This document shows positions 1 to 64,000 of a stretch of DNA of 64,000 nt, one piece after another (within the stretch, counting starts at the first letter, position 1; every line of letters begins with the position of its first letter). The notes below the pieces were generated by a model. That model was not told the origin of the DNA, did no database searches, and was given only the letters and a program-made list of their open reading frames with translations. The stretch is from NCBI GenBank assembly GCA_956465555.1, contig OY101116.1:3596001-3660000 (forward strand). Reading direction: 5' to 3'. A program made the translations under genes and the position numbers. This DNA is from Nitzschia sp. pyKryTriq1. Taxonomy: Eukaryota > Bacillariophyta > Bacillariophyceae > Bacillariales > Bacillariaceae.

Positions 1-4
1 ATGT

Positions 5-778
5 ATGCGCAACACTCCTTTGGACAATGGTATTCGTGCAACGGGGGCCGTTCGACAAGCCCACCAGCAGCAACCATCCAACCAAGGGGGGTCTCGTCCA
101 CAACATGAGGAAGAGGAACAGGAAAATGGACACGGACACGACCATGACAATATGAATCAAAGATACAATTCGGGAGGTACGTTTTGGTTCTTGTTTTTTA
201 TTTCTTTTGCTAGTCTACTATGTTGCTCGTCTGGAATATTCTCACACGGCGTACTGTTTTCCTTTTTGTTCGCAGCTTCGGCATATACGCAGCCCAATCC
301 AACATCGCACCGTCCACCAGCGGCGTCTCGTTCGGTCGTATCAGCTGCCGATTTGCTCGACGATCACCACAACTTTGACGATACCGCCTCCGTGCCACCT
401 ACTCCTAGTAGGTCTCTTGTGCCTGCCCACGATCCTGGCCAATCCTATCCCGGAGCTCCCAACATGTTTGCTGCCCCGCCCCCACAGGGCTACCCACAGC
501 AACCACCATCAGGATTTCAAGGGTATCCTCAAGCTGCCGCTCCGGCTCCCTACCAGCAACAGCCGCCACCTCAACAACAATACCAGCAGCCTCCTCAGCA
601 GCAACACTATGATGCCTATGGACAAGCACCCCCACCACCATCATCACAAGACTATCAACAGCAATATCAGCAACCACCACAATATCAACAACCCCCAGCA
701 GCACCCCAACAGCAGCAATACGGATATCAGCAACAACCCTACCAGTCCTCGTATCCTGTCCAAGGGGCCCAGTATTAG
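5..778 (+). CDS. Pro/Gln-rich low-complexity protein, possibly 5'-truncated by the window edge
   Basis: I read two exons, 5..176 and 276..778, separated by a 99-bp GT-AG intron (GTACGT at 177, TTCGCAG ending at 275). The intron is a multiple of three and has no stop, so the frame stays open through it. The spliced protein is about 224 residues: a hydrophilic Q/E/H-rich N-terminus, a short S/T-rich segment with acidic LLDD, then a long tail built from P, Q, Y, G and A (QQPP, PQQQ, YQQ runs). No catalytic domain is visible. Such tails are typical of intrinsically disordered, condensate-prone or RNA-associated proteins, but that is only an analogy. The first ATG lies 5 bases into the window, so the true start may be upstream. 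Function unknown. Confidence 0.55.
   Translation: MRNTPLDNGIRATGAVRQAHQQQPSNQGGSRPQHEEEEQENGHGHDHDNMNQRYNSGGTFWFLFFISFASLLCCSSGIFSHGVLFSFLFAASAYTQPNPTSHRPPAASRSVVSAADLLDDHHNFDDTASVPPTPSRSLVPAHDPGQSYPGAPNMFAAPPPQGYPQQPPSGFQGYPQAAAPAPYQQQPPPQQQYQQPPQQQHYDAYGQAPPPPSSQDYQQQYQQPPQYQQPPAAPQQQQYGYQQQPYQSSYPVQGAQY
177..275 (+). other. In-frame, stop-free intron (exitron-like)
   Basis: The 99-bp intron has a GTACGT donor and a pyrimidine-rich TTTGTTCGCAG acceptor. Its length is divisible by three and it has no in-frame stop. If retained it would add 33 mostly hydrophobic residues (FWFLFFISFASLL... then VLFSFLFA) to an otherwise hydrophilic protein. Splicing is inferred because the hydrophobic stretch is foreign to the rest of the protein and both splice consensus sites are good. 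Confidence 0.55.
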
Positions 779-1708
779 TAGGATGGTTTGATTTTAAAAA
801 TCTATTCGTAGCAGAAGCGGGAAATACTGATACTGATTATCCACCGTTAGAGTCGTTTTAGTACTTGTACAAGGCGAAACAACAGCGCAACATCTTCATC
901 TCTACTACTACTAGATCTAGCTAGTGTATCGTAAAGCTGCGAAAAAGTGCACTGTCTAACTTAGATACCACCATGACGGTCGAGAGCCATTAATCTCTCT
1001 TGCGAAGGAACGACATTGTAGCCACTCCAGATACTTGTACCGATAGATAAAGATGAGATGAATGACAGTCCAATGATTGACTCAATGGACTTTTTTCACC
1101 CGTACGGGATCATCAGTCATCCCAGGCCAGCGCTAGTTCGTACCGGTACTTCGTACTAGTCTGCACATGTACTGTACAGAGACGGTGGAACCTATGAGAA
1201 GTCCTGTGCTTGCATCCTTCGTCGAGCTCGCCAGCTTTGTTCAGCAAAAGATCGGGCTGCTCCCAGTAAGCAAGTAGAATTCTCTTCTCTAATTCTCTTC
1301 TCTACTACCGGTAGTAGGAGGTAGGAGGAGAGAGAGAGACTTTATTGCAGCGATGGAATGTCTGTCCGCATGGACGGCAAGAAAGAGTTTCTGTCCATAT
1401 GTACGACAGAAGCTCACATCTTGCACATCGCGCTCGCTCGCCCCGAAGATGTGAGGCTCTCGCGGGCGCGTGCTGCGTGCTGCTTTGCCAGGTTTCTGCT
1501 GCCTCCACCGACCAATAAGACAACACGCAAAACTCAACAAGGAGCAGTAGTGCAAGCAACGCGATGAGGGTGCTGGTGGTGTTGTGTGCTTTGTTCGCTC
1601 CGTTTACGATCGAATGACTGCATCTTCATTGCTCCAGTCTTCGAGCAGTCCACTTCTTTTATCCCCTTTCATTTATTCCATCCCTCCACTCTAGTCATTC
1701 AAAATAAG
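779..1708 (+). other. Intergenic region and 5' UTR of the CRNKL1 gene
   Basis: No gene is seen here. The stretch holds ACTACTACTAG-type repeats near 904-920, GGTACTTCGTACTAG-type palindromic fragments near 1143-1160, and a GA-rich run near 1318-1342. The last part before 1709 (C/T-rich, with TCATTCAAAATAAG before the ATG) is probably the 5' UTR of the next gene. Confidence 0.5.
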
Positions 1709-3838
1709 ATGGCTTCCCGCGGAGGCAATGCAAACGTCGTGAAAAATCGAGCCCCGGCGCCGATTCAAATCAGCGCCGAACAAATTTTGCGAGAGGCCGC
1801 CGATCGCCAAGAACCTCATCAACTCGACCCGGTGGTTCAAATTCACGACGCTGAAGAGTACCAATCCTTTCTGAGAGATCGACGCAAGCACTTTGAAGAC
1901 AATATTCGGTATCGACGGGAGCATATTGGAAATTGGGTCAAGTATGCGCGGCTGGAAGAAGAGCACCACGAGTTGGAGCGGGCCCGGAGCATTTTTGAGC
2001 GGGCTCTGGAAGTCGATACCAGATCGGGAGAATTGTGGCTGCGGTATGCGGAAATGGAAATGCGGAACGAGTGTATCAATCACGCTCGGAACGTCTTGGA
2101 TCGGGCGGTTCAGCTGCTGCCCCGCATCGACTTTTTGTGGTACAAGTATGTGTACATGGAAGAGCTGATCCGGGACATCCCCAAATGCCGGGCCGTCTTT
2201 GAGAGATGGATGAAGTGGATGCCCGATGACAATGCATGGATGAGCTACGCGCGCTTTGAAACGCGGTGTGCCAACATGGATCGGGCGGAAGCGGTCATGC
2301 GGCGCTATGTCAACACCTATCCCTCCGCCAAGGCCTTTTTGAAATTTGCCAAGTGGGCCGAATTCGAAGCCAAGCACATTGAGTTGGCGCGGACGATTTA
2401 CGAAGCGACGCTTTCCGAACTGGAACCGGAGGAGTCCAGGCAAGCGCACGTCTTTAAACGATTTGCTTCCTTTGAAGAACGGCACGGAGAATACGAAAGA
2501 GCACGTGTCATCTATCAACATGCCATCAAACTCTTTCATCTCGGTGGGTCCAAAAAGGACTCCTCCTCCACGATGGAAGAAGATGAGGATGTTCCGGAAT
2601 GGGAACAACAGCGACGAGAAGAACTTTACAAGTCCTATCTTACATTTGAAAAGAAGCACGGGGATCGAGAAGGGATTGAAAACGTCCTGTGGACCAAACA
2701 GCGGACGCAATACAATCAGCGGTTGGAACAAAATCCACACGACTACGATACCTGGTTCGAATATGTGAAAATGGAGGAAGAGGCAGCCGCCTCGTCCAAT
2801 GCATCCAATGCGGCGGATACTGTTCGAGACGTCTATGAACGGGCCGTGGCACAAATACCACCCTCCTCGGACAACAAAGATCACTGGCGACGGTATATTT
2901 ACTTGTGGATTTACTATGCGGTCTATGAAGAATTGACCAATCGAGATTTGGAACGGGCCTCTCAAATCTATCAAACGTGTTTGCAGGTTATTCCCCACAA
3001 ACAATTCACCTTTTCCAAAATGTGGATCTATGCCGCCAAGGTGTACGTGAGGCAAAAGAACTTGGCGGCCGCGCGAAAAGTGTTTGGTAGAGCCATCGGC
3101 ATGTGCGGCAAGGAACGCATCTTTCAAGAATACATTGCACTGGAACTATCTCTGGGAGAGATTGATCGATGTCGTGCCATTTACAACAACTATCTCAAGA
3201 CCATGCCACATAATTGCAACGCTTGGACGAAATATGCCGAATTGGAAAAGTCCTTGGGGGAGTCAGAACGTTGCCGCGCGATTTATGAATTGGCCGTCTC
3301 TCAATCTGCTCTGGATATGCCAGAAGTCTTGTGGAAGGCCTACATCGACTTTGAAATTGATGAAGGGGAAGGGAACCATGCCCGCAAACTCTACGAACGA
3401 TTGCTGGAACGAACGTCGCACGTCAAGGTGTGGATTTCGTTTGCGCAATTTGAAGCGACGGAAATTGGTCATGGCATGGAAACGGCCCGGCAACTCTTGG
3501 ACAAGGCATACCAGCAACTCAAGGAAGAAGGTTTGAAGGAAGAACGTGTCTTGTTATTGGACGCTTGGCGGGCATTGGAGCAAGAAAAAGGAGATGCCGC
3601 CAGCGTCAAGAACGTCGAAGGGAAATTGCCGCGTCGGATCAAACGCAAACGCATGCGAAAAGACGACGATGGCAACGATTTGGGATGGGAAGAATACTTC
3701 GATTATCAGTTTCCTGATGACCAGGATGCGGCCTCGTCCAATCTCAAAATCTTGGAAATGGCTGCCAAGTGGAAGAAGCAACAGGAAGAAGAAGACGACA
3801 GCGACGACGACGACGACGATGAAATGGACGAGGAATAG
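1709..3838 (+). CDS. CRNKL1: Crooked neck-like pre-mRNA splicing factor (Clf1/Syf3)
   Basis: An intronless 709-residue HAT-repeat protein. Crooked neck/Clf1 is a scaffold of the Prp19-associated (NTC) complex and is needed for spliceosome activation in the nucleus. The N-terminus has the family's conserved block (KNRAPAPIQISAEQILREA), followed by tandem HAT helices with the recurring W..Y...E.......RAR.IFERAL pattern from about residue 45 to 640. The tail is acidic (EEEDDSDDDDDDEMDEE). Length fits the family (yeast Clf1 687, human about 850). I chose the ATG at 1709 because conservation begins immediately after it; the 41 upstream in-frame residues look like 5' UTR. The gene stands alone, with the next gene about 0.9 kb downstream. 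Confidence 0.95.
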   Translation: MASRGGNANVVKNRAPAPIQISAEQILREAADRQEPHQLDPVVQIHDAEEYQSFLRDRRKHFEDNIRYRREHIGNWVKYARLEEEHHELERARSIFERALEVDTRSGELWLRYAEMEMRNECINHARNVLDRAVQLLPRIDFLWYKYVYMEELIRDIPKCRAVFERWMKWMPDDNAWMSYARFETRCANMDRAEAVMRRYVNTYPSAKAFLKFAKWAEFEAKHIELARTIYEATLSELEPEESRQAHVFKRFASFEERHGEYERARVIYQHAIKLFHLGGSKKDSSSTMEEDEDVPEWEQQRREELYKSYLTFEKKHGDREGIENVLWTKQRTQYNQRLEQNPHDYDTWFEYVKMEEEAAASSNASNAADTVRDVYERAVAQIPPSSDNKDHWRRYIYLWIYYAVYEELTNRDLERASQIYQTCLQVIPHKQFTFSKMWIYAAKVYVRQKNLAAARKVFGRAIGMCGKERIFQEYIALELSLGEIDRCRAIYNNYLKTMPHNCNAWTKYAELEKSLGESERCRAIYELAVSQSALDMPEVLWKAYIDFEIDEGEGNHARKLYERLLERTSHVKVWISFAQFEATEIGHGMETARQLLDKAYQQLKEEGLKEERVLLLDAWRALEQEKGDAASVKNVEGKLPRRIKRKRMRKDDDGNDLGWEEYFDYQFPDDQDAASSNLKILEMAAKWKKQQEEEDDSDDDDDDEMDEE

Positions 3839-4763
3839 TATTTTTTTGAATATTGATATTGCTACTAGATGCTGCTGTTCCACTCCGACACGGCCTATTC
3901 ATATACGTAGTAGATCGACCAAGAATTTTAGAAGATATTTATGTACGAACTCCTAGTTGCTTTTACTAACCTGACATGCCATACGTATACCATGTACTAC
4001 AATGTGTCTTTGGATTGGTTGGCCTGAAGATTTTTCTACCGGTAGTCTACCGTTTGAAAGTGGGGATGATCTTTCACAGAATGAGCACACTTTTACTAAA
4101 ACTAGAGAGTGCGTAAATTGTGAGTAGACCTTCGTACCGGTGCCCGTTACCGCTACGTAGTACCGGTATGTAAGTTCTTGTCCGTGGTCGTGTTGCTTTT
4201 GCAGAAATCCAGCGTTTTCGGCCGATCCAAAAGCACGCACGCGGTGTCAAAGGTTGACGTTAAGAAATCGATATATGCCCATGGGCGATGGCCGGTAGCC
4301 GCTCGCCCAGAATTCAATCAAGATACGAGATACTTCGTTGAATCGTTAAACGTTGACGCGCGTTGAGTCTTTGGAACTACCAAAAACTTCATGTAATTAT
4401 GGCCTTTGAACATATACGATGCTGATTATTATTTTAACTCGGAGTCTGGTTTGGTTGCGTTTGAACGTTAAATCTCCCCTGATGTTGGAGTTCTCTCAGC
4501 CGACGAAAAATTCACTCCGCGCACGCATGCAATCACTCTAGCACGATCGATGATGAGATACTACCGCATTTTACTCGAGCCAAACATGCACAAGATACCG
4601 GTACCAATCTGGAGGATTTCTCTCTCGCTTTGTGCCACAACTCCAGATCTTTTCTCAAAACTTGCAAAAGCAAGCGCACCCACTTCCACCGACGCTTCTA
4701 CAACCAGAAGAACTCATTCTCTCTTTTCAATAAAGCTTTCAACACAGAAACAAGGAAATAACG
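3839..4763 (+). other. Intergenic region
   Basis: No supported gene. Short palindromic fragments of the TACCGGTA type occur at about 4040-4050, 4134-4167 and 4598-4604. A 62-residue ORF at 4178-4366 has no recognisable features and is not called. The C/A-rich last 150 bases are probably the 5' UTR of the small ORF that starts at 4764. Confidence 0.4.
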
Positions 4764-5087
4764 ATGAGCCATTCTACACCTAATGCCAAGCCTTCGGAGA
4801 GCATCTTTTCAACGAGCTTGCCTTCAACGCCAAGATCGCCATCAACACAACCGAGAGCGAGCATACCGATGTCTTCTCAGCATCTCGCTCCTCTAAGAGA
4901 ATCTTCCACGCGTCTTCAAGGCGGACAAGACAAGGTCGTTTCGCTGGCGCGCAATCTTCGCAGGATGAAGCGAAAACTCCTCTTGTCGGCCGTTCTTCAG
5001 CAGCCATCACCAAGATTGCATACCCAGTCATCTTTCGACTTTAACGAAAGCAACAGCTCTTTGGAGTCTCTCGACCAATCCTTCTAA
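4764..5087 (+). CDS. Small Ser/Pro-rich hypothetical protein (107 aa)
   Basis: An intronless ORF of 107 codons preceded by an A-rich leader (AAGGAAATAACG before the ATG). The protein is rich in S, T and P, with several S/T-P dipeptides in the first 45 residues (STPN, STPRSP), then a short basic helix-like segment (SLARNLRRMKRKLLLS), then an S/N/D-rich tail. This looks like a disordered protein with possible proline-directed phosphorylation sites. I recognise no family. It could be a real small gene or a chance ORF; the compositional bias and clean start favour a gene. Confidence 0.45.
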   Translation: MSHSTPNAKPSESIFSTSLPSTPRSPSTQPRASIPMSSQHLAPLRESSTRLQGGQDKVVSLARNLRRMKRKLLLSAVLQQPSPRLHTQSSFDFNESNSSLESLDQSF

Positions 5088-5878
5088 GCAAGCGCGGAGT
5101 CTACTCGTGCATGATATTATTGAAAGACTTCTGGACGCCCCAGATGTCACCACTACGCATTCTAGCAAATTTTGAACAACAAGAACATCAAAATAAGCAT
5201 GTATAATAACGAAATACTAAGCTACATGATCCTTTGTTAAAGATTCCATTTTTAATTTGACAGCTATTCGAACATAAGTGGTCTTAATATTGGTATTTTT
5301 TCCGTTCAGGAGAGCGACTGCCACGTAGATACACTTTCAAAGTCCGTCAATATCCATCATCGTTATTATCCCCCCCCCCCCCCAATCATGCACTACTAGG
5401 CCACGTTTAGTTCTTCTTATTGCACCTTATTGTTCGGTCTCACGCTAAAATTTCCGTCAGGGAAAGGGACAGTCACTCTCTATTAGACCAGGTAAGTAGT
5501 AGAAAAGATCGTCGAAGGGAGCCTGCGAGTTTCGTTGGTCAAAAGAGTCGTTCGCTGCTTTACGATGTACTCTAGAGTAGACTACCGATGCAGACTTCTT
5601 TGTTTTTTCAACTTCTCAGATCAACAAGGGTTCGGCGGACAAACGGACAGAAGATGGAAAAGCAGATCGATCGGGTCGGATATCCGAATTACTCGAATGA
5701 TCACGTGAGTGCAGAGCGACGCGGCATGAGCTTCGCGACGATCGACGAAAACAAACGACCATCGACCATGGCGCACAACGCCCAACTGCCACAAGTCGTG
5801 AGCCAAGGAAACCTATAGACCTATTAGTATACGAAGCTGGATGATACACAACGCCCCCTTATCTCAACGAACAGCAAT
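5088..5878 (+). other. Intergenic region with a C14 tract
   Basis: No supported gene. It holds a run of 14 C at 5370-5383 and a 76-codon ORF at 5588-5818 that has no recognisable domain and probably lies in the promoter or 5' UTR of the OPA3 gene. Confidence 0.4.
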
Positions 5879-6641
5879 ATGGCTCACGCTTTACCGTAAG
5901 TGCTTTCAAAACTCGAATGTCCAGTCATCATTTGTTCTCTTGGGAACATTGTGAATGCATTGATCTCAAGTTTCTCCTGGTTTCATTGATGCCTTCAACA
6001 AAATTAGGTTAACAAAACTGGCAAGTCTCTTTGTCAAGACCCTTGCCAAGCCTCTCTCAAAACGCATCAAACATGAATTTTCGCGTTATAATTTCACGAA
6101 ACAAATGCTGATTGGCATTGGGCAAACATCTCACGCTGTTTCGTCGAGGATGCAAATTTGGAGCGCAGGATATCAAGTGCGATCGATTAAGCCATTAGAA
6201 GAAGAAAAGGCTCTCAAGGATGGGGCGGAATTTGTGGGAGAATCTTTTATTTTCTTAGTCAGTGGCACCTTGGTGGTTTGGGAATACAATCGATCTGCAG
6301 AAGCAACTCGCAGCAAGGAAGAAAAGAAGCAGGCAGAGGCCAAGGCGGAGCGAGCTGCCTTGCAAGCCAAGCTGATTGCGCTCGATGCTCGGCTCAAAGC
6401 GGTAGAAGATACTGTCAAACACACTTCCCAATCTATATTAAGACTTGGAGGCTCTTCGTATGTTGAACCAGCAGCAGCAAAACTCGTGAGTATTGAAGAT
6501 GATGACGAAAGCGTGGATGGCGACCCCTCTCCGAAAGAAGAAACACCAAAAGATGATGCGCCAATGGACAAAGAGCCTGCTGATATTCCCGCAACCAGCG
6601 GATCACCCCAGAATAATAAGCCTTGGTGGAAAATATGGTAG
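5879..6641 (+). CDS. OPA3: OPA3-like mitochondrial membrane protein
   Basis: Two exons, 5879..5895 and 6008..6641, give 216 residues. The first exon encodes only MAHALP; intron 5896-6007 has GTAAGT and an ATTAG acceptor. Splicing restores the OPA3 N-terminus: MAHALPLTKLASLFVKTLAK, then PLSKRIKHE, matching the family pattern FP..KL......V.KPLA..IK. The core follows (QIWSAGYQVRSIKPLEEEKALKDGAEFVGESFIFLVSGTL in pieces), ending in a hydrophobic segment near residues 82-96 and a coiled coil (EEKKQAEAKAERAALQAKL). OPA3 is a mitochondrial membrane protein affecting organelle morphology; human OPA3 causes optic atrophy. The last 70 residues are an acidic P/D/E/S-rich tail not found in human OPA3 (179 aa). 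The tiny first exon would be missed by ORF-based annotation. Confidence 0.88.
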
Positions 6642-6700
6642 TACCTAAAACTGATGGTGGACTTCTACTTCTACTAGAGCAAAGATTGCCTGTTGAAGAC

Positions 6701-8052
6701 TCAATTAGTCTTGGCCGTCTCCTTCTTGCGCGACTTGACTAGAAGCATAGCGATTCCCATAACGGAGAGAACGGCGAATCCCGCATACGTTGTGAAAGGA
6801 TCCGCACTTGCTGGTAGTCCTGGCTGATCTCGGATATGCGGTCGATATGGCTCCTGCACTTGTAGCAATTCTCGTTCTTGAACAACCGGTTCTTCCTCCT
6901 CCCTCATTCGTGCAAATTCCTCCTCGTCTGTTTTGTGATCTGCCTTGTACACGACCTCTCCTTCCTGTTCTACATTCAACCGTTCGACCTTGCAATGAAT
7001 AAATTTGTCCAACTCTGGAAAGTTGTCTTCAATGTACTCGGGGTGGCCGTGTATCTTGCCCTGGACTGGACCTTTCCCCCACTATAATGACAAACATAGA
7101 CAGAACACAGGTACATTTTAGTTAGTCCACGACTTTCCAACAGCAAACAGGCGGATCCACATGCGCAGCAGCGTCATTGCACTGCCGGCAGTACACAGAA
7201 ATCACAAAAATCTTACCGGCGGCATGTCACCATAAGAATAGAATTGCTCCGCATTTTCCATACCTTCAATGATCTCTCCAATGGGTGTCTCCTACAGACA
7301 TGGTGTATGAACGATGCGAGAATAAATCGTTGACATTTTTTACAGAAAATCATGAAGAGATGGAGTGAAAAGGATCAGACATCAGCCTCGCATCATCAGA
7401 CAACGACGACCCAGTGACGAACCAAGGTACCCCGCTATGCACCTCTTGAACGTACCCATTTTTGTGTCCCCAAGGAAGCCGACGATCCATAGGAGATAAA
7501 GAGCTGTGATGTTCGACTGTTATCGCCACTGCCTGAATACAAAAGTGCAAGTAAGTCATGTATATCGATGATGAGAGGAAGCACGAACGGCACAATTCTT
7601 CTTCAGACGGACTTCGTATCATACGCACCGGCATAGGAAATGATTCCAGGGTGAAATTTTATACCCTTGGGAGGATCGTCTTGGATTTGGGTACGTGCAA
7701 ACTTTTGTAATGCTTCATCCTTCGAATACGAAATTCCAAATTGCACCAGAAACTTGGGAACGACTCGATAGAAATGACTTCCATCAAAGAATTTACGCTC
7801 AAAAAGTTCCACAGCTCGATCGTATCCATTCGGCGACCATAACTATAAGGACAAAAAAGACAGAAACGTAGTTACATGTTAGCGAGTTCATGACTCTGCA
7901 ACAGCCAACAGACGGATCCACATGCGCAGCAGCGTCATTGCACTTCCGGCATTGCACAAAAATCACAAAACTCTTACCCTCTGCAGTTTCATGGTAATGG
8001 CACCTTTGGTCGTCTCACAGCGAACGATCGCTTCTTCATCTGGAGCAGTCAT
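6701..8052 (-). CDS. Tail-anchored cyclophilin-type peptidyl-prolyl isomerase
   Basis: Five exons on the minus strand: 8052..7978, 7842..7629, 7532..7456, 7291..7217 and 7081..6701 (273 aa). All junctions are GT-AG and preserve frame. The cyclophilin fold covers about residues 1-165: ITMKLQR, AVELFERKFFDGSHFYRVVP, FLVQFGI, SYAGSGDNSRTSQLFISYG, WETPIGEIIEGM and YGDMPPWGKGP. Active-site Arg (FYRVVP), Phe and Gln (FLVQ) are present, but the usual QGGDF is changed to VQFGI and the cyclosporin-binding Trp is not evident, so catalysis may be weak. After an E-rich linker (DEEEFARMREEEE) comes a single C-terminal TM helix (FAVLSVMGIAMLLV, about residues 246-261) and a basic tail, indicating tail anchoring in the ER or another endomembrane with the domain facing the cytosol. 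Introns 1 and 4 are related sequences, listed separately. Confidence 0.9.
7082..7216 (-). repeat. Intron 4 of the cyclophilin gene: copy of intron 1
   Basis: A 135-bp intron (donor GTAAGAT, acceptor CATTATAG on the minus strand). It aligns without gaps, end to end, with intron 1 of the same gene (7843-7977), also 135 bp. By hand about 109 of 135 positions match, including an uninterrupted 32-bp identity (7152-7183 here, 7913-7944 there). Flanking exon sequences are not similar, so only the intron is duplicated. Confidence 0.85.
7843..7977 (-). repeat. Intron 1 of the cyclophilin gene: copy of intron 4
   Basis: A 135-bp intron (donor GTAAGAG, acceptor CCTTATAG on the minus strand), the partner of 7082-7216. 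The best-matching part is the donor-proximal two thirds; the acceptor-proximal part is more diverged apart from the terminal TATAG. Both copies are phase 0. Copying of a complete intron from splice site to splice site is the signature of introner-like elements. Confidence 0.85.
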
Positions 8053-8506
8053 TGTGGCAGCTTGATGGGTAAACCAATAGATGAATTCTACTAGTAGTAG
8101 GAATGATGGCTGCGGACAAGCACCTCGAGGGCAACAGTGGTTACGAGTTTGCAGGTTGCAATGCCGGTCATTGTCGAGGGCAAAATATGCATATCGCGTA
8201 TTATCGTCTGGCGAGTAGAAATCTAGTAGAAAAGGGCCAAAGTGGTCCAAAATGGTTGGACTCGTCCGACCCGTTCAAAGAGGGCGTTGCCCCGCCGCTT
8301 GCGATCCTTCTATTACCGGCATTCTACTCGCTCGGTACCAGGTCTACTAGAGACCTCTCTACAGTAATATCGCAAAGCGGCGAAACTGGCTAGTGGAATG
8401 AAGTACAGTACGGGGATCGGGGATGATGATTCATCTATCGGCACAGACAATGTTCCTGCTTAGTAGACAATGCACACGCTTATTTTGAATTTGAACGCCC
8501 CAGAGT
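8053..8506 (-). other. Intergenic region between the cyclophilin and 2OG-like genes
   Basis: Nothing coding is seen. CTACTAGTAGTAG palindromic repeats occur at 8088-8100 and a related GTCTACTAGAGAC at 8341-8353. The part next to 8052 should hold the cyclophilin promoter. Confidence 0.4.
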
Positions 8507-9976
8507 TCATAATTCACAACTACTGCCTGTGATTACACCTTCCGATGATTCATTTTCTTCTGCCGACGCAGCCATTGCCGCCTGAAGCCCTGGCGGGAAC
8601 TCCTCGAAAAGTTCCGCTTGTGTCTTGGAGCCGTGCTTCTGTAAAAAGTCGTTTACCACATTGTTTGTCGCTGTTTCCAAACTGCTGCCGCTGTGGTCTT
8701 CGGCTACCTCCAAAACCACATTCATAAAGTCTGTCAAGAGAGCGCTGGTCGATTCATGCTTGTCGACGATCGATGGATCATAATCCTGAGCAACCCACGC
8801 CAAACGCTTCAATAGAAAGGCTTTACTCGCCGTGTCAACGTAATCCCAGACAGCTTGAATGACATACAGCAAAGCGGAATGCGCAAAGAATTGATCGTCC
8901 ACATCGTACAGGCCAATGGGTGTGGGAGAAGCGGCACCAAACATGACCATTCGAAAGTGGTCGCAGGCGGGTCCCCCATGGGCAACCCCTCCACTAGTGC
9001 AGATCAAGTCGCCACATTCCAAGACCGGGCTTTTTGGGGGTGTTGTCGATTCGAGTTCGACGGGAAGGGGTTCTTCCTCGGTTGTCGTCGTCGCACACTC
9101 TTTGAGCACTTCGGCACCAGCCATGTTGGCTTCGAGCACGTCAATTCGTTGGAGCATAGGTCCGAAAATATCGAGGATCTTGTTGATCCATAATTGCACG
9201 TGAGGTCTTTCGAGTAGACATTCTTTCAATGACAATGGCGCGTCCGCCCAGATTGTGGAGACGAGTTCATCGATCGTATGCGGCCCGAAATCTTCCCGGA
9301 GTACTACTCTAGTTCCCGGCGTTATCCGACGATCGTCATTAAGAATGAGACCAAACTGCACATTATTGACCGGGACATCCGTATGAATGGTTTGTTCCTT
9401 GCATTGCTGACTGACAATAATACTCCAGTCGGCAAAGGTCAATTGTCCTCCGCCGCGCATCATCGCTTGAACTCTTTCATCCCGCTTGGCCTGCGCCTCG
9501 GCGTACTCGACCATGGCCTGCGGCAACGACGGCTCAAATCCCGACAAACTCGTCGTAAAATAATCCCCCAACACTTTGATTTCATAGCGCCCCCCTGTAA
9601 TCTTTCGAACCCCTCGATGCCACCCATTTTCATCGATTGCCAAATCATCGTCCTCGAGGGCTTTCGAGTACAGCTCGTGAACATCCGGCAAAAACCGATG
9701 TTCAAACACCTCTACCAAACGTTTCATTTGCGAGACGACGGGGTCATCCAGAACGGTGGGAATCACGGCCGTTGTCGGTAAACCTTGAGCACGTCGACGG
9801 TACTTGAGTTCCAATACGGGTTCCAGGCTCGTTGCTGCTGCTGCTGCTGGACGAGAAGAAGAACTCATTGTAGACGTCGACGAAGGATGAGGTCGATTGG
9901 CAGGGGTGGGTGCTTGGTGCTGCGGTACTGAAATAACTCCCATTGTGTCGCTGTTATTTGTTGAATGGCTTTCCAA
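8507..9976 (-). CDS. Putative 2-oxoglutarate/Fe(II)-dependent oxygenase-like protein
   Basis: A single-exon ORF of 489 residues. I do not recognise the exact family, but the spacing of key residues suggests a double-stranded beta-helix 2OG oxygenase: H198-x-D200 in QTIHTDVPVNN; a distal His, H333, in GDLICTSGGVAHGGP; and R342 in FRMVMFGAA, placed like the 2OG-binding Arg that follows the distal His. Between them (about 285-320) is an acidic, T/P-rich insertion. The first 50 residues are low-complexity (S, T, P, A) without a clear signal peptide, so cytosolic or nuclear location is likely. The C-terminal 120 residues are helical and unassigned. Substrate unknown. If the HxD...H triad is coincidental, this is simply an orphan protein. 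Confidence 0.7.
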   Translation of the reverse strand: MESHSTNNSDTMGVISVPQHQAPTPANRPHPSSTSTMSSSSRPAAAAATSLEPVLELKYRRRAQGLPTTAVIPTVLDDPVVSQMKRLVEVFEHRFLPDVHELYSKALEDDDLAIDENGWHRGVRKITGGRYEIKVLGDYFTTSLSGFEPSLPQAMVEYAEAQAKRDERVQAMMRGGGQLTFADWSIIVSQQCKEQTIHTDVPVNNVQFGLILNDDRRITPGTRVVLREDFGPHTIDELVSTIWADAPLSLKECLLERPHVQLWINKILDIFGPMLQRIDVLEANMAGAEVLKECATTTTEEEPLPVELESTTPPKSPVLECGDLICTSGGVAHGGPACDHFRMVMFGAASPTPIGLYDVDDQFFAHSALLYVIQAVWDYVDTASKAFLLKRLAWVAQDYDPSIVDKHESTSALLTDFMNVVLEVAEDHSGSSLETATNNVVNDFLQKHGSKTQAELFEEFPPGLQAAMAASAEENESSEGVITGSSCEL

Positions 9977-10918
9977 GTGTTATTATATTCCTGTTGCTGC
10001 AATTGGAAGTCGTCCTCGACAAAAAAATTCGATTGTTAGAACTTTAACCTTTCAATCGAAGAAACTGTCTGTACTGGTGGAAACAGAAAAAGCAACCAAG
10101 TAGACAAGGATGGAAGATAGTCCAATGGATGGCGAAGAATGCTCCGAAGTCAAAGTCGCAAAAGCAGGACAGCAATGAAACGCAGTTGTCAGTTTGTAGT
10201 TGTTGCAGGTTGCAGGCGGTGGCAAACGCACCAGTACGTATTATGACGACGACGACTCCGAGCGCAATAGCCAAGTGAAAGTTGAAGCCACCACTGCGAG
10301 CGAGTTCGCGTGTTGGTGGATGAGGCTTATTGGATGGGCTCGATTTGCTCGTGGTTTGTAGGTTCTGCACGTTCTCTGCGTAGCTCCCTACGGAGAATGT
10401 TGTACCATATACTCTTCGGCTCTCCGAGTTCCGCCTTTGATCTGCGTGCATTGTGGATTGTCGACGCATGGAAATTCTTCGAAGTCTTTAGGGACAGTTG
10501 AGGTCGCGTGGGTCGAACGACCAGCAGTTTTTCAGCAGTCCCCCGCCCGTCATCCGTCTGTTCTCTGAAGTCGTATTAGTCGAAATATTGTAGATGAAAT
10601 ACAGTACAGGTACACGTAATATCGATGGATCAATGATGCAGATGTAACGCAGTCTCTAGCTAGAGTAGAGTACCTGGTACCAGGTACTACGAGTACTGTA
10701 CGAAGAAGACCACTTTAATGCATATTCTACAAAACCAAAACAATATCAGCGCCTTCCGTGTTTCAGCCTTCTATGAATAGTAGAGGGGTTGCTATTCGCC
10801 TCTGGTAGTGCGTCGACGACCTCTACCCTCGTCCTTCTAACTTCTGGCCAAGTAAATCACATTAAAAAAATCCTTCGAGTATCTCTAAGTGTATTTTTTC
10901 ATTTTGCCTTTTGCCTTC
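9977..10918 (-). other. Intergenic region; possible small ORF 10044-10469 (-)
   Basis: A 141-codon minus-strand ORF (10469 to 10044) has a hydrophobic stretch (HLAIALGVVVVIIRTG) and a C/F-rich end, but no recognisable family, and lies where the 5' UTR/promoter of the 2OG-like gene is expected. I do not call it a gene. Around 10662-10703 there is a cluster of palindromic fragments (CTCTAGCTAGAG, GGTACCAGGTACTACGAGTACTGTAC). Confidence 0.35.
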
Positions 10919-11428
10919 CTAGTCCGTACTAGAGGCTACCGCTGCCTGTTCTTCGCGTGCTTTGAGTCGATCTTCGTAGGCCAACTTGGATCGAATCCGT
11001 TCCTTCACTACCTGGCCTTCCCCTGATGTGACATGCTTGCTCGTCAGAATATAATTATCTAGCCCTCCTGCCTTGTCAATACTTCTTAGAGTCGATGTCG
11101 TCAAGTGAAATCGAACCATTTCGTCCAAGATTTCCGAGTAGACACGTTTCGTGAAGACGTTGGGTTTGAATTTGCGTTTGGTGGCACGCATACTGAACGA
11201 AACATTGTTTCCAGTTCGAATATCCTTGCCATCGTAGAGTCCACGTCGAGAACGATTACTTCGATAACGAACCGCTCCAATATCATGCGGAGACGAAGAC
11301 TGCTGGATTATGCTGGGGAGGAGATGAAACACGGGCGTCGTCATACTCGTAGTGGGAGCTGCCAGGGCACTTTGTTGCCAACGAGCAGCTGCCGCGATGC
11401 AGCGGTTCATCGCGGGATTTCGAAACAT
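10919..11428 (-). CDS. MRPL28: Mitochondrial large-subunit ribosomal protein bL28m
   Basis: A single-exon 169-residue protein. The core, about residues 59-135, matches ribosomal L28: RSRRGLYDGKDIRTGNNVSF, then SMRATKRKFKPNVFTKRVYS, then a segment with LTTSTLRSIDKAGGLDNYIL, equivalent to bacterial L28 TGNN...TKRRF.PN...R...R..V....R.IDK.G. The first 55 residues are rich in A, R, S and Q and nearly free of acids (MNRCIAAAARWQQSALAAPTT), a typical mitochondrial presequence, so I place it in the mitochondrial rather than plastid ribosome. Translation could start at the first ATG or at Met7. The C-terminal 30 residues (KERIRSKLAYEDRLKAREEQ) are charged and helical. Confidence 0.9.
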   Translation of the reverse strand: MFRNPAMNRCIAAAARWQQSALAAPTTSMTTPVFHLLPSIIQQSSSPHDIGAVRYRSNRSRRGLYDGKDIRTGNNVSFSMRATKRKFKPNVFTKRVYSEILDEMVRFHLTTSTLRSIDKAGGLDNYILTSKHVTSGEGQVVKERIRSKLAYEDRLKAREEQAAVASSTD

Positions 11429-11801
11429 GGTGACTGTCGGTACCGTACTGACTGTACTGGTACTGTGTGGCGAAAGAAGGCACTCGGCTGTGAAGAGCTA
11501 ATGTGACTGTGATATTATGAGATTGTCGAAGCAACTAACGGTACGAGTACCAGTACGAGTACTGTACCTACTCAGCCCACAGCCACCATTGTCGATTATT
11601 TTCGAACGACCCGATCGAGCGCCGACCTACTTTATGTCGAACGGACGCATGACAGATGATTAGACTGATGACTGACTGATGACTGATGACTGATCGACTG
11701 ATGACAGACGTCGAATGAATCAAAACACTATTTCAGTACCGAACTTGAAAGATCGAAAGAACCACTTCGTAGTAACAACCGGTAGTCTACTCTCTGGAGC
11801 G

Positions 11802-11837
<36 letters not shown>

Positions 11838-11918
11838 CAACAGACTTAGCTCGACCTAGTAGAACTTGTAGTATAGTGAAAGAATAAGAGAAAACTGATA
11901 AGAGCACTTAGACATTTA
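11429..11918 (-). other. Intergenic region with a GA microsatellite
   Basis: No gene. It contains an (AG)n tract at about 11807-11834, repeated ACTGATGACTGATG units at 11661-11706, and palindromic GTACGAGTACCAGTACGAGTA near 11540-11560. The 11429-11500 part is probably the bL28m promoter/5' UTR. Confidence 0.45.
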
Positions 11919-12996
11919 TTATGCTACCGGTGCAGTACTGGTTTGACCCGCTCCTCGATCTTCCATCACCGTTTGTTTGACAGCTTGGGCGAATCTTTTG
12001 AAACCAAAGCTCTGCAGAGATAGAAGATAAAAGTCGAAGTGAGGTTTATGGTAAAACATTGAACGAAAGCAGGTCGGAAAATCAATCGATCCTAGCTCAC
12101 CTGCAGGTATACTCGTCCTGGACCGGTCAGTGTCGTTGAGAATATCCCTTCGCCTCCACAGCAGCATGTGACGCTGCAGAGCTTTCCATTCGAAATGATT
12201 CCCAACTTCACCGACTCCTCAAACGCTACTACCGAAGTCGTGTCGACAGTTATAGTTTCTCCTTTCTGCAAGTGACGATACACAATCGTACCCCCACCAG
12301 CTAAAAATGCAATACTGTCATCAGACCCAGTAATCTTCTGGCGACAACAACCCAATCCAGCACAGCAACAAGTTGTGCAGCTTGTGTCCAAATCGCAGCC
12401 GACGTCGACATCTCCAAGTTCGCTCATATACGCACCAGGTTGAGCAATAAGTCTTGTACCTGAAGTGACATGAGTCCCAAATTTGAGCTAAGGTGGGACA
12501 AAAAAGGTGGTCAGTCAAAGAATAATCGTGCGAGCCAAATCGGACTTGGACGATGCTGATTACTTACTGGAATAATCTTGGCCGGGAAATTCGGAGTCAG
12601 ACCGACATATCCTTCCTGTCCTGTATTATTTTTCAAGAACACCTTGACACAGCTTTCTCCACCGAATATACGATTGCATCCACCAACGAAGCCTACTTGA
12701 GAACAGAGAGTAAGCTCCACGCTGGTTTCCATAAACGGGCTCATGTACATGAAGCTTCCAATCTCGGTTGTAACAGACTCTCCACCCGGTACCGTCATTG
12801 TCAAAATTTGCATATCATGGCCGACAATGTTCCATTTGTGGCCGCCAGTCTTGTGGTTTTGCTCACTCGCCAGTGGTGGTGTGTACCAAAGAAATCCCGT
12901 CCGCAGCGGATCAAAGATACTCTCTAATGTGCTAGTCAAAGGCACGGCTTCCGCCGCGAGATCAATTTCTTCCTCTTCTTTCCGTTTTCTCGGCAT
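11919..12996 (-). CDS. AIM24-family protein, copy A
   Basis: Three exons on the minus strand, 12996..12568, 12487..12101 and 12011..11919, give 302 residues with all junctions phase 0. It belongs to the AIM24 family (formerly DUF124), a double-psi-like beta repeat protein known from yeast mitochondria (cristae and MICOS maintenance) and from bacteria. Visible family landmarks are GHDMQILTMTVPGGESVTTE, GSFMYMS, NNTGQEGYVGLTPNFPAKIIP, GAYMSELGDVDV and the C-terminal CCGGEGIFSTTLTGPGRVYLQ. It is unusually Cys-rich around residues 170-190 (CDLDTSCTTCCCAGLGCC) and has another CCC before the GEG motif. No mitochondrial presequence is obvious: the N-terminus is charged (MPRKRKEEEEIDL). It is the first of three neighbouring paralogues. 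Confidence 0.85.
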
Positions 12997-13607
12997 TTTC
13001 GCAATAATAAATCAATGAGTCCCTTCGGTAAGTTTCGAGTATAAGATTCAATCAACAAGATGTTGGCTGCTTGGTGATGGTGTGGGATCGAGATGTGAAT
13101 GCCTAAAACGGGGCAAGGAAGAATCTTTTGAACCGAAATCGATCGCTCGTCTCTGAACAGAAATGGGGGCATATATCATCTCCTAAACAGAATATTCTTT
13201 TCTTCTCCAACGGAATGTTGTTTTGGCGCCCATTTTTTAGTGTGCGACTACAACATGTTGGCGGTTGATGCCACCATGGATGTTCTTGGGAATGTTATGG
13301 TGGCATATTATGGTGTCCATACCGTAGTAGTAGTAAAGTACACTACCGGCAGTAGTAGAGAGTAGGTAGGTTCCAGCACAATAGCTTTAGAGTAGAGACT
13401 CTATTCTACTCTGATTCTGTCCACTTTACTAAATAGAAAGTTGGATTGATTCCTAGCTAGTACTAGTCTAGTAGCCAGCTACTCGAAATGCAATAATTGT
13501 TCGACAATCCACATTTGTCGCTTTTTTGGATTGCTACAGGTGGTCTCGCTTGAGTGACTCCTCCAGTAGACTCTGCAGCTAAAATATCCTGAAGTGTTGG
13601 ACAATCC
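12997..13607 (-). other. Intergenic region between AIM24 copies A and B
   Basis: No gene. CTACTACTACGG/AGTAGTAGAGAGTAG-type repeats occur at 13325-13400 and an AGCTAGTACTAGTCTAGTAGCCAGCTAC cluster near 13455-13480. Promoter of copy A is expected near 13000-13150. Confidence 0.4.
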
Positions 13608-14591
13608 TTATCTTCTATACATTTTGTTCGCTGCCAACGCATCGAGGAAAAGTTGCTTGTTCATACTTTGAACAATGGCCAACCCAGGACCCGTCAATGT
13701 TGTGTTAAAAATACCCTCGCCACCACCGATCATCCCAACGACACCAGCCGTCCTCTTGATGTCCAATGTACATGACTCCGCAAAAGCCAAAATACAGTTG
13801 GTGTCCATAATCATAACTTCGCCAGGCTTTAAAACCTTTTCAACGATTGTCCCAGTCGCTCCCAGAAAGACAGTTCCAGTGCCTTGGATCTTTTGGCGAA
13901 TGAGTCCTGCTCCACCACAGCAGCATCTCATGAAATTGCAGTCCCAGCTGATACCAAGATTGACATCACCGTATGAGGCCATGTAGGTTCCTTGTTGAAC
14001 GATCAAAACACCACCGACGTCCTTCGATGACAGGTCCACTGGAATGACTTTACCAAGAGGTTCGTTCGGGGTCATGGCGGCGTACCCAACATCGGAACCT
14101 CCAGTATTTGTGAAATTCAGCACAAAACAGTCTTCGCCCGACAAACAGCGCTCACAGCACCCATCACATGTTGCATGTTGTGTGACTCCTGGGGTTAAGT
14201 ACATCATCGAGCCCGGCTCTCCTTTGCATGTATCCCCTGGCCGCAGGGCGACGGTGATTACTTGACTTTCATTGCCAGCAATCGCAAACTTTGCGTCTGG
14301 ACTTTTATTTACTTCAAGATGATCCCAACCACTTGCATCAGAAACGAGATGCGATTTGTCTTTACTTTCAATTGATCCTATATTGGATTCTTTCTTCTTT
14401 GAAGCAGGTTTTTTGGTTTCTCTTGCCGCGTGGTCACCCTTCTCTTGTGACCTTTTCTTTTTCTTCTTTTCAGACTTGGGCCTATCAGATGCCACTTCTT
14501 TGGAGGATGATTCCTTTTTCTTCTTTTTCTTTTTGGCCTTTTTCTCCTCGTCGTCTGCTGTTGATTCTTTTGCCATGGTTTCTAGAGGCAA
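13608..14591 (-). CDS. AIM24-family protein, copy B, with a Lys-rich N-terminal extension
   Basis: An intronless 327-residue protein. The first 80 residues are a highly basic extension (KKAKKKKKKKESSS, SEKKKKKRSQEK), which could act as a nuclear/nucleolar signal or a charge tether; this is absent in copies A and C. The AIM24 fold follows: ESQVITVALRPGDTCKGEPGSMMYLTPG, NTGGSDVGYAAMTPNEPLGKVIPV, GTYMASYGDVNLG, and the signature GGGEGIFNTTLTGPGLAIVQS. Cys clusters CDGCCERC and MRCCCGGAG match the Cys-rich positions of copy A. Met6 (MAKEST) is an alternative start. It is divergent from copy C, 372 bp away, and in tandem with copy A. Confidence 0.85.
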   Translation of the reverse strand: MPLETMAKESTADDEEKKAKKKKKKKESSSKEVASDRPKSEKKKKKRSQEKGDHAARETKKPASKKKESNIGSIESKDKSHLVSDASGWDHLEVNKSPDAKFAIAGNESQVITVALRPGDTCKGEPGSMMYLTPGVTQHATCDGCCERCLSGEDCFVLNFTNTGGSDVGYAAMTPNEPLGKVIPVDLSSKDVGGVLIVQQGTYMASYGDVNLGISWDCNFMRCCCGGAGLIRQKIQGTGTVFLGATGTIVEKVLKPGEVMIMDTNCILAFAESCTLDIKRTAGVVGMIGGGEGIFNTTLTGPGLAIVQSMNKQLFLDALAANKMYRR

Positions 14592-14963
14592 TTTGAATCT
14601 GGTTCCGAGTAGTTTTTTCTATTGTTTCAAGATTGTGACAGGATCTTGCCTCGGATCGCTGCAGGTCCCGTCGTCAGAAAAGATTTCGGGACTTTCTGGA
14701 TCGAGCGCCCTTTTGCCCATAGATACCGTACGAAGTACCATACTTAAAATATCTACGGCTAAGTGAAATGCCTATTTAGAGGATCATTTAGTTTTTATCG
14801 ATATACAGAGTCGTATACCTATATGAAAATTCACACACTTTCTTTCATTTTTTCGTGCCCAAGCAGGGACGCCAGAAACCAGATCCCGAAGAAAGAAAAT
14901 CCGAATCTTCTCAAACAGTAACAAACCCTCGAGTTTCATTATCCCATTCGATTTGCGACTACA
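14592..14963. promoter_or_regulatory. Divergent promoter region between AIM24 copies B and C
   Basis: A 372-bp spacer between two start codons that face away from each other. It must hold both promoters. I see no strong shared element; a GATACCGTACGAAGTACCATAC imperfect palindrome lies at about 14720-14742. Confidence 0.4.
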
Positions 14964-15869
14964 ATGTTGGAAGGCTTTGAGCATTGGGTACCTCCTGTTC
15001 CAGAGGAATATGATGATGGAATGCCAGTTTATGAAATTATTGGAACAGACGCGCAGGTCGTTCAATTTCCAGTTCGACCAAACCGCAAGATACATTGCTT
15101 CTCTGGTGCCATGGCCTACATGAGCGATGATATTCAAATGGAAGCCAAGTTGGGTGGCTTTGGACGGACATTTGGACGAGTGGCCGGTGGGGGGTCCATC
15201 TTTGAGATCACATATACAAACAATAGTGGAAATGATGGATACATCGGCATGACGCCAGATTACCCGGGAGTGATTGTTCCAATCAACATGAAGACTGCAA
15301 GAAAAATCATCGCCCTGAGAGACTCATATTTGTGTGGTACGGTGGGCCTTGGTGACGATTTTGCGAGCATAGGTGCGGGCTTTAATCCTGCCAACTCGGT
15401 TGGGAGCTTTTGCTGCAGTGGCTTTGATTTTATCGTGCAAACTCTTGAGAATGGACACTGGGTCTTTCTCATGGCGATGGGGACGGTCGTCAAGAAATCT
15501 TTGAAATCTGGAGAAAGCATTTTGGTAGATGGCAATAGTCTGCTTTGCTTCGAGTCCACTGTCACGGTGGATATTCGCTCTGTAGGAAATATTGCCGCAA
15601 TGTGCTGTGGAGGGGAAGGCCTTTTCAACACTGAGCTCACGGGACCTGGCACGATTTGGATGCAATCTCTGAGTATAGACAAAGTAAGTGGCTTCTTTTT
15701 GGCTTATCTGCACTATGCTGATATATTTTATCGTGTGACGTGCTCATTTTTTCTTCTAACAACAACGCACTGGATGACTCGATTTTGAAAGATGCGTCGG
15801 CTGTTTCCTCCGACAGTTTCTAAAAGTGGAGGCGGAGGCGGAGGCGGAGACGATGTTGGCGGTAAGTAG
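14964..15869 (+). CDS. AIM24-family protein, copy C
   Basis: Two exons, 14964..15683 and 15792..15869, give 265 residues. Family landmarks: GTDAQVVQFPVRPNRKIHCFSGAM, NNSGNDGYIGMTPDYPGVIVPI, GTVVKKSLKSGESILVDGNS and CCGGEGLFNTELTGPGTIWMQS. It shares the CC pairs (SFCCSGFDF, AMCCGGEG) with the two neighbours. After the intron (GTAAGT at 15684; acceptor GAAAG ending 15791) a short tail begins MRRLFPPTVSKS and ends in a Gly-rich stretch. A second strong donor (GTAAGT at 15862) lies just before the stop at 15867-15869, so an alternative last exon beginning at 15906 (VLGYHDFILSRLY, stop near 15950) is possible. Confidence 0.8.
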
Positions 15870-15985
15870 AAGATGCAAGCACTTCATACTCCTCTAGTAT
15901 TGTAGTTTTAGGCTATCACGACTTCATCTTGAGTAGACTATACTAGGAAGCTGATTAGCGTTTCAGCGGTATGATACAGTAGCTA

Positions 15986-18900
15986 CTAGGAGAAGGTAAA
16001 GTGCTGTCTTCCGACTTCATTTGGCGACGCAACAAAGGTCTCGAACCTGCATACCATCTCGCCCAATGCTTTGATTGCAGCATTTCGATCAAAGTGTTCA
16101 CGCCTCTTCATTCGATTTGGCTTTTTGTTCAGCTCTCGTTGTGAAGCTGCATTGGAAGGTCGAGCTCGCTTGAGAGAAAGTTGGTGCAAAGCATTGAGTC
16201 GCTTGAGATGTTCATGGAGTGCACAGAACTCTTCCACCATGGGATTACAACTGGCGATTCCGTGAAGCAATGAAACCGAGAGGCAGAATATGCCATCTTT
16301 ATCACGGAACATTTGCATCTTATCCAAGAAAATCTCGGCAGAATAGCATGTAGCGAAACTGGGGACCAACTTTCGGTATTGCGAGACGTTGTCAAGCGTC
16401 AACAAAATGCAGTGCACAAGCTCGACATGAGGAACACTTCGATTGCAACTCCGAATAAGGTCGAGAAGAATCCTTGCCGCATCTGCTTCAGTGAAAAGGA
16501 GGCAGCAAAGTGGCGAGAGACGAGTGGAAGTCTCAAGAGATTTCACGGCGTCCATGATTTCTGCAAGGCTCTTGCTATTTTGAAGGATCTTCAAAGCATG
16601 CCTGGTCTTGTACCCAATCTGTAATTTCGGGTCCTTTCGCGCCTTGAGATGCGCTTGATCTAAACGTGAAACAACGGCTTCTACTTTCTTGGTGCGACGG
16701 CGACGGATCGCCTTAGCACGAAAAACGGCCTGAAGCCTCTTGACACCTTGTTCCAATATAGTTGCCCGCATTCGGTGGATATACACCCTCGCCAAATTTT
16801 GAATGCGCATAGCTGCCCGGGAAAAATGCAATCGTAACAAGTAAGATCGAATATGACGCTGAATTGCCTGCGCTTTCTTTTCGAAAAATCGGCGATCAGC
16901 ATACGCAGCCAGTTTCAATTCCTGAAGCTTCCTGCTAGCAATCACCCGACGGAAGAAGGTCTGAAGCTTGATAGTCGCATCCAACGATAGGAAGTAGTCA
17001 CAGAACTGAGCAAAACCTCTCCAGACGCGCTGAATTTCAGAGGCCGCGAAATGCGATACTTGCATTTCATCCCGAACAATGTATCCCCTTGCTACACCTT
17101 GAATAAGAGTAGCGCAGTGTTTCATTCGAGAAAACAAGGCACGCGCGACATATCCCCTGAAGCAAGATTGAATCACAGTCACAGACATCGACAGGAAACA
17201 TAGATTTCTGCGTTCCTCTACGCCCCGTGCTACTGCTTGAAGCTTCACGAAAGCAGCCTTCGTCCTCAAATAATGCTTCCGAGCATGAAACCTCCTGACT
17301 TGCGCTTGGAGACGAATGATCGAAATTTGTTGTACAAGATATTCAACATGCGCAACGAAACATCGCCAAGTCTTCTGAATCTTACGAGCAGATGACTGCC
17401 TTGTAGACAATTTGCGCGAGACATGACCACGCCAGACTCTTTGAATAGTCATGCTCGCAAAGTTTTGATTTTCCGACAGCATTTTCTTCGCACGGATCTT
17501 CTCCACCTGTCGGGTGGCAAGAAGTCTTCTTGCTGTGGATTGAAGGACGATAGCCGAAATCTTCGCCTTCATGTACCAGCGTCTTGCCATCCAACTTCGG
17601 ACGTGACTCTGAGCAATCACAACATCAACCAAATGCATATGATACCAAACACTCCAGTAGTGTCTTCTAAACGAAGTCTGTACCCGGGTGGCCATCGCAT
17701 GCAATACTGCAAAATTACGCCGAACGAGATATCCGCGAAAGGACTTTTGCAGAACGCCTGCAGCAGCGTTTTCGATTATCTCAGTCTGTTTCTCCAGGTA
17801 AAGTTGACGCAATATACCTCGAGCAATCCACATTCTCGCTGCTGATTGGATGGTGACAATACAACCCTGGGTGCGAATGACCTTCCTACGTGCGAGCCAT
17901 CTGCGAGTCAATGACTGCACAATCGTGATGTCATATTTTTCCAGCTCAAACAAGACACGAGCAATACGCCCCCTGTAATGAGCCTGAATCAAGGTTACTT
18001 GTGCATGTTTCCACCAGAGTTCTTGGCGAACATTCGACCCTCGATAAAGTGCTTGTATGGATTGAGCGGCTTGATTCCTCCTCAATAGTCTCTGACGTTC
18101 TTGCCGGATTTCGTTAACCTGCATAGATGCTTTGTATCTTCGGATGGAAGATTGGAGAACCAGGACTGCATTCTTTTTCTCCAAGGCAGTCTTTCTTCCA
18201 AGAAACCGCCGAGCTGCACTCTGTACGATGACAACATCGCCATAGTCAAGAGTGTATTTGATAAATTGAGAGAAGCATCGCCAAGCGCTTTGAATGAGGG
18301 TAGCTTGGTAGTTCATGTAACGTTGGAGGGTTCGTTCCTTTCGTCCCCGGTACAAAGCTTGAGTATTTACTGCAACAAATTTCATTGCAAGGAAACGATT
18401 TCGAAGAGTCGTCATTCGGCATGCTGCCTCAATCAGGGTTGCAGCATGACGACTTCGGGCAAGATTTGTTTGTGCAAGAAATGATCGAGCCAGCGACTAT
18501 TTTTATGCAAAGAAGGACAACATGAGAAACCGATAGATCCACGAAACAATATGTAATAAAAAATGTGGCCAACTTACCTGGAGGCAGATTGCAGACAATT
18601 GGCGCTCCACATAGTCATGATGCTGGCAACGGAGATACTCTAGTGTCTTCACAGCGTACCAGCGCCGCGCAAAGTTTTGCAGTACCTGCACCGAATCGCG
18701 ACGTTTGCGTGCTTCGAGTTGCGCAAGCATCCGACGGACAATACTTTGAGCAATAACAACCTCGAGAACGTCAAGTTCAAAATTCAGCATAGCGGAATAG
18801 CGCCTCCAGCATGCCTGCATTGTCACCGCAGCAGCCAGGCTTTTGCGAAACTCATTTGATGCCATTGTCCAACGAAAAAATGATTGGATTACAGTAATGG

Positions 18901-21900
18901 AGGCGATCTTTTGAAGGAAGTCGCTTCTGCAGATAGAACCCCGCCAAGTACGTTGGATGGTCTTGGCGGAGGAGTTGACCTTGAAACGAAAGAACATTTC
19001 ATTCTTTGCTTGCCAGGTGCGGACGGCACACTAACGACGACGACAACGTAGTGAGTAATATTCCAACATCAAAAAGGCACTCTTAAACCGTGGGTGGAGA
19101 CTTACCTGGCAGATGATTGCCGCATTATTTCGCAGAAGTTGGTGTTCCTGTTGTAACCGCAGTTGCAACAAAGCACGGCGTGAAAGCGCACACCTCATGG
19201 CTCCTTGAAGGCATGCAATGGCCATGCACCTACGTCTGGTCACCTTCTCTGCAATCCTTGCACGAGCGAGGCTTTGGATAGAAACAATATCAAGTACATC
19301 CAAGTTATACTGAACTTGGGCCGAGAACCCCCTCCAAGTTTTCTGCAGTAAGACTGCTGCTCTCGACATTCGTTGCACCGGTAAATTCCTTCGAACAAGA
19401 TATCCCCTAGCAACTTTTTGGATCGATATCGTGACTTCCCTACTGATCGCAAATACAATCATTTGAAAATAACCTCTCCAAATTTTCTGAACATTCGTAG
19501 CCGCTTGATGTCTTTCTTTGAGGTCCTCGCAATATTGACGGGAGGAAACGCCCCGCCAGCGGCTTTGAATCAATATTGCGGCAACCTGAGAATCCGCATA
19601 GTCAACCCAACTCCACCACACTTGCTGGATGATCATGGCAGCTACATTCTGGTGCCGAAGATCGTTTCGAACGAAATAGCCCTTTGCCACTCTCTGAAGG
19701 ACAGTGGCGGCGGCGACTGTAACTTGAAAGTGCTGTCGCCCCTTTCGCGCCCTCCAACAAGCTTGAATTCGTGCTGCCGCATCCCTCTCAAGTACTGCCT
19801 CAAGAAAATCTAGTTCGGCGATGTAGCGACGAAAGTACTGCTGAATAACAACAGCGGCTTGTTCCTTTTCCCAAACAGCAAAAAAGTGCACTCGTCCGAG
19901 CGATCCACGGAAGCAGCGCTAGATAGAACAAGTAGAATTAGATCTGAATGACTCAAAGCTGCAGCAAGCTAAAAAGCATTTTTCCGGCTCACCTGAATTT
20001 CAATGGCCGCAAAATGTCGCCGTTCTCTCTCCAATCGTTCGCCTCTCAACCGCAAAAGCCCATGTTTATGGGTGCCGACAAATTCCTCCAAAACTGCCAC
20101 CGCGGCGGCATATCGACGTTGCTGCGCCGCGTAATAGTTGGCCTTGTGTTCACACCAAAATTGAAAAATGACCAAGACAGCAGCTTCTTTCTTTTCTTGT
20201 AAAATTTTGTTGCGATACCGGCGGTAACAAGCTTGGATCAGAATGGTAGCGAAAATCTCTTCGCTGGATTCCATGAGTCGCGAGCAGAGGTACGTGAGAC
20301 AAAGAAGCATTGACTTTTCTTCAGGTGGATTCTTGGAGTCGGTAGTAGGGAGCATCTTTGGGATACCACCGAGTTCGGTAACTCGCTTGGCGACCATTGC
20401 GGAATTGGATCTCTCGTTCATCAAGGCTTGTTCCAGAGAAAGAACTGAATCTTCGTCGTTCGACGTGGGGAGGATTTCATCCATTCGGACCACAGCTGGA
20501 TGGTAGTAATGAACTAGATAGCAAAGGGCTTTTCCATCCGCAAAGGAGTCACTGAAATTGTGGAGCTGCAGCCCAAAACTGGAACACACTGCCTTGCACC
20601 ATCGGAAAAGCAACAACTTGAGAGCTTCTTCAGGCGAATCGTTGGAAGCGGAATTCTTGTCTGGCGTGGGGCGTTGCGGAGACCGGGCTTTGAGACCCTC
20701 CATTCGGCGACGAGCCTGCCCTGACCTAAGAACATTTTCAATCTCATGCTCAACCTGTCCCTCCTCGAGAAGCTTCGTCATGCAAGTGTGTGCAATGACC
20801 GACCACATGAGCTTGAGTACCATTTCACGGTGTGCATCCACAATCTGATGAGCATTCAAATCGCCAGGTATCAAAACACCGAAATCCTTTAGCTTGGAAA
20901 GAGCCACATTGACATTGTGCATTTTCTGGAGTCTAGAGACCGCGGGCAGTCGAAGAGACCTCATAATTGATTTAAAAGGAGTCAAGGTGATGATCTCCGT
21001 CATTCGCGTGAGACGTCCACCATCGCGGAGATCTTTAGCAAGGTTCACCACTTTGAATTCAAGCTCATCAATCGGGTCTTGATCGTACGAAACTTTGAGT
21101 CCAATTCGAGAAAGGTGTTTCATGAAATCTCCTTCGGAAGACAAAAAATTACGGCATACGGACTGGAGAACGGCTTTGGAGGACTTGACCTCGGATGACT
21201 TGCTAAAGAGCCGGGGTACCTTATCCAGAACATTTTGGGTCTTTGCATGATCTAGAAAGAGAATCAACACCATCAATCGGTACAACACTAAAGTTCTCAT
21301 CTCTTCCCGATACAACTTTTCAAACTTTCCCGACGGAACATTGGTTTTTCCTTTGGTGTACTTCATCAAGACATTGGAGTCAGACAAAACGCGATCCACC
21401 ACAAATGTTCGCAGAGTAGCCTTCAGACGAGCCACGGGAGTCTATGCAACGAAAGAATCGAGTGTGAGGCAAAGCAGAGACAAGACGGAATGGGCTTTAA
21501 AAAATATACAACAAACGTACAGTTTGACTATCCCCTTGTTGATCTTGGAGATTCTCTGGCGGCATGATGCATTCCCCAAACATGACCTCCAATCCCAGTC
21601 GGAGCCACGGTGTGGTGTAGGACAGCAACAGTTCCGTAGCCTCTTTGCGAAGACTCAAATCCGCGTGAATATCACGGTCCGATCGAATTGCCAATCTCCC
21701 CCGTGCGATTTCTGACTGTACAATATCACGGGCCCGTCTCATGGCATCACTTTGGAAGAGCTCTGTGGCTCGGAATCGGACTTGGGCCAGCCGCCGATGC
21801 ATCACTAAAGCGCGAAGACCGGTACCACCATCTTCGTCTTCATCTGGCTGAAATGTGTAGTTCAGCCAGCTGACAAAGGTATCACACTGCTTTCCCGCCC

Positions 21901-24154
21901 AATCGTCTGCCTCACGAACGATCTTGATGGGAGACTTGGCCTTCGGTGCTCTTGTTTTGACGGGTGTTTTCTTGATCATGGCAACTTTATTCTCCTTTGG
22001 AGCAGAAATCTCAAACGACACAGCGTTGGGACTACCAGATTGGATATTCATCTTTGCGGATGATTCTTCGGTGGCTGCTTTCTTTGGAAAGAATTTGGAG
22101 TTCTTCTGCAATGGAGGGCGAGTCTTTGGTTCCATTTTTGCCACGGGTGGCCGAAACGCTCGAACAGGACCTTTTTGGAGGCCCGCCGTTTTGATGGATT
22201 TGCTCTTGTCTGCCTTGGGTCGCGCTAGATTTATTCCCTTGGCGCTACTTGTAGTAGAAGCAGAAGTATTCTCCTTTCCAGTGGCTGGTTGACTTTTGGA
22301 TGCTTTTTGCGCCGTGCGTTGCTCTAGACGCTTCAAAAGATGAGGTGGTGGTGTCGCCTGCGGCATCTTCTTGGACGTGTTGGTGGCAGTAGCGTATGAA
22401 ACGCCCGAGAACATGTCAGTCATGTCCATCGAAAGACCTTTGCCACGTGATTCCGGCACCACTTCTTTGACGGGTTCCGCCTCTACTAACAGTACAGTTG
22501 CCTTGAGTGTATCCTTCTTGTTGGAAATTCCAGCTTTGGGAGCCAACGTGGAAGCGACAGTGGGTTTTTGGAGCCTTTGAAGCAAACGTGGTGGCGGGGT
22601 TGCCTCCGTGATCTTGGAGGAAGAAGCGAAAACCTCCGACATGTCCATGGATACACCTTGACCTCTCGGGGTGGCTATGACATGTACTTCCACTACCTCA
22701 TCCTTGGCTGATGATGCTTTGTGAGTGGGACCTTTTGAAGTCGGGGAAGGAAGCTTGGTCTCAATATCGAGTTTCGCTGCAGCAGCAGAGCTTCGAACAG
22801 TCGCTTTCTGTAGGCGCTCCAAAAGATGAGGAGGTGGGGTAGGCTTGTCGGACATTGTGTTTTCTTTTGTTTCCAACTTGGGCCTTTTCTCCTCGGAAAA
22901 CATGGTGGATAGATCCATGGCGACTCCTTTGCGCAACTGCTGAACATTTGCTTCTAGTGGTGGCGAGGATAACGACTCTTCTGCAACGTTCTCTTGGATC
23001 AATTCCTTGGCGCTTTCTTCTGGTGGAGAAGACTGTTGTACTAGAAGTGACGTTTCTTCTTCCTCTACTTCACTTTCCGGAGTCGTTTGCAAGAGCGATC
23101 GAGGCTGCAACGGAGGCGATGCCCAGGCCATGGAAGAACTTTGCTGCTGCCGCTGTTGTGATGATTTTTGCTGTTTCTTCTTTTGAGAGGTGGTAAATTC
23201 ATGAATCGTCGCCGCCGTATGAGGCGGTACAATGACTAGTCCTGTCGAACTCGCACTGGCCGGATTATGAGATGCTCCTAATACATTCCACAAGGCACCG
23301 GGTGGGGACACCAAGAGGGATTCATCCAAGTAATCGGAAGAGGATGACATCATATCGTCATCGCCATCGCCATACATATCGTACAGTTCCGTCCGAAGCA
23401 ACGAGTTGGGTGTCTTGGGAGCCGTCACACGTTGGGGAGGTCCCAGTAAGGACGATGAACCAGCTACTCCAAGTAGACCAGTAGGTCGTCTCGCTGCCGC
23501 TCCCAAGAGTCGTCCACCACCACCACCGCCTAGAGGTTTGTTGGAAGCAGCAGCAGCAGCGGTAGAAGCAAACGAGACGCCTTTTGTCTGTCCTGCGACT
23601 GTTGCCGCTGCAGCCTGCGTTTGTCCAATCGTCACTACAGAAGTTGCTGTTGTCGTTGACATTGTTTGCTGGGGTGATTTTCCTCGTAACGCTCGTCGAA
23701 AGGATGGAACACTGGTGGGTGTGGTAGCACTGGTAGTGTTGGAACAAGGAGCAACACGAGCCATGGCGTCATTCACCAACACAGTAGGAGACGACAAAAG
23801 AGTTTGAGTGGCAGTAGTATTGGAATTTTCCTTGTCTTGTAGTAGAGTCGTCGCTGTACTTGTTTCTTCTCCAAGCTTCTTCTTCAGCCCGTTGTAAGGA
23901 GTACCCTTGGGACGAATATTGGTATTATTAGGAGTGTTGTGGTTGTAAGAGGCCAAAGGCTTGCGACCGGACCGGGTCGAGAGAGGTGTTCTGGCAGCAT
24001 CATCGCCGCCGCTGCCGCCAGCAAACGAAACGCCTTTTCGCCCAGGCGTGGTACAAAGAACCGCCGAAGACGGTTCTTGATATATCTCCATCGTCACTTT
24101 CAACTTCTTTCGTATGATTTTATTATGTGGATCCGTTTCCAAGAGGGTTTGCAA
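15986..24154 (-). CDS. ASPM: ASPM-like abnormal spindle protein with CH domains and about 40 IQ motifs
   Basis: Five exons, all phase 0: 24154..21521, 21441..19993, 19918..19106, 19030..18578, 18496..15986, about 2,619 residues. Met22 (24091) is an equally good start (ACGATGG). Residues 1-745 are disordered with short repeats and four KEN tripeptides. Residues about 750-880 carry the ASPM block before the CH domains (DDWAGKQCDTFVSWLNYTFQPD). Exon 2 (879-1361) has two calponin-homology domains (NLAKDLRDGGRLTRMTEI; ALKLLLFRWCKAVCSSFGLQLHNF and DSFADGKALCYLVHYYHP). Exons 2-5 hold about 40 IQ motifs (for example IQRVWRGHVSRK, VIQSCFRGYVAR), followed by an ARM-like C-terminal part (LKILQNSKSLAEIMDAVKSLE). 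ASPM binds microtubule minus ends and calmodulin at spindle poles. It is head-to-head with a CPAP-like gene. The long, uninterrupted coding sequence argues that the gene is functional. Confidence 0.93.
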
Positions 24155-24549
24155 ACCCCCAAAATGGTGTTTTTTTGTGAGACGCTCGGTGGTGATGAAG
24201 ACGATGATGTGAACATGTTGGGTGCCGTTGGATGGTGGCCATTATTTACGGCGCGCAACTCATGTGAGCATCGGCAGGCGCGCAAATTCAAATCCAAAAT
24301 AAGTACCAGATGTACTCGTAGAAATGTAGATGGACGGTTATCCGTTATATACAAGTCTGAATAAATACATTTCACCCAACCCACCCACATCAGGTACTAC
24401 CGCTACGAATATTGTACTGTACGAAACATACGAGGACATTCATTCATTTTTTGGATTGTTGGTTGTTGCAACAACCGACCATCCAACACCTTTTACTACC
24501 GGCAGTTTACCTCTTGTTGTGTTACAAGTACCGGTACTGTAGTTGCACG
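24155..24549. promoter_or_regulatory. Shared divergent promoter region of ASPM and the CPAP-like gene
   Basis: A 395-bp spacer (458 bp if ASPM starts at 24091) between two start codons pointing outward. A nonamer GGCGCGCAA occurs twice in the same orientation, 24250-24258 and 24277-24285, 27 bp apart. It resembles but does not match the E2F/DP consensus. On the CPAP side are TACTACCGCTACG, GTACTGTACG and TACCGGTACTG elements (24396-24540). Bidirectional co-regulation is inferred from the geometry. Confidence 0.5.
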
Positions 24550-26817
24550 ATGACGACGATGATGATGGCAAGTGTCGAGCAGCAGCAGCAGCAGCAGCAG
24601 CCTGGAAGGCGACTGCTCGAGCCTCCTTCTAGTAGTACCGCTACACCCACTGCCCAAGATTTATTATTTTCTCCCATGAGCTATTCTCGTTCCGTTTCCT
24701 CGGCGACACCCTCCTTTCAAAACATGACGATGATGACACCTGGTAGTGTCCCTCCCCCGCCACCGTCGACTCAAAAGTCGATATTGCGGACTATGATGCA
24801 AGAAGAAGGCATGGCCGGAAATATTAATATTTCGGTGGACAATGGCGAAATTTCGCGGTTGCTTTCACTTTCGGGTGGTGGAACGCCTCGATCCATTTTA
24901 GCCAATCTCAATCAATCGAATAGTTCGACAGAACGAATGAAACAAGATCTTCAAGAAGTGTTGGAATATATCGATGGAATGCATTTTGTGACTCCCTTCA
25001 AAAAGAGTAGCAATGTTTCTTTGTTATCTCCCATGCCTTCCATGCCTTCCATTACGAAAACGGATGGGGTGAAACCTCCGCGTCACAGCAGCGGTGCTGT
25101 CTTGGCCGATCGTTCCAACCAAAACCGCAACACGCCACCGCCCTTCAGTGTCGATAAAAGTACCAGTACTACGGCCACTACTCCCTGGAAAATGTCAACG
25201 ACGACGTCAGCTCGCGATCCAACTCCTTCCAAGCCCAAACTTATCGGGTTGGATTTGTTGCGCGAAAATCCCTCGTTCCAGCCCATGATGATGATGAATC
25301 ATCATCATTTGATGACTCCATCATCGACGACACCACTCAATGACCAATCTTCGTTGGTAGTGGAAGTCTCACATTCGACGCAAGAGGAGGAGGAGGAAGC
25401 AGTAGCGGGCAATGAAGAAAATAATCACAGCAATACTCATAGTCCTCATGATCCACCCGTGGATGATTCCAAGATTATCGAAGAGTGGGCGTCGCCCCCT
25501 CGTCGTCGTGTTCCAATGGAACCTGAGCAGACCCAGACACCTCGAGGTGGTGTTGCTGCCGCCGAAACGTCGATTCTTTTGGGGACAGCGTTTGCGGACT
25601 ATGATTTGATGCCACCACGCAATACTCGGCCGACGCCTATTCGAACGAGATGGGCCACTCCTGTGCAAGAAGAAACAGCAGAAGACGACGAAGAAGAGTC
25701 TGAGGGAGGATACCAACCCGAGGAAGAATCATACTTTGCCACTGCCGAAGAAAATGATGATAGGGGTCTCAGTCTTCATGGCCCTTTTGCAACCGGTGCT
25801 TTGCAACTTCCCGCCACACCAGGACTTTCGCTCGTCGATGAAGCCAAATGGGAAGAGTTGCAATCTCGTGGACTTCCTCAATCGCCTCGAGATGCCAAGG
25901 AATGGTTGCAGACGGCCGTTTTGGCGCTGCAGGATGCCCGTGCGGAACGAGATGCAGCTCGGAAATGGGCGCGGGATATGAAGGAGGCAGTCTACAAGTG
26001 GGCCGAAGAGCAACGCAAATTGATTCGCTGTGAAGCTTCCACTCGTATGGATGTCTTGCACGAACAAGAACACCAGATCCACACTCAGACAGAAGCCTTG
26101 GCCACTCTACAAGAACTGGTGCTACAGCTTCATGCAGAATTTCAGTCGACGCACTCCGAACGGCAAGCCTCGGAGTCGCAGACTCAAAAGTTAATTTTGG
26201 AGCAACAAGAACGAATCCATTTCTTGTCCCGACAGCTCAGTGCCATGGAACAGACGGTTTCAGAAGGCATGAGTCAAGCAGCCAACAATCGATTGACTCC
26301 CAAATCGGGCATCTCTAATAGTAGTCCTGTTGGTGGCACTCACAATGGTCATGATCCAGCATTTCCCCAATTTGTTGATCGACCAGTGGACATGCTGGCG
26401 GCAGAAGGAGCAGCACCAGCAGAAGCCAACAATAACAACACTGCCAGCAGTCAAAAGTCGGTCCGATCCACATCCTCCACTCGCGTCCGCAAACCTCTTC
26501 CCGGTGGTAAAGGGCATGTGATTGTATATTCCAGTGGAGTGGAAAAGGAACTCCACGACGATGGAACCACGGTGGTTCGGTATACCAATGGGGATGTCGA
26601 AACGAATTTCGGTAACAGTACTACCGTCGCTTACTTCCATGCGACGGAACAAATCTTGCAAGTTACCAATCGTCAGGATGGATCCGTCTTGTTCGAATAT
26701 CCTAATGGACAAATTGAAAGGCACTACGCCAATGGTGTCAAGGCCATTCTATTTCCGGATGGAACCAAGGCCAAGATTTCGGCGGATGGCAAAGTCGAAA
26801 CGTATGAGCGAGTATAA
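24550..26817 (+). CDS. CPAP/SAS-4 (CENPJ)-like protein with C-terminal TCP10/G-box domain
   Basis: An intronless 755-residue protein. Residues 653-755 are a T-complex protein 10 C-terminal (G-box) domain: repeated beta units with DDGTTVVRYTNGDVE, QDGSVLFEYPNGQIERHYANG, AILFPDGTKAKISADGK. The segment YPNGQIE..Y.NG.KAILFPDGTK aligns with the CPAP/SAS-4 G-box, which binds STIL/Ana2 in animals. Residues about 446-575 form a long coiled coil (ARAERDAARKWARDMKEAV..., HQIHTQTEALATLQELVLQ). The first 440 residues are disordered, with a poly-Gln run from seven CAG codons (24580-24600) and S/T-P motifs. The start at 24550 is chosen because upstream in-frame residues are unlike the rest and would fall in the shared promoter. 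In animals CPAP controls centriole length; pennate diatoms lack centrioles, so a role at another microtubule organising centre is inferred. Confidence 0.85.
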   Translation: MTTMMMASVEQQQQQQQPGRRLLEPPSSSTATPTAQDLLFSPMSYSRSVSSATPSFQNMTMMTPGSVPPPPPSTQKSILRTMMQEEGMAGNINISVDNGEISRLLSLSGGGTPRSILANLNQSNSSTERMKQDLQEVLEYIDGMHFVTPFKKSSNVSLLSPMPSMPSITKTDGVKPPRHSSGAVLADRSNQNRNTPPPFSVDKSTSTTATTPWKMSTTTSARDPTPSKPKLIGLDLLRENPSFQPMMMMNHHHLMTPSSTTPLNDQSSLVVEVSHSTQEEEEEAVAGNEENNHSNTHSPHDPPVDDSKIIEEWASPPRRRVPMEPEQTQTPRGGVAAAETSILLGTAFADYDLMPPRNTRPTPIRTRWATPVQEETAEDDEEESEGGYQPEEESYFATAEENDDRGLSLHGPFATGALQLPATPGLSLVDEAKWEELQSRGLPQSPRDAKEWLQTAVLALQDARAERDAARKWARDMKEAVYKWAEEQRKLIRCEASTRMDVLHEQEHQIHTQTEALATLQELVLQLHAEFQSTHSERQASESQTQKLILEQQERIHFLSRQLSAMEQTVSEGMSQAANNRLTPKSGISNSSPVGGTHNGHDPAFPQFVDRPVDMLAAEGAAPAEANNNNTASSQKSVRSTSSTRVRKPLPGGKGHVIVYSSGVEKELHDDGTTVVRYTNGDVETNFGNSTTVAYFHATEQILQVTNRQDGSVLFEYPNGQIERHYANGVKAILFPDGTKAKISADGKVETYERV

Positions 26818-26940
26818 AAACAGTACCAGTACAGTACGTGCTGTAGTGTAGTGTAGTAGTGGAATAATATAATATTCTATTCTAGCACACGAGTGTTGTT
26901 GGGGGGATAAATCTTCATTTTTGTTCAAATCGTCATGGCG

Positions 26941-27993
26941 TTAGACTAGACTATTACTACCGATACCGGTACTATCGACTTGTCGCGAATACGCGAGCAA
27001 CATTCGTTCATCATGCCCCGGACGCTCCAAGGTTCGCATAACATCGGATTCCAGCTCGTCCAAACCGACATGATCCGTGACCAATATCCCTCGATCATGA
27101 TCCAATTCATGTTGGACACATCTACTGGCCTCGCCCTTCAAACGCATCTGCCGCACCTCTCCCCCTCCTGTATGATACTGAACATCGACCCAGTCGTCGC
27201 GGACCACAGTCGCAACAAAGGTGGGTGGAAGAACGAGACAGTATTCCTCCCAGACACGCCCTTGCGTTTCGGGACTACGTCGTATAATATGCGGATTGAC
27301 CAGGACCATCGGTCGGGGCTGTTCCAAATACAAGATACGTGCATCCACCCCGCACTGTTGAGCGGCCAATCCGACAGCGCCTTCGGTTTGGGCCGTTCGT
27401 TGCAATATTTGACAAGCATATTGGAGTGTGGGAGTGCCAAACCATTGGGCATCCACTTCGCTTGCTGGGCGACGAAGTATAGGGTCGGGCCAGCGACCCA
27501 TTTGCCATGTAGTGCTTGTGGTGGTTGCCGAAGAAGAAGAAGAATCACTATCACCATCGGCAGTTCTCTTCTGTAATAAATGTTCGGGCTGAACCGATTG
27601 TTCCAAACTAAGCAGGGATAAGTTCGTGCCAGTCCACTCGGGTGAATAGACAAATGGATGTTTGGGTTGAATATTATTTGTATCGAGTGCCCAAGCATAC
27701 GAGCGAGAACGAGCGGTAGTTGTAGCGTTGACAGCAGCGCCCACCGAAAGAAACCCCATCGCTTGTCGCGACCACCGAAGAAAATCCCTCCGTGATGATG
27801 GCGACGAGGAGGAGGATTCTATGGATAGGCTTTGAACGACACAAACACAGGGTGGGGAGAGGCATAGGCCTAGTAGTAGTGTAACCACCATTGTGCGGGT
27901 CCTTTTCGTGTAGCTTCGGGACCGATAAGAATCTTGTTGGTACGATCTGCGTCGCCACGTCAAGTGATGAGGAGGATTCGTTTCGGATGCCAT
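26941..27993 (-). CDS. Peptide deformylase-like protein with twin-arginine and signal sequences
   Basis: A single-exon ORF of 350 codons. The deformylase domain is about residues 165-335: motif 1 AVGLAAQQCG (206-215; family G.GLAA.Q), motif 2 EEYCLVLP (249-256; family EGCLS, metal-ligand Cys252 kept but Gly and Ser changed), motif 3 QHELDH (294-299; metal ligands His295 and His299, catalytic Glu296). It should remove N-formyl groups from organelle-made proteins. The N-terminus is unusual: from Met35 (27891) a hydrophobic signal-like stretch (MVVTLLLGLCLSPPCVCVV), then SRRDFLRW (68-74), a good twin-arginine motif, a hydrophobic segment and an AWA|LD cleavage-like site near 102. That layout is what a thylakoid-lumen Tat substrate would show. 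A poly-Ser insertion lies at 149-160. Confidence 0.85.
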   Translation of the reverse strand: MASETNPPHHLTWRRRSYQQDSYRSRSYTKRTRTMVVTLLLGLCLSPPCVCVVQSLSIESSSSSPSSRRDFLRWSRQAMGFLSVGAAVNATTTARSRSYAWALDTNNIQPKHPFVYSPEWTGTNLSLLSLEQSVQPEHLLQKRTADGDSDSSSSSATTTSTTWQMGRWPDPILRRPASEVDAQWFGTPTLQYACQILQRTAQTEGAVGLAAQQCGVDARILYLEQPRPMVLVNPHIIRRSPETQGRVWEEYCLVLPPTFVATVVRDDWVDVQYHTGGGEVRQMRLKGEASRCVQHELDHDRGILVTDHVGLDELESDVMRTLERPGHDERMLLAYSRQVDSTGIGSNSLV

Positions 27994-28437
27994 TGTCTTC
28001 GTGAGCTCTCAAGGGTCGTTTGCTTCCACTTATGATGGACTGATCTCTTTGCGAAGCGATCTCCATCATCTGGACGGAATGCACATCTTCTTTACAACAC
28101 AACTCTGCAACTCTGCCAAGCAGCCAAATTGAAAATAGATAGAAGATAGAAGTGTGACCATTGGACTAATATGACCAAAAGAAAAATTTATGTCTGTCAT
28201 TCTGTCCATGCGAAAATGACAGAGGATCTCAGATCTCGTTCGTCCTGTCTGTACCGTTACACGTACCGGTAGGAGATGGTACATTTTCTACCTACCAGGT
28301 ATCGGCGTGATTTTCTCTCCAAAGTTGAAAGTTCTCCCTTTGTCCCTCCGGGTTACGAAGACTTTGCTTTCCATCGCCTCGCTTCTCGCTTCTTGATGAT
28401 TCTCACGCATAATTTTCATTTATTTGCATCAAAACCA
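27994..28437. promoter_or_regulatory. Divergent promoter region between deformylase and fucose synthase genes
   Basis: A spacer of 444 bp between outward-facing starts (546 bp if the deformylase starts at 27891). It holds a GTACCGTTACACGTACCGGTAGG cluster (28250-28272). The last part is C/T-rich and in frame with the fucose synthase but probably 5' UTR. Confidence 0.4.
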
Positions 28438-29544
28438 ATGACCGGATCGGAAGAGACTAACGGAGACGCCAATGGCGGTGCTACCAACGGTGGCAAGAGC
28501 GTTGTCCTGGTTACTGGTGGTAGTGGTCTAGTGGGTGCCGCCATCAAAGAGTACATTGACAAGACAGGGGCGAAAGACGGCGAAGAATGGGTCTTTTTGA
28601 ACTCGAAAATGGGCGATTTGCGCAAGCGAGACGACACGGAGAAGATTTTTGAAGAGTTCAAGCCAACTCATGTCATCCATTTGGCAGCCAAGGTCGGGGG
28701 TCTCTTTGCCAACATGGCGCAAAAGGTGGAATTCTTTCGTGAAAACATTTTGATCAACGACAATGTCATGGAGTGTTGCCGCATTTACAAGGTGAAAAAG
28801 TTGGTCAGTTTCTTGAGTACCTGCATCTTCCCTGACAAGACGACCTACCCGATTGATGAAACCATGCTACACGACGGACCTCCGCACTCGAGTAATGAGG
28901 GATATGCTTATGCAAAACGATTGATTGATACCTTGAATCGAGCGTATGCTGAAGAATATGGATGTACGTGTTGGTGGTTGAGGTGGTGATCATTGTTTGG
29001 TGCTGATGTTAAGAAAATCGTCCCTCTCACGCCCGCTGTTGTTCTCCTGTCCCCTTTCCAATCAGGCAACTTTACTTCCATCATTCCTACCAATATTTAC
29101 GGTCCTTACGATAACTTTTCCATTCAGAATGGTCACGTCATTCCAGGATTGATTCATAAATGTTATTTGGCAAAACGCGATGGAACTCCTTTTACTATTT
29201 GGGGATCCGGCACTCCCCTCCGCCAGTTTGTCTATAGTTTGGATTTGGCTGAATTGACCGTCTGGGTCATGCGCGAGTATCACGATCCGACGCCCATCAC
29301 ATTGAGTGTCGATGAAGCCGACGAAGTCAGTATCAAAGATGTTGCCCTGTCGGTGGCCAAGGCCATGAAATTTGAAGGACCAGTCGAGTTTGATACTTCC
29401 AAAGCGGATGGACAATTCAAAAAGACGGCGGCCAACCACAAATTGCGAAAATACCGACCGGACTATGAATTCACTTCGATTGATGACGGTATTCAAAAGG
29501 CTGTCGATTGGTTTGTCGAAAACTATGACACATGCCGAAAATAG
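28438..29544 (+). CDS. GFUS: GDP-L-fucose synthase (GDP-4-keto-6-deoxymannose epimerase/reductase)
   Basis: Two exons, 28438..28963 and 29066..29544, give 334 residues. It makes GDP-L-fucose from GDP-4-keto-6-deoxy-D-mannose using NADPH, supplying fucose for glycoproteins and cell-surface polysaccharide. It is an extended SDR: NADP-binding GGSGLVG (27-33), HLAAKVGG (81-88), STCIFP (127-132, with the catalytic Ser and Cys), YAYAK (156-160, catalytic Tyr/Lys), and [12 protein letters not shown] and [12 protein letters not shown] in the substrate half. The intron has a GTACGT donor and an ATCAG acceptor; without splicing the frame ends in TGA after GTGGTTGAGGTGG. The ATG at 28438 (AACCAATGACC) is preferred over upstream in-frame ATGs because family similarity starts about 20 residues later. 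The gene for the preceding enzyme, GMD, is not in the window. Confidence 0.94.
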
Positions 29545-29632
29545 AAATCATTGCTCTTTCTCGGACGGCGTTCTTCGGGAGGTGTGCCACGTTCCATGTT
29601 ACAAACTGGATATAATAGTACATAGACGATTG

Positions 29633-31285
29633 CTAATTGAATGTTACTCGAAAACTCATGACGCGACTGGAAGCGGAGATGTCCAAAATCGAAACACCCG
29701 TTGGTAGTTCTTTTCCACTGTGATAACTGTTGGTGTTGGGATGACCATGATTCGACAAGGTTCCGTCCGGACGGAAGGCGCCATCAGGACCCACGCCAGT
29801 AAATCGACCCCCATGAAACAAATCTCCCGTATCCCCCTCGTCTTCCATGCGTTCTAAATCGTATCGACCATCAGCTTGCAGCAAGGCAACCACGTAGTGG
29901 TCGACTGGAAAGTCTCGCTTCTGTGGGTGACCGGCAGCATTGTTGGCTTGAAGGTCCACGTGAAAAATGGCTAGACCCGGCTGGTTCAATCCCTTATCAT
30001 AACCTTCTTCCTGACGATTTTCAATCAATAGGTACTCTCCTTCTGGAAAACCTCGCCGAATCATGTACACTTTATTGCTTTCGAACGATTGAGTCAACTC
30101 ATATGTTCCATCAGAATCGATGGTTTCCACGTCGACCCATCCAAACAAGTTCTTTGTGTAAGGGCTCATGGATCCGCAATGCGTGAGAGTCCCATCAAAG
30201 CCCCATGGATTGGCCAACATATCGTAATATCCTAATCCATATCCGGGATATTCTCCGTACAGCGGCATGGCTCCCAAGGCTTGGGCGAGTTCGTGGACAG
30301 CTACTCCTACACGATTCATTCGTGCATTCTTTCGATCGTACTTGTCACTGATGATAGCGTACCGACCTTGATAGATTGGAGACTGCAATTCCCAGGCATG
30401 ACTCCAAATCCTGTCCTCGTACCATTGTCCATCGACATCATTTCCACCAAATTCTGCCGCATAGCCCGAATGGACAAAGGTTACGGTGACGGCGGAGCCC
30501 AAAACGGTATCCCAGCTAGACAACAGCTTTGAAGCTTCCTTCATAGCGGCTTCCAAACAAGTGTGCAAGGACATAGTTAAACCCGATAGTTTTCCGGTAC
30601 AATCTTGCTCGGTATAAGGAATCTGAACCCACGGAGTCAGCTCAGAAACGACCTCCAGTTTGCCGTAGGATTGTTCGTCAAAATAATGTTGAACCGACAA
30701 GTTGGGTCCATTGAACAGGAACTCCAAATCTTTCACAGCTACCAATTCTCGCGTAGTATGGTCGGAAAATTGAAAAGGGATCACCAAATTCAGAATAGAT
30801 CCTTGGGTCGCCAGTACTGTCTGATTCTGTTCTAGCTTTTGGATTTCCCTCCATTTACAGAAATCCCGTTCCATACATTTAGCATGGACTACGTGTCGAT
30901 TTTCGTGCACAGCCTTCTCCAAGTGTGTATGCGTATCGGGATCCGAAGATCGATCCACGAGAATATTTGTGGGTAAATATCTGCCATCTTTGCCCCTTGT
31001 CGCGTAATGAATCCAGCCCTCGTCGTTACGAATGGTGGGATAAAAGGAAGCCTCGGTTTCGACGACGGCAAAATGATATTCGGCCGTTCCGACCAGCATC
31101 TGTTCCGTCCCAGTGGAGTCTCCATTCGGTTGCAAAGCCGTCCAAATTCCTGGATATGCCACGTTTGCATCGGCTTGGTATTGCTGCAACGGAAGAAGAA
31201 CAGAAACCAGCCCCACAAAAAGCCACGAACGAAGCAGATTATTGGATTGTTGGTGGACCAGCCGCCTTATTCTTCGGTGCCACAT
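29633..31285 (-). CDS. Secreted M6-like metalloprotease homologue with a broken zinc motif
   Basis: A single-exon 550-residue protein with an N-terminal signal or anchor (LLRSWLFVGLVSVLLPL, 17-33, then ADANVAYPG). Residues about 160-400 resemble the M6/immune-inhibitor-A peptidase fold: LNLVIPFQFSDH, SVQHYFDEQSYGKLEV, and the active-site region VAVHELAQALGAMPLYG...GYYDMLANPWGFDG...HCGSMSPYTKNLFGWV, as in M6 HEFGHxLGLPDLY...DLM...P..C...K..LGW. The HExxH motif reads HELAQ (331-335): His331 and Glu332 are present but the second zinc His is Gln (CAA; plus-strand 30281-30283). The protein is therefore probably inactive or has altered metal binding. The C-terminal part (about 390-550) is beta-rich, with EGEYLLIENRQ and GLAIFHVD as in M6 proteins. 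No frameshift or stop is present, so this is not an obvious pseudogene. Confidence 0.75.
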   Translation of the reverse strand: MWHRRIRRLVHQQSNNLLRSWLFVGLVSVLLPLQQYQADANVAYPGIWTALQPNGDSTGTEQMLVGTAEYHFAVVETEASFYPTIRNDEGWIHYATRGKDGRYLPTNILVDRSSDPDTHTHLEKAVHENRHVVHAKCMERDFCKWREIQKLEQNQTVLATQGSILNLVIPFQFSDHTTRELVAVKDLEFLFNGPNLSVQHYFDEQSYGKLEVVSELTPWVQIPYTEQDCTGKLSGLTMSLHTCLEAAMKEASKLLSSWDTVLGSAVTVTFVHSGYAAEFGGNDVDGQWYEDRIWSHAWELQSPIYQGRYAIISDKYDRKNARMNRVGVAVHELAQALGAMPLYGEYPGYGLGYYDMLANPWGFDGTLTHCGSMSPYTKNLFGWVDVETIDSDGTYELTQSFESNKVYMIRRGFPEGEYLLIENRQEEGYDKGLNQPGLAIFHVDLQANNAAGHPQKRDFPVDHYVVALLQADGRYDLERMEDEGDTGDLFHGGRFTGVGPDGAFRPDGTLSNHGHPNTNSYHSGKELPTGVSILDISASSRVMSFRVTFN

Positions 31286-31813
31286 TGTTTCTCGATCAGC
31301 CTGGCTTGATTACTAGCGGGTTGGTGTGTGTTTTCTCTGGAGCTTCTCCGAATATGTTGTTCTTGTCGTCGTGGACGTGTTCATCATCGTCAAAGGATAG
31401 GAAGTATAGGCAGCAATGTCACTCCGATTTTATAGGATGGGTGCCGATGACTTTCTTTTTACGAGATATGACTGCCGCGAAACGACCTAATCGACTTCTT
31501 GGACCTACTCGACCAATCATTCTTCCGACCCTCTGGCTACGCTCTCTCTCTCAATATCTACCACCGGTACCGGTAGAGTAGTAGTAGCTATGAGTACTTG
31601 ATACTCGGAGTGGTATGAGTAGAGAGTAAATTTTTCCGGATATCTAAAGCAATTGTAAAATGGTAACGATGGCAAGTATTTGATCTATTTCTTAGTCTTA
31701 TCTGAAATACCTGTATGCATTTGAAAGAATTGTGTCGTCTTTCGTAAACTTCTCGATTACACCGCCGACTCCCCTTTTTCACGATCCCGTCCCTCTCGGA
31801 AACACCCCCTTGT

Positions 31814-31844
<31 letters not shown>

Positions 31845-31849
31845 CCATT
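31286..31849 (-). other. Intergenic region with a TAG trinucleotide tract
   Basis: No supported gene. A (TAG)n tract of about ten units lies at 31814-31844, directly after the stop of the SAP-domain gene and so likely in its 3' UTR. CCACCGGTACCGGTAGAGTAGTAGTAG occurs in pieces at 31561-31588. Confidence 0.45.
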
Positions 31850-33226
31850 TTACAAGCCAGCTTCCACCAAGTGTTGCACCATTTCTCGCTTGAGACCCCC
31901 TTGCTTCATGTTTCGAGACTTGAGCTTTTTTCGGAGTTGGACGACTGTCAAACTTTGCAATTCGGCGCGGTAGATCGAGGCCAGTCGATGAACCAAATGG
32001 TGCTTACGACCGGCGTAGCTGCACTGACGAGATCGCAACAAAGAGCGTAGTTCTACCACTTTGAGCATTTCATATTGAGACAAGTCATAGGAAGAGACAA
32101 TCGAGTCGTCTTCCTCGAGCTTGATGGGGATCAAAGTAGGTACACCATTTGTGCTGGTGTCTGAAGAATCATCATCCTGTTGGTCAGGATTGACACTCGA
32201 AGCGTCACTTCCGGCCTCACTAACATTGTCTTGTTCTGAATTAGCATCAGTTTGGATACATTCACTGCTGTTCTCGTCGTTGTTGGCACTGGTTTTTCCT
32301 GAGAGCGCAACTTTGGCAACCATTCCAAACAACAAGACCATTGTCCAACTTCCATAGTTCCATTCAACCTTCGAGTCCAGAGTTTCCTTGTAGAAAGTGT
32401 ATTCGCCCACCATTAACTTTGTTTCATCTTCATGAATCACAATCTTGGTTGTCATGGCGTGTTCGATGGGAGCGATATTGGCCGGAGAAGAAGCAAACAT
32501 CCAGTTGTTGATACCTCGAGCCGTGGCACCGAGAACCAAGGCCAAGAGGACCCAAATCTTGAATCGGACTAGCAACGAGGAATTCTTGGCTTGTTCCTTG
32601 ATATTTTCCTTTTCTTGTTCCGCCTTGAGAAGTGATTGACTGATCTGAACCATGATATCCAAGTCCAGTGCAGCCTGGTCGGTTGTGGACTCTTGATTAT
32701 TGGTATTGATGTCCTCGTTGTTGGAAGTCTTTGTTTCATCCTCCGGGTTTTTCATGGTGAGACCCAGAGACTCTTCCTTCAAATCCGAGCTATCCATCTG
32801 CGAAACATGAAAAGAGAGAATGTTATTCTCAGTTCCAGCCTTGATATCCTCGTTATCATTGTTTCCATGCATTTTCTTAGTAGCAGAAGCTGCCGCCGAT
32901 GCCAAGAACATGTCCAGGTCAATGCTGACGTCGCTGCAAGTAGTGTGCAAGGAAGTATCGAGAGGATCGACCGCCGTTTGAACTTCTTGCAAGTTATCAA
33001 AATCGGGATCATCACTGCCCAATAGAATTAGATTGTTAGAATCATCGTCATGGGCTGGTGTGGTGGTAGGAATGTCCACCACCACGGTTCCCTCCGAATC
33101 GTTGTTCTTCTTGGTGGTCATGGGATCGCGAGCCTCGGCTCCAGCAGTAAGAACAGGCGCTTGTACAGCAGAGACAGCTTTCTCAGAAGCATTATCTTTG
33201 ATGGTATTGGTGGTAAATCCGAACAT
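31850..33226 (-). CDS. Two-TM membrane protein with C-terminal tandem SAP/HeH motifs
   Basis: An intronless ORF; I start at the ATG at 33226 (MFGFTTN, 458 aa) because the 41 upstream in-frame residues read like 5' UTR ending in an AAC repeat. Residues 1-215 are acidic and N/T/S/D-rich, disordered. TM1 is about 221-239 (KIWVLLALVLGATARGI) and a second hydrophobic stretch about 293-309 (GSWTMVLLFGMVAKVAL). After an acidic linker two SAP-like helix-extension-helix units follow at about 383-421 (MLKVVELRSLLRSRQCSYAGRK) and 424-458 (LTVVQLRKKLKSRNMKQGGLKR). SAP units bind DNA or chromatin. A SAP/HeH unit plus two TM helices recalls inner-nuclear-membrane Heh/Src1/Man1 proteins, but those carry HeH at the N-terminus, so homology is uncertain. 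A role in chromatin tethering at the nuclear envelope is inference. Confidence 0.8.
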   Translation of the reverse strand: MFGFTTNTIKDNASEKAVSAVQAPVLTAGAEARDPMTTKKNNDSEGTVVVDIPTTTPAHDDDSNNLILLGSDDPDFDNLQEVQTAVDPLDTSLHTTCSDVSIDLDMFLASAAASATKKMHGNNDNEDIKAGTENNILSFHVSQMDSSDLKEESLGLTMKNPEDETKTSNNEDINTNNQESTTDQAALDLDIMVQISQSLLKAEQEKENIKEQAKNSSLLVRFKIWVLLALVLGATARGINNWMFASSPANIAPIEHAMTTKIVIHEDETKLMVGEYTFYKETLDSKVEWNYGSWTMVLLFGMVAKVALSGKTSANNDENSSECIQTDANSEQDNVSEAGSDASSVNPDQQDDDSSDTSTNGVPTLIPIKLEEDDSIVSSYDLSQYEMLKVVELRSLLRSRQCSYAGRKHHLVHRLASIYRAELQSLTVVQLRKKLKSRNMKQGGLKREMVQHLVEAGL

Positions 33227-34386
33227 GTTGTTGTTGTTGTTGTTTGTTATAATTTGCAATGAAATGGAGTGAGGGACTTTCGATTTTATGAGCCTTGATC
33301 GAAAGAAAAAATGCAAAAATAAAGAGGTGGAGGGAGAAACCCCTTCCACAAACCTATCGCCAGAGTTTCACGATCGCCGACATTGGCGATTGATCGAAAG
33401 GTTTCTCTCTGCAACCTTCACACCAAAACCTGAAAGTTGATAATAATGATGAGGAGGACGAGTTCACGATCGATGGAGATGGATCTTATGTAGAACAAAA
33501 CGGTTCCAATGAAAATGTGAGGCGTCTCGAACGCGTGCGTTGGATGACTGAAAAGAAAGGGCACGCCGGCGTGGTTGGATTTTGCGAGTTGGCGAGAGAC
33601 ACGCCGCGAGAGAGCGCGCGGTTGGCGCTTCGCCGAGATTTCGGTTGACGGACAGGCACGACGGTTTCAAATCCCGAATTTTCGCCCTGGGATTTCAGGA
33701 GAAGCAAAAATTCGGTGCATCTACGACTCAATGGAATAAATAATTGGACTATCTCGATTAGAAAGACTAGATCGACTACACCCCAACACACGCGAGCGGG
33801 TGGGCAAACAACCCCAACTGGATGGAGTGGGCGAGCAATGGCAATAACAAGTAACAACAAAAATAATAATCTAGCAACTCGCAGTGATGGCGACAATTAC
33901 TATTACTTGGTCGGATTGTCCGCTCGCTCGATCAGTACGGTATCCCTCGCCCGCCCAGCTAATTCATTTTTCTCGTTACAGTACGGAGTATTGCCTGAAG
34001 AATAGAGTAGTCGTATGAGTCATAGATGCACCGAATTTTTGCTTCTCCTAAAATCCCAGGGAAGCGCGAAACCGTCGTGAGGGCGCGGGAGGTTCATCGT
34101 TCATCGTTCATCGAGTCGTCGTCATTTTTAGTCGACTTTCCGAAGCAGTCAGACAAGTCGTATTTGCAAGTCGAGTTGTCTCGCTACTACAACTTCGCGA
34201 TCGCGACCATGGCGACGCGGTCGCGGCAATGACGAGTAAAATTGAAAATCCATCATCCATGATACTTTGCGGTCAATCTGCATCCCATTATTTGACCTAG
34301 CGGGCAGGTGCTGCAGTGTAGCAGTGATTAGACCCCTCTTCATCCACCAAAGGCTATCGATAACGAGACCACTGGTCATCATCATC
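33227..34386. other. Divergent intergenic region holding an inverted-repeat element
   Basis: About 1.16 kb between the start codons of the SAP-domain gene (-) and APC4 (+). It must hold both promoters. Its main feature is the inverted repeat listed separately. GCGCGCGGTTGGCG near 33614-33627 and GAGGGCGCGGGAGG near 34079-34092 are GC-rich flanks of the two arms. Two longer ORFs on the minus strand (33486-33896) are not supported. Confidence 0.5.
33657..34078. repeat. MITE-like element with about 60-bp inverted repeats
   Basis: The left arm (about 33657-33731) and the reverse complement of the right arm (about 34014-34078) agree almost base for base over CACGACGGTTTC at the outside and over about 45 bp running from CTGGGATTT through AGAAGCAAAAATTCGGTGCA to CTACGACTCA at the inside. 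The left arm has roughly 10 extra bases between the two blocks. The interior (about 280 bp) has no coding signal. This could be a miniature inverted-repeat transposable element or a foldback element. Target-site duplications were not obvious by eye. Confidence 0.7.
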
Positions 34387-37300
34387 ATGACAGACGAAGA
34401 AGAAGCTCCACAAAAGCAATGTTTCACATCCATCCAATCTCGAAAGTTACTCGGAGGTTTGGAGTCGTTTCATCTTTGTCCATCGATGGATCTACTAGTC
34501 TACGGAACTTCGGCGGCGAGGCATCAACAGAGCCTGTATCGTACCATGTCCTGGCAAAAGGTGGCCAGCATTACGCCCACTAATGAATCAGCATCATTAG
34601 AGGATGCAGGGGCGGCAGCACAACATCCTGCAGTCACTTGTTGGAGCCCTAGCGGTCGCTGGATTGTGGTGGCGATCGACAAGAGTATTTCGTTGTATGG
34701 AGTGGAACCATTGGCGAATCCACCAGGAGGAGGAGCCTTTTCGAGTGAAGCCACCGAAGCCCAGCATTCTTGGACGGTGGATCATCCAGTGACGGGCTTG
34801 TTCTGGGCACATGTCGGTCGGGCCCATCCTACAGCCTGGAAAATCGTGGAAGATGAGACAGAGGAAGAACTGTCTTGGAGGTACGTACGCTTGCCTTGGA
34901 GGTCCCTGGTAGAGTAGGGACTTGAAGAATCAATCAACAATGGCTTTGTCTCACTTTTGGAATGCGATAGCTATCAATCATTCTACGTCGACTCGACAAA
35001 ATTCTTTTTGCCTCCGAGTGACTATCTGCACCCAAGCGAGGATGACGACCATCATCGCCACCAGGATCAGACGACTACAACGGCACTACCAGAAAGTAAA
35101 ACTCCTCTAAGTGTTTTGTGTCTTTCGACAACAAAACATCTCTCGTTGTATTTACATGGGCGATACCGTCTAATGACGTTGGATCGGCCACAGAATGAGT
35201 TTTCCGGCTCCCCTTGCCAAGTGGTTGTCAGCAACGACTTGGCTTACTTTTTGGTACAATCAGGATCTTCTAGCATGTCCTTGTACCATCTTCCGTTTTT
35301 GAAGCGTGATCGATACCCTTTACAAATCGTCGCTTCCCTGCATGGATCCATCGCCTCTCACCTGTCGACCCTTCGAGAATCCATTGTTGAGTGCTCGAAT
35401 TCCTGGAAAACATCGCTCAAGCCACTGGATATGAAATTACAGCCCTTGCTCAAATTGCTCCAGAATTACAGTGTGGATGATCAACCACTCGGAGTCATCC
35501 TGAAGCAATATATTCTCGTCGGTCATACCAGTGAATCCTCGAGCGTAGCCAATGCAATGGACCAATTCTTTACTTCAGTTCAGATGAATGATCAGCTACT
35601 CCAGCGCATGGAGCGATCTTTGCATGGAGCATTGGCGAATGTGGAGGGCCAGGCCCGCAAAGGCTTGCTCAGTCCCACCCAGGCGTTGTGCTATGAAATT
35701 CAAGAATTAGCGGGGCATGTACAGTTTCACTATCCTGGTACAGAACAACCGGCGGCACTGCAAGAATTGTTGCATGCCAGTCATCAGTTGTGGATCAGTG
35801 TTCAGTCTTTGCTATTGTCGATCGTTCAAGGCCGACTCCAGATACGAGACTTGTGTGGTTGGCTACGAAGCGCAGGATCTCAAATCAAGGCACGGGGGAC
35901 TGCGTCCAATTCCGTTCAACGTGAAAATGCCAAGAAGCGTCGCGTTCCACAAGCTGTTATTGAACGATTGTTGTCGAGCCTGAATACCGCCCCACAGGAT
36001 CAGGTTCCCGGTAGTAGTCTGTCGGAACACTTACTAAACATCACGACGTCGGTGAGTATTATTATAAAAGCTGTCGACGCCCAACGCGCGACATTTGGAT
36101 CTTGGATTCGGTTTGACTCACACACTCATTTTTTGTCTCATTGACGACTCAAGATGTTGCTCAAGGACACGACGGACCTCATTCCATTGAAACCCGAAAA
36201 ACTAGGTAGTGCGACTAAACGTCCAGAATCTCCATCTTCTGTGTTGGGACTTGTAACTAGCACACCGACTGTGGCTCACGCCATCAAAGTAGCGGGAGAG
36301 GCTTTCTTGGCGGTGATGGACAATCCTCTCAGCAACGTCCCAAAGTCAATTGTCCCGACAGGTAAGCCCCAGTAGCCTTCCTGCCACTTCACGTGCATTT
36401 TCACAATATATCGCTCACATGTTTCATTTCCATGGTTATGTTTTCAGAATTTCGAGTATCTCCCAATGCTCCTGCATCTTCTACGTTATGCAGGATCCAT
36501 ATGCGAATTGGCCGAGACGTACTGGCAGCGAGCGACCCGTGGGACGAGGAGGACGATGAGAACGATAAAGGCGCCGGGGCGGGAAGAAGCTACTTTTCAC
36601 CAAGGGCTTGTTCGAAAGACGGTCACCCAGACGATGCTGAAGCAATCTACTGCCGCCAATGGTCTATCATTGTGCAAGCCGAAGAGAACACCGTTCAATT
36701 GTTTTGCGTTCCACTAGGGTGGAGAGACCCTGAAGACGAGGACATGGAATTTGATGACGAGGAGACTGCGGAGGTTTTCATTCCATTTTATCTTGCTGCA
36801 AAACTCATCCTTCCTCCTGGAGGATCCATCCGTGATGTCGGCTTTTATAGTGACGATGGCAAGTCTTCCCTGTCTTCTGGGAATGACAGTGGGACCGGAA
36901 AGGAGGGGCGTCAAAAGCTCGGAATCCTGTACCAACAGGATGAAGATTCTAGATTAGATCTATGGTTGGTCTCGTACGACAACTTGATTTGGCAATCGCT
37001 GCCATTTGAATCTACGTTGATTGATTCTTCGCAAATCGAAAGTTTTGCTTCCAGCAATCTTCAACCCAAGGGGGAAGGGGAAGAAAACAACCAAACTGAA
37101 GACAAAGCCGTACTGTATGCTCAAAGTAAGTATCCTTGGAACGCTTGAATATTGATGATTTTGTCGCATGAATCTAACACAATATTTATGTTGTCCACAG
37201 CCCGAACGATTTCCAAGCTGGAGAGTCACGATGCACAGGTTCAACTGATGCTTTGCGGGTCAAGGGGGGTGGGCGCCGTGTCTTTCACATACGAGGGGGC

Positions 37301-37391
37301 GACAACTGTCGAATTGCTAGACTTGGAAGAAGATGAAGAGCCGGACGAGGATGAAGAAGAATACGACGAGGACGAAATAGAGGAAGACTAA
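34387..37391 (+). CDS. ANAPC4: Anaphase-promoting complex subunit 4
   Basis: Five exons, 34387..34880, 34971..36051, 36154..36361, 36448..37125 and 37201..37391, give 883 residues. APC4 is a scaffold of the APC/C ubiquitin ligase, linking the platform subunits to APC1. The N-terminal third is the APC4 WD40-like propeller (SWQKVASITP, VTCWSPSGRWIVVAIDKSISLYGVE, WTVDHPVTGLFW). The middle is the long helical APC4 domain (LLKLLQNYSVDD, GVILKQYILVGHTSES, MDQFFTSVQMNDQLLQRMERSLHGALANVEGQ in pieces, LCGWLRSAGSQIKARG). The C-terminus returns to beta strands and ends in an acidic D/E tail. All splice junctions restore frame: phases 2, 0, 1, 1. The 34881-34970 intron contains an in-frame stop. It is convergent with CSTF3, with 126 bp between stops. 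Confidence 0.9.
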
Positions 37392-37517
37392 TAATAAGTG
37401 ATCTGTTCAATGTTTATGTCGTGAAGGGTTGTGCATTTCCTTATTTCATGCCTGGCTGTTCTCAATCCACAGACAAGTTGCTGTAGTGTATTCAGTGTCA
37501 ATGGTCTCGTCACTAGT

Positions 37518-40424
37518 TTAGTTCTCTGCTTTTATGCCGTTGGTGGACTGACTTTCCATTTGACGAGCTCGCTGACGTGCCCGGAATTGAGTGCCATACC
37601 CTCCGCTGCCACGAGCGTCCCCTTCCTCATCTGACGAATCATCACCATTGCCTGAGTCCAGTTTGCGTTTACCCGACGACTGCTTGTCCTTGTCGTCTTG
37701 AGGTCGTTCCGCTGGTAGTTCGTTTTGTCGTAGAGAGGCCAGCGCCATTTCGGTCAGGTGTGGCGGAGGCTTGCCCAGGACTGGCAAACGCGAGCGTGAT
37801 GCGGGTAGCAACAGGAGCAAGTCATGAAGCCATTCGGGGCTGTTTTGAATGACCATCGTCACTGCAGTATTTTGAGAGGCCGGTGCCGAGCCTGTTTGGA
37901 GTCGCTCGCGAGCCGACAAGAGTCTAGACCCCGTATCTCCTCCCGTTTCATCCATAGCGGTACTCGCCCCCGATGCTAGGAGCTTGGCAAAATGTTGCCG
38001 TTTTTGATAAGCAGCATCGCTTTTTCCTCCAGGTATGACTTCCTCTTCTTCTTCGACGGCATGTGTTACACTAATAGTGTTTCCCAAAGGATTGCTCTTG
38101 CCGCTTCCGCTCCCCCAAAGTCCCATAATATCGAGCACATCCACTGATCGACTCATTCCATTGACAACGATTGAGCTGAGATCGTATCCGTCTTGTCGTA
38201 CCAGCTGCTCTGCGATTGACGACTTTTGAGCCCCAATGGGTACAGAATCTCCCATTCCCACACGAATGCCCGTCGCCACATCTTCAATTTCTGGGCCCAT
38301 CAAGGCCGTTCGTCGTTTGCGTTCCACGGCCACTGCTGCTGCTACATTGGTGGGATCCCCGATGCTCACCAGAGACTCAAACTGCAACGCCATGTTCCAC
38401 AAGGCCGCCACTTGGTGACTCTTTCTATCGCTACAGGCCGCCAACGCTCTGGTCAACAATGCTCGCAAGTTGACCGTGTCCTGTAGTTCCAATAGCAGTT
38501 GAGCGTATCGCAAAACGTAGGCAGGTTGCGTCAAAAATGAACCATGCTTTCGCAATCCCAGTTCATAGATCCGGGCCGCAATAGCCGGGGCATGATTCAA
38601 TCGGTGTTCGATGTTCGCGTGGGACGCATATAAATGCCACGTAATAGGACCCGGTCGGATGATGGTACCAGCGGACGCTGCCCCCCTGTCGCCACCATCG
38701 TCTTTGGCGACAGTTTTCGTTGTCGCACCCTGGCCAATGCCTTCATCCAATCGATTGGTGACCATCCATCGTTTTCCCTTCTCCAAGTCTTCATTTTTCG
38801 CATCAGCCGCATCTTCTCCTTCTCCAGCGGCGGCTCCATCTTCTGCATGAGCGACAGCCCCACCACCGATGTTATGTGCAGTGCTGTCCGCATCGCTGGG
38901 TGCTAACAAGATTCGTCTCGCCTTGCCAAAGACTGCTCGGGCGGCTTCCTTTCCTTTGTAACGGCGTACCATTTGTTGATACAAGGCATACCCTAGCGTA
39001 TTTGGAGCGCGTTCCAAAAAAGATTCCATCACCTGTAAACATTGCTTGGGTTGGTCATCGTGCAGTTCCACCAGTTGTGCTTGTGCATATGCCAGCAGAG
39101 TACAATCGAGAATGTGGGTTTGAGCAACTTGCAGTACTTGGGTGGCCCGTTCCACGGCATGGTTGGTTTCTTCCCACATACTCCACATATGCCAGACTTC
39201 TGGGTGTTGTGTCCACGCACACACCATCTCTTTGAAAGCCGTCCGAACACGCACTTGCAGGTCGGCTGTCGAGAGACGCTCAGGATTAGTTCGTTCGTAG
39301 GCTGTACGTGTCTTCCACAATTGCAAAATTTGATACTCTTCGGGTAATTCCTGTTCATCGGGAGGTGTCGCCAATCGATCCATTTGCAAATCTTGAACGT
39401 TGAAGACTCGGTTACGCTCTAGATAAATGGTCCGCGCATGTTGATATTTGGGAGTCAATTCACCAATCAAGGCTTGTGCCAAAGCTTCACTTTGCTGTCG
39501 TTCAAACTGTTCATACTCTTGCCACAACTGATCCAATCCCGTCATGGGATGACAGACCAACCGTTGATATAACTGACGGAGAAGGACCATATGTTGAGGT
39601 TCACCCGCTGTGGCTTGCTTGAGGTATTGTAAATAGGCCTTCCACAAGACATGGTTTTGGACTCCAAATCCCGCATTTTCCAAGGCCAACTCATAGGCTT
39701 GTGTGGCCCAATCTTTGGCTATCTTTTCGTCTCCAGGATTTTCTCGTCGAGCTTGTCGAACGCGTGTCGAAATGTAAATCAACCACAAGTCGACGGAATG
39801 CGAGCACATCCCAAAAGAAGCGGTCAAATCCTCGCTACTCTCCACTTTGGTTCCATCCATGTGGATGCCCAAAGTTTGCTTCAGCAGATGCTCTAGTTTT
39901 GCTTGGGCATTGGCTTGTCTTTGCAAATCCAAGCCCACATTCGCCAAGGGGCCATGCTCTTCTCCCACCTGGGCGGACTGGGCCACCAGAAGCTCGGAAA
40001 TGGCAACCACATGTGATACACTGTAAGGGAAGTATTTCAAGAGCGTTCCGTAACAGGATTCGATCCAGTCCAGCTGCAACTGAATCTCTGCATCCATGAC
40101 ATGAATTTTACTTTGAATGGAGCGATAGCAGTTGACGACTTCTGTCATCAAGGCTTGCCAGGCTTCAGCATCCGAGGTCGGATTCGTAGTGATACGGGTG
40201 AAAGCATTGCGAAAACGACTGGATGTGGGTCCACTAGTGTGGTGCGGAAAGGGACTGGGTGTGATGAAGGTGTTGAGCAGCTGGTGGGTGACAGCTTGTG
40301 GCATTGCCAATGACACTTCGTTGTCACCGAAAAGTTCATCCTCGTCATCTTCATCCATGGCATCCTCGTGAGGAGGACCCAGCAAAATTTGTTGCCGAGT
40401 GCTGCGTCGTGGATCGGAAGTCAT
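37518..40424 (-). CDS. CSTF3: Cleavage stimulation factor subunit 3 (CSTF77/Rna14)
   Basis: An intronless 968-residue HAT-repeat protein. CSTF77 is the dimeric scaffold of the CstF complex in 3'-end cleavage and polyadenylation of pre-mRNA. HAT units run from about residue 85 to 500: AEAWQALMTEVVNCY, DLWLIYISTRVRQAR, WATQAYELALENAGFG...LWKAYLQYLKQ, DQLWQEYEQFERQQSEALAQALIGE, HPEVWHMWSMWEETNHAVERATQVL. The Suf-like second half resumes at about 590 (TWHLYASHANIEHRLNHAPAIAARIYELGL), interrupted by an acidic A/G/D-rich insertion near 515-585. Beyond about 720 the tail is disordered with the conserved-looking segment PEWLHDLLLLLPASRSRLP near 865, like the C-terminal monkeytail region of CSTF77. 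It is longer than the human protein (717). Confidence 0.88.
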   Translation of the reverse strand: MTSDPRRSTRQQILLGPPHEDAMDEDDEDELFGDNEVSLAMPQAVTHQLLNTFITPSPFPHHTSGPTSSRFRNAFTRITTNPTSDAEAWQALMTEVVNCYRSIQSKIHVMDAEIQLQLDWIESCYGTLLKYFPYSVSHVVAISELLVAQSAQVGEEHGPLANVGLDLQRQANAQAKLEHLLKQTLGIHMDGTKVESSEDLTASFGMCSHSVDLWLIYISTRVRQARRENPGDEKIAKDWATQAYELALENAGFGVQNHVLWKAYLQYLKQATAGEPQHMVLLRQLYQRLVCHPMTGLDQLWQEYEQFERQQSEALAQALIGELTPKYQHARTIYLERNRVFNVQDLQMDRLATPPDEQELPEEYQILQLWKTRTAYERTNPERLSTADLQVRVRTAFKEMVCAWTQHPEVWHMWSMWEETNHAVERATQVLQVAQTHILDCTLLAYAQAQLVELHDDQPKQCLQVMESFLERAPNTLGYALYQQMVRRYKGKEAARAVFGKARRILLAPSDADSTAHNIGGGAVAHAEDGAAAGEGEDAADAKNEDLEKGKRWMVTNRLDEGIGQGATTKTVAKDDGGDRGAASAGTIIRPGPITWHLYASHANIEHRLNHAPAIAARIYELGLRKHGSFLTQPAYVLRYAQLLLELQDTVNLRALLTRALAACSDRKSHQVAALWNMALQFESLVSIGDPTNVAAAVAVERKRRTALMGPEIEDVATGIRVGMGDSVPIGAQKSSIAEQLVRQDGYDLSSIVVNGMSRSVDVLDIMGLWGSGSGKSNPLGNTISVTHAVEEEEEVIPGGKSDAAYQKRQHFAKLLASGASTAMDETGGDTGSRLLSARERLQTGSAPASQNTAVTMVIQNSPEWLHDLLLLLPASRSRLPVLGKPPPHLTEMALASLRQNELPAERPQDDKDKQSSGKRKLDSGNGDDSSDEEGDARGSGGYGTQFRARQRARQMESQSTNGIKAEN

Positions 40425-41517
40425 GATGTTGAAATAATAAAATCACCGCCACACTGCAAATAACACCTTAGAGCAACACTGCTCAACTAGCTAGAACTTG
40501 GTAAGAAGCTGTGACGATGCTTGCACCACTTCTTGGAAGCAGATATTGCAACACTTCTAACTTGTATTAGGGACTTGCTTGCCTTGCAGGGCTGCAGGAT
40601 GCGGGTGGCCTCCCAGAGGCTCATCATCATACAGTAGGACCGCACCATCACCACCACCGTACAATTCTCCTCCGTGCCGATGATGATGATTCTCGTCGAC
40701 CTCGCGTGCGTCCGCCCGCTTGGATTTTTTATCGGATAATTCATCCGTTTGTCCGTCATCCGAAATGGTGATCGAAGTTGGTCGAAGTATTCCAAAAAGC
40801 GCGCGCCGCCGCAGACTTACTGTATCCCGCGCCGCGCCCGGCGGCCTGGCTGGCCCGCGTTCGTCGGATTTTGGTGGTAATACTGTAAAATAATGGCTAC
40901 AGTACTCGTACTGAACCTGGAACGGTCCTCTTCGTAGAATTCCTACGGAGAGAAAATGAGACGACGACGACGACTACTACTCGTACTCCTCCTCCTCCTC
41001 CTCCTCCTCCTCCGCATCCCTTTATTTTTGGCATCATCGATCTACCGGTATCTGCGTCGTGAACAGGGGAGACATGGTCGTGACACCACCTGCGTCTTCT
41101 CCCTGATCGAAGGGCAATACAGTAAGTGCAAATTTATTTATTTAATTAATGAGGTATGTCAAATGACCGCGCCGGCATGTAAGATGCCCCATCTCACTAA
41201 ATAGAGCTGCTTCCAAACAGAAGCGCAGGCCAAATTCGGCGTTGCGCCGCCGCTGCTCGTTCCACGTTCATCGGATTGTGGGGTGTGACTTGTTTTGCTT
41301 TACGATAGCCGCAACGACAACGTCGGTTAATGCAGCGATGAATTTCCGACACGATCGGGAAGTTCGGAAAGGATAGTACAGACAGCCACGAAGAGAGACT
41401 CGCTGTGTTCACAGTCAGCAAGTGTCTGCATATCTAGCGTCAACGCGTTTGAAGAGCAGAACTACCTGTTGCTACAGAACGTCAACGTCAATAGTAACAC
41501 AAACACACGGTTGTACC
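40425..41517. other. Divergent intergenic region; weak ORF 40956-41204 (+)
   Basis: About 1.1 kb between CSTF3 and the heat shock factor. An 82-codon ORF at 40956-41204 starts with RRRRR and a poly-Leu run made by a CTC/CTT microsatellite (40986-41013), which imitates a signal peptide. A GTAAGT donor-like site follows at 41123. It may be a fortuitous ORF; I give it little weight. A GC-rich patch lies at 40799-40863. Confidence 0.35.
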
Positions 41518-42894
41518 ATGTCGACCTCGAAAGCAGCCATCAAGGCGACCAAGAACAAGCAATCAGCGGGGGGTGACGCCAAGGGAGCGGCACCAACGAA
41601 GAAGAAGAAGAAAGCAAATAATGTAGCCGTTGGAACGCTGGGTCAAGTCAAGGGAGCGGACGATCCTGCTGAGGACGACGACAGAAACTACGTCTACAGG
41701 GATTTTAGCCAGATCTCCGAAGAAGATTTTGACGTCGATTACGAGATTGATCAGGAAGGTCTTCTCCAGGTGAGTTTTACGGAGCGATGCTTAAGGATTG
41801 TTCGGTACTAGCTCGTATAACGAAGATGTTATCGTCCAGTTGTTGACGATGCCAGGCGATTCTCTGCTGTTTCTTCGCTTTGTGCGCTGATTCTTTTGTA
41901 TCTTACATTTGCACTAAATTCAATCAGGCCCTGGAAGAATCTACTTCTCTGGCAGCTGCGCAAACCATGCAGCAGTTAAATCCAAATGCCTTCTCGTCCC
42001 CTCCGCCCCCGATCATGAGGGCTTCAGGGTGGGTTCGTTCCCAAAGATTTCCCGTCAAACTCTACGCGTTGCTGAGCCAACCAAGCTTGGCCCAAGTCAT
42101 CGGTTGGATGCCTCATGGACGGTCCTGGAAGGTATTCAAGCCACGAATCTTTGAAACCGCTGTATTGCCCGTCTTTTTTGAATCAGACAATTATCACTCG
42201 TTCAATCGAGTCATCAACGCATGGAGCTTCCGCCGCAAGTCCACTGGCCCCGATCGCGGATCTGTAAGTAGTTTGGACAGTTTGCTCAGGGAATGGCTGC
42301 TCCAACTCGTGTACAGTAGTCTCTCACAACTTTCTGTAGTACTTTCATGAGCTCTTCTTGAGAGGCAAACCACATCTTCAAAAGTATATGCGCCGATTGC
42401 CTCGAACGCACAAGAAATTGACGATGGGTAAGGACGAAGAGCCCGACTTTTTCGAACTCGAGAAGACAAGCCCACTTCCTTCCTTGGAAGAGGCCAAGGC
42501 AACTTTGGATCTGCGCAAAGTTCAACGTATTCAAGATCAGAGACACGGAGACGGAGGAGATCAAATGACTCAACCCAACATGATGGCGCAGCCCAACACC
42601 ATGATGGCTCCCACCAACATGATGGCTCCCACCAACATGATGAACAACAGCAACATTATGGCCCAAGCAAACGCGATAAATAACGCAAACATGTTTCATA
42701 ACGCAAACATGATGAACAACGCAAACATGATGAACAGCAATAACATGATCTTTTTGCCGCGTGGTACAATGGAGATGCAGATGCAAATGCAACAGATGCA
42801 GCAGATGCAGCAGATGCAACAAATGCAACAGATGCAAATGTCACCTCAGGGGTTTCCTTCTGGATTTCAATATCAGCAACAACCCCCCTATTGA
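41518..42894 (+). CDS. Heat shock transcription factor (HSF-type DNA-binding domain)
   Basis: Three exons, 41518..41769, 41928..42263 and 42340..42894, give 380 residues. The HSF winged-helix domain spans about 124-216: FPVKLYALLS, VIGWMPHGRSWKVFKPRIFE, VLPVFFESDNYHSFNRVINAWSF in pieces, then across the intron YFHELFLRGKPHL. Recognition helix is SFNRVINAWSFRR. The N-terminal 110 residues are a basic Lys-rich patch (TKKKKKANN) plus an acidic stretch. There is no clear HR-A/B coiled-coil. The C-terminus is low complexity: MMAPTN and NNANMM repeats (about residues 270-330) and a QMQ-rich run, which could serve as an activation domain. HSFs are the most expanded transcription-factor family in diatoms. 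It is convergent with the OCRL-like gene, with 196 bp between stops. Confidence 0.9.
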
Positions 42895-43090
42895 GCTTTG
42901 CCTGTCCAGACCACGGGGAATTTGAACCATGCTGATTGCACCTCGTGACTCTATGTATACTCAACCGAATAATCAAGCTAGATAGTGGATATGTCTTTGC
43001 GTGCATGAAATTATTATAGCTGTACCCTTATTGTATTTATTCATTCATTTACTCTATTGTGCGAAGTTAAAATGTATGTTGGTATCTAAA

Positions 43091-45748
43091 CTAGATGGAA
43101 CTTGTTTCCAGCAGATGTAACATGATCAAGTGCATTCCTGCTCGCCGTTGCATCATTGACGCCTCCATCACAACATTTGGAACGGGTGAACAATGCTTGG
43201 CACAAATGCGTGCCAACTTGGCTGCCGTCAGACGGTTGTGGTCGCGGTACAATAATATTTCGCGGAAGAAGGAAATGATATAGACAAAAACGTTGTAGTG
43301 GATGGGCGTCAGGTCTTCCAAGAATTTTCGTGACATGCTTTGGATATTTTCGGAATTGATCTCGACAGTCGGGAACAAAGTGGATGGGACCACTGGGACG
43401 GAAAGGGAACTTAAGAATTGAAGGAAAGTGTCCACATACGAATAGACGGACGCTTCCTGGAACGGTCCACCAGTGTCCAGGGCCTCTCGAATTTGTTTCA
43501 CTTCCTCGGGTATTCCCGGTGCGGAAAATAGATCTGGTTCTTGGAGCCCCTTTTCGTAGATTGCATCTACGACGCGCCATAGTTCCTTCGGGATGCATAG
43601 TGCATTCCCTGGATTGGTTTCATCCTCAGTGAATTTTTCAGCCCGTTGAATCGAATCCAATGGCACTTCTCGAATCGGTTCCTTGTACAGCACCAAATCA
43701 TCCAAATTCATTCCAAAACACGATCGCGCATATTTTGCCTTGACTGTGATGTAGTAATCCCGTCCGTTCTCCAACCGAAGCACCAAGATGTCATTCAGAA
43801 CCTCTCGCCGACCGTTTAGTTGCTGCGCAGTATTGCTATCAACAGTTATTGACACGCTGATCTTGGCGGCCTGTTCCCCAGGAATCAACATACCATATGT
43901 CGGAGATACAGTCATCCATGGTTTGCACAGGGAATTCTAGAAAGGAAAGGTGTGAGCATGAAATTCTGGGTACTTATCACCACCGAAAGAAACAAACAGG
44001 CATATAGGGTGTCACTCACCTCATCCAGCTTGGGAACAAATCGGTATTGGGCGCAAACATTCCCCGTGTTGGTAATATTGATCGGGAGGGTGGCTGTTTC
44101 ATCATATCGGATTTCTCCAAAATCCAATTCGATTCGATCGAGACCCACCATTGGAAGAGATTGGTTCTCAAAACGATCCAGCAAACTCATTAGTTCTCGG
44201 TAGATAGCTTCTCGTTTCTCGAGAATGACATCCTTGACGGTTACGCGGAGCGTTGTATATACCGGCTTGTGATCAGAGCAGTTGGGCGTTTCGCTTCTTT
44301 TGTAAGTCAACTGCTGCACGTGACGTGCGTCTTGGGCCAGCCACAAAACTCGGTCACACCAAGCGGGGGCCCTCAGCTTCTTTTCGGGTCTCTGCTCATA
44401 CACATCTGTTCCAGGCTGATATTTATAAGTCGGTGTAAAATTGATCTCACCTTCCTCAAAGCCTTGGAATACACGACCTTCTCGTCGTTCAATGTTCAAC
44501 TGATCCAGTGGCCGCAGCTCCGCAACTTGCCCTTTTTCCGACATGTGCAAAATCTTCTCAGTGGGTAAAGACTCGTCGATTCGGTAGTTTAGATCCCCCA
44601 ACCAAAAGACAATGTCATGATCCGCAAGTCCCACACTTGAACTTCCAGATGCCCATTGACTCATACTTCCATTCCGGATGACTTCCCTGACAGCTTCTTC
44701 GCCAACGTCAAAGTTCAGTTTTGACAAGACGTTCACAAAGTCTGCGTTTCGCCCAGCCACATTTTCTCGATGCGCTGCCAAGTGACTACATACAAAGCAA
44801 AGTGTCGTATCATAGAACTGTACACGAATGCTCACACCTCCTTTGTTTCCCATCATGCCCATGACACCGACCCCCACGCTATCGCTGCTGATCGCCTTGA
44901 CTCGATTTCGGTGCGGGGCCTTGACAAAGACACAAATCAAGAGTCCCACCATACTACGTTGCATCAACAAGGCATACCCATTTTCTTGCGGATTCCCACG
45001 GACACGTTCTGGAGAATTCAAGGTTACCCGAAGTCGCTCGGTCCAGTATTGTGTTCGCTGTTGCGTCTTGTTGTCTACAGCAACGTTCACGGCGTTCAAG
45101 TCGACAATCTCCTGGAACCCTACTGCTACAACGTCCGGAGCATATCGACCATCCTGTCCCCAGTCACTACAAATCCATTCATCCAAATTCTCTTCCTTTC
45201 CTTTGGCGTTCACATTCCATGTTCCACAATACAACAGTGCCTAACAGATATCGAGGAGAGGGGAGCGCCACCAAAAGGTTAGAACGACTGTACAATACTA
45301 CATACAGCCGTTCGTGCACACATACATCCATAAAAACATGCATACATACCTGTTTGTACTCGGTGAATTCATCGACTCTGGCTCGAATCTGCTTATAGAT
45401 CCAGGCATCTCGGATTTTCGCCATGGCTTCCTTGTTGCGGATGCGTCCGTCTTCGGTTTCTTCATCGGCGGTTCGAGTAACTAGTACTTTGTCCTCCATT
45501 CGGGCCATTCGATTGTTCCTATTGTAACCATCAACACCGCCGCCCGCCATGATAGGCATATTCGTAGCAGGATCAACCACCACCCCGCCGGATGATGGAG
45601 GTGGAGTGATGGAATGAGCCGCTCCAGCCGGCGGCGGTACGGACTGGCTCGGTGGATACGCCATCCCTGCGGCATGGGCTTGATATGCTTGCTGGGCTTG
45701 CAAGGCAGCGTCTTGCGGCATGGACCACCCACCACCGTAGTTGTCCAT
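43091..45748 (-). CDS. OCRL/INPP5B-type inositol polyphosphate 5-phosphatase with ASH-RhoGAP tail
   Basis: Three exons, 45748..45350, 45240..44020 and 43936..43091, give 821 residues, all phase 0. It should remove the 5-phosphate of PI(4,5)P2 and PI(3,4,5)P3 on endosome, Golgi or plasma membranes. The N-terminal 85 residues are P/A/G/Q-rich. The catalytic domain (about 135-470) shows CGTWNVNAKGK, GFQEIVDL (174-181), GNKGGVSIRV, CSHLAAHREN, WLGDLNYR (346-353), PAWCDRVLW (425-433) and SDHKPV (455-460), all expected active-site motifs. An ASH-like beta domain follows (LDFGEIRYDETATLPINITNTG), then a RhoGAP-like domain (IPKELWRVVDAIYEKGL). The arginine finger position reads DLFSAPG, without Arg, as in OCRL, so it should bind rather than stimulate GTPases. 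Confidence 0.93.
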
Positions 45749-47000
45749 TGTTTGAGTTGATTATTTGTGGAGAGTGAGTAGTCGGGGGGTGAAACTGGAA
45801 AGAAGTGGTGCCCTCCAGGGGAAAAACAACGGTCAATAAACTACAGCTACGAGTACAAGTGCTTCACTGTAGCAATAACATTCAACCAACTAGCTTTTCT
45901 CGGTTCTCGGTCATCGTCGGTCGTCGGCAAAAGCCGCGGGGACGGAGGAGAGAGCGAGACAAGAGGGCACGCCAACGCGCAGACACACGGAAACATGCAT
46001 CGGCCGTGCTAGGTGCGTTCGAAAAACGAAGGAAGAGAGACGTTGAGGACATGCGTGCTCGTTTATGCAATATTCAGGTATGATTAAAAACTTCGTGAAT
46101 GATTCTGTCCCGCCGATCTCCCTCCACAGATTTTCAGCAGTGCGTGCGCGCTCCTGTGAGTAGCGCGTGTTGAAAGGGGGCTATTTCAGTTCCTCAATGT
46201 GGGTTGTACCCCGCCCGGTACGATGTACTGGTATGGTACCGGTACAGTATGCGTGGGCGGGTGGGCGGGGGGGATAGAACAATGAATAAAACACGAAGAA
46301 GGTTTTGGTACAGTTTTCGAACACGATTGCGATCATGGGCTCTCGCTCTGCTACAAGTAGTAGGGGAACGGGAGTAGGCAAGATGACTGGATCGGGAGCT
46401 GCGAGTGTTTGGAGAGTCTCATCATAGGTCGGGTGACCAGCATGGATCTGTTGTGTCAGCAGCACCACACGAAGTGCTGAAAGTGTGTGTCTTTGACACT
46501 GGGAATGCGGGTGGACATCAATGGTCAAACCGAGTGAAAAACCACTAAGCTGTGTCACTATGTAATGAAGTTGATCAATAAGAGCAGCTTAGTAGATTAA
46601 TGAGATGAGTGGTGAGAGAGAGAACGGAGATGATTCAGTTTCGTCAGATAACGGACTGACGGACAGACTGTGACGTCACGATAGGAGAAACAACACAATC
46701 AATCCAGCCTTCACCAAACAGCGCATTGATTGACGCTGTGCTTGCACACGGAATTTCCGCAGATCACGGCACTAATAGCAATATCATACGAACATATCAG
46801 TCACTACCAAAGTACTGCTTGGATGATGCTTGAATAACTCAGAATATCAAAAGAGAAATGGTAGACACCAATACGGTTGATCCCTCTATGAGTACGTGAA
46901 GCATTCTTGATCCAAACACTGTACTACTAGACACCATCGCGGATGCCCCTATGAAGTTTTCCTTTGCTCAAGGATCCTTAGCACACTCGTACTCTAGACT
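45749..47000 (-). other. Intergenic region
   Basis: About 1.25 kb with no supported gene. The OCRL-like promoter should lie near 45750-46000. GTACCCCGCCCGGTACGATGTACTGGTATGGTACCGGTACAG occurs in pieces at 46206-46247. Short ORFs (45805-46083 plus strand, 46181-46558 minus strand) show no domain or coding-like composition. Confidence 0.4.
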
Positions 47001-49021
47001 CTAGTTATTGAAAAAGATATCGTCATTTGGCTCGTCTGCAATTGGAACGTGATCGCCGCAAGGGTAACTGGATTCGTCGGGTCGTGGCAGGGCTCCCATG
47101 AGCCACAAAAAGTGTCGAAGCGACCAGGCTGGGCGAAAGGCGCCCCCATATGGCATTTTATAGGACCACCAATACAGCTTGACCTTTGCATCCTTGGCTG
47201 CCTCTACTTGGGTCACATAACTCTGTCGGAGGGTCGATAGATCGTTGCAGGCATGTCGAACCTTGTGATGCGTGGAGGCGCTCATTTCGCCCGACATCAG
47301 TTGGGCCCCTGGTCCACACTCTTGATCTACCACTTGTCGATAGATGCCCGCCCATAGTGCACATCGTTGTAAAGTATCCGTTCGTTCTTCCACAATCGAA
47401 CAGGTGTAGTTTGCCAAAACAAGGCCATCCGAAGCTCCCTGGCATGATGAAGACCATGCATGATAGTGATGAATGTCCAATACGACCCAATCCGATCGTT
47501 CCGTCGAAGTCGTCGCACCTCGCCACCATGCGGCCAGCACTTTCAGCATTGCAGAGGGATCTGGCTCGTTCCCGTCCCCATCATCGTTGCCAGGAAGGAC
47601 ATCTTTGTTCAATACACTTTCGTGGACATTGACAGAAAGCTGAATTCCTTTCGAGGGAAGCGTGGATCGTCGAAAAGTATCGATAGCATCGTCGAGCCAC
47701 TTGAATACGCGCAAATGGGGCCCATCCGGAACTTGAGTGAATTCGTAGGATGCATCATCACTCTCTGGTGGTGGTGTCGGTTTTGCTGCTGCGGCTAGTT
47801 TGGCCAAGTAGGCTTTGGCCTGATGATGGGGCAAGGGTGGAAGGTAAGGACCGTCACTGCCTCGCCCCTCGCTAAAGACCCCTGCAAGATGTGCTGGTTC
47901 ATTCATGGGAGAAAGAGCTTGTAACCCCTTTAGTGTAACCTCATCGAGCGATTCAATCCATTCTACAAAATCTTTCCACAATGTTCTACCGACATCTGGT
48001 TTGATTCCCTCATCGGTAGCCGGTTGATCCCCATGTGTCCAAAATCGTGGCCAACGTGGCCACAATCCCGAAAATGTACCCGGCGACGTAGCACCAGGAT
48101 ATGTATGCATATCCAAGGTCGCACCCATTCCGTGTCGACCACACGCCTGCAGTAAATTCACCAGTAGCGACCGCGGAACTATAATAAAGAAAAATGCAAG
48201 GTCAGCCAGACGAGGATTCATCCATTCATTTTTTCATTCCATTTTGACGAGGGTCCCAAAAATTGTTACTGCCCATTCTTTCACTTACCGGCAGGCCATA
48301 GAACGCCGTCGAAAAATGGATCAGGACAAGTAAATCGTTCTTCCAAACCCTGAATGTCCGTGTCCTTGGGATCAATAGTTGCCGGATCTTCATCCGTTAA
48401 ACACCAAGAAATAGGAACTCGAATGGAATGAATCCCCAATTCTTTCAATACTAACAAATCCTCATCAAAATCCAAAAACGAACTCCGAAAGCCATGAAAG
48501 ACCCGCAGCGCATGACCGAGGGTTGTTTCCGCCGCAAGATTCTCCAACAAATCCGTTTCCGCACGCCAAGTAGGTCCAGTCGAGGAGCCCGTATGCAAGG
48601 GTGGAAGACAAACGGCGGCAGTTTTATCGTCGGGTGTTGCGACTTCCACGGCACTTTGACCCGCAAAAAAATAATCTTCCAAGGACAACCAGGAACCCAC
48701 ATTTACACCGTCGGGCATCGGAAGGCTGGTAGGTATAGTCTTGGCGTCGGACGGAGGAATTACGACACCCGAGGAAGGAGGAGGATGAGAAGCAGTAGCA
48801 GCAGCAGCAGTAGTAGTAGCGGAACCGCTCAAGAGCGCTAGACGATTTGGATTCAACACGCCGAGCACAATGACGACAACGATGACCGAGAAAGCCATCG
48901 CAATCGACGACCATTGCCGACAATATGATCTTGCCGTTCGAATGTTATTCTCATCGACCGTAGAATTGCTCGTTCGTGGACTCATTCGAAGAGAGCCATA
49001 CGACTGACTTGGGAATGTCAT
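47001..49021 (-). CDS. Membrane-anchored GH5-like glucanase (exo-beta-1,3-glucanase type)
   Basis: Two exons, 49021..48289 and 48178..47001, give 636 residues. Residues about 41-57 (AMAFSVIVVVIVLGVLN) form a signal anchor, so this is probably a type II membrane protein of the secretory pathway. The barrel begins at GVNVGSWLSLEDYF (105-118), as in fungal exo-beta-1,3-glucanases (GVNLGGWL), followed by LKELGIHSIRVPISW (192-206). The acid/base Glu is E338 in LSPMNEPAHLAG; the likely nucleophile is E542 in LMSGEMSAS; DIHHYHAW (479-486) matches the conserved His-x-Tyr strand. C-terminal KLYWWSYKMPYGGAFRPAWSLRHF fits the GH5 final strands. Diatoms store and remodel beta-1,3-glucan (chrysolaminarin), so this is a plausible substrate, by inference. 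Upstream in-frame GTG at 49046 is not a start. Confidence 0.85.
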
Positions 49022-49656
49022 GGTACAGTATCGAGGGATCAATCTCACAACGGAATCTGTAAATCCCTGTTATGAGTTCTTACAAGTAGTACGAGTATTA
49101 GGCTTGAAATGCCAGAGAGGAGAAAACAATGAGACACGAGATCGACGGCTGTGGGGAGATCGAGAATAATAGCGAAGAAAGAGATGAGGCGGAGATTCTC
49201 TTACCCCTGAGCAAATAATTGAACTTCACAATCTTAACATGTGTAAAGTATTGCAATATCACCAGTACCTTAACTCGGGGTTCAAAGATGCCGAGTTCCT
49301 CCAGACCAAGACGGACGACGTACGGACTCCCAAAACAATGAGGAATTGCCCAGGGCTATGTAATGGATGATCCGCCGAATATTTTCCTTGGCACGGTACT
49401 AATTTGTGTAGAGTCTACGGGCCGTACAAGCTGCGTAGACTTGTACCAGACTTGCTGACGTGCACTCGCGCTTTTCGTCCATTGAAAACACACAAACAAA
49501 ATCACAAACACCATTAATCACAACTCCAACATCGACGATGGCGACGTTGAGTGTGGCAGCTGCATTCGATCAAACTCAATGCGCCCACAGTCAAGTGTTG
49601 CTTATTGTTGTTTGTTTGTTGTAGCAATAGCAATATCTATATCTTTTTACCGTGGT
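49022..49656 (-). other. Intergenic region
   Basis: No gene seen. Contains the expected promoter of the GH5-like gene near 49022-49200 and a TAGTACGAGTATTAG fragment near 49088. Confidence 0.4.
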
Positions 49657-50340
49657 CTATCTAGTAATCGCCGTACCGGAGGTAGTAAGAAGGACTGGAG
49701 GTGCGAGTGGTGGGGCCGAAGCGTCGTGAGGAAAGCTCAGATTATAAATCTGAGCTAGACCGCCATCGCGGGCAGCATGAACATCGTAGAGTTCAGCCGC
49801 CGCACGGATCCTCGACTTTGTTTCTTCTGTATTCGGATACGTACTTTTGAATTTGGACTGACACAGGGGGGGGAGATTGGAGAACGATACCCAATCGATT
49901 CTGTAGAGGTTGTCGTTTTTCTTCCTGGGGCATTCGTCAACAATGCCGACAATCATGCCGGAAATGCCCGCGAGGGGAAGGCCGCTGAGGGAGAAAAAGG
50001 AGCTGTCTCCAAGAATCTTTCTCTTGGAATAAGCGTATCGCTTTCTTTTCTTTTGAGCATCCAAGTCGGATTCCAAAAGATTGCGTAAACCATCGCTGAC
50101 ATTATCTGCGTCATGGGCATCATCGTCCCCATCGGCCATCGGAGGGAGTGGAGCTGCCGCGACGGAATTTGTTACTACCGTAGCTACTTGCTGATCCTCA
50201 AGAGAAGCCTCCAACAGAGTCCTGTATTGCTCTAAATCAAAATTTTCGAAGCTAATCGACTCCCTACGGATGTTGGTGGGGCTGTTCAACTCTAAGAGTG
50301 AATCTCTGTCCCATACAGGGGAAGAGGGAGGGTCCGACAT
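49657..50340 (-). CDS. Hypothetical protein (227 aa), possibly mobile-element derived
   Basis: A single-exon ORF with a clean start (GGACCCTCCC after ATGTC) and stop. I do not recognise the family. Residues 1-100 are acidic and disordered; 95-112 is a basic patch (QKKRKRYAYSKRKIL); about 125-165 forms a compact hydrophobic module (GMIVGIVDECP followed by NLYRIDWVSFSNLPP) that looks like a small SH3/chromo-type beta barrel; the tail is P/A-rich. N-terminal acidic/basic regions followed by a barrel occur in some piggyBac-type transposase ORFs, but no DDE catalytic region is found downstream, so that link is speculative. Flanking DNA has palindromes and decayed ORFs. A domesticated or truncated element ORF is one possibility; an orphan gene is the other. 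Confidence 0.5.
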   Translation of the reverse strand: MSDPPSSPVWDRDSLLELNSPTNIRRESISFENFDLEQYRTLLEASLEDQQVATVVTNSVAAAPLPPMADGDDDAHDADNVSDGLRNLLESDLDAQKKRKRYAYSKRKILGDSSFFSLSGLPLAGISGMIVGIVDECPRKKNDNLYRIDWVSFSNLPPLCQSKFKSTYPNTEETKSRIRAAAELYDVHAARDGGLAQIYNLSFPHDASAPPLAPPVLLTTSGTAITR

Positions 50341-50533
50341 GGTGGATGCAAGTTCGGCCGAAATTTTTGAGACAAAGGCAGAATTTTTGGTGAAGTGTAT
50401 CTCGACGAATAACTGACATGGGACATTTGATGCCAGTACGATATCTACGTAAAATTGGATGCTCTTTCACGTGGTTACACTTGGAGGAGGCAGAAACATG
50501 TTTTAAGGGGAGATAAGAAGCGCTAAAGGCTTC

Positions 50534-50553
50534 GAGGCCCCTATAGGGGCCTC
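50534..50553. repeat. Perfect 20-bp palindrome
   Basis: GAGGCCCCTATAGGGGCCTC is its own reverse complement over all 20 bases. It is GC-rich and not part of the surrounding TACCGGTA-type repeats. It could be a protein-binding site or the residue of an excised element. Confidence 0.9.
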
Positions 50554-50996
50554 CGATCCGATTGGCGTTAATTAATTCTGAAGTTTTGTCTTAAGAGAAT
50601 TCTGCCTACTATATAAATAATATCGGGGACATCCTGCCAATCCTGCCGATTCTGCGCCTCTGATGTTTTCCTCCAACCAAGCTTGCATTGCATCAACCAT
50701 TCGAAGTGTCTGTGGATAGTCATATTTAACAACAGGTTTACTCTCGTCGATGGATGAATGAAATGAATGAATTCCGGTCATCATCATCATCATCATCATC
50801 GTCCCATTGTTTTGGCCACATCGCTGGAATCCGACCAGCAGCCAAAAGAATGGGCGCGAAGTTGATCGTAGAATGATGACGTCCTGTACCAGAGCATACG
50901 AGGCTTGTACAGAGACATTTTGCCGTAGGCCCCTGTAGAAATTTGTACCGTGCCAAGAATTTTGACCGGCGGATCATCCATTATACAATGGAATTG

Positions 50997-51066
50997 CCTA
51001 CCGGTACCGGTACAGGTACGTACCGGTACAGGTACGTACCGGTACATACCAGTACAGTACCGGTAT
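50997..51066. repeat. Array of TACCGGTAC / GTACAGGTAC units
   Basis: Seventy bases composed almost entirely of GTAC, CCGG and CAGGTAC blocks, including two direct copies of a 16-bp unit (GTACCGGTACAGGTAC). Each unit is palindromic, so the array is self-complementary. Confidence 0.85.
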
Positions 51067-51394
51067 TTATTATTTTTTGTTCCCCCCGACGACTTATTAG
51101 ACTCTGCCCTGTCTGCATTCACGGCGGCGATTGACGACATTGTTTCAGCCATCAGCCATGCATGCAAAAAAGCAATGACAAGGGGACACGACATGCCCTC
51201 TACTACTCGTTTCTGATTAATACGCACTATTATTAATATGTATTTCTTGAAGAGTGTATACTACTCTGTAGCTCTACTGTAGTAGAGTCTACTGCAGTAG
51301 AGGAGTAAGAGCAGTCCTCATTGCCTAGGATCTCAGACACCTCCCGGTTGCTCGCTTTTTCGTTTGAACGTCAGTCGGATCGGATGTTGCTCTA

Positions 51395-53269
51395 TTAAGC
51401 TTCCTGCACGTCCTCTACATTTTCAGTCGGATCCGGATCCGATGTTGATTCCTTTTCCAAAACCTTTTCTTCGTCGGTAGCTGCGATATCATCCTTGCCA
51501 GCAAGTGGTGTTTCTTCTTCATCATCTTCAATGATTTCACCCTCATCGATGAGATCCATGGGGATGACAAGGTTCAAAATCATAGCGGTCACGCTGCCAA
51601 TGAAGTAGGGTGTGTTGATTGCAATCATCACTCCTACGCGGAATGAATTCAGTGCTTCTGACATATCAGGATCGTACGGCCACCACTGGTTGGGACGTTC
51701 CGCGCCAGCACCCACACCGGGCGAGGAGAATGCGGGTACCAAAGCTGTTCCCACACCAAGTGCAAGAGACGCTGCCACAATATAGTGTGTTCGACGGTCA
51801 ATTTGATGGAAGCCAATGAGCTTGATTCCAGAAACGATGATGTTAGCAAACAAAAAAGTGAGAGCGCCACCCAACACACAGTCGGGGATGGACAAGATCC
51901 ATGCGCCAATTTTTGCAATCACTCCGAAAATTAGCAACCAAAAGCCACAAGAGTAACCGGCGGAAGTGGAAGCGCATCTTGTCAGGGCAACGATTCCATT
52001 GTTCTGGGAAAGCGTGGTGTTTGGTGTGGTCGTTCCAAGCGCCGCAAAGAAGCTGGAAACAGCGTCGCCAAGTATACCACCTTGTACTCTCTTGTCATGA
52101 GTCGGTCCCTCCGGACTCAAGCGAGAGGCATGCTCGGTCGCTGTCACATCTCCAAAAGTCTCCATGGCGGTCACCATAAAACCAAAGAGCATGGGGATAA
52201 TGGCAGGGCCATGTACACTGAGGGGAAAAGTTTCGACCCAGAGGAATGTGAAAACTTCGCTGTTCTTCATGCGAGTATTGGTGACGAACCGATCACCTTC
52301 GTAAGAAGCCAATGCCGCGATGGCATAGCCGCCTAGAAGACCCCAGATCACCATGGTATTGCGCATGAAGGGGCTTCCAAAGATCTCAACAAACAAAAAG
52401 ATGAGGAAGACCGAGAACCCCATGGCAATATAAGGACCAGAGCCGTAGCCAAGTTGGACTTCTCCATTTCCCATGCACGGGTTGTCATCGCTTGGTACTC
52501 GGGAGCATCCAACGCCTCCACCCCAGAACCGCATTCCTGCTCCAGTGAGCTGGACACCAATCAACAAGACGGTGACTCCGAGGACAAACGGAGGACAGAG
52601 ACGCTTCAAGATCCTTCCTGGAATGAAAGAAATAAAGGCTTCAAACCAGACACAAACCATGATGGTGCCAAGCAACTTGCCCCATGCTTCTTCAAAATCA
52701 GCTCCGGTCGACGTCATGATGTCATACAGGATAATTGGAAAGATGGCGTTGTACTGGTTGGCAGTTCCCATGGTACTGAGGACTCCAGTTCCAAGTTGAT
52801 AGCTGGTGAAAGGAATGGGGATTGTACTGACTTGCACAAGAGTGCCAAACCCAGAACAAATCAACGAAGCACTGACCAGATATTGGGCAACATCCAATAC
52901 CCGTTCTCGGTTCATGGCTTGCGTCTCGCCAAGCGAAGCGTCATAGTCCTCGGGAAAGTAGCTCATCACGACGTTGGAAACGAGAAGAGCAGGGGTAATA
53001 ATGTTGGTACTCATGGTCAGTGCATGTTGCAAGCCAATCATCATGCTGACCGAGAAGCTTAGAGTTTCATCATAGGCATAGAATGGGGGAGGCTTGTACT
53101 CATGTTTCTCCTTTTTGCAAAAGGGAAAGCGTGGAGTGCACAGGAACTTCCAGTCATACTCGCCAATAAAAGCTGCCTTGGCCCCATGTTCCTTGTAGGT
53201 GTCGTAAATGCCCATGACAGAGGATCGTAGTACACGACTTTGAGCGGTAGGCGAGTACAAGCCGTACAA
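51395..53269 (-). CDS. NCS2/NAT-family nucleobase (xanthine, urate or uracil) permease
   Basis: A single-exon ORF of 624 codons with 12-14 predicted membrane segments. The nucleobase-ascorbate transporter signature is intact: QNNGIVALTR (422-431; consensus [QEP]NxGxxxxT[RKG]). TM1 has the GLQHALTMS motif (79-87) and TM8 has AMETFGDVTATEHAS (368-382) with the substrate-binding Glu. Members co-transport purines or uracil with H+ or Na+ at the plasma membrane. The N-terminus is cytosolic with a GEYDWKFLCTPRFPFC segment; the C-terminal 70 residues are acidic (DEGEIIEDDEEETP), possibly a regulatory or trafficking tail. A start at Met19 (53215) is also possible. Substrate cannot be assigned from sequence alone; the QNNG rather than QNPG/QNVG signature may affect specificity. 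Confidence 0.92.
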   Translation of the reverse strand: MYGLYSPTAQSRVLRSSVMGIYDTYKEHGAKAAFIGEYDWKFLCTPRFPFCKKEKHEYKPPPFYAYDETLSFSVSMMIGLQHALTMSTNIITPALLVSNVVMSYFPEDYDASLGETQAMNRERVLDVAQYLVSASLICSGFGTLVQVSTIPIPFTSYQLGTGVLSTMGTANQYNAIFPIILYDIMTSTGADFEEAWGKLLGTIMVCVWFEAFISFIPGRILKRLCPPFVLGVTVLLIGVQLTGAGMRFWGGGVGCSRVPSDDNPCMGNGEVQLGYGSGPYIAMGFSVFLIFLFVEIFGSPFMRNTMVIWGLLGGYAIAALASYEGDRFVTNTRMKNSEVFTFLWVETFPLSVHGPAIIPMLFGFMVTAMETFGDVTATEHASRLSPEGPTHDKRVQGGILGDAVSSFFAALGTTTPNTTLSQNNGIVALTRCASTSAGYSCGFWLLIFGVIAKIGAWILSIPDCVLGGALTFLFANIIVSGIKLIGFHQIDRRTHYIVAASLALGVGTALVPAFSSPGVGAGAERPNQWWPYDPDMSEALNSFRVGVMIAINTPYFIGSVTAMILNLVIPMDLIDEGEIIEDDEEETPLAGKDDIAATDEEKVLEKESTSDPDPTENVEDVQEA

Positions 53270-54232
53270 ATCGATGAAAAGATGAAGGTAGGGTGGTTAG
53301 ATCACCGAATACAACAAGTACCGAGGATGAATCCTCCTTCCATGATGCTTACCGTGGAAATGATTGATCTTCGTTTCGGTCGCTCTTTTATCGGTTACCG
53401 GTTGTGCCACCGAAAAATTTATGTGACGGATCTCTTTGATTCTGATCGCGAGGATCTTGGCCTTTTGCTTCATTTTTTACGATTCTCTCTGGCTTTCCGG
53501 TATCAGAACTTCTGCAGTCAGAAAAAAACTGTACCAGATACAGTACTAGTACTCTAGCTAGTAGAGGCTACTGCGGGGGTCAATTACTCGCAAGGGGATA
53601 TTCTTCTCTTCAATAAAAGATACGACCGTACTAGTACCGGTATCTTTTGATGACCACCCTGCCCGGACACTGGTCACTCGGCAAATTCGCAGAACCTTCA
53701 CAAATCACAAAGCAGTCTTCTCGTTCCCGTTATTTTCGGGAACTTCGCCGCCTGTTGTGTTTTATTCATCATGGTACGTGTACGGTCAGGGGTCCATAGC
53801 GCGTGAGCTCTTCGCGCGCTATGGACCCCTGTGTACGGTATCATACCGGTATGGCGTGTTTTCGCAACGTTCGGGACTGAACGGAATCGGGAGTGTGAAT
53901 CATTTTAGTCAAACATCATTGGGCAACCTGCTATTTCGATTTCCAGTACCAGGTAGTCTACAAGTACTGCAGTACGAGTACAGCACTACCGGTACCGGTA
54001 CATTCATTCTATCCCCATCACGTTGAAAGTAAATAAAGTTGCACTACACTCTGGAGAGAGACTTGACGGGAGAAAGAGAGAGAAGTTATGTGACAAATTA
54101 CAGTATAAACTCACGACCCACCGCGCCGATCTACTCTGCGTCGTGGATCTCTACTAGTAGTAGTAGAGAGAGAGAGAGAGGCTAGCATTAGTCTACTGCA
54201 GACTACAAGACAAAGTAATAGCAGGGATTGAA
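53270..54232 (-). other. Intergenic region with a perfect hairpin
   Basis: No gene. It contains the 17-bp-arm hairpin at 53787-53831, GTACTGCAGTACGAGTACAGCACTACCGGTACCGGTAC in pieces at 53963-54001, CTACTAGTAGTAGTAG at 54152-54167 and a GA tract at 54166-54180, close to the 3' end of the PHOSPHO-like gene. Confidence 0.45.
53787..53831. repeat. Perfect 17-bp inverted repeat with 11-nt loop
   Basis: Arms 53787-53803 (CAGGGGTCCATAGCGCG) and 53815-53831 are exact reverse complements, separated by TGAGCTCTTCG. The outer flanks are similar too (GTACGGT before and GTGTACGGTA after, in direct orientation). Stem GC content is high, so the transcript would form a stable hairpin. It could be a structured-RNA or foldback-element remnant; no T-run follows, so terminator-like function is not suggested. 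Confidence 0.9.
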
Positions 54233-55588
54233 TTATGGTACATCCTCTAGCAAACCTCGTACGAGATCTTTCAGATCATCGCCAGTACGCCACTCCACTA
54301 CTTGGCATTTGGGGATGATCTGCTCCGCCCTAGCAAGATCGAGAGCGGGCAATATTCCAAATATGCCTCCTACTTGAGCAATAATTTCATCACCATCACC
54401 ATCACCATCATCATGAGCCGTGATAGCTTCTTCATCTGTCTCGCCTCCGGTCCGCCGATTCGCAAACGATCGTTTCCTTCCGGCCCTTGCCAGCATGACG
54501 TCGCCCTCATCCAATACGTTCAATACTGGACAAGCATCATTGGCTCCATCCCCGACGTATACAATCCTAGGTCGCAATTTCTTTTTTCCTTCCAAAGATT
54601 TGGATGCAGCAGCAGCATTACCATCAAAGTCGAGCAATATTTCTTTCAAAGCTTTCTCCAGCGCTTGAGTCTTGCAGAGATTCGATGGACACCTTCGACA
54701 GCTGTGCCCACCCAGTGGCTTGGAATGGTGAGTCACACAAAGCCGTGGTGGGGTTTCGCCGCCACCATTTGTATTAGTATTAGTATCATTGGACCAGAAT
54801 CCTTCATTGGAAATAACTCCATGTGTAAAATGCTCGACCATTCCATGTTCCTGTAAAAATGCCCCAATAAACAAGGTATTTCCATCCGACAAAATCATTT
54901 GACCCGTATGATTTCTGTGATGGTGATGATGATGATGATGATGGATATCGTCCAAAGTATCCTTGACATTTTTGAGATATGGCATTTGGCGGGCCGCCTG
55001 CAGTAAACTGGATGGGGTAGCCCCGTGGTCGTCGATCGCTCGGCGGATCATGGCTTCCACACAGGCATGCCAGTCTTTGTTATTCTTGGGAGATTCAAAT
55101 TCTTCCTGGAATCCACGTCGTAATTCTTCGTCGTCAGTAATGAATTGACCAGGAATGTACTCATCCGAATTGCAATTGACGACTGTCCAGTCAAAGTCCC
55201 AAACAAAGAGAGTATCTGGGATTTTCTTGTTTTGGCGCATACTCGTATACGACGACGACGACTCTTCATCCTCTTCCATCATTGCCACGGTGCCTCTCTC
55301 ATTCGAAGAGGAGATGAGCCTCCAACCGAAGACTGCTGCCGTCACGGCGAAGAACACAGTACCCGAAGGGCTGGAGTTGTTGGCGGTATTAGTTCTATGA
55401 AATGCATGGTGGAATCTTGCTTTTGTAGTGGAGGTGGCGATCCCTCGGGTATTACTGGTATAATATGACGACCGGAGAAATAATGTGGACGTTACTGATG
55501 ACGAAGCTCGGCGCGTGCCTTGTGATATGCGCTGCCAGCAGCACACAGCAGCCGAAGAAGAGGAGGAGGACGAGGGCGGGATACGCAT
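54233..55588 (-). CDS. PHOSPHO1/2-like HAD phosphatase with organelle-type N-terminus
   Basis: A single-exon 451-residue protein. HAD motifs: DFDWT (131-135, nucleophile Asp131), LSDGNT (233-238), and VGDGAND (345-351) with metal-binding Asp. The family marker HSCRRCPSNLCK (295-306) corresponds to the CP.N.CK segment of PHOSPHO1/PHOSPHO2, which hydrolyse phosphocholine, phosphoethanolamine or pyridoxal phosphate. In animals motif I is DFDxT(I/V)xxxNSD; here DFDWTVVNCNSD agrees. The first 75 residues are S/T/R/A-rich with few acids, then a hydrophobic segment (GTVFFAVTAAVFGWRLI, 76-92), suggesting a mitochondrial or plastid presequence plus membrane anchor. A nine-His run (216-224) comes from a GAT/ATG microsatellite (54918-54943) inside the cap region. 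The C-terminal portion has a second insertion rich in D and G (about 385-400). Confidence 0.85.
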   Translation of the reverse strand: MRIPPSSSSSSSAAVCCWQRISQGTRRASSSVTSTLFLRSSYYTSNTRGIATSTTKARFHHAFHRTNTANNSSPSGTVFFAVTAAVFGWRLISSSNERGTVAMMEEDEESSSSYTSMRQNKKIPDTLFVWDFDWTVVNCNSDEYIPGQFITDDEELRRGFQEEFESPKNNKDWHACVEAMIRRAIDDHGATPSSLLQAARQMPYLKNVKDTLDDIHHHHHHHHHRNHTGQMILSDGNTLFIGAFLQEHGMVEHFTHGVISNEGFWSNDTNTNTNGGGETPPRLCVTHHSKPLGGHSCRRCPSNLCKTQALEKALKEILLDFDGNAAAASKSLEGKKKLRPRIVYVGDGANDACPVLNVLDEGDVMLARAGRKRSFANRRTGGETDEEAITAHDDGDGDGDEIIAQVGGIFGILPALDLARAEQIIPKCQVVEWRTGDDLKDLVRGLLEDVP

Positions 55589-56002
55589 TTTTTTAATTGC
55601 GTCGTGCCGTCAAGTCATGCTCATCGATGTCGATATGGACGCTGGATGCTAGATGCTTGGGGTTTTCGCTTCTGGGCATGAGAGGAGTCGTCGTAGCCGT
55701 CAAGAGGCAGGCGCTATGGCGGCACTTTTTGTTACTTCGTCCTTTGGAACGATCAGATCTTTGACCCCCGAGGCAGGCATTTAAGGAAAAATAATAATTC
55801 TTTAAAAATTATATCCAAATTACCTCAGGGGTAAAAGATCCTGCCACCGACCGCCGCATGCCTGATGCCGACTACACGAGAGAAAGATTATTTTTTCAAC
55901 CAATGCGACGATCTTGAGCTTATTGATGCGAGGATAATAGAGGCGTCGTCCTCACACATCAGCCACACACCACTTGAAACATAAATTGAGGTCATCGAAA
56001 GA
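55589..56002. other. Divergent intergenic region
   Basis: A 414-bp spacer between the PHOSPHO-like and hydrolase-like genes, holding both promoters. I see no strong motif. An A/T-rich patch lies at 55785-55815. Confidence 0.4.
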
Positions 56003-57048
56003 ATGCCAATTATGAAGAGAGCATTGGTCCGTCGTGTTCGTCTTTTCTTTGGAGTAATATTATGCTGCACTTCCTGCACCATCTCATCTGCGATCCGAAC
56101 GCGTCTGACATGGTCGAATGGAATAGGGTACAATGAAAAGCATATGGTGACGGATGGAAAGACGATCTCGAAAATGTTTGGAGCGCCAGTGGTCTACTGC
56201 TTCAATCCAAGTGCAATGGTCGACGACAACGATATGGTGGGCTACTTGAACGACTTGACCCAGGCTGGGACACAGAAACTCGGGCGAATAACTATGGAGG
56301 TGGAGGCCTTGGTCAAGTGAGTACATCCAATCGAACAGAGCTCAACAATGATAATGTTGATTCATTGTATTCGAGAATTGACAGTCTAATGATTTCTGGT
56401 ATTCAATCTAATGCCAAGTGCAGACATTTGAAGGATGCGGTTGCCTTTGTGCGGAAGAAAGGTCGAGTAATACACATCGCACATTCACAGGGCGCTCTCA
56501 TCACGTTTCTAGCTGCAAAACAGTTGTCACCGTTGGAAATGAACCGCATTGAAATAATTGCTTTTGGTGGCGCGGCAGCTCTTCGACAGACACCCGAAAC
56601 TCCTTTTTATCGATGCATCAATTACTATTCCGTCAATGATCCCTTGCTCTGGGTGGTACCATCTGCGGAACAAGCACTTCGATCCGGGCTGGTAGTGGAC
56701 GATGAATTCTGTTTTCTAGCCCCAAAGATCGGCGACCCCATCCAAGATCATCACCTCCTAAGTCCTACATATGCTCAGGCTCTTTCGTGGGAAGGTCACA
56801 GGTATCAGCGGACGTACCAAAGCATAGTATACCGATCAGCAAAGTGGCTATTGACGTTGGTCTTGGCCGTACTTGAAATGATTCGTTCCAGATTATCATC
56901 CCTTGTCCAAGGTGTTCAAGAAAACATTCTTCGTCCACTTTGGCTCTGGGTGCTTGCATTTATGTCACTGCTTGAAAGGGGGCTCCAGAAATCACGCCAA
57001 CCCAGTAATAATATCTCCTCAACAGGAGGTCTCGCAGTAACAGCATAA
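56003..57048 (+). CDS. Alpha/beta-hydrolase-like membrane protein
   Basis: Two exons, 56003..56316 and 56385..57048, give 325 residues. The 68-bp intron (GTGAGT donor, TTGACAG acceptor) removes the TGA at 56318-56320 and keeps phase. An N-terminal signal-like segment (RLFFGVILCCTSCTISSAI) is followed by WSNGIGYNEKHMVTDGKTIS, GYLNDLTQAGTQKLGRIT and the nucleophile-elbow-like HIAHSQGALITFLAAKQL (G/A-x-S-x-G with Ser in HSQG), then IIAFGGAAALRQTP and CINYYSVNDPLLWV. The SxG elbow and later NDP/H-containing segments fit a serine hydrolase such as a lipase or esterase, but the exact family is unknown to me. The C-terminus has amphipathic hydrophobic helices (WLLTLVLAVLEMI, LWLWVLAFMSLLERG) likely to associate with membranes. 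It would be missed or split without the intron. Confidence 0.72.
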
Positions 57049-57647
57049 AAATGCGTTTGCAGCAGAGATTGCTGAGTTGCGTCCATCGAATATTCGGTTT
57101 CAACACATACTGTAACACAATAAAAAGGAATACCAGAATAAATCCGATCGTCGATCATTATCATTATTGAAGACAACCACAGGTCTAATACTGCAAATGC
57201 TCGGACCATCATGTACTCCTGGCTCGGGCCACTACTACGAAGTTCGAACGCGAAAACGCGGGCTCTCAAAAATTATCATCTAAACATAATACGACTTTTC
57301 GCTCAGCGCCCGGGATTTTCATTTTCATTATTACGTACTTTGATTCATCCGACTTTTTCAGTTGCATCCTGTTTCGATCGCCGCGCAACATTCGACGACG
57401 AACGACGACACCGGGTACCGGGTACAGTACCGGTACAGTACCAGGTACCTGGTACCCGTGTACTGTTATGGTGTATGCATCGCATCAAGCGTTGCGAGCA
57501 TTTTGATGATCGTTGTTTCCACAACCCAGACCTGCTAGCACAACGCCTGTCGTCATTATTTACCACCATATCAGTAGAGACAGCGTATTGATACTACTCT
57601 GTCGATGCCGCCCCCTACACGACGTAGCCTATATCGGATTTGCAAGT
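57049..57647 (+). other. Intergenic region and 5' UTR of the F-box-like gene
   Basis: No gene. A dense cluster of GGTACC/GTACCGGTAC palindromes lies at 57412-57459. The in-frame segment 57513-57647 is open but has no coding-like composition and is taken as 5' UTR. Confidence 0.4.
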
Positions 57648-59549
57648 ATGGGAAAGAAAGCAGCGCTCAAAGTGAACTTGGATTATTATTACGCGGAAGA
57701 TGACGATGACTACTGGGACGAAGATGACCAACTTCTCCCAAAGAAACCACAACCACCACCACCAGTCACCAGGGAACCAAGTCATTCCTCCAAAAATTCG
57801 CAGCAGAAAGCCGAAACAGTCCATGGGATACGGAAGAGCGCTTCCAAAGAGACGTCGAGGACGACAAGTTCCATCCAATTGTACCATCGAAGACCCGTCG
57901 GACGACCGTTTTCCACGCTTTTGTTGGAGCACGGGCATGAATCGTTGATATTCTACCTTGCGTGCTTTCTTGGCATGCGGGATATATCGGCCCTGAGCTG
58001 CGTGAATCGACAATTGGAGGAGGCATTGTCGAGTGAATCGCTGTACTGTCAACCATCCGCCATGCTGTTGCCCTGCCTGGAGGACTCCCCACTTCCGCGG
58101 TTATCCACCCCACGGCTAGCACGATCCTTGGCTCTGGAGTCCTCGACACTCTTTCAAATGCGCTCATCCAACTTCTCACGGGAAAAGACCATTCGTCAAA
58201 TTCAAAATATTCAAAGGGACGGCCATGTTGTGGATTCCATACTGTCTCCCTCTGGATCAAGAATAACTTGCCTCGGAGACGATGGATCAATACGCTCCTA
58301 CCGTGTTTCAGCGGAACCAGTGCATTCGAACGAGGCGCCAGCCATATTAGGGACCAAGCAAATTGTTCCAAATGACTGTATCGGAGTAATTGCATCTTGC
58401 TTGTCGCATCGACACTGTGCCGTCCTGTCGATGCCATCAACGGGTATCCGAAGGTACATTGTGTCTGTCGCCAGCACGGCTGACCTAACATCAAACAACG
58501 TTATTGCCTGGCAAAAAGATTTGATCATTCCAGTATCTGTCCGGGGATCTATGTTAGGAAATACAGGGAGCAATCAAGAGCCGTGCCTCAAGATTGACGA
58601 AACTCGACAGCAGCTGGTAGTTGTCTTTCGAACCTATCTGTTTGTATTGTCCCTCACGACCGGGGAGGCCGAGTGGGAACACACAATTGAACATACCAAC
58701 TGGGATGCCTGCATCATTCATGATACTTTCTTGGTGGCCATTGCAGGCCAAAAGCGGAAGAAACAACTCATAATTTATTGCTTGGATCGAAAGTCTCTTG
58801 TGGCATCTGGACGCTTGCCATCGGCTACCAACTGCGCTGGAGAGACTACTACTAGTACAAGCAGCAGCACAGGCGGAGCTTCTACCGGGCGAGTTGCCAG
58901 TATCCAGATCACCGTTTTTGCTGAACGCATTTGGTTTACGTATGATCTACAATTATTCTGCACTGGATGTATCTTTCGCCGCTTGAACCGTTGGAGAAAT
59001 ACTGAGAGGAGCGCGGATCACATGGAGGGAGTTCACTCAGCTGCATTGCGCATAAACCAGTTTCATTCGACGATGCCCTTGAATGCACCGCACAAGCCTG
59101 TTTTGAGACAATATTCGGGGCTTCTATATCTCGCTAACGGGCCTTTGATCAAAATCTTCGCCGCTGCGTCGGTTCAGTCGAGAGGCCCCGACCAGCAGCC
59201 CACTATCCAGCCAACGCACGTCCTGTGCGCCGAAGGAGATGTGGATTGTTTTCAAGCCGATTGCACCAAAATAATATGCGTTGTTAGTACGGAAAAGAAG
59301 CAGAGAGTTGAAGTCTTTCTGAATCCAAATGTTGTTGTCACTGGCGGCAAGAGTTCATTGTTCCATAGCATTTGTATAAAGAATGCCGACGTCTTTCGGA
59401 ATCGGCAAGAGCTACGGGACATTGAGTTTCGAAGTGGTAGGCTGTTGGTGACAGCTTTGAGGACTTCCCAAGTTTACCCTTACTACGTCCAAAGTTTTGC
59501 ATCGAGCCAGCAGAGCCAACTTCGAGTCTATGATTTACTTGAGATATAG
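57648..59549 (+). CDS. Putative F-box and beta-propeller-like protein
   Basis: An intronless 633-residue protein, starting at the ATG in GCAAGTATGGGAAAG. Residues 1-95 are acidic then basic and disordered (YYYAEDDDDYWDEDD; P-rich linker). Residues about 110-150 resemble an F-box: HESLIFYLACFLGMRDISALSCVNRQLEEALSSESLY in pieces, with the L..L..F/Y....D....S.V.R......S..L pattern. If correct, it would link an SCF ubiquitin ligase to a substrate. The rest (about 195-633) is beta-rich with repeated blade-like segments (SPSGSRITCLGDDGSIRSYRV; RTYLFVLSLTTGEAEWEHTI; KIICVVSTEKKQRVEVF), suggesting a divergent beta-propeller, without clear WD dipeptides. Both assignments rest on pattern only, and no specific family is recognised. 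Confidence 0.6.
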   Translation: MGKKAALKVNLDYYYAEDDDDYWDEDDQLLPKKPQPPPPVTREPSHSSKNSQQKAETVHGIRKSASKETSRTTSSIQLYHRRPVGRPFSTLLLEHGHESLIFYLACFLGMRDISALSCVNRQLEEALSSESLYCQPSAMLLPCLEDSPLPRLSTPRLARSLALESSTLFQMRSSNFSREKTIRQIQNIQRDGHVVDSILSPSGSRITCLGDDGSIRSYRVSAEPVHSNEAPAILGTKQIVPNDCIGVIASCLSHRHCAVLSMPSTGIRRYIVSVASTADLTSNNVIAWQKDLIIPVSVRGSMLGNTGSNQEPCLKIDETRQQLVVVFRTYLFVLSLTTGEAEWEHTIEHTNWDACIIHDTFLVAIAGQKRKKQLIIYCLDRKSLVASGRLPSATNCAGETTTSTSSSTGGASTGRVASIQITVFAERIWFTYDLQLFCTGCIFRRLNRWRNTERSADHMEGVHSAALRINQFHSTMPLNAPHKPVLRQYSGLLYLANGPLIKIFAAASVQSRGPDQQPTIQPTHVLCAEGDVDCFQADCTKIICVVSTEKKQRVEVFLNPNVVVTGGKSSLFHSICIKNADVFRNRQELRDIEFRSGRLLVTALRTSQVYPYYVQSFASSQQSQLRVYDLLEI

Positions 59550-60823
59550 TAACAAAAATAGGAACTGCAACCCAGAGATTGGCCTACAAGTATTTTGACA
59601 ACTCTCCACTCTAGCTCTCGAGGTATATATGGGAATCTGTCGAGACGAGGATAACCTTCTTGATTCTACTGTGTAAAAGGACCCTCACCACGAAGAGGCA
59701 ACTGGGATGTTGGTAGATGATGCTCGCTCAGCTCGTAGCCTTACCGGTACGAGTACTAGAGGGTAGCAGAGTTCGAGGGACCCACGGTAGAGCAGCAAAA
59801 AAGCGAACTCTCATGCCTCTACTAGTAGAGAGCTAATTTGACAACTACTTCTATTCGTGCCTTCTTACTGTATAGAGCTAATGGGAGTAGTTCGTTTCCT
59901 CGTGATTTTATCCTATACCGGTACTGATGTTGAGGCTATTTTTCCTCTTCGCCCCGCCCTGACCCCGTCGCGGTAACGGTATACCTATGTGCCGGTGCCG
60001 GTACCGGTAGTCTTCTTGAACTTATTCACGACACCAATCCCACGTCATAGTAGACGACACGTATCATTCATTACAACAGCTTTTAGCTTTTTTCTGACGA
60101 CGACGACGAATGACTACGGGGTACTACTAACGGTATTACACGTACCTGGTACAGAACCACGCACGCACGTGGTGCGTGGATATGTTTGTGGTCGGTCGTG
60201 CCAATCAAGGTCGTGCCTGCCTCTTCTCTCATCAACATACAGGGGGTTCTTCTGTGTTCCAGTTCTACTCCGGGTTTAGTCTGGTATCGCAATCAAGAAT
60301 TGCTTCATTTTTGACTCTAAAAGGCATTCCTTGATAAACTTCTGATGAATTGATGGATGGACGAGCAAAAAATAATGGTAATAATATCGTCTTAAAAATG
60401 ACTATTGATAAATGGGTCAGGAATAAAACGGCCACCGTGCTTTTTCGTACACGTACTCTACAGCTTTAGCCATTACTCGTAAATTTATTTGTACCGGTAC
60501 CGGTAGGGTCGGTACTGGTAGACTACCAGTACAGGTACCAGGTACCGATTATTTACTCGTTCGATACACTTAATGGGAATTGGATTTATTATTGCCCCTT
60601 GCTTGGAGTTCTTCCGAAATACACCGGTTTCTCGGTATTGGGAAGAAAACAGAGACCGCCTTTTCCAGCTCCTTGCTTCTCTACTACTACAGGTGCAGTT
60701 ACTGTAGTGCTGTATGTACACACAGTGCCTGTACCGCGGTAGTTTTCATCACCGACCACACAACACACAAAACTACTTGGCCGACAGCTCATCTCTATTA
60801 TTGTTCAACACAAACTCCTTACA
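59550..60823 (+). other. Intergenic region rich in GTACCGGTAC elements
   Basis: About 1.27 kb with no gene. TACCGGTACGAGTACTAGAGG (59741-59762) and CTACTAGTAGAGAG (59819-59832) occur in pieces. GCCGGTGCCGGTACCGGTAG (59990-60009) and GTACCGGTACCGGTAGGGTC (60491-60510) start further clusters, the second running on through CAGGTACCAGGTACC to about 60546. The last 250 bases before 60824 are the probable promoter/5' UTR of the next gene. Confidence 0.45.
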
Positions 60824-61423
60824 ATGCTCCCTGTTCCACTTGACACCACTGTCCCTGAAAGTGCTCCCCTATCGCCAAGCAGAATGGTGACACCTAGAGC
60901 CAAGAAAGCGGTCTCATGGCGTCCCTACGTCACGAACTTTGCGATCGAGCCCGTGAAGAGAGAAGACGGATACGACCTTTGGTGGACCAGTGAAGACATC
61001 TGCAGTTTCAAGAGTGAATGCCGGATGATTGTAAGGTGCATGAACAATTCGGAACATTTCTCCGAAAACGACGACTTGTGCACCCGGGGTTTGGAATCTA
61101 GAACAGAGTGTGGATCCAACCTGAGAAAGATGCGTCGCATCCAGTGTGCATTTGGTGTTCTAGACGAACAAGAGTATCAACGTGAAGAATCCATTCGAGA
61201 TGAAAACATGATTTCCGAAATATACATCAATCTCTGTGGAACTTCTTCTCAAGAGGCCCGCATTCGGGCTCTCCAAGATCAGAGAATCGCTCTGGAGGAG
61301 AGGACAACCGGCAGCGAGAGCAGCTCAGTGGGGTTCAAACAAGCGATGGACACTCTGTCTGCGTCGGGGCGACAGCTTTATACGGAGTCCAAACTAAATA
61401 GAGTTGCTGGTCAGGCTGCCTAA
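60824..61423 (+). CDS. Diatom-type conserved hypothetical protein (199 aa)
   Basis: An intronless ORF of 199 codons. The start ATG at 60824 or Met21 (60884) could be used. The conserved-looking core is KAVSWRPYV, DGYDLWWTSEDICSFKSEC, RMIVRCM, LCTRGLESRT, MRRIQCAFGVLDEQEYQRE and RDENMISEIYINLCG, then SSQEARIRALQDQRIALEE. I associate this pattern (WWTSEDICSFK...CTRGLE.RT...VL.EQ..QR...I.DE.MIS..Y) with many expanded diatom hypothetical proteins; its function is unknown to me. It is compact, charged, without signal peptide or TM, so cytosolic or nuclear. The spacing of basic and acidic helices suggests a helical bundle. It is followed by a 1.7-kb gene-poor stretch. Confidence 0.8.
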   Translation: MLPVPLDTTVPESAPLSPSRMVTPRAKKAVSWRPYVTNFAIEPVKREDGYDLWWTSEDICSFKSECRMIVRCMNNSEHFSENDDLCTRGLESRTECGSNLRKMRRIQCAFGVLDEQEYQREESIRDENMISEIYINLCGTSSQEARIRALQDQRIALEERTTGSESSSVGFKQAMDTLSASGRQLYTESKLNRVAGQAA

Positions 61424-63164
61424 AAAGCTGATTGCTTGCTACTATAATGCTGTTTCTTATTGTTCCTATTATTGTTCATGAATATCATGGTTACTGTAGT
61501 CTTCGCTTTGCCAAGTATGCTGTGCCGTAATGTGAGAGCAGAAGGACTAGCCAAGTCCATGACGAGTCCGATCAGTCTATACGAGCCTGGCGGCAACCGA
61601 TGCACGTCTTGGGTGTTCGTAGAGCTCAACGGTCATCGGCGAGAGCCGATGAGACTGATCGAGAGACGAGTCCAAGCAAGTCAGACGAAGACAAGCTCAG
61701 ATATCAACCAACCAGATAGTTGACATCCCTACTAGCATCTAGCATACTACGATACTTGGCTTTAATCAGCGGAAGAAGCAACTTGTTGTTGTCGGCCTGT
61801 GAAAACAGACTCGGCCGGAGGTGGCTCCCCAAAAAATTTAGCTGTCGGCGCTTGTCGCCACTCCTCCAACGCGCATCGTCGCGAGGGGCTTCCCATCATG
61901 TAAATTATTGATCCATGGGTACGTGTACCGTACGTGTACCTACCGGCACCCCATACATATCCAATCTATAGAATAGGCAAATCCAATCTCTAAAATTACT
62001 TAACGATTCTATGTCCTAAGCGACTCTGACACGCCAGCAACAAAATAAAACGTGATTCACCAGTGACACAAATTTTCACCATTTTTGAGCCTCCAAACCG
62101 CTCCATATCCAACCCAAATGGGCTCGAAGATGGCCCAAAACGACGCTTTCCACCAACTCGGTTTTTCAACAATCCCGACGCAATACTTCCACGATGCTTG
62201 CCATCCATCATCTCCTCCAGCATACAACCTCAGAACCTCATTTCCCATGGTTCCACACCAAGTTGGTTCATGGCGGCTTCTCGCTCTTGATCCACGGTGT
62301 CCATTTCGGCGGTATCGTCATCAGAGCTTTCATCAACGATATGCCCATTCGGTGGGTCCTCCAAACTGTACAACCTTTCTTGTTGGACATTGGGGGCAAA
62401 GGATGTTTTCACGATACGAACTCTTCCCCTCGCGGCTCCTTCCAAATTTGGTACCGCTATCTCGTTGTTCATCATCATCACCACTTCAGGTGGAATCTTG
62501 GTAGTCTCTTCGGTGGCTGTAGTTGGAATATCAATCCATGTAGAGTGTTCCTGTGTCAAGTTCTGGAAGACAACGTCCTGTGAGCATTCCTATATTCGTC
62601 AATACGGCCCAGTTGATCCGCTCAATAGACAACCAAAAGCAACAGGGAAAAGGAAGAAACGAGAAAACGAGGTAACGATCAACACAGTCGACAAATCAGC
62701 TCTCTCCCAACGGTATCCGTTCGACAGTGGCTTCGCGACGGTGGATGCGGTGGATGAGGACAAATAAGACCAAAGGACGCGCGGCAGCCGCGTGATGTCG
62801 TGCTATTTCTTCATGACGCATGCTTTTTTTGGGCAACGAAAGCATTCACCATGGAAGTGCCGTCAGAATGCCACATCCGAATTGCCTCTTGCAGAATGAC
62901 ATAAGCAAACATTGCACCAGATGCACGGCGGTAGTAGGTGTTGCCGTTCACCAATTCGTATGTTGATCTCTGGAAGGCAGCATTGACTATGTAGAAAGGA
63001 GCTCCAGGTAGGTAGGCGAAGGCGCAAAGAAGAGAGTGATACTCCACGAAAGAGAGACCAAACATCTCATTCAACCGCATGATGCAGCTTGCAGTCAACG
63101 AATGATGGACTGCTGGATTCAAATCTGGCGTAATAAAAGCCAATTCCGCATTCTCCCCCGACAG
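61424..63164. other. Gene-poor region with decayed-looking ORFs
   Basis: No confident gene. Minus-strand ORF 62230-62559 (109 codons; S/D/E-rich, RLYSLEDPPNGHIVDESSDDD) and 62811-63143 (110 codons; LNEMFGLSFVEYHSLLCAFAYLPG, GNTYYRRASGAMFAYVILQEA) have coding-like composition but no recognised family and are separated by stops. They could be exons of an unrecognised gene or remnants of a mobile element. A TACGTGTACCGTACGTGTACC cluster lies at 61919-61940. Confidence 0.35.
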
Positions 63165-63425
63165 TATACATTTATTTTTTTTATCGATGAAACAAACGAA
63201 AACAACGGGAACATTGAACTCTACCGAGATTCCTGTGGAATGCCGGCGTACGAGAGGGACGGTGGTAGATTGTTCGAAAAGATGAAGGCTGCGAAGATAG
63301 AGATGGAGAAAATCACCGCAAAATCTGGGACGCTACTGGTGTTTGATAGTCGCTGTCTGCATCAGTCAATGCCGAACATGACTGATGCGACAAGATGGAC
63401 GCTAAACTGGTTGGTCGAAGTGTAA
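63165..63425 (+). pseudogene. C-terminal fragment of a phytanoyl-CoA dioxygenase-like protein
   Basis: An 86-residue open segment preceded by an acceptor-like CCCCCGACAG. It reads FIDETNENNGNIELYRDSCG, then KSGTLLVFDSRCLHQSMPN and RWTLNWLVEV, matching the C-terminal half of PhyH-type 2OG-Fe(II) dioxygenases (D.T.ENG.L...PGSH...G....F.....H....N.....R...N). The distal iron-binding His (CLHQS) and the later 2OG-binding Arg (ATRW) are present. The proximal H-x-D and the N-terminal half were not found upstream on this strand within 2 kb. It may be the last exon of a gene with undetected upstream exons, or a truncated copy. I favour fragment. Confidence 0.55.
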
Positions 63426-64000
63426 ATAACTAAGGATTACTAGAGCTGCGTTGTTACTTTACTTTTACTTTACTTTTTCTTTAGCACTTCATGAGTATAC
63501 ATACAATGGATTTTGTGAAGCGGATGGAATATTTTCTGTTTTGGCATGAATTTTGTTGATCGCATTTTATTGCATTACCCCGCTCGGATGAGAAGTGATC
63601 GGATCGGTCACATTTTACCGAAGAAAGGGATGACAGACGGAAAAAGGACGAAAAGGGAGGAGAAGAACAAACAGACGCCGCAGACACGACAGACACTAAC
63701 CATTGGATATATCATAAAAAGTATTCGGATATGGAGAATCCTGAATGTTCGCTTATCCATTGGATATGCAAAAGACGCTACCGGTAGATGTGAGGCGAAG
63801 CCTGAAGCCTGGTCACTATTCAACTGGAGGCGAAGCTCTTCGTCGAGCGTTCGTTTTGTCGATTTTGGTTTCTTCCGTGGATTTTGAAGGAACATGCCAC
63901 ATCCACGACGGTACCTGGTACAAGTACTCTCTACAGTACTACCTGTAGTTACAGAGCAAGGATCTTCTATCTTCTTCCCATTCTTCATGGCAGCAGAGCG
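63426..64000. other. Window end, no supported gene
   Basis: Holds an ACTTTACTTTTACTTTACTTTT repeat near 63457-63480 in pieces, and overlapping ORFs on both strands (63546-63887 plus, 63608-63988 minus) without recognisable features. GGTACCTGGTACAAGTAC occurs at 63910-63927. Confidence 0.35.

What the first reader, a model, noticed from the sequence alone, without database searches (positions are those of the whole stretch)
7082..7977. Introns 1 and 4 of the cyclophilin gene are full-length copies of each other (introner-like)
Seen directly: both introns are exactly 135 bp, align without gaps from splice site to splice site (about 109/135 identical by hand), share a 32-bp perfect run (7152-7183 and 7913-7944), and have unrelated flanking exons. 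Established: introner elements copy whole introns into new genes and have been described in several algae, such as Micromonas and Aureococcus. Inference: this window holds two members of an introner family, or one local intron duplication. I saw no third copy in the window.
Basis: partly seen in the sequence, partly recalled or inferred. Interest (0 to 1): 0.85.

Follow-up and report, generated by a model that had tools for sequence, protein, structure and literature searches.

The report
New intron copied within one gene
In a diatom cyclophilin gene, the fourth intron is a whole copy of the first, no further copy was found in the genome, and close relatives that could be read lack it, so it looks like a rare, traceable case of a gene gaining an intron by copying one of its own.

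Summary
In detail: two 135-bp introns (7082-7216, 7843-7977, minus strand) match from splice site to splice site at 109/135 bases, with unrelated exon flanks. The introner-family reading fails: searches of the 40.65-Mb genome find these two copies only, while the same search finds another repeat down to 70% identity. Protein fragments show intron 1 at the same position in several relatives. In the supported clade holding the window gene, 17 of 19 other rows run through the intron 4 site; 15 of them are contig fragments, two may be spliced; one row has an intron 5 nt upstream and one is unclear. Intron 4 is most simply a new copy of intron 1. Exact borders, no exon or target-site duplication, and retained introns 2 and 3 favour an RNA route (reverse splicing), which is inferred. 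The closest precedent found is the four same-gene intron pairs of Oikopleura. My paper searches listed no diatom case. Splicing is inferred; no RNA data were available.

The parts
7978..8052 (-). exon 1 of a cyclophilin-type peptidyl-prolyl isomerase gene (MTAPDEEAIV...KLQR)
   Evidence: gene model; Pfam PF00160 E = 1.9e-16; protein continuity with P0001 and others
7843..7977 (-). intron 1, 135 bp, phase 0, GTAAGA...TTATAG; the probable donor copy
   Evidence: position shared by relatives P0122, P0128, P0125 and others
7629..7842 (-). exon 2
7533..7628 (-). intron 2, 96 bp, phase 1, unrelated to introns 1 and 4
7456..7532 (-). exon 3
7292..7455 (-). intron 3, 164 bp, phase 0, unrelated; position shared with near relatives P0044, P0050, P0063, P0092, P0188
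7217..7291 (-). exon 4 (ETPIGE...GDMPP)
7082..7216 (-). intron 4, 135 bp, phase 0, GTAAGA...TTATAG; the probable new copy, between codons P147 and W148
   Evidence: site uninterrupted in 17 of 19 other rows of the clade, 15 of them contig fragments
6701..7081 (-). exon 5 and stop codon (WGKGPVQ...KETAKTN); C-terminal hydrophobic tail (by eye)
7152..7183 (-). 32-bp core identical in both introns (copy in intron 4)
   Evidence: a run this long reached in about 1.1% of 20000 random placements of the mismatches
7913..7944 (-). 32-bp core identical in both introns (copy in intron 1)

Best explanation
Intron 4 of this diatom cyclophilin gene is a newly gained spliceosomal intron made by copying intron 1 of the same gene, exactly from splice site to splice site, into a previously uninterrupted stretch of exon between codons 147 and 148. 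The likely route is intragenic intron transposition: the excised intron 1 RNA was reverse-spliced into the gene's own transcript (more likely a pre-mRNA or partly spliced one), that RNA was reverse-transcribed, and the cDNA recombined locally with the gene. The copy carried its own splice signals, so it could be spliced at once and left the protein unchanged. The two copies have since drifted to about 81% identity. Shown: the pair, two copies only at the sensitivity of the genome searches, no exon or flank duplication, intron 1 position shared with relatives, intron 4 position empty in most of the close clade (by predicted protein fragments). Inferred: that both are spliced, and the RNA route.
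For: Full-length gap-free match of 109/135 with unrelated flanks. Two copies only in 40.65 Mb by two DNA searches and four pattern searches allowing 3 mismatches (8, 54, 55, 56), with the control repeat recovered at 70-100% identity. Nine other places with 26-41% protein identity to this cyclophilin carry no copy found by those searches. In the 20-row clade (support 96/98; bootstrap not settled) of a tree of 43 rows chosen from 284 fetched proteins, 17 of 19 other rows run through MPP|W; 15 are contig fragments, five of which visibly begin at an intron 3 acceptor, so they are unspliced sequence. Intron 1 occurs at the same site in 8 of 62 proteins (P0122, P0125, P0128, P0133, P0153, P0154, P0163, P0170) and in P0018 and P0027. 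P0128 (intron 1 present) and P0187 (intron 4 absent, inside the clade) give the same source and contig length of 6618, so probably one contig. Protein length across the junction is unchanged. Exon flanks share one base on each side of the junction; no target-site duplication visible. Of 46 similarities in 264 kb (this pair included), 3 have matching splice-type dinucleotides within 3 nt of both ends in both copies; this pair is the only direct repeat of the three, the others being an inverted pair and a palindrome.
Against: No RNA evidence of splicing. Relatives' gene structure is read from predicted proteins, not DNA. Intron 1 is itself patchy: 46 of 62 proteins read through its site and 8 start later; 108 of the 120 listed read through, some being transcripts or gene models. 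The reverse-splicing step has no direct support: one event cannot separate it from precise DNA copying. Introns 2 nt upstream occur in relatives outside the clade (P0277, P0278, P0281 in the tree; others not placed), and 5 nt upstream in P0193 inside the clade. P0226 may have an intron exactly before the same W; P0228 is unclear. So an old intron that slid and was then overwritten is not excluded. The identical 32-bp core (permutation about 0.011) hints at later conversion or constraint.
Confidence: 0.65

Rival explanations
1. DNA-level copying: a double-strand break in the exon was repaired using intron 1 as template (template switch or segmental duplication), and the inserted piece happened to run from splice site to splice site.
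For: Both copies lie 626 bp apart in the same gene in the same orientation, as local template switching would give. A single event needs no RNA step.
Against: The boundaries coincide with both splice sites exactly, flank identity stops after one base on each side, and no exon bases were carried along or lost.
Confidence: 0.17
2. Old unrelated intron 4 later overwritten by intron 1 through gene conversion (possibly after sliding from the position 2 or 5 nt upstream seen in relatives).
For: Introns lie 2 nt upstream (P0153, P0154, P0163, P0173, P0178, P0179, P0277, P0278, P0281; P0129 and P0182 look alike) and 5 nt upstream (P0170, P0193, perhaps P0171) in relatives; P0226 may have one at the same site. 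A 32-bp identical core is compatible with later conversion.
Against: 17 of 19 other rows of the close clade have no intron at this junction (15 of them contig fragments). Conversion needs homology, and unrelated introns share none.
Confidence: 0.12
3. Introner or introner-like element family, with these as two surviving members.
For: Whole-intron copies in sense orientation; introners are known in other algae (PMC3879977 and PMC7789003, passages).
Against: Two copies only found in the genome, both in one gene, with a sensitive control; no target-site duplication or terminal inverted repeats visible by eye.
Confidence: 0.04
4. Paired non-coding RNA genes (for example snoRNAs) housed in introns and kept alike by function.
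For: The identical core could be constrained. One relative's in-frame intron translation (P0125) weakly resembles intron 1 (as good in 3-6 of 300 shuffles, and 2 of 200) and intron 4 (8-23 of 300; 2 of 200).
Against: In 6600-8200 Rfam gave one match up to E = 10 (E = 1.9, outside the introns); folding no better than shuffles (z 0.01 and 0.47); 0 of 29 predicted pairs with both sides changed. The P0125 similarity was among 32 comparisons, and a pair taken to be unrelated (P0153 piece with intron 3) did as well (2 of 200).
Confidence: 0.02

Closest known systems
Near-identical intron pairs (NIIs) of Oikopleura dioica (as described in PMC3879977, passage read; the original paper not seen)
   Same: Two similar introns inside one gene, explained there by reverse splicing; four pairs among about 75,000 introns.
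   Different: Those are near-identical; this pair is 81% identical. This one is in a diatom and its direction can be read from relatives.
Intron transposition (reverse splicing of a spliced intron into its own or another mRNA; reviewed in PMC3443670, passages read)
   Same: A gained intron similar to an existing intron, with ready-made splice sites, at a formerly empty position. The review's table lists 14 unambiguous events, in Mycosphaerella and Oikopleura.
   Different: The route is inferred here as there. Complete recombination with spliced cDNA is unlikely here because introns 2 and 3 lie between the two copies and remain.
Introner elements / introner-like elements (Micromonas, Aureococcus, Amoebophrya, fungi; PMC3879977, PMC7789003, PMC8469720 and PMC9860276, passages read)
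   Same: Whole-intron copies in the sense orientation at new positions.
   Different: The families of PMC9860276 have 5 to more than 2000 copies per genome; here two copies in one gene. No target-site duplication or terminal inverted repeat seen, though some introner families also lack them. That survey kept families of at least four introns and dropped similar-intron pairs whose encoded proteins are similar, so a same-gene pair would probably escape it (my inference).
Fungal introner-like elements inserted within 15 nt of other species' introns (PMC4457414, abstract and section 11 read)
   Same: Gained introns lie 1, 8 and 3 nt from ordinary introns of other species, read there as parallel gain; here introns 2 and 5 nt away occur in relatives.
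   Different: Multi-copy family in fungi.
Cryptococcus CNN00420 with identical introns 3-5 and a near-identical intron 2 (PMC2395259, one passage and the listing)
   Same: Several copies of one intron in a single gene.
   Different: [quoted passage not shown] here the exons are not repeated.

Membership tests
Introner element family | many copies (at least 4-5) of one intron in different genes | tested here: not met
   Two copies, one gene, in 40.65 Mb; control repeat gave 51 matches at 70-100%
Introner element family | copies at positions without introns in relatives | tested here: met
   Intron 4 site read through in 17 of 19 other clade rows, 15 of them contig fragments; true of one of the two copies only
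Introner element family (DNA-transposon type) | target-site duplication of 3-9 bp and/or terminal inverted repeats | tested here: not met
   Flanks AGG|...|TTA and CCG|...|TGG share one base per side; intron ends are not inverted repeats (read by eye)
Intron transposition (same gene) | new intron is a splice-site-to-splice-site copy of another intron | tested here: met
Intron transposition (same gene) | donor position older than recipient position | tested here: met
   based on predicted proteins, not DNA, and intron 1 is itself absent from many relatives
Intron transposition (same gene) | RNA intermediate (reverse splicing and reverse transcription) | not testable with these tools
   Only indirect: exact borders, sense orientation, no microhomology beyond one base
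Tandem genomic duplication | duplicated exon segment with AGGT sites around or in the new intron | tested here: not met
   Flanking exons unrelated, 12/40 and 8/40 identical
Intron transfer between paralogues | a paralogue with the same intron at the same place | tested here: not met
   Nine other places with cyclophilin similarity in the genome; no copy of the intron found outside this gene
Functional spliceosomal intron | removed from mature mRNA | not tested
   No RNA data; inferred from in-frame stops and protein continuity

The most novel reading that the evidence does not exclude
Intragenic intron transposition through reverse splicing is a live, low-rate route of intron gain in diatoms. 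It leaves same-gene donor-daughter pairs that genome surveys for introners discard by design, and it contributes to the high share of unique intron positions reported for diatoms.
Probability: 0.35. Interest if true: 0.75.

Novelty: new member of a known kind. Interest (0 to 1): 0.55.

Why it matters
How new spliceosomal introns arise is an old open question, and the review in PMC3443670 (passages) says that even many recently gained introns fit none of the proposed mechanisms; it lists 14 unambiguous transposition events by 2012. A pair in which donor, copy and empty site can all be pointed to is rare. A diatom case adds a lineage already noted for many unique intron positions, and it is directly testable by RNA sequencing, by sequencing the gene in sister species, and by a genome-wide search for same-gene intron pairs.

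Tried and rejected
Introner family: rejected by genome searches with control; the patterns did not cover columns 60-72 and 106-135 of the intron, which only the DNA searches cover. Structured RNA or snoRNA: no relevant Rfam match, folds like shuffles, no covariation. Conserved intronic element in relatives: back-translated intron pieces were compared with the window and with shuffles. P0125 resembles introns 1 and 4 weakly (in one search their stretches ranked 2nd and about 5th among the listed peaks, not 1st). P0122 and P0128 gave 2-11 and 20-22 of 300 shuffles as good against intron 4, and 16-35 and 75-79 of 300 against intron 1. A control pair did as well as P0125, so this is left open. The local-repeat survey covered 264 kb only. 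Exon duplication: flanks unrelated. Relatives' DNA: viral contigs gave none; prokaryote genomes gave 14 distant prokaryotic loci, not used. The tree holds 43 rows, the window and 42 that I chose out of 284 fetched proteins; other fragments that may belong to the clade were not placed. In counting contig fragments with an empty site I set aside P0001 and P0002, which run through but may be spliced (short contig, and a gene model). P0193 has an intron 5 nt upstream, P0228 is unclear. The 15 counted include P0194, whose fragment begins at MPPW. Ten of the 15 (P0183-P0187, P0189, P0190, P0192, P0194, P0196) begin at an internal start codon and so are only presumed unspliced. Of all 106 fragments examined, 92 run through and 14 do not by the script: the window's own P0191, seven that begin at MPPW and so also hold the junction, P0193, P0277, P0278, P0281, P0226 and P0228 (recounted).

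Full report
What is there. The gene lies on the minus strand (8052-6701) and encodes a 273-residue cyclophilin-type peptidyl-prolyl isomerase with a hydrophobic C-terminal tail (Pfam PF00160, E = 1.9e-16; model). It has five exons. Introns 1 and 4 are 135 bp each, introns 2 and 3 are 96 and 164 bp; introns 1, 3 and 4 are phase 0 and intron 2 is phase 1. The best named protein matches carry the names Nitzschia, Cylindrotheca and Pseudo-nitzschia; the latter two are Bacillariales diatoms in the taxonomy.

The similarity. Introns 1 and 4 match without gaps at 109/135 positions, or 115 identities with gaps; the corrected distance is 0.22 substitutions per site. The alignment score of 92 compares with a maximum of 5 in 1000 shuffles; introns 2 and 3 show nothing of the kind. 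Exons next to the two introns are unrelated (12/40 and 8/40). The mismatches leave one run of 32 identical bases; random placement gives a run this long in about 1.1% of 20000 trials. That may mean constraint or later conversion, or little.

Copy number. DNA searches of the whole genome with each intron found the two copies only (the second at E up to 10). Four patterns covering the 5' end, the core and columns 73-105, with up to 3 mismatches, each found the same two places and none for the reversed control. The same DNA search with another repeat of the window returned 51 matches at 70-100% identity (40 of 335 candidates scored), so a family of that divergence should have been seen. Weaker relics below about 70% are not excluded. 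In a self-comparison of 264 kb, 46 similarities were listed, this pair among them. A script check found matching splice-type dinucleotides within 3 nt of both ends in 3 of 46: this pair, one inverted 46-bp pair and one palindrome. This pair is the only direct repeat of that kind in the stretch.

Direction. Predicted proteins from metagenome contigs often run into introns, which shows where introns lie. At the intron 1 position (LQR|LWSPNG), 8 of 62 proteins enter the exon from an intron (P0122, P0125, P0128, P0133, P0153, P0154, P0163, P0170), 46 read through and 8 start later. Of the 120 listed among 293, P0018 and P0027 enter from an intron and 108 read through, some of them transcripts or gene models. 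Intron 1 is thus old enough to be shared but not universal. The two most telling are P0122 (86% identical) and P0128 (78%). At the intron 4 position (MPP|W), all 120 listed proteins are continuous; again some are transcripts. Fragments P0044, P0050, P0063, P0092 and P0188 begin at the intron 3 acceptor (Q|ETPIG) and then run through MPP|W, so they are unspliced sequence without intron 4. Of 106 C-terminal proteins and fragments, 92 run through by the script and 14 do not; seven of the 14 begin at MPPW and so also hold the junction, one is the window's own. A tree of exon 4-5 sequences (43 rows: the window and 42 chosen from 284 fetched proteins) puts the window gene in a clade of 20 rows (96/98; the bootstrap had not settled). 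Of the 19 others, 17 read through, one has an intron 5 nt upstream (P0193) and one is unclear (P0228). Of the 17, P0001 and P0002 may be spliced; of the remaining 15 contig fragments, five visibly begin in an intron and ten are presumed unspliced. The nearest row by path is P0044 (0.38). Order within the clade is unresolved. A single gain in the window's lineage is the simplest account; an older intron would need several losses.

Neighbouring positions. In relatives an intron lies 2 nt upstream (GDMP|RK..., donor C|GTAAG; P0153, P0154, P0163, P0173, P0178, P0179, and the matching 3' fragments P0277, P0278, P0281; P0129 and P0182 look alike) or 5 nt upstream (AT|G; P0170, P0193, perhaps P0171, which simply ends there). 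P0277, P0278 and P0281 fall outside the close clade, P0193 inside; the others were not placed. P0226, outside the clade, may have an intron exactly before W. These phases are deduced from translations. They suggest either a site that takes introns repeatedly, as was found for fungal elements (PMC4457414, abstract and section 11), or sliding of an old intron. They are the main reason for caution.

Mechanism. The copy begins and ends exactly at the splice sites, brings no exon bases with it, causes no change in protein length, lies in the sense orientation, and shows no target-site duplication. The review in PMC3443670 (passages) describes intron transposition as reverse splicing into the intron's own or another mRNA, then reverse transcription and recombination; it lists 14 unambiguous events in Mycosphaerella and Oikopleura, and its table gives no in vivo demonstration. 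PMC3879977 (passages) reports that Oikopleura has four pairs of near-identical introns among about 75,000, each pair inside one gene, ascribed to reverse splicing. The present pair fits that pattern. Since introns 2 and 3 lie between the copies and are still there, the RNA was unspliced at those places or recombination was local. A chance-precise DNA repair event would look the same in a single case.

Known or new. It is not an introner: the survey in PMC9860276 (passages) reports families of 5 to more than 2000 copies, kept families of at least four introns, and removed similar intron pairs whose encoded proteins are similar. Same-gene pairs would therefore probably not appear in its count (inference). 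My paper searches (listings only except where papers are named) listed no diatom case; the library lacks most subscription papers. Roy and Penny 2007 on unique intron positions in Thalassiosira was seen only as a reference-list entry in PMC3488318. A Drosophila case of intron duplication within one gene (Xdh) is recalled from memory and was not found. I rate this a new member of a known but very rare kind.

Limits. No RNA data; relatives' structures come from predicted proteins; contig identity of fragment pairs (P0128/P0187 at 6618 bp, P0050/P0166 at 5149 bp) is inferred from equal source and length. 

Noticed in passing
window 900-1120: Member of a dispersed repeat family: 51 matches at 70-100% identity in the genome, 335 first-look candidates of which 40 were scored.
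   Followed up: partly
window 63589-63779: 191 bp that is 97% identical to a stretch 167 kb upstream on the same contig, G000:C2:3492402-3492592.
   Followed up: no
window 33685-33730 and 34016-34061: Inverted pair of 46 bp, 95.7% identical as reverse complement, 285 bp apart.
   Followed up: no
P0153/P0170/P0193 and others, exon 4-5 junction (window 7217/7081): Relatives carry introns 2 nt and 5 nt upstream of the window's intron 4 site: three positions within about 5 nt in one gene, a possible hot spot of parallel intron gain or sliding.
   Followed up: partly
P0125 (relative), intron 1 read through in frame: The 126-nt in-frame intron of this relative weakly resembles introns 1 and 4; possible conserved intronic element, statistically inconclusive.
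   Followed up: partly
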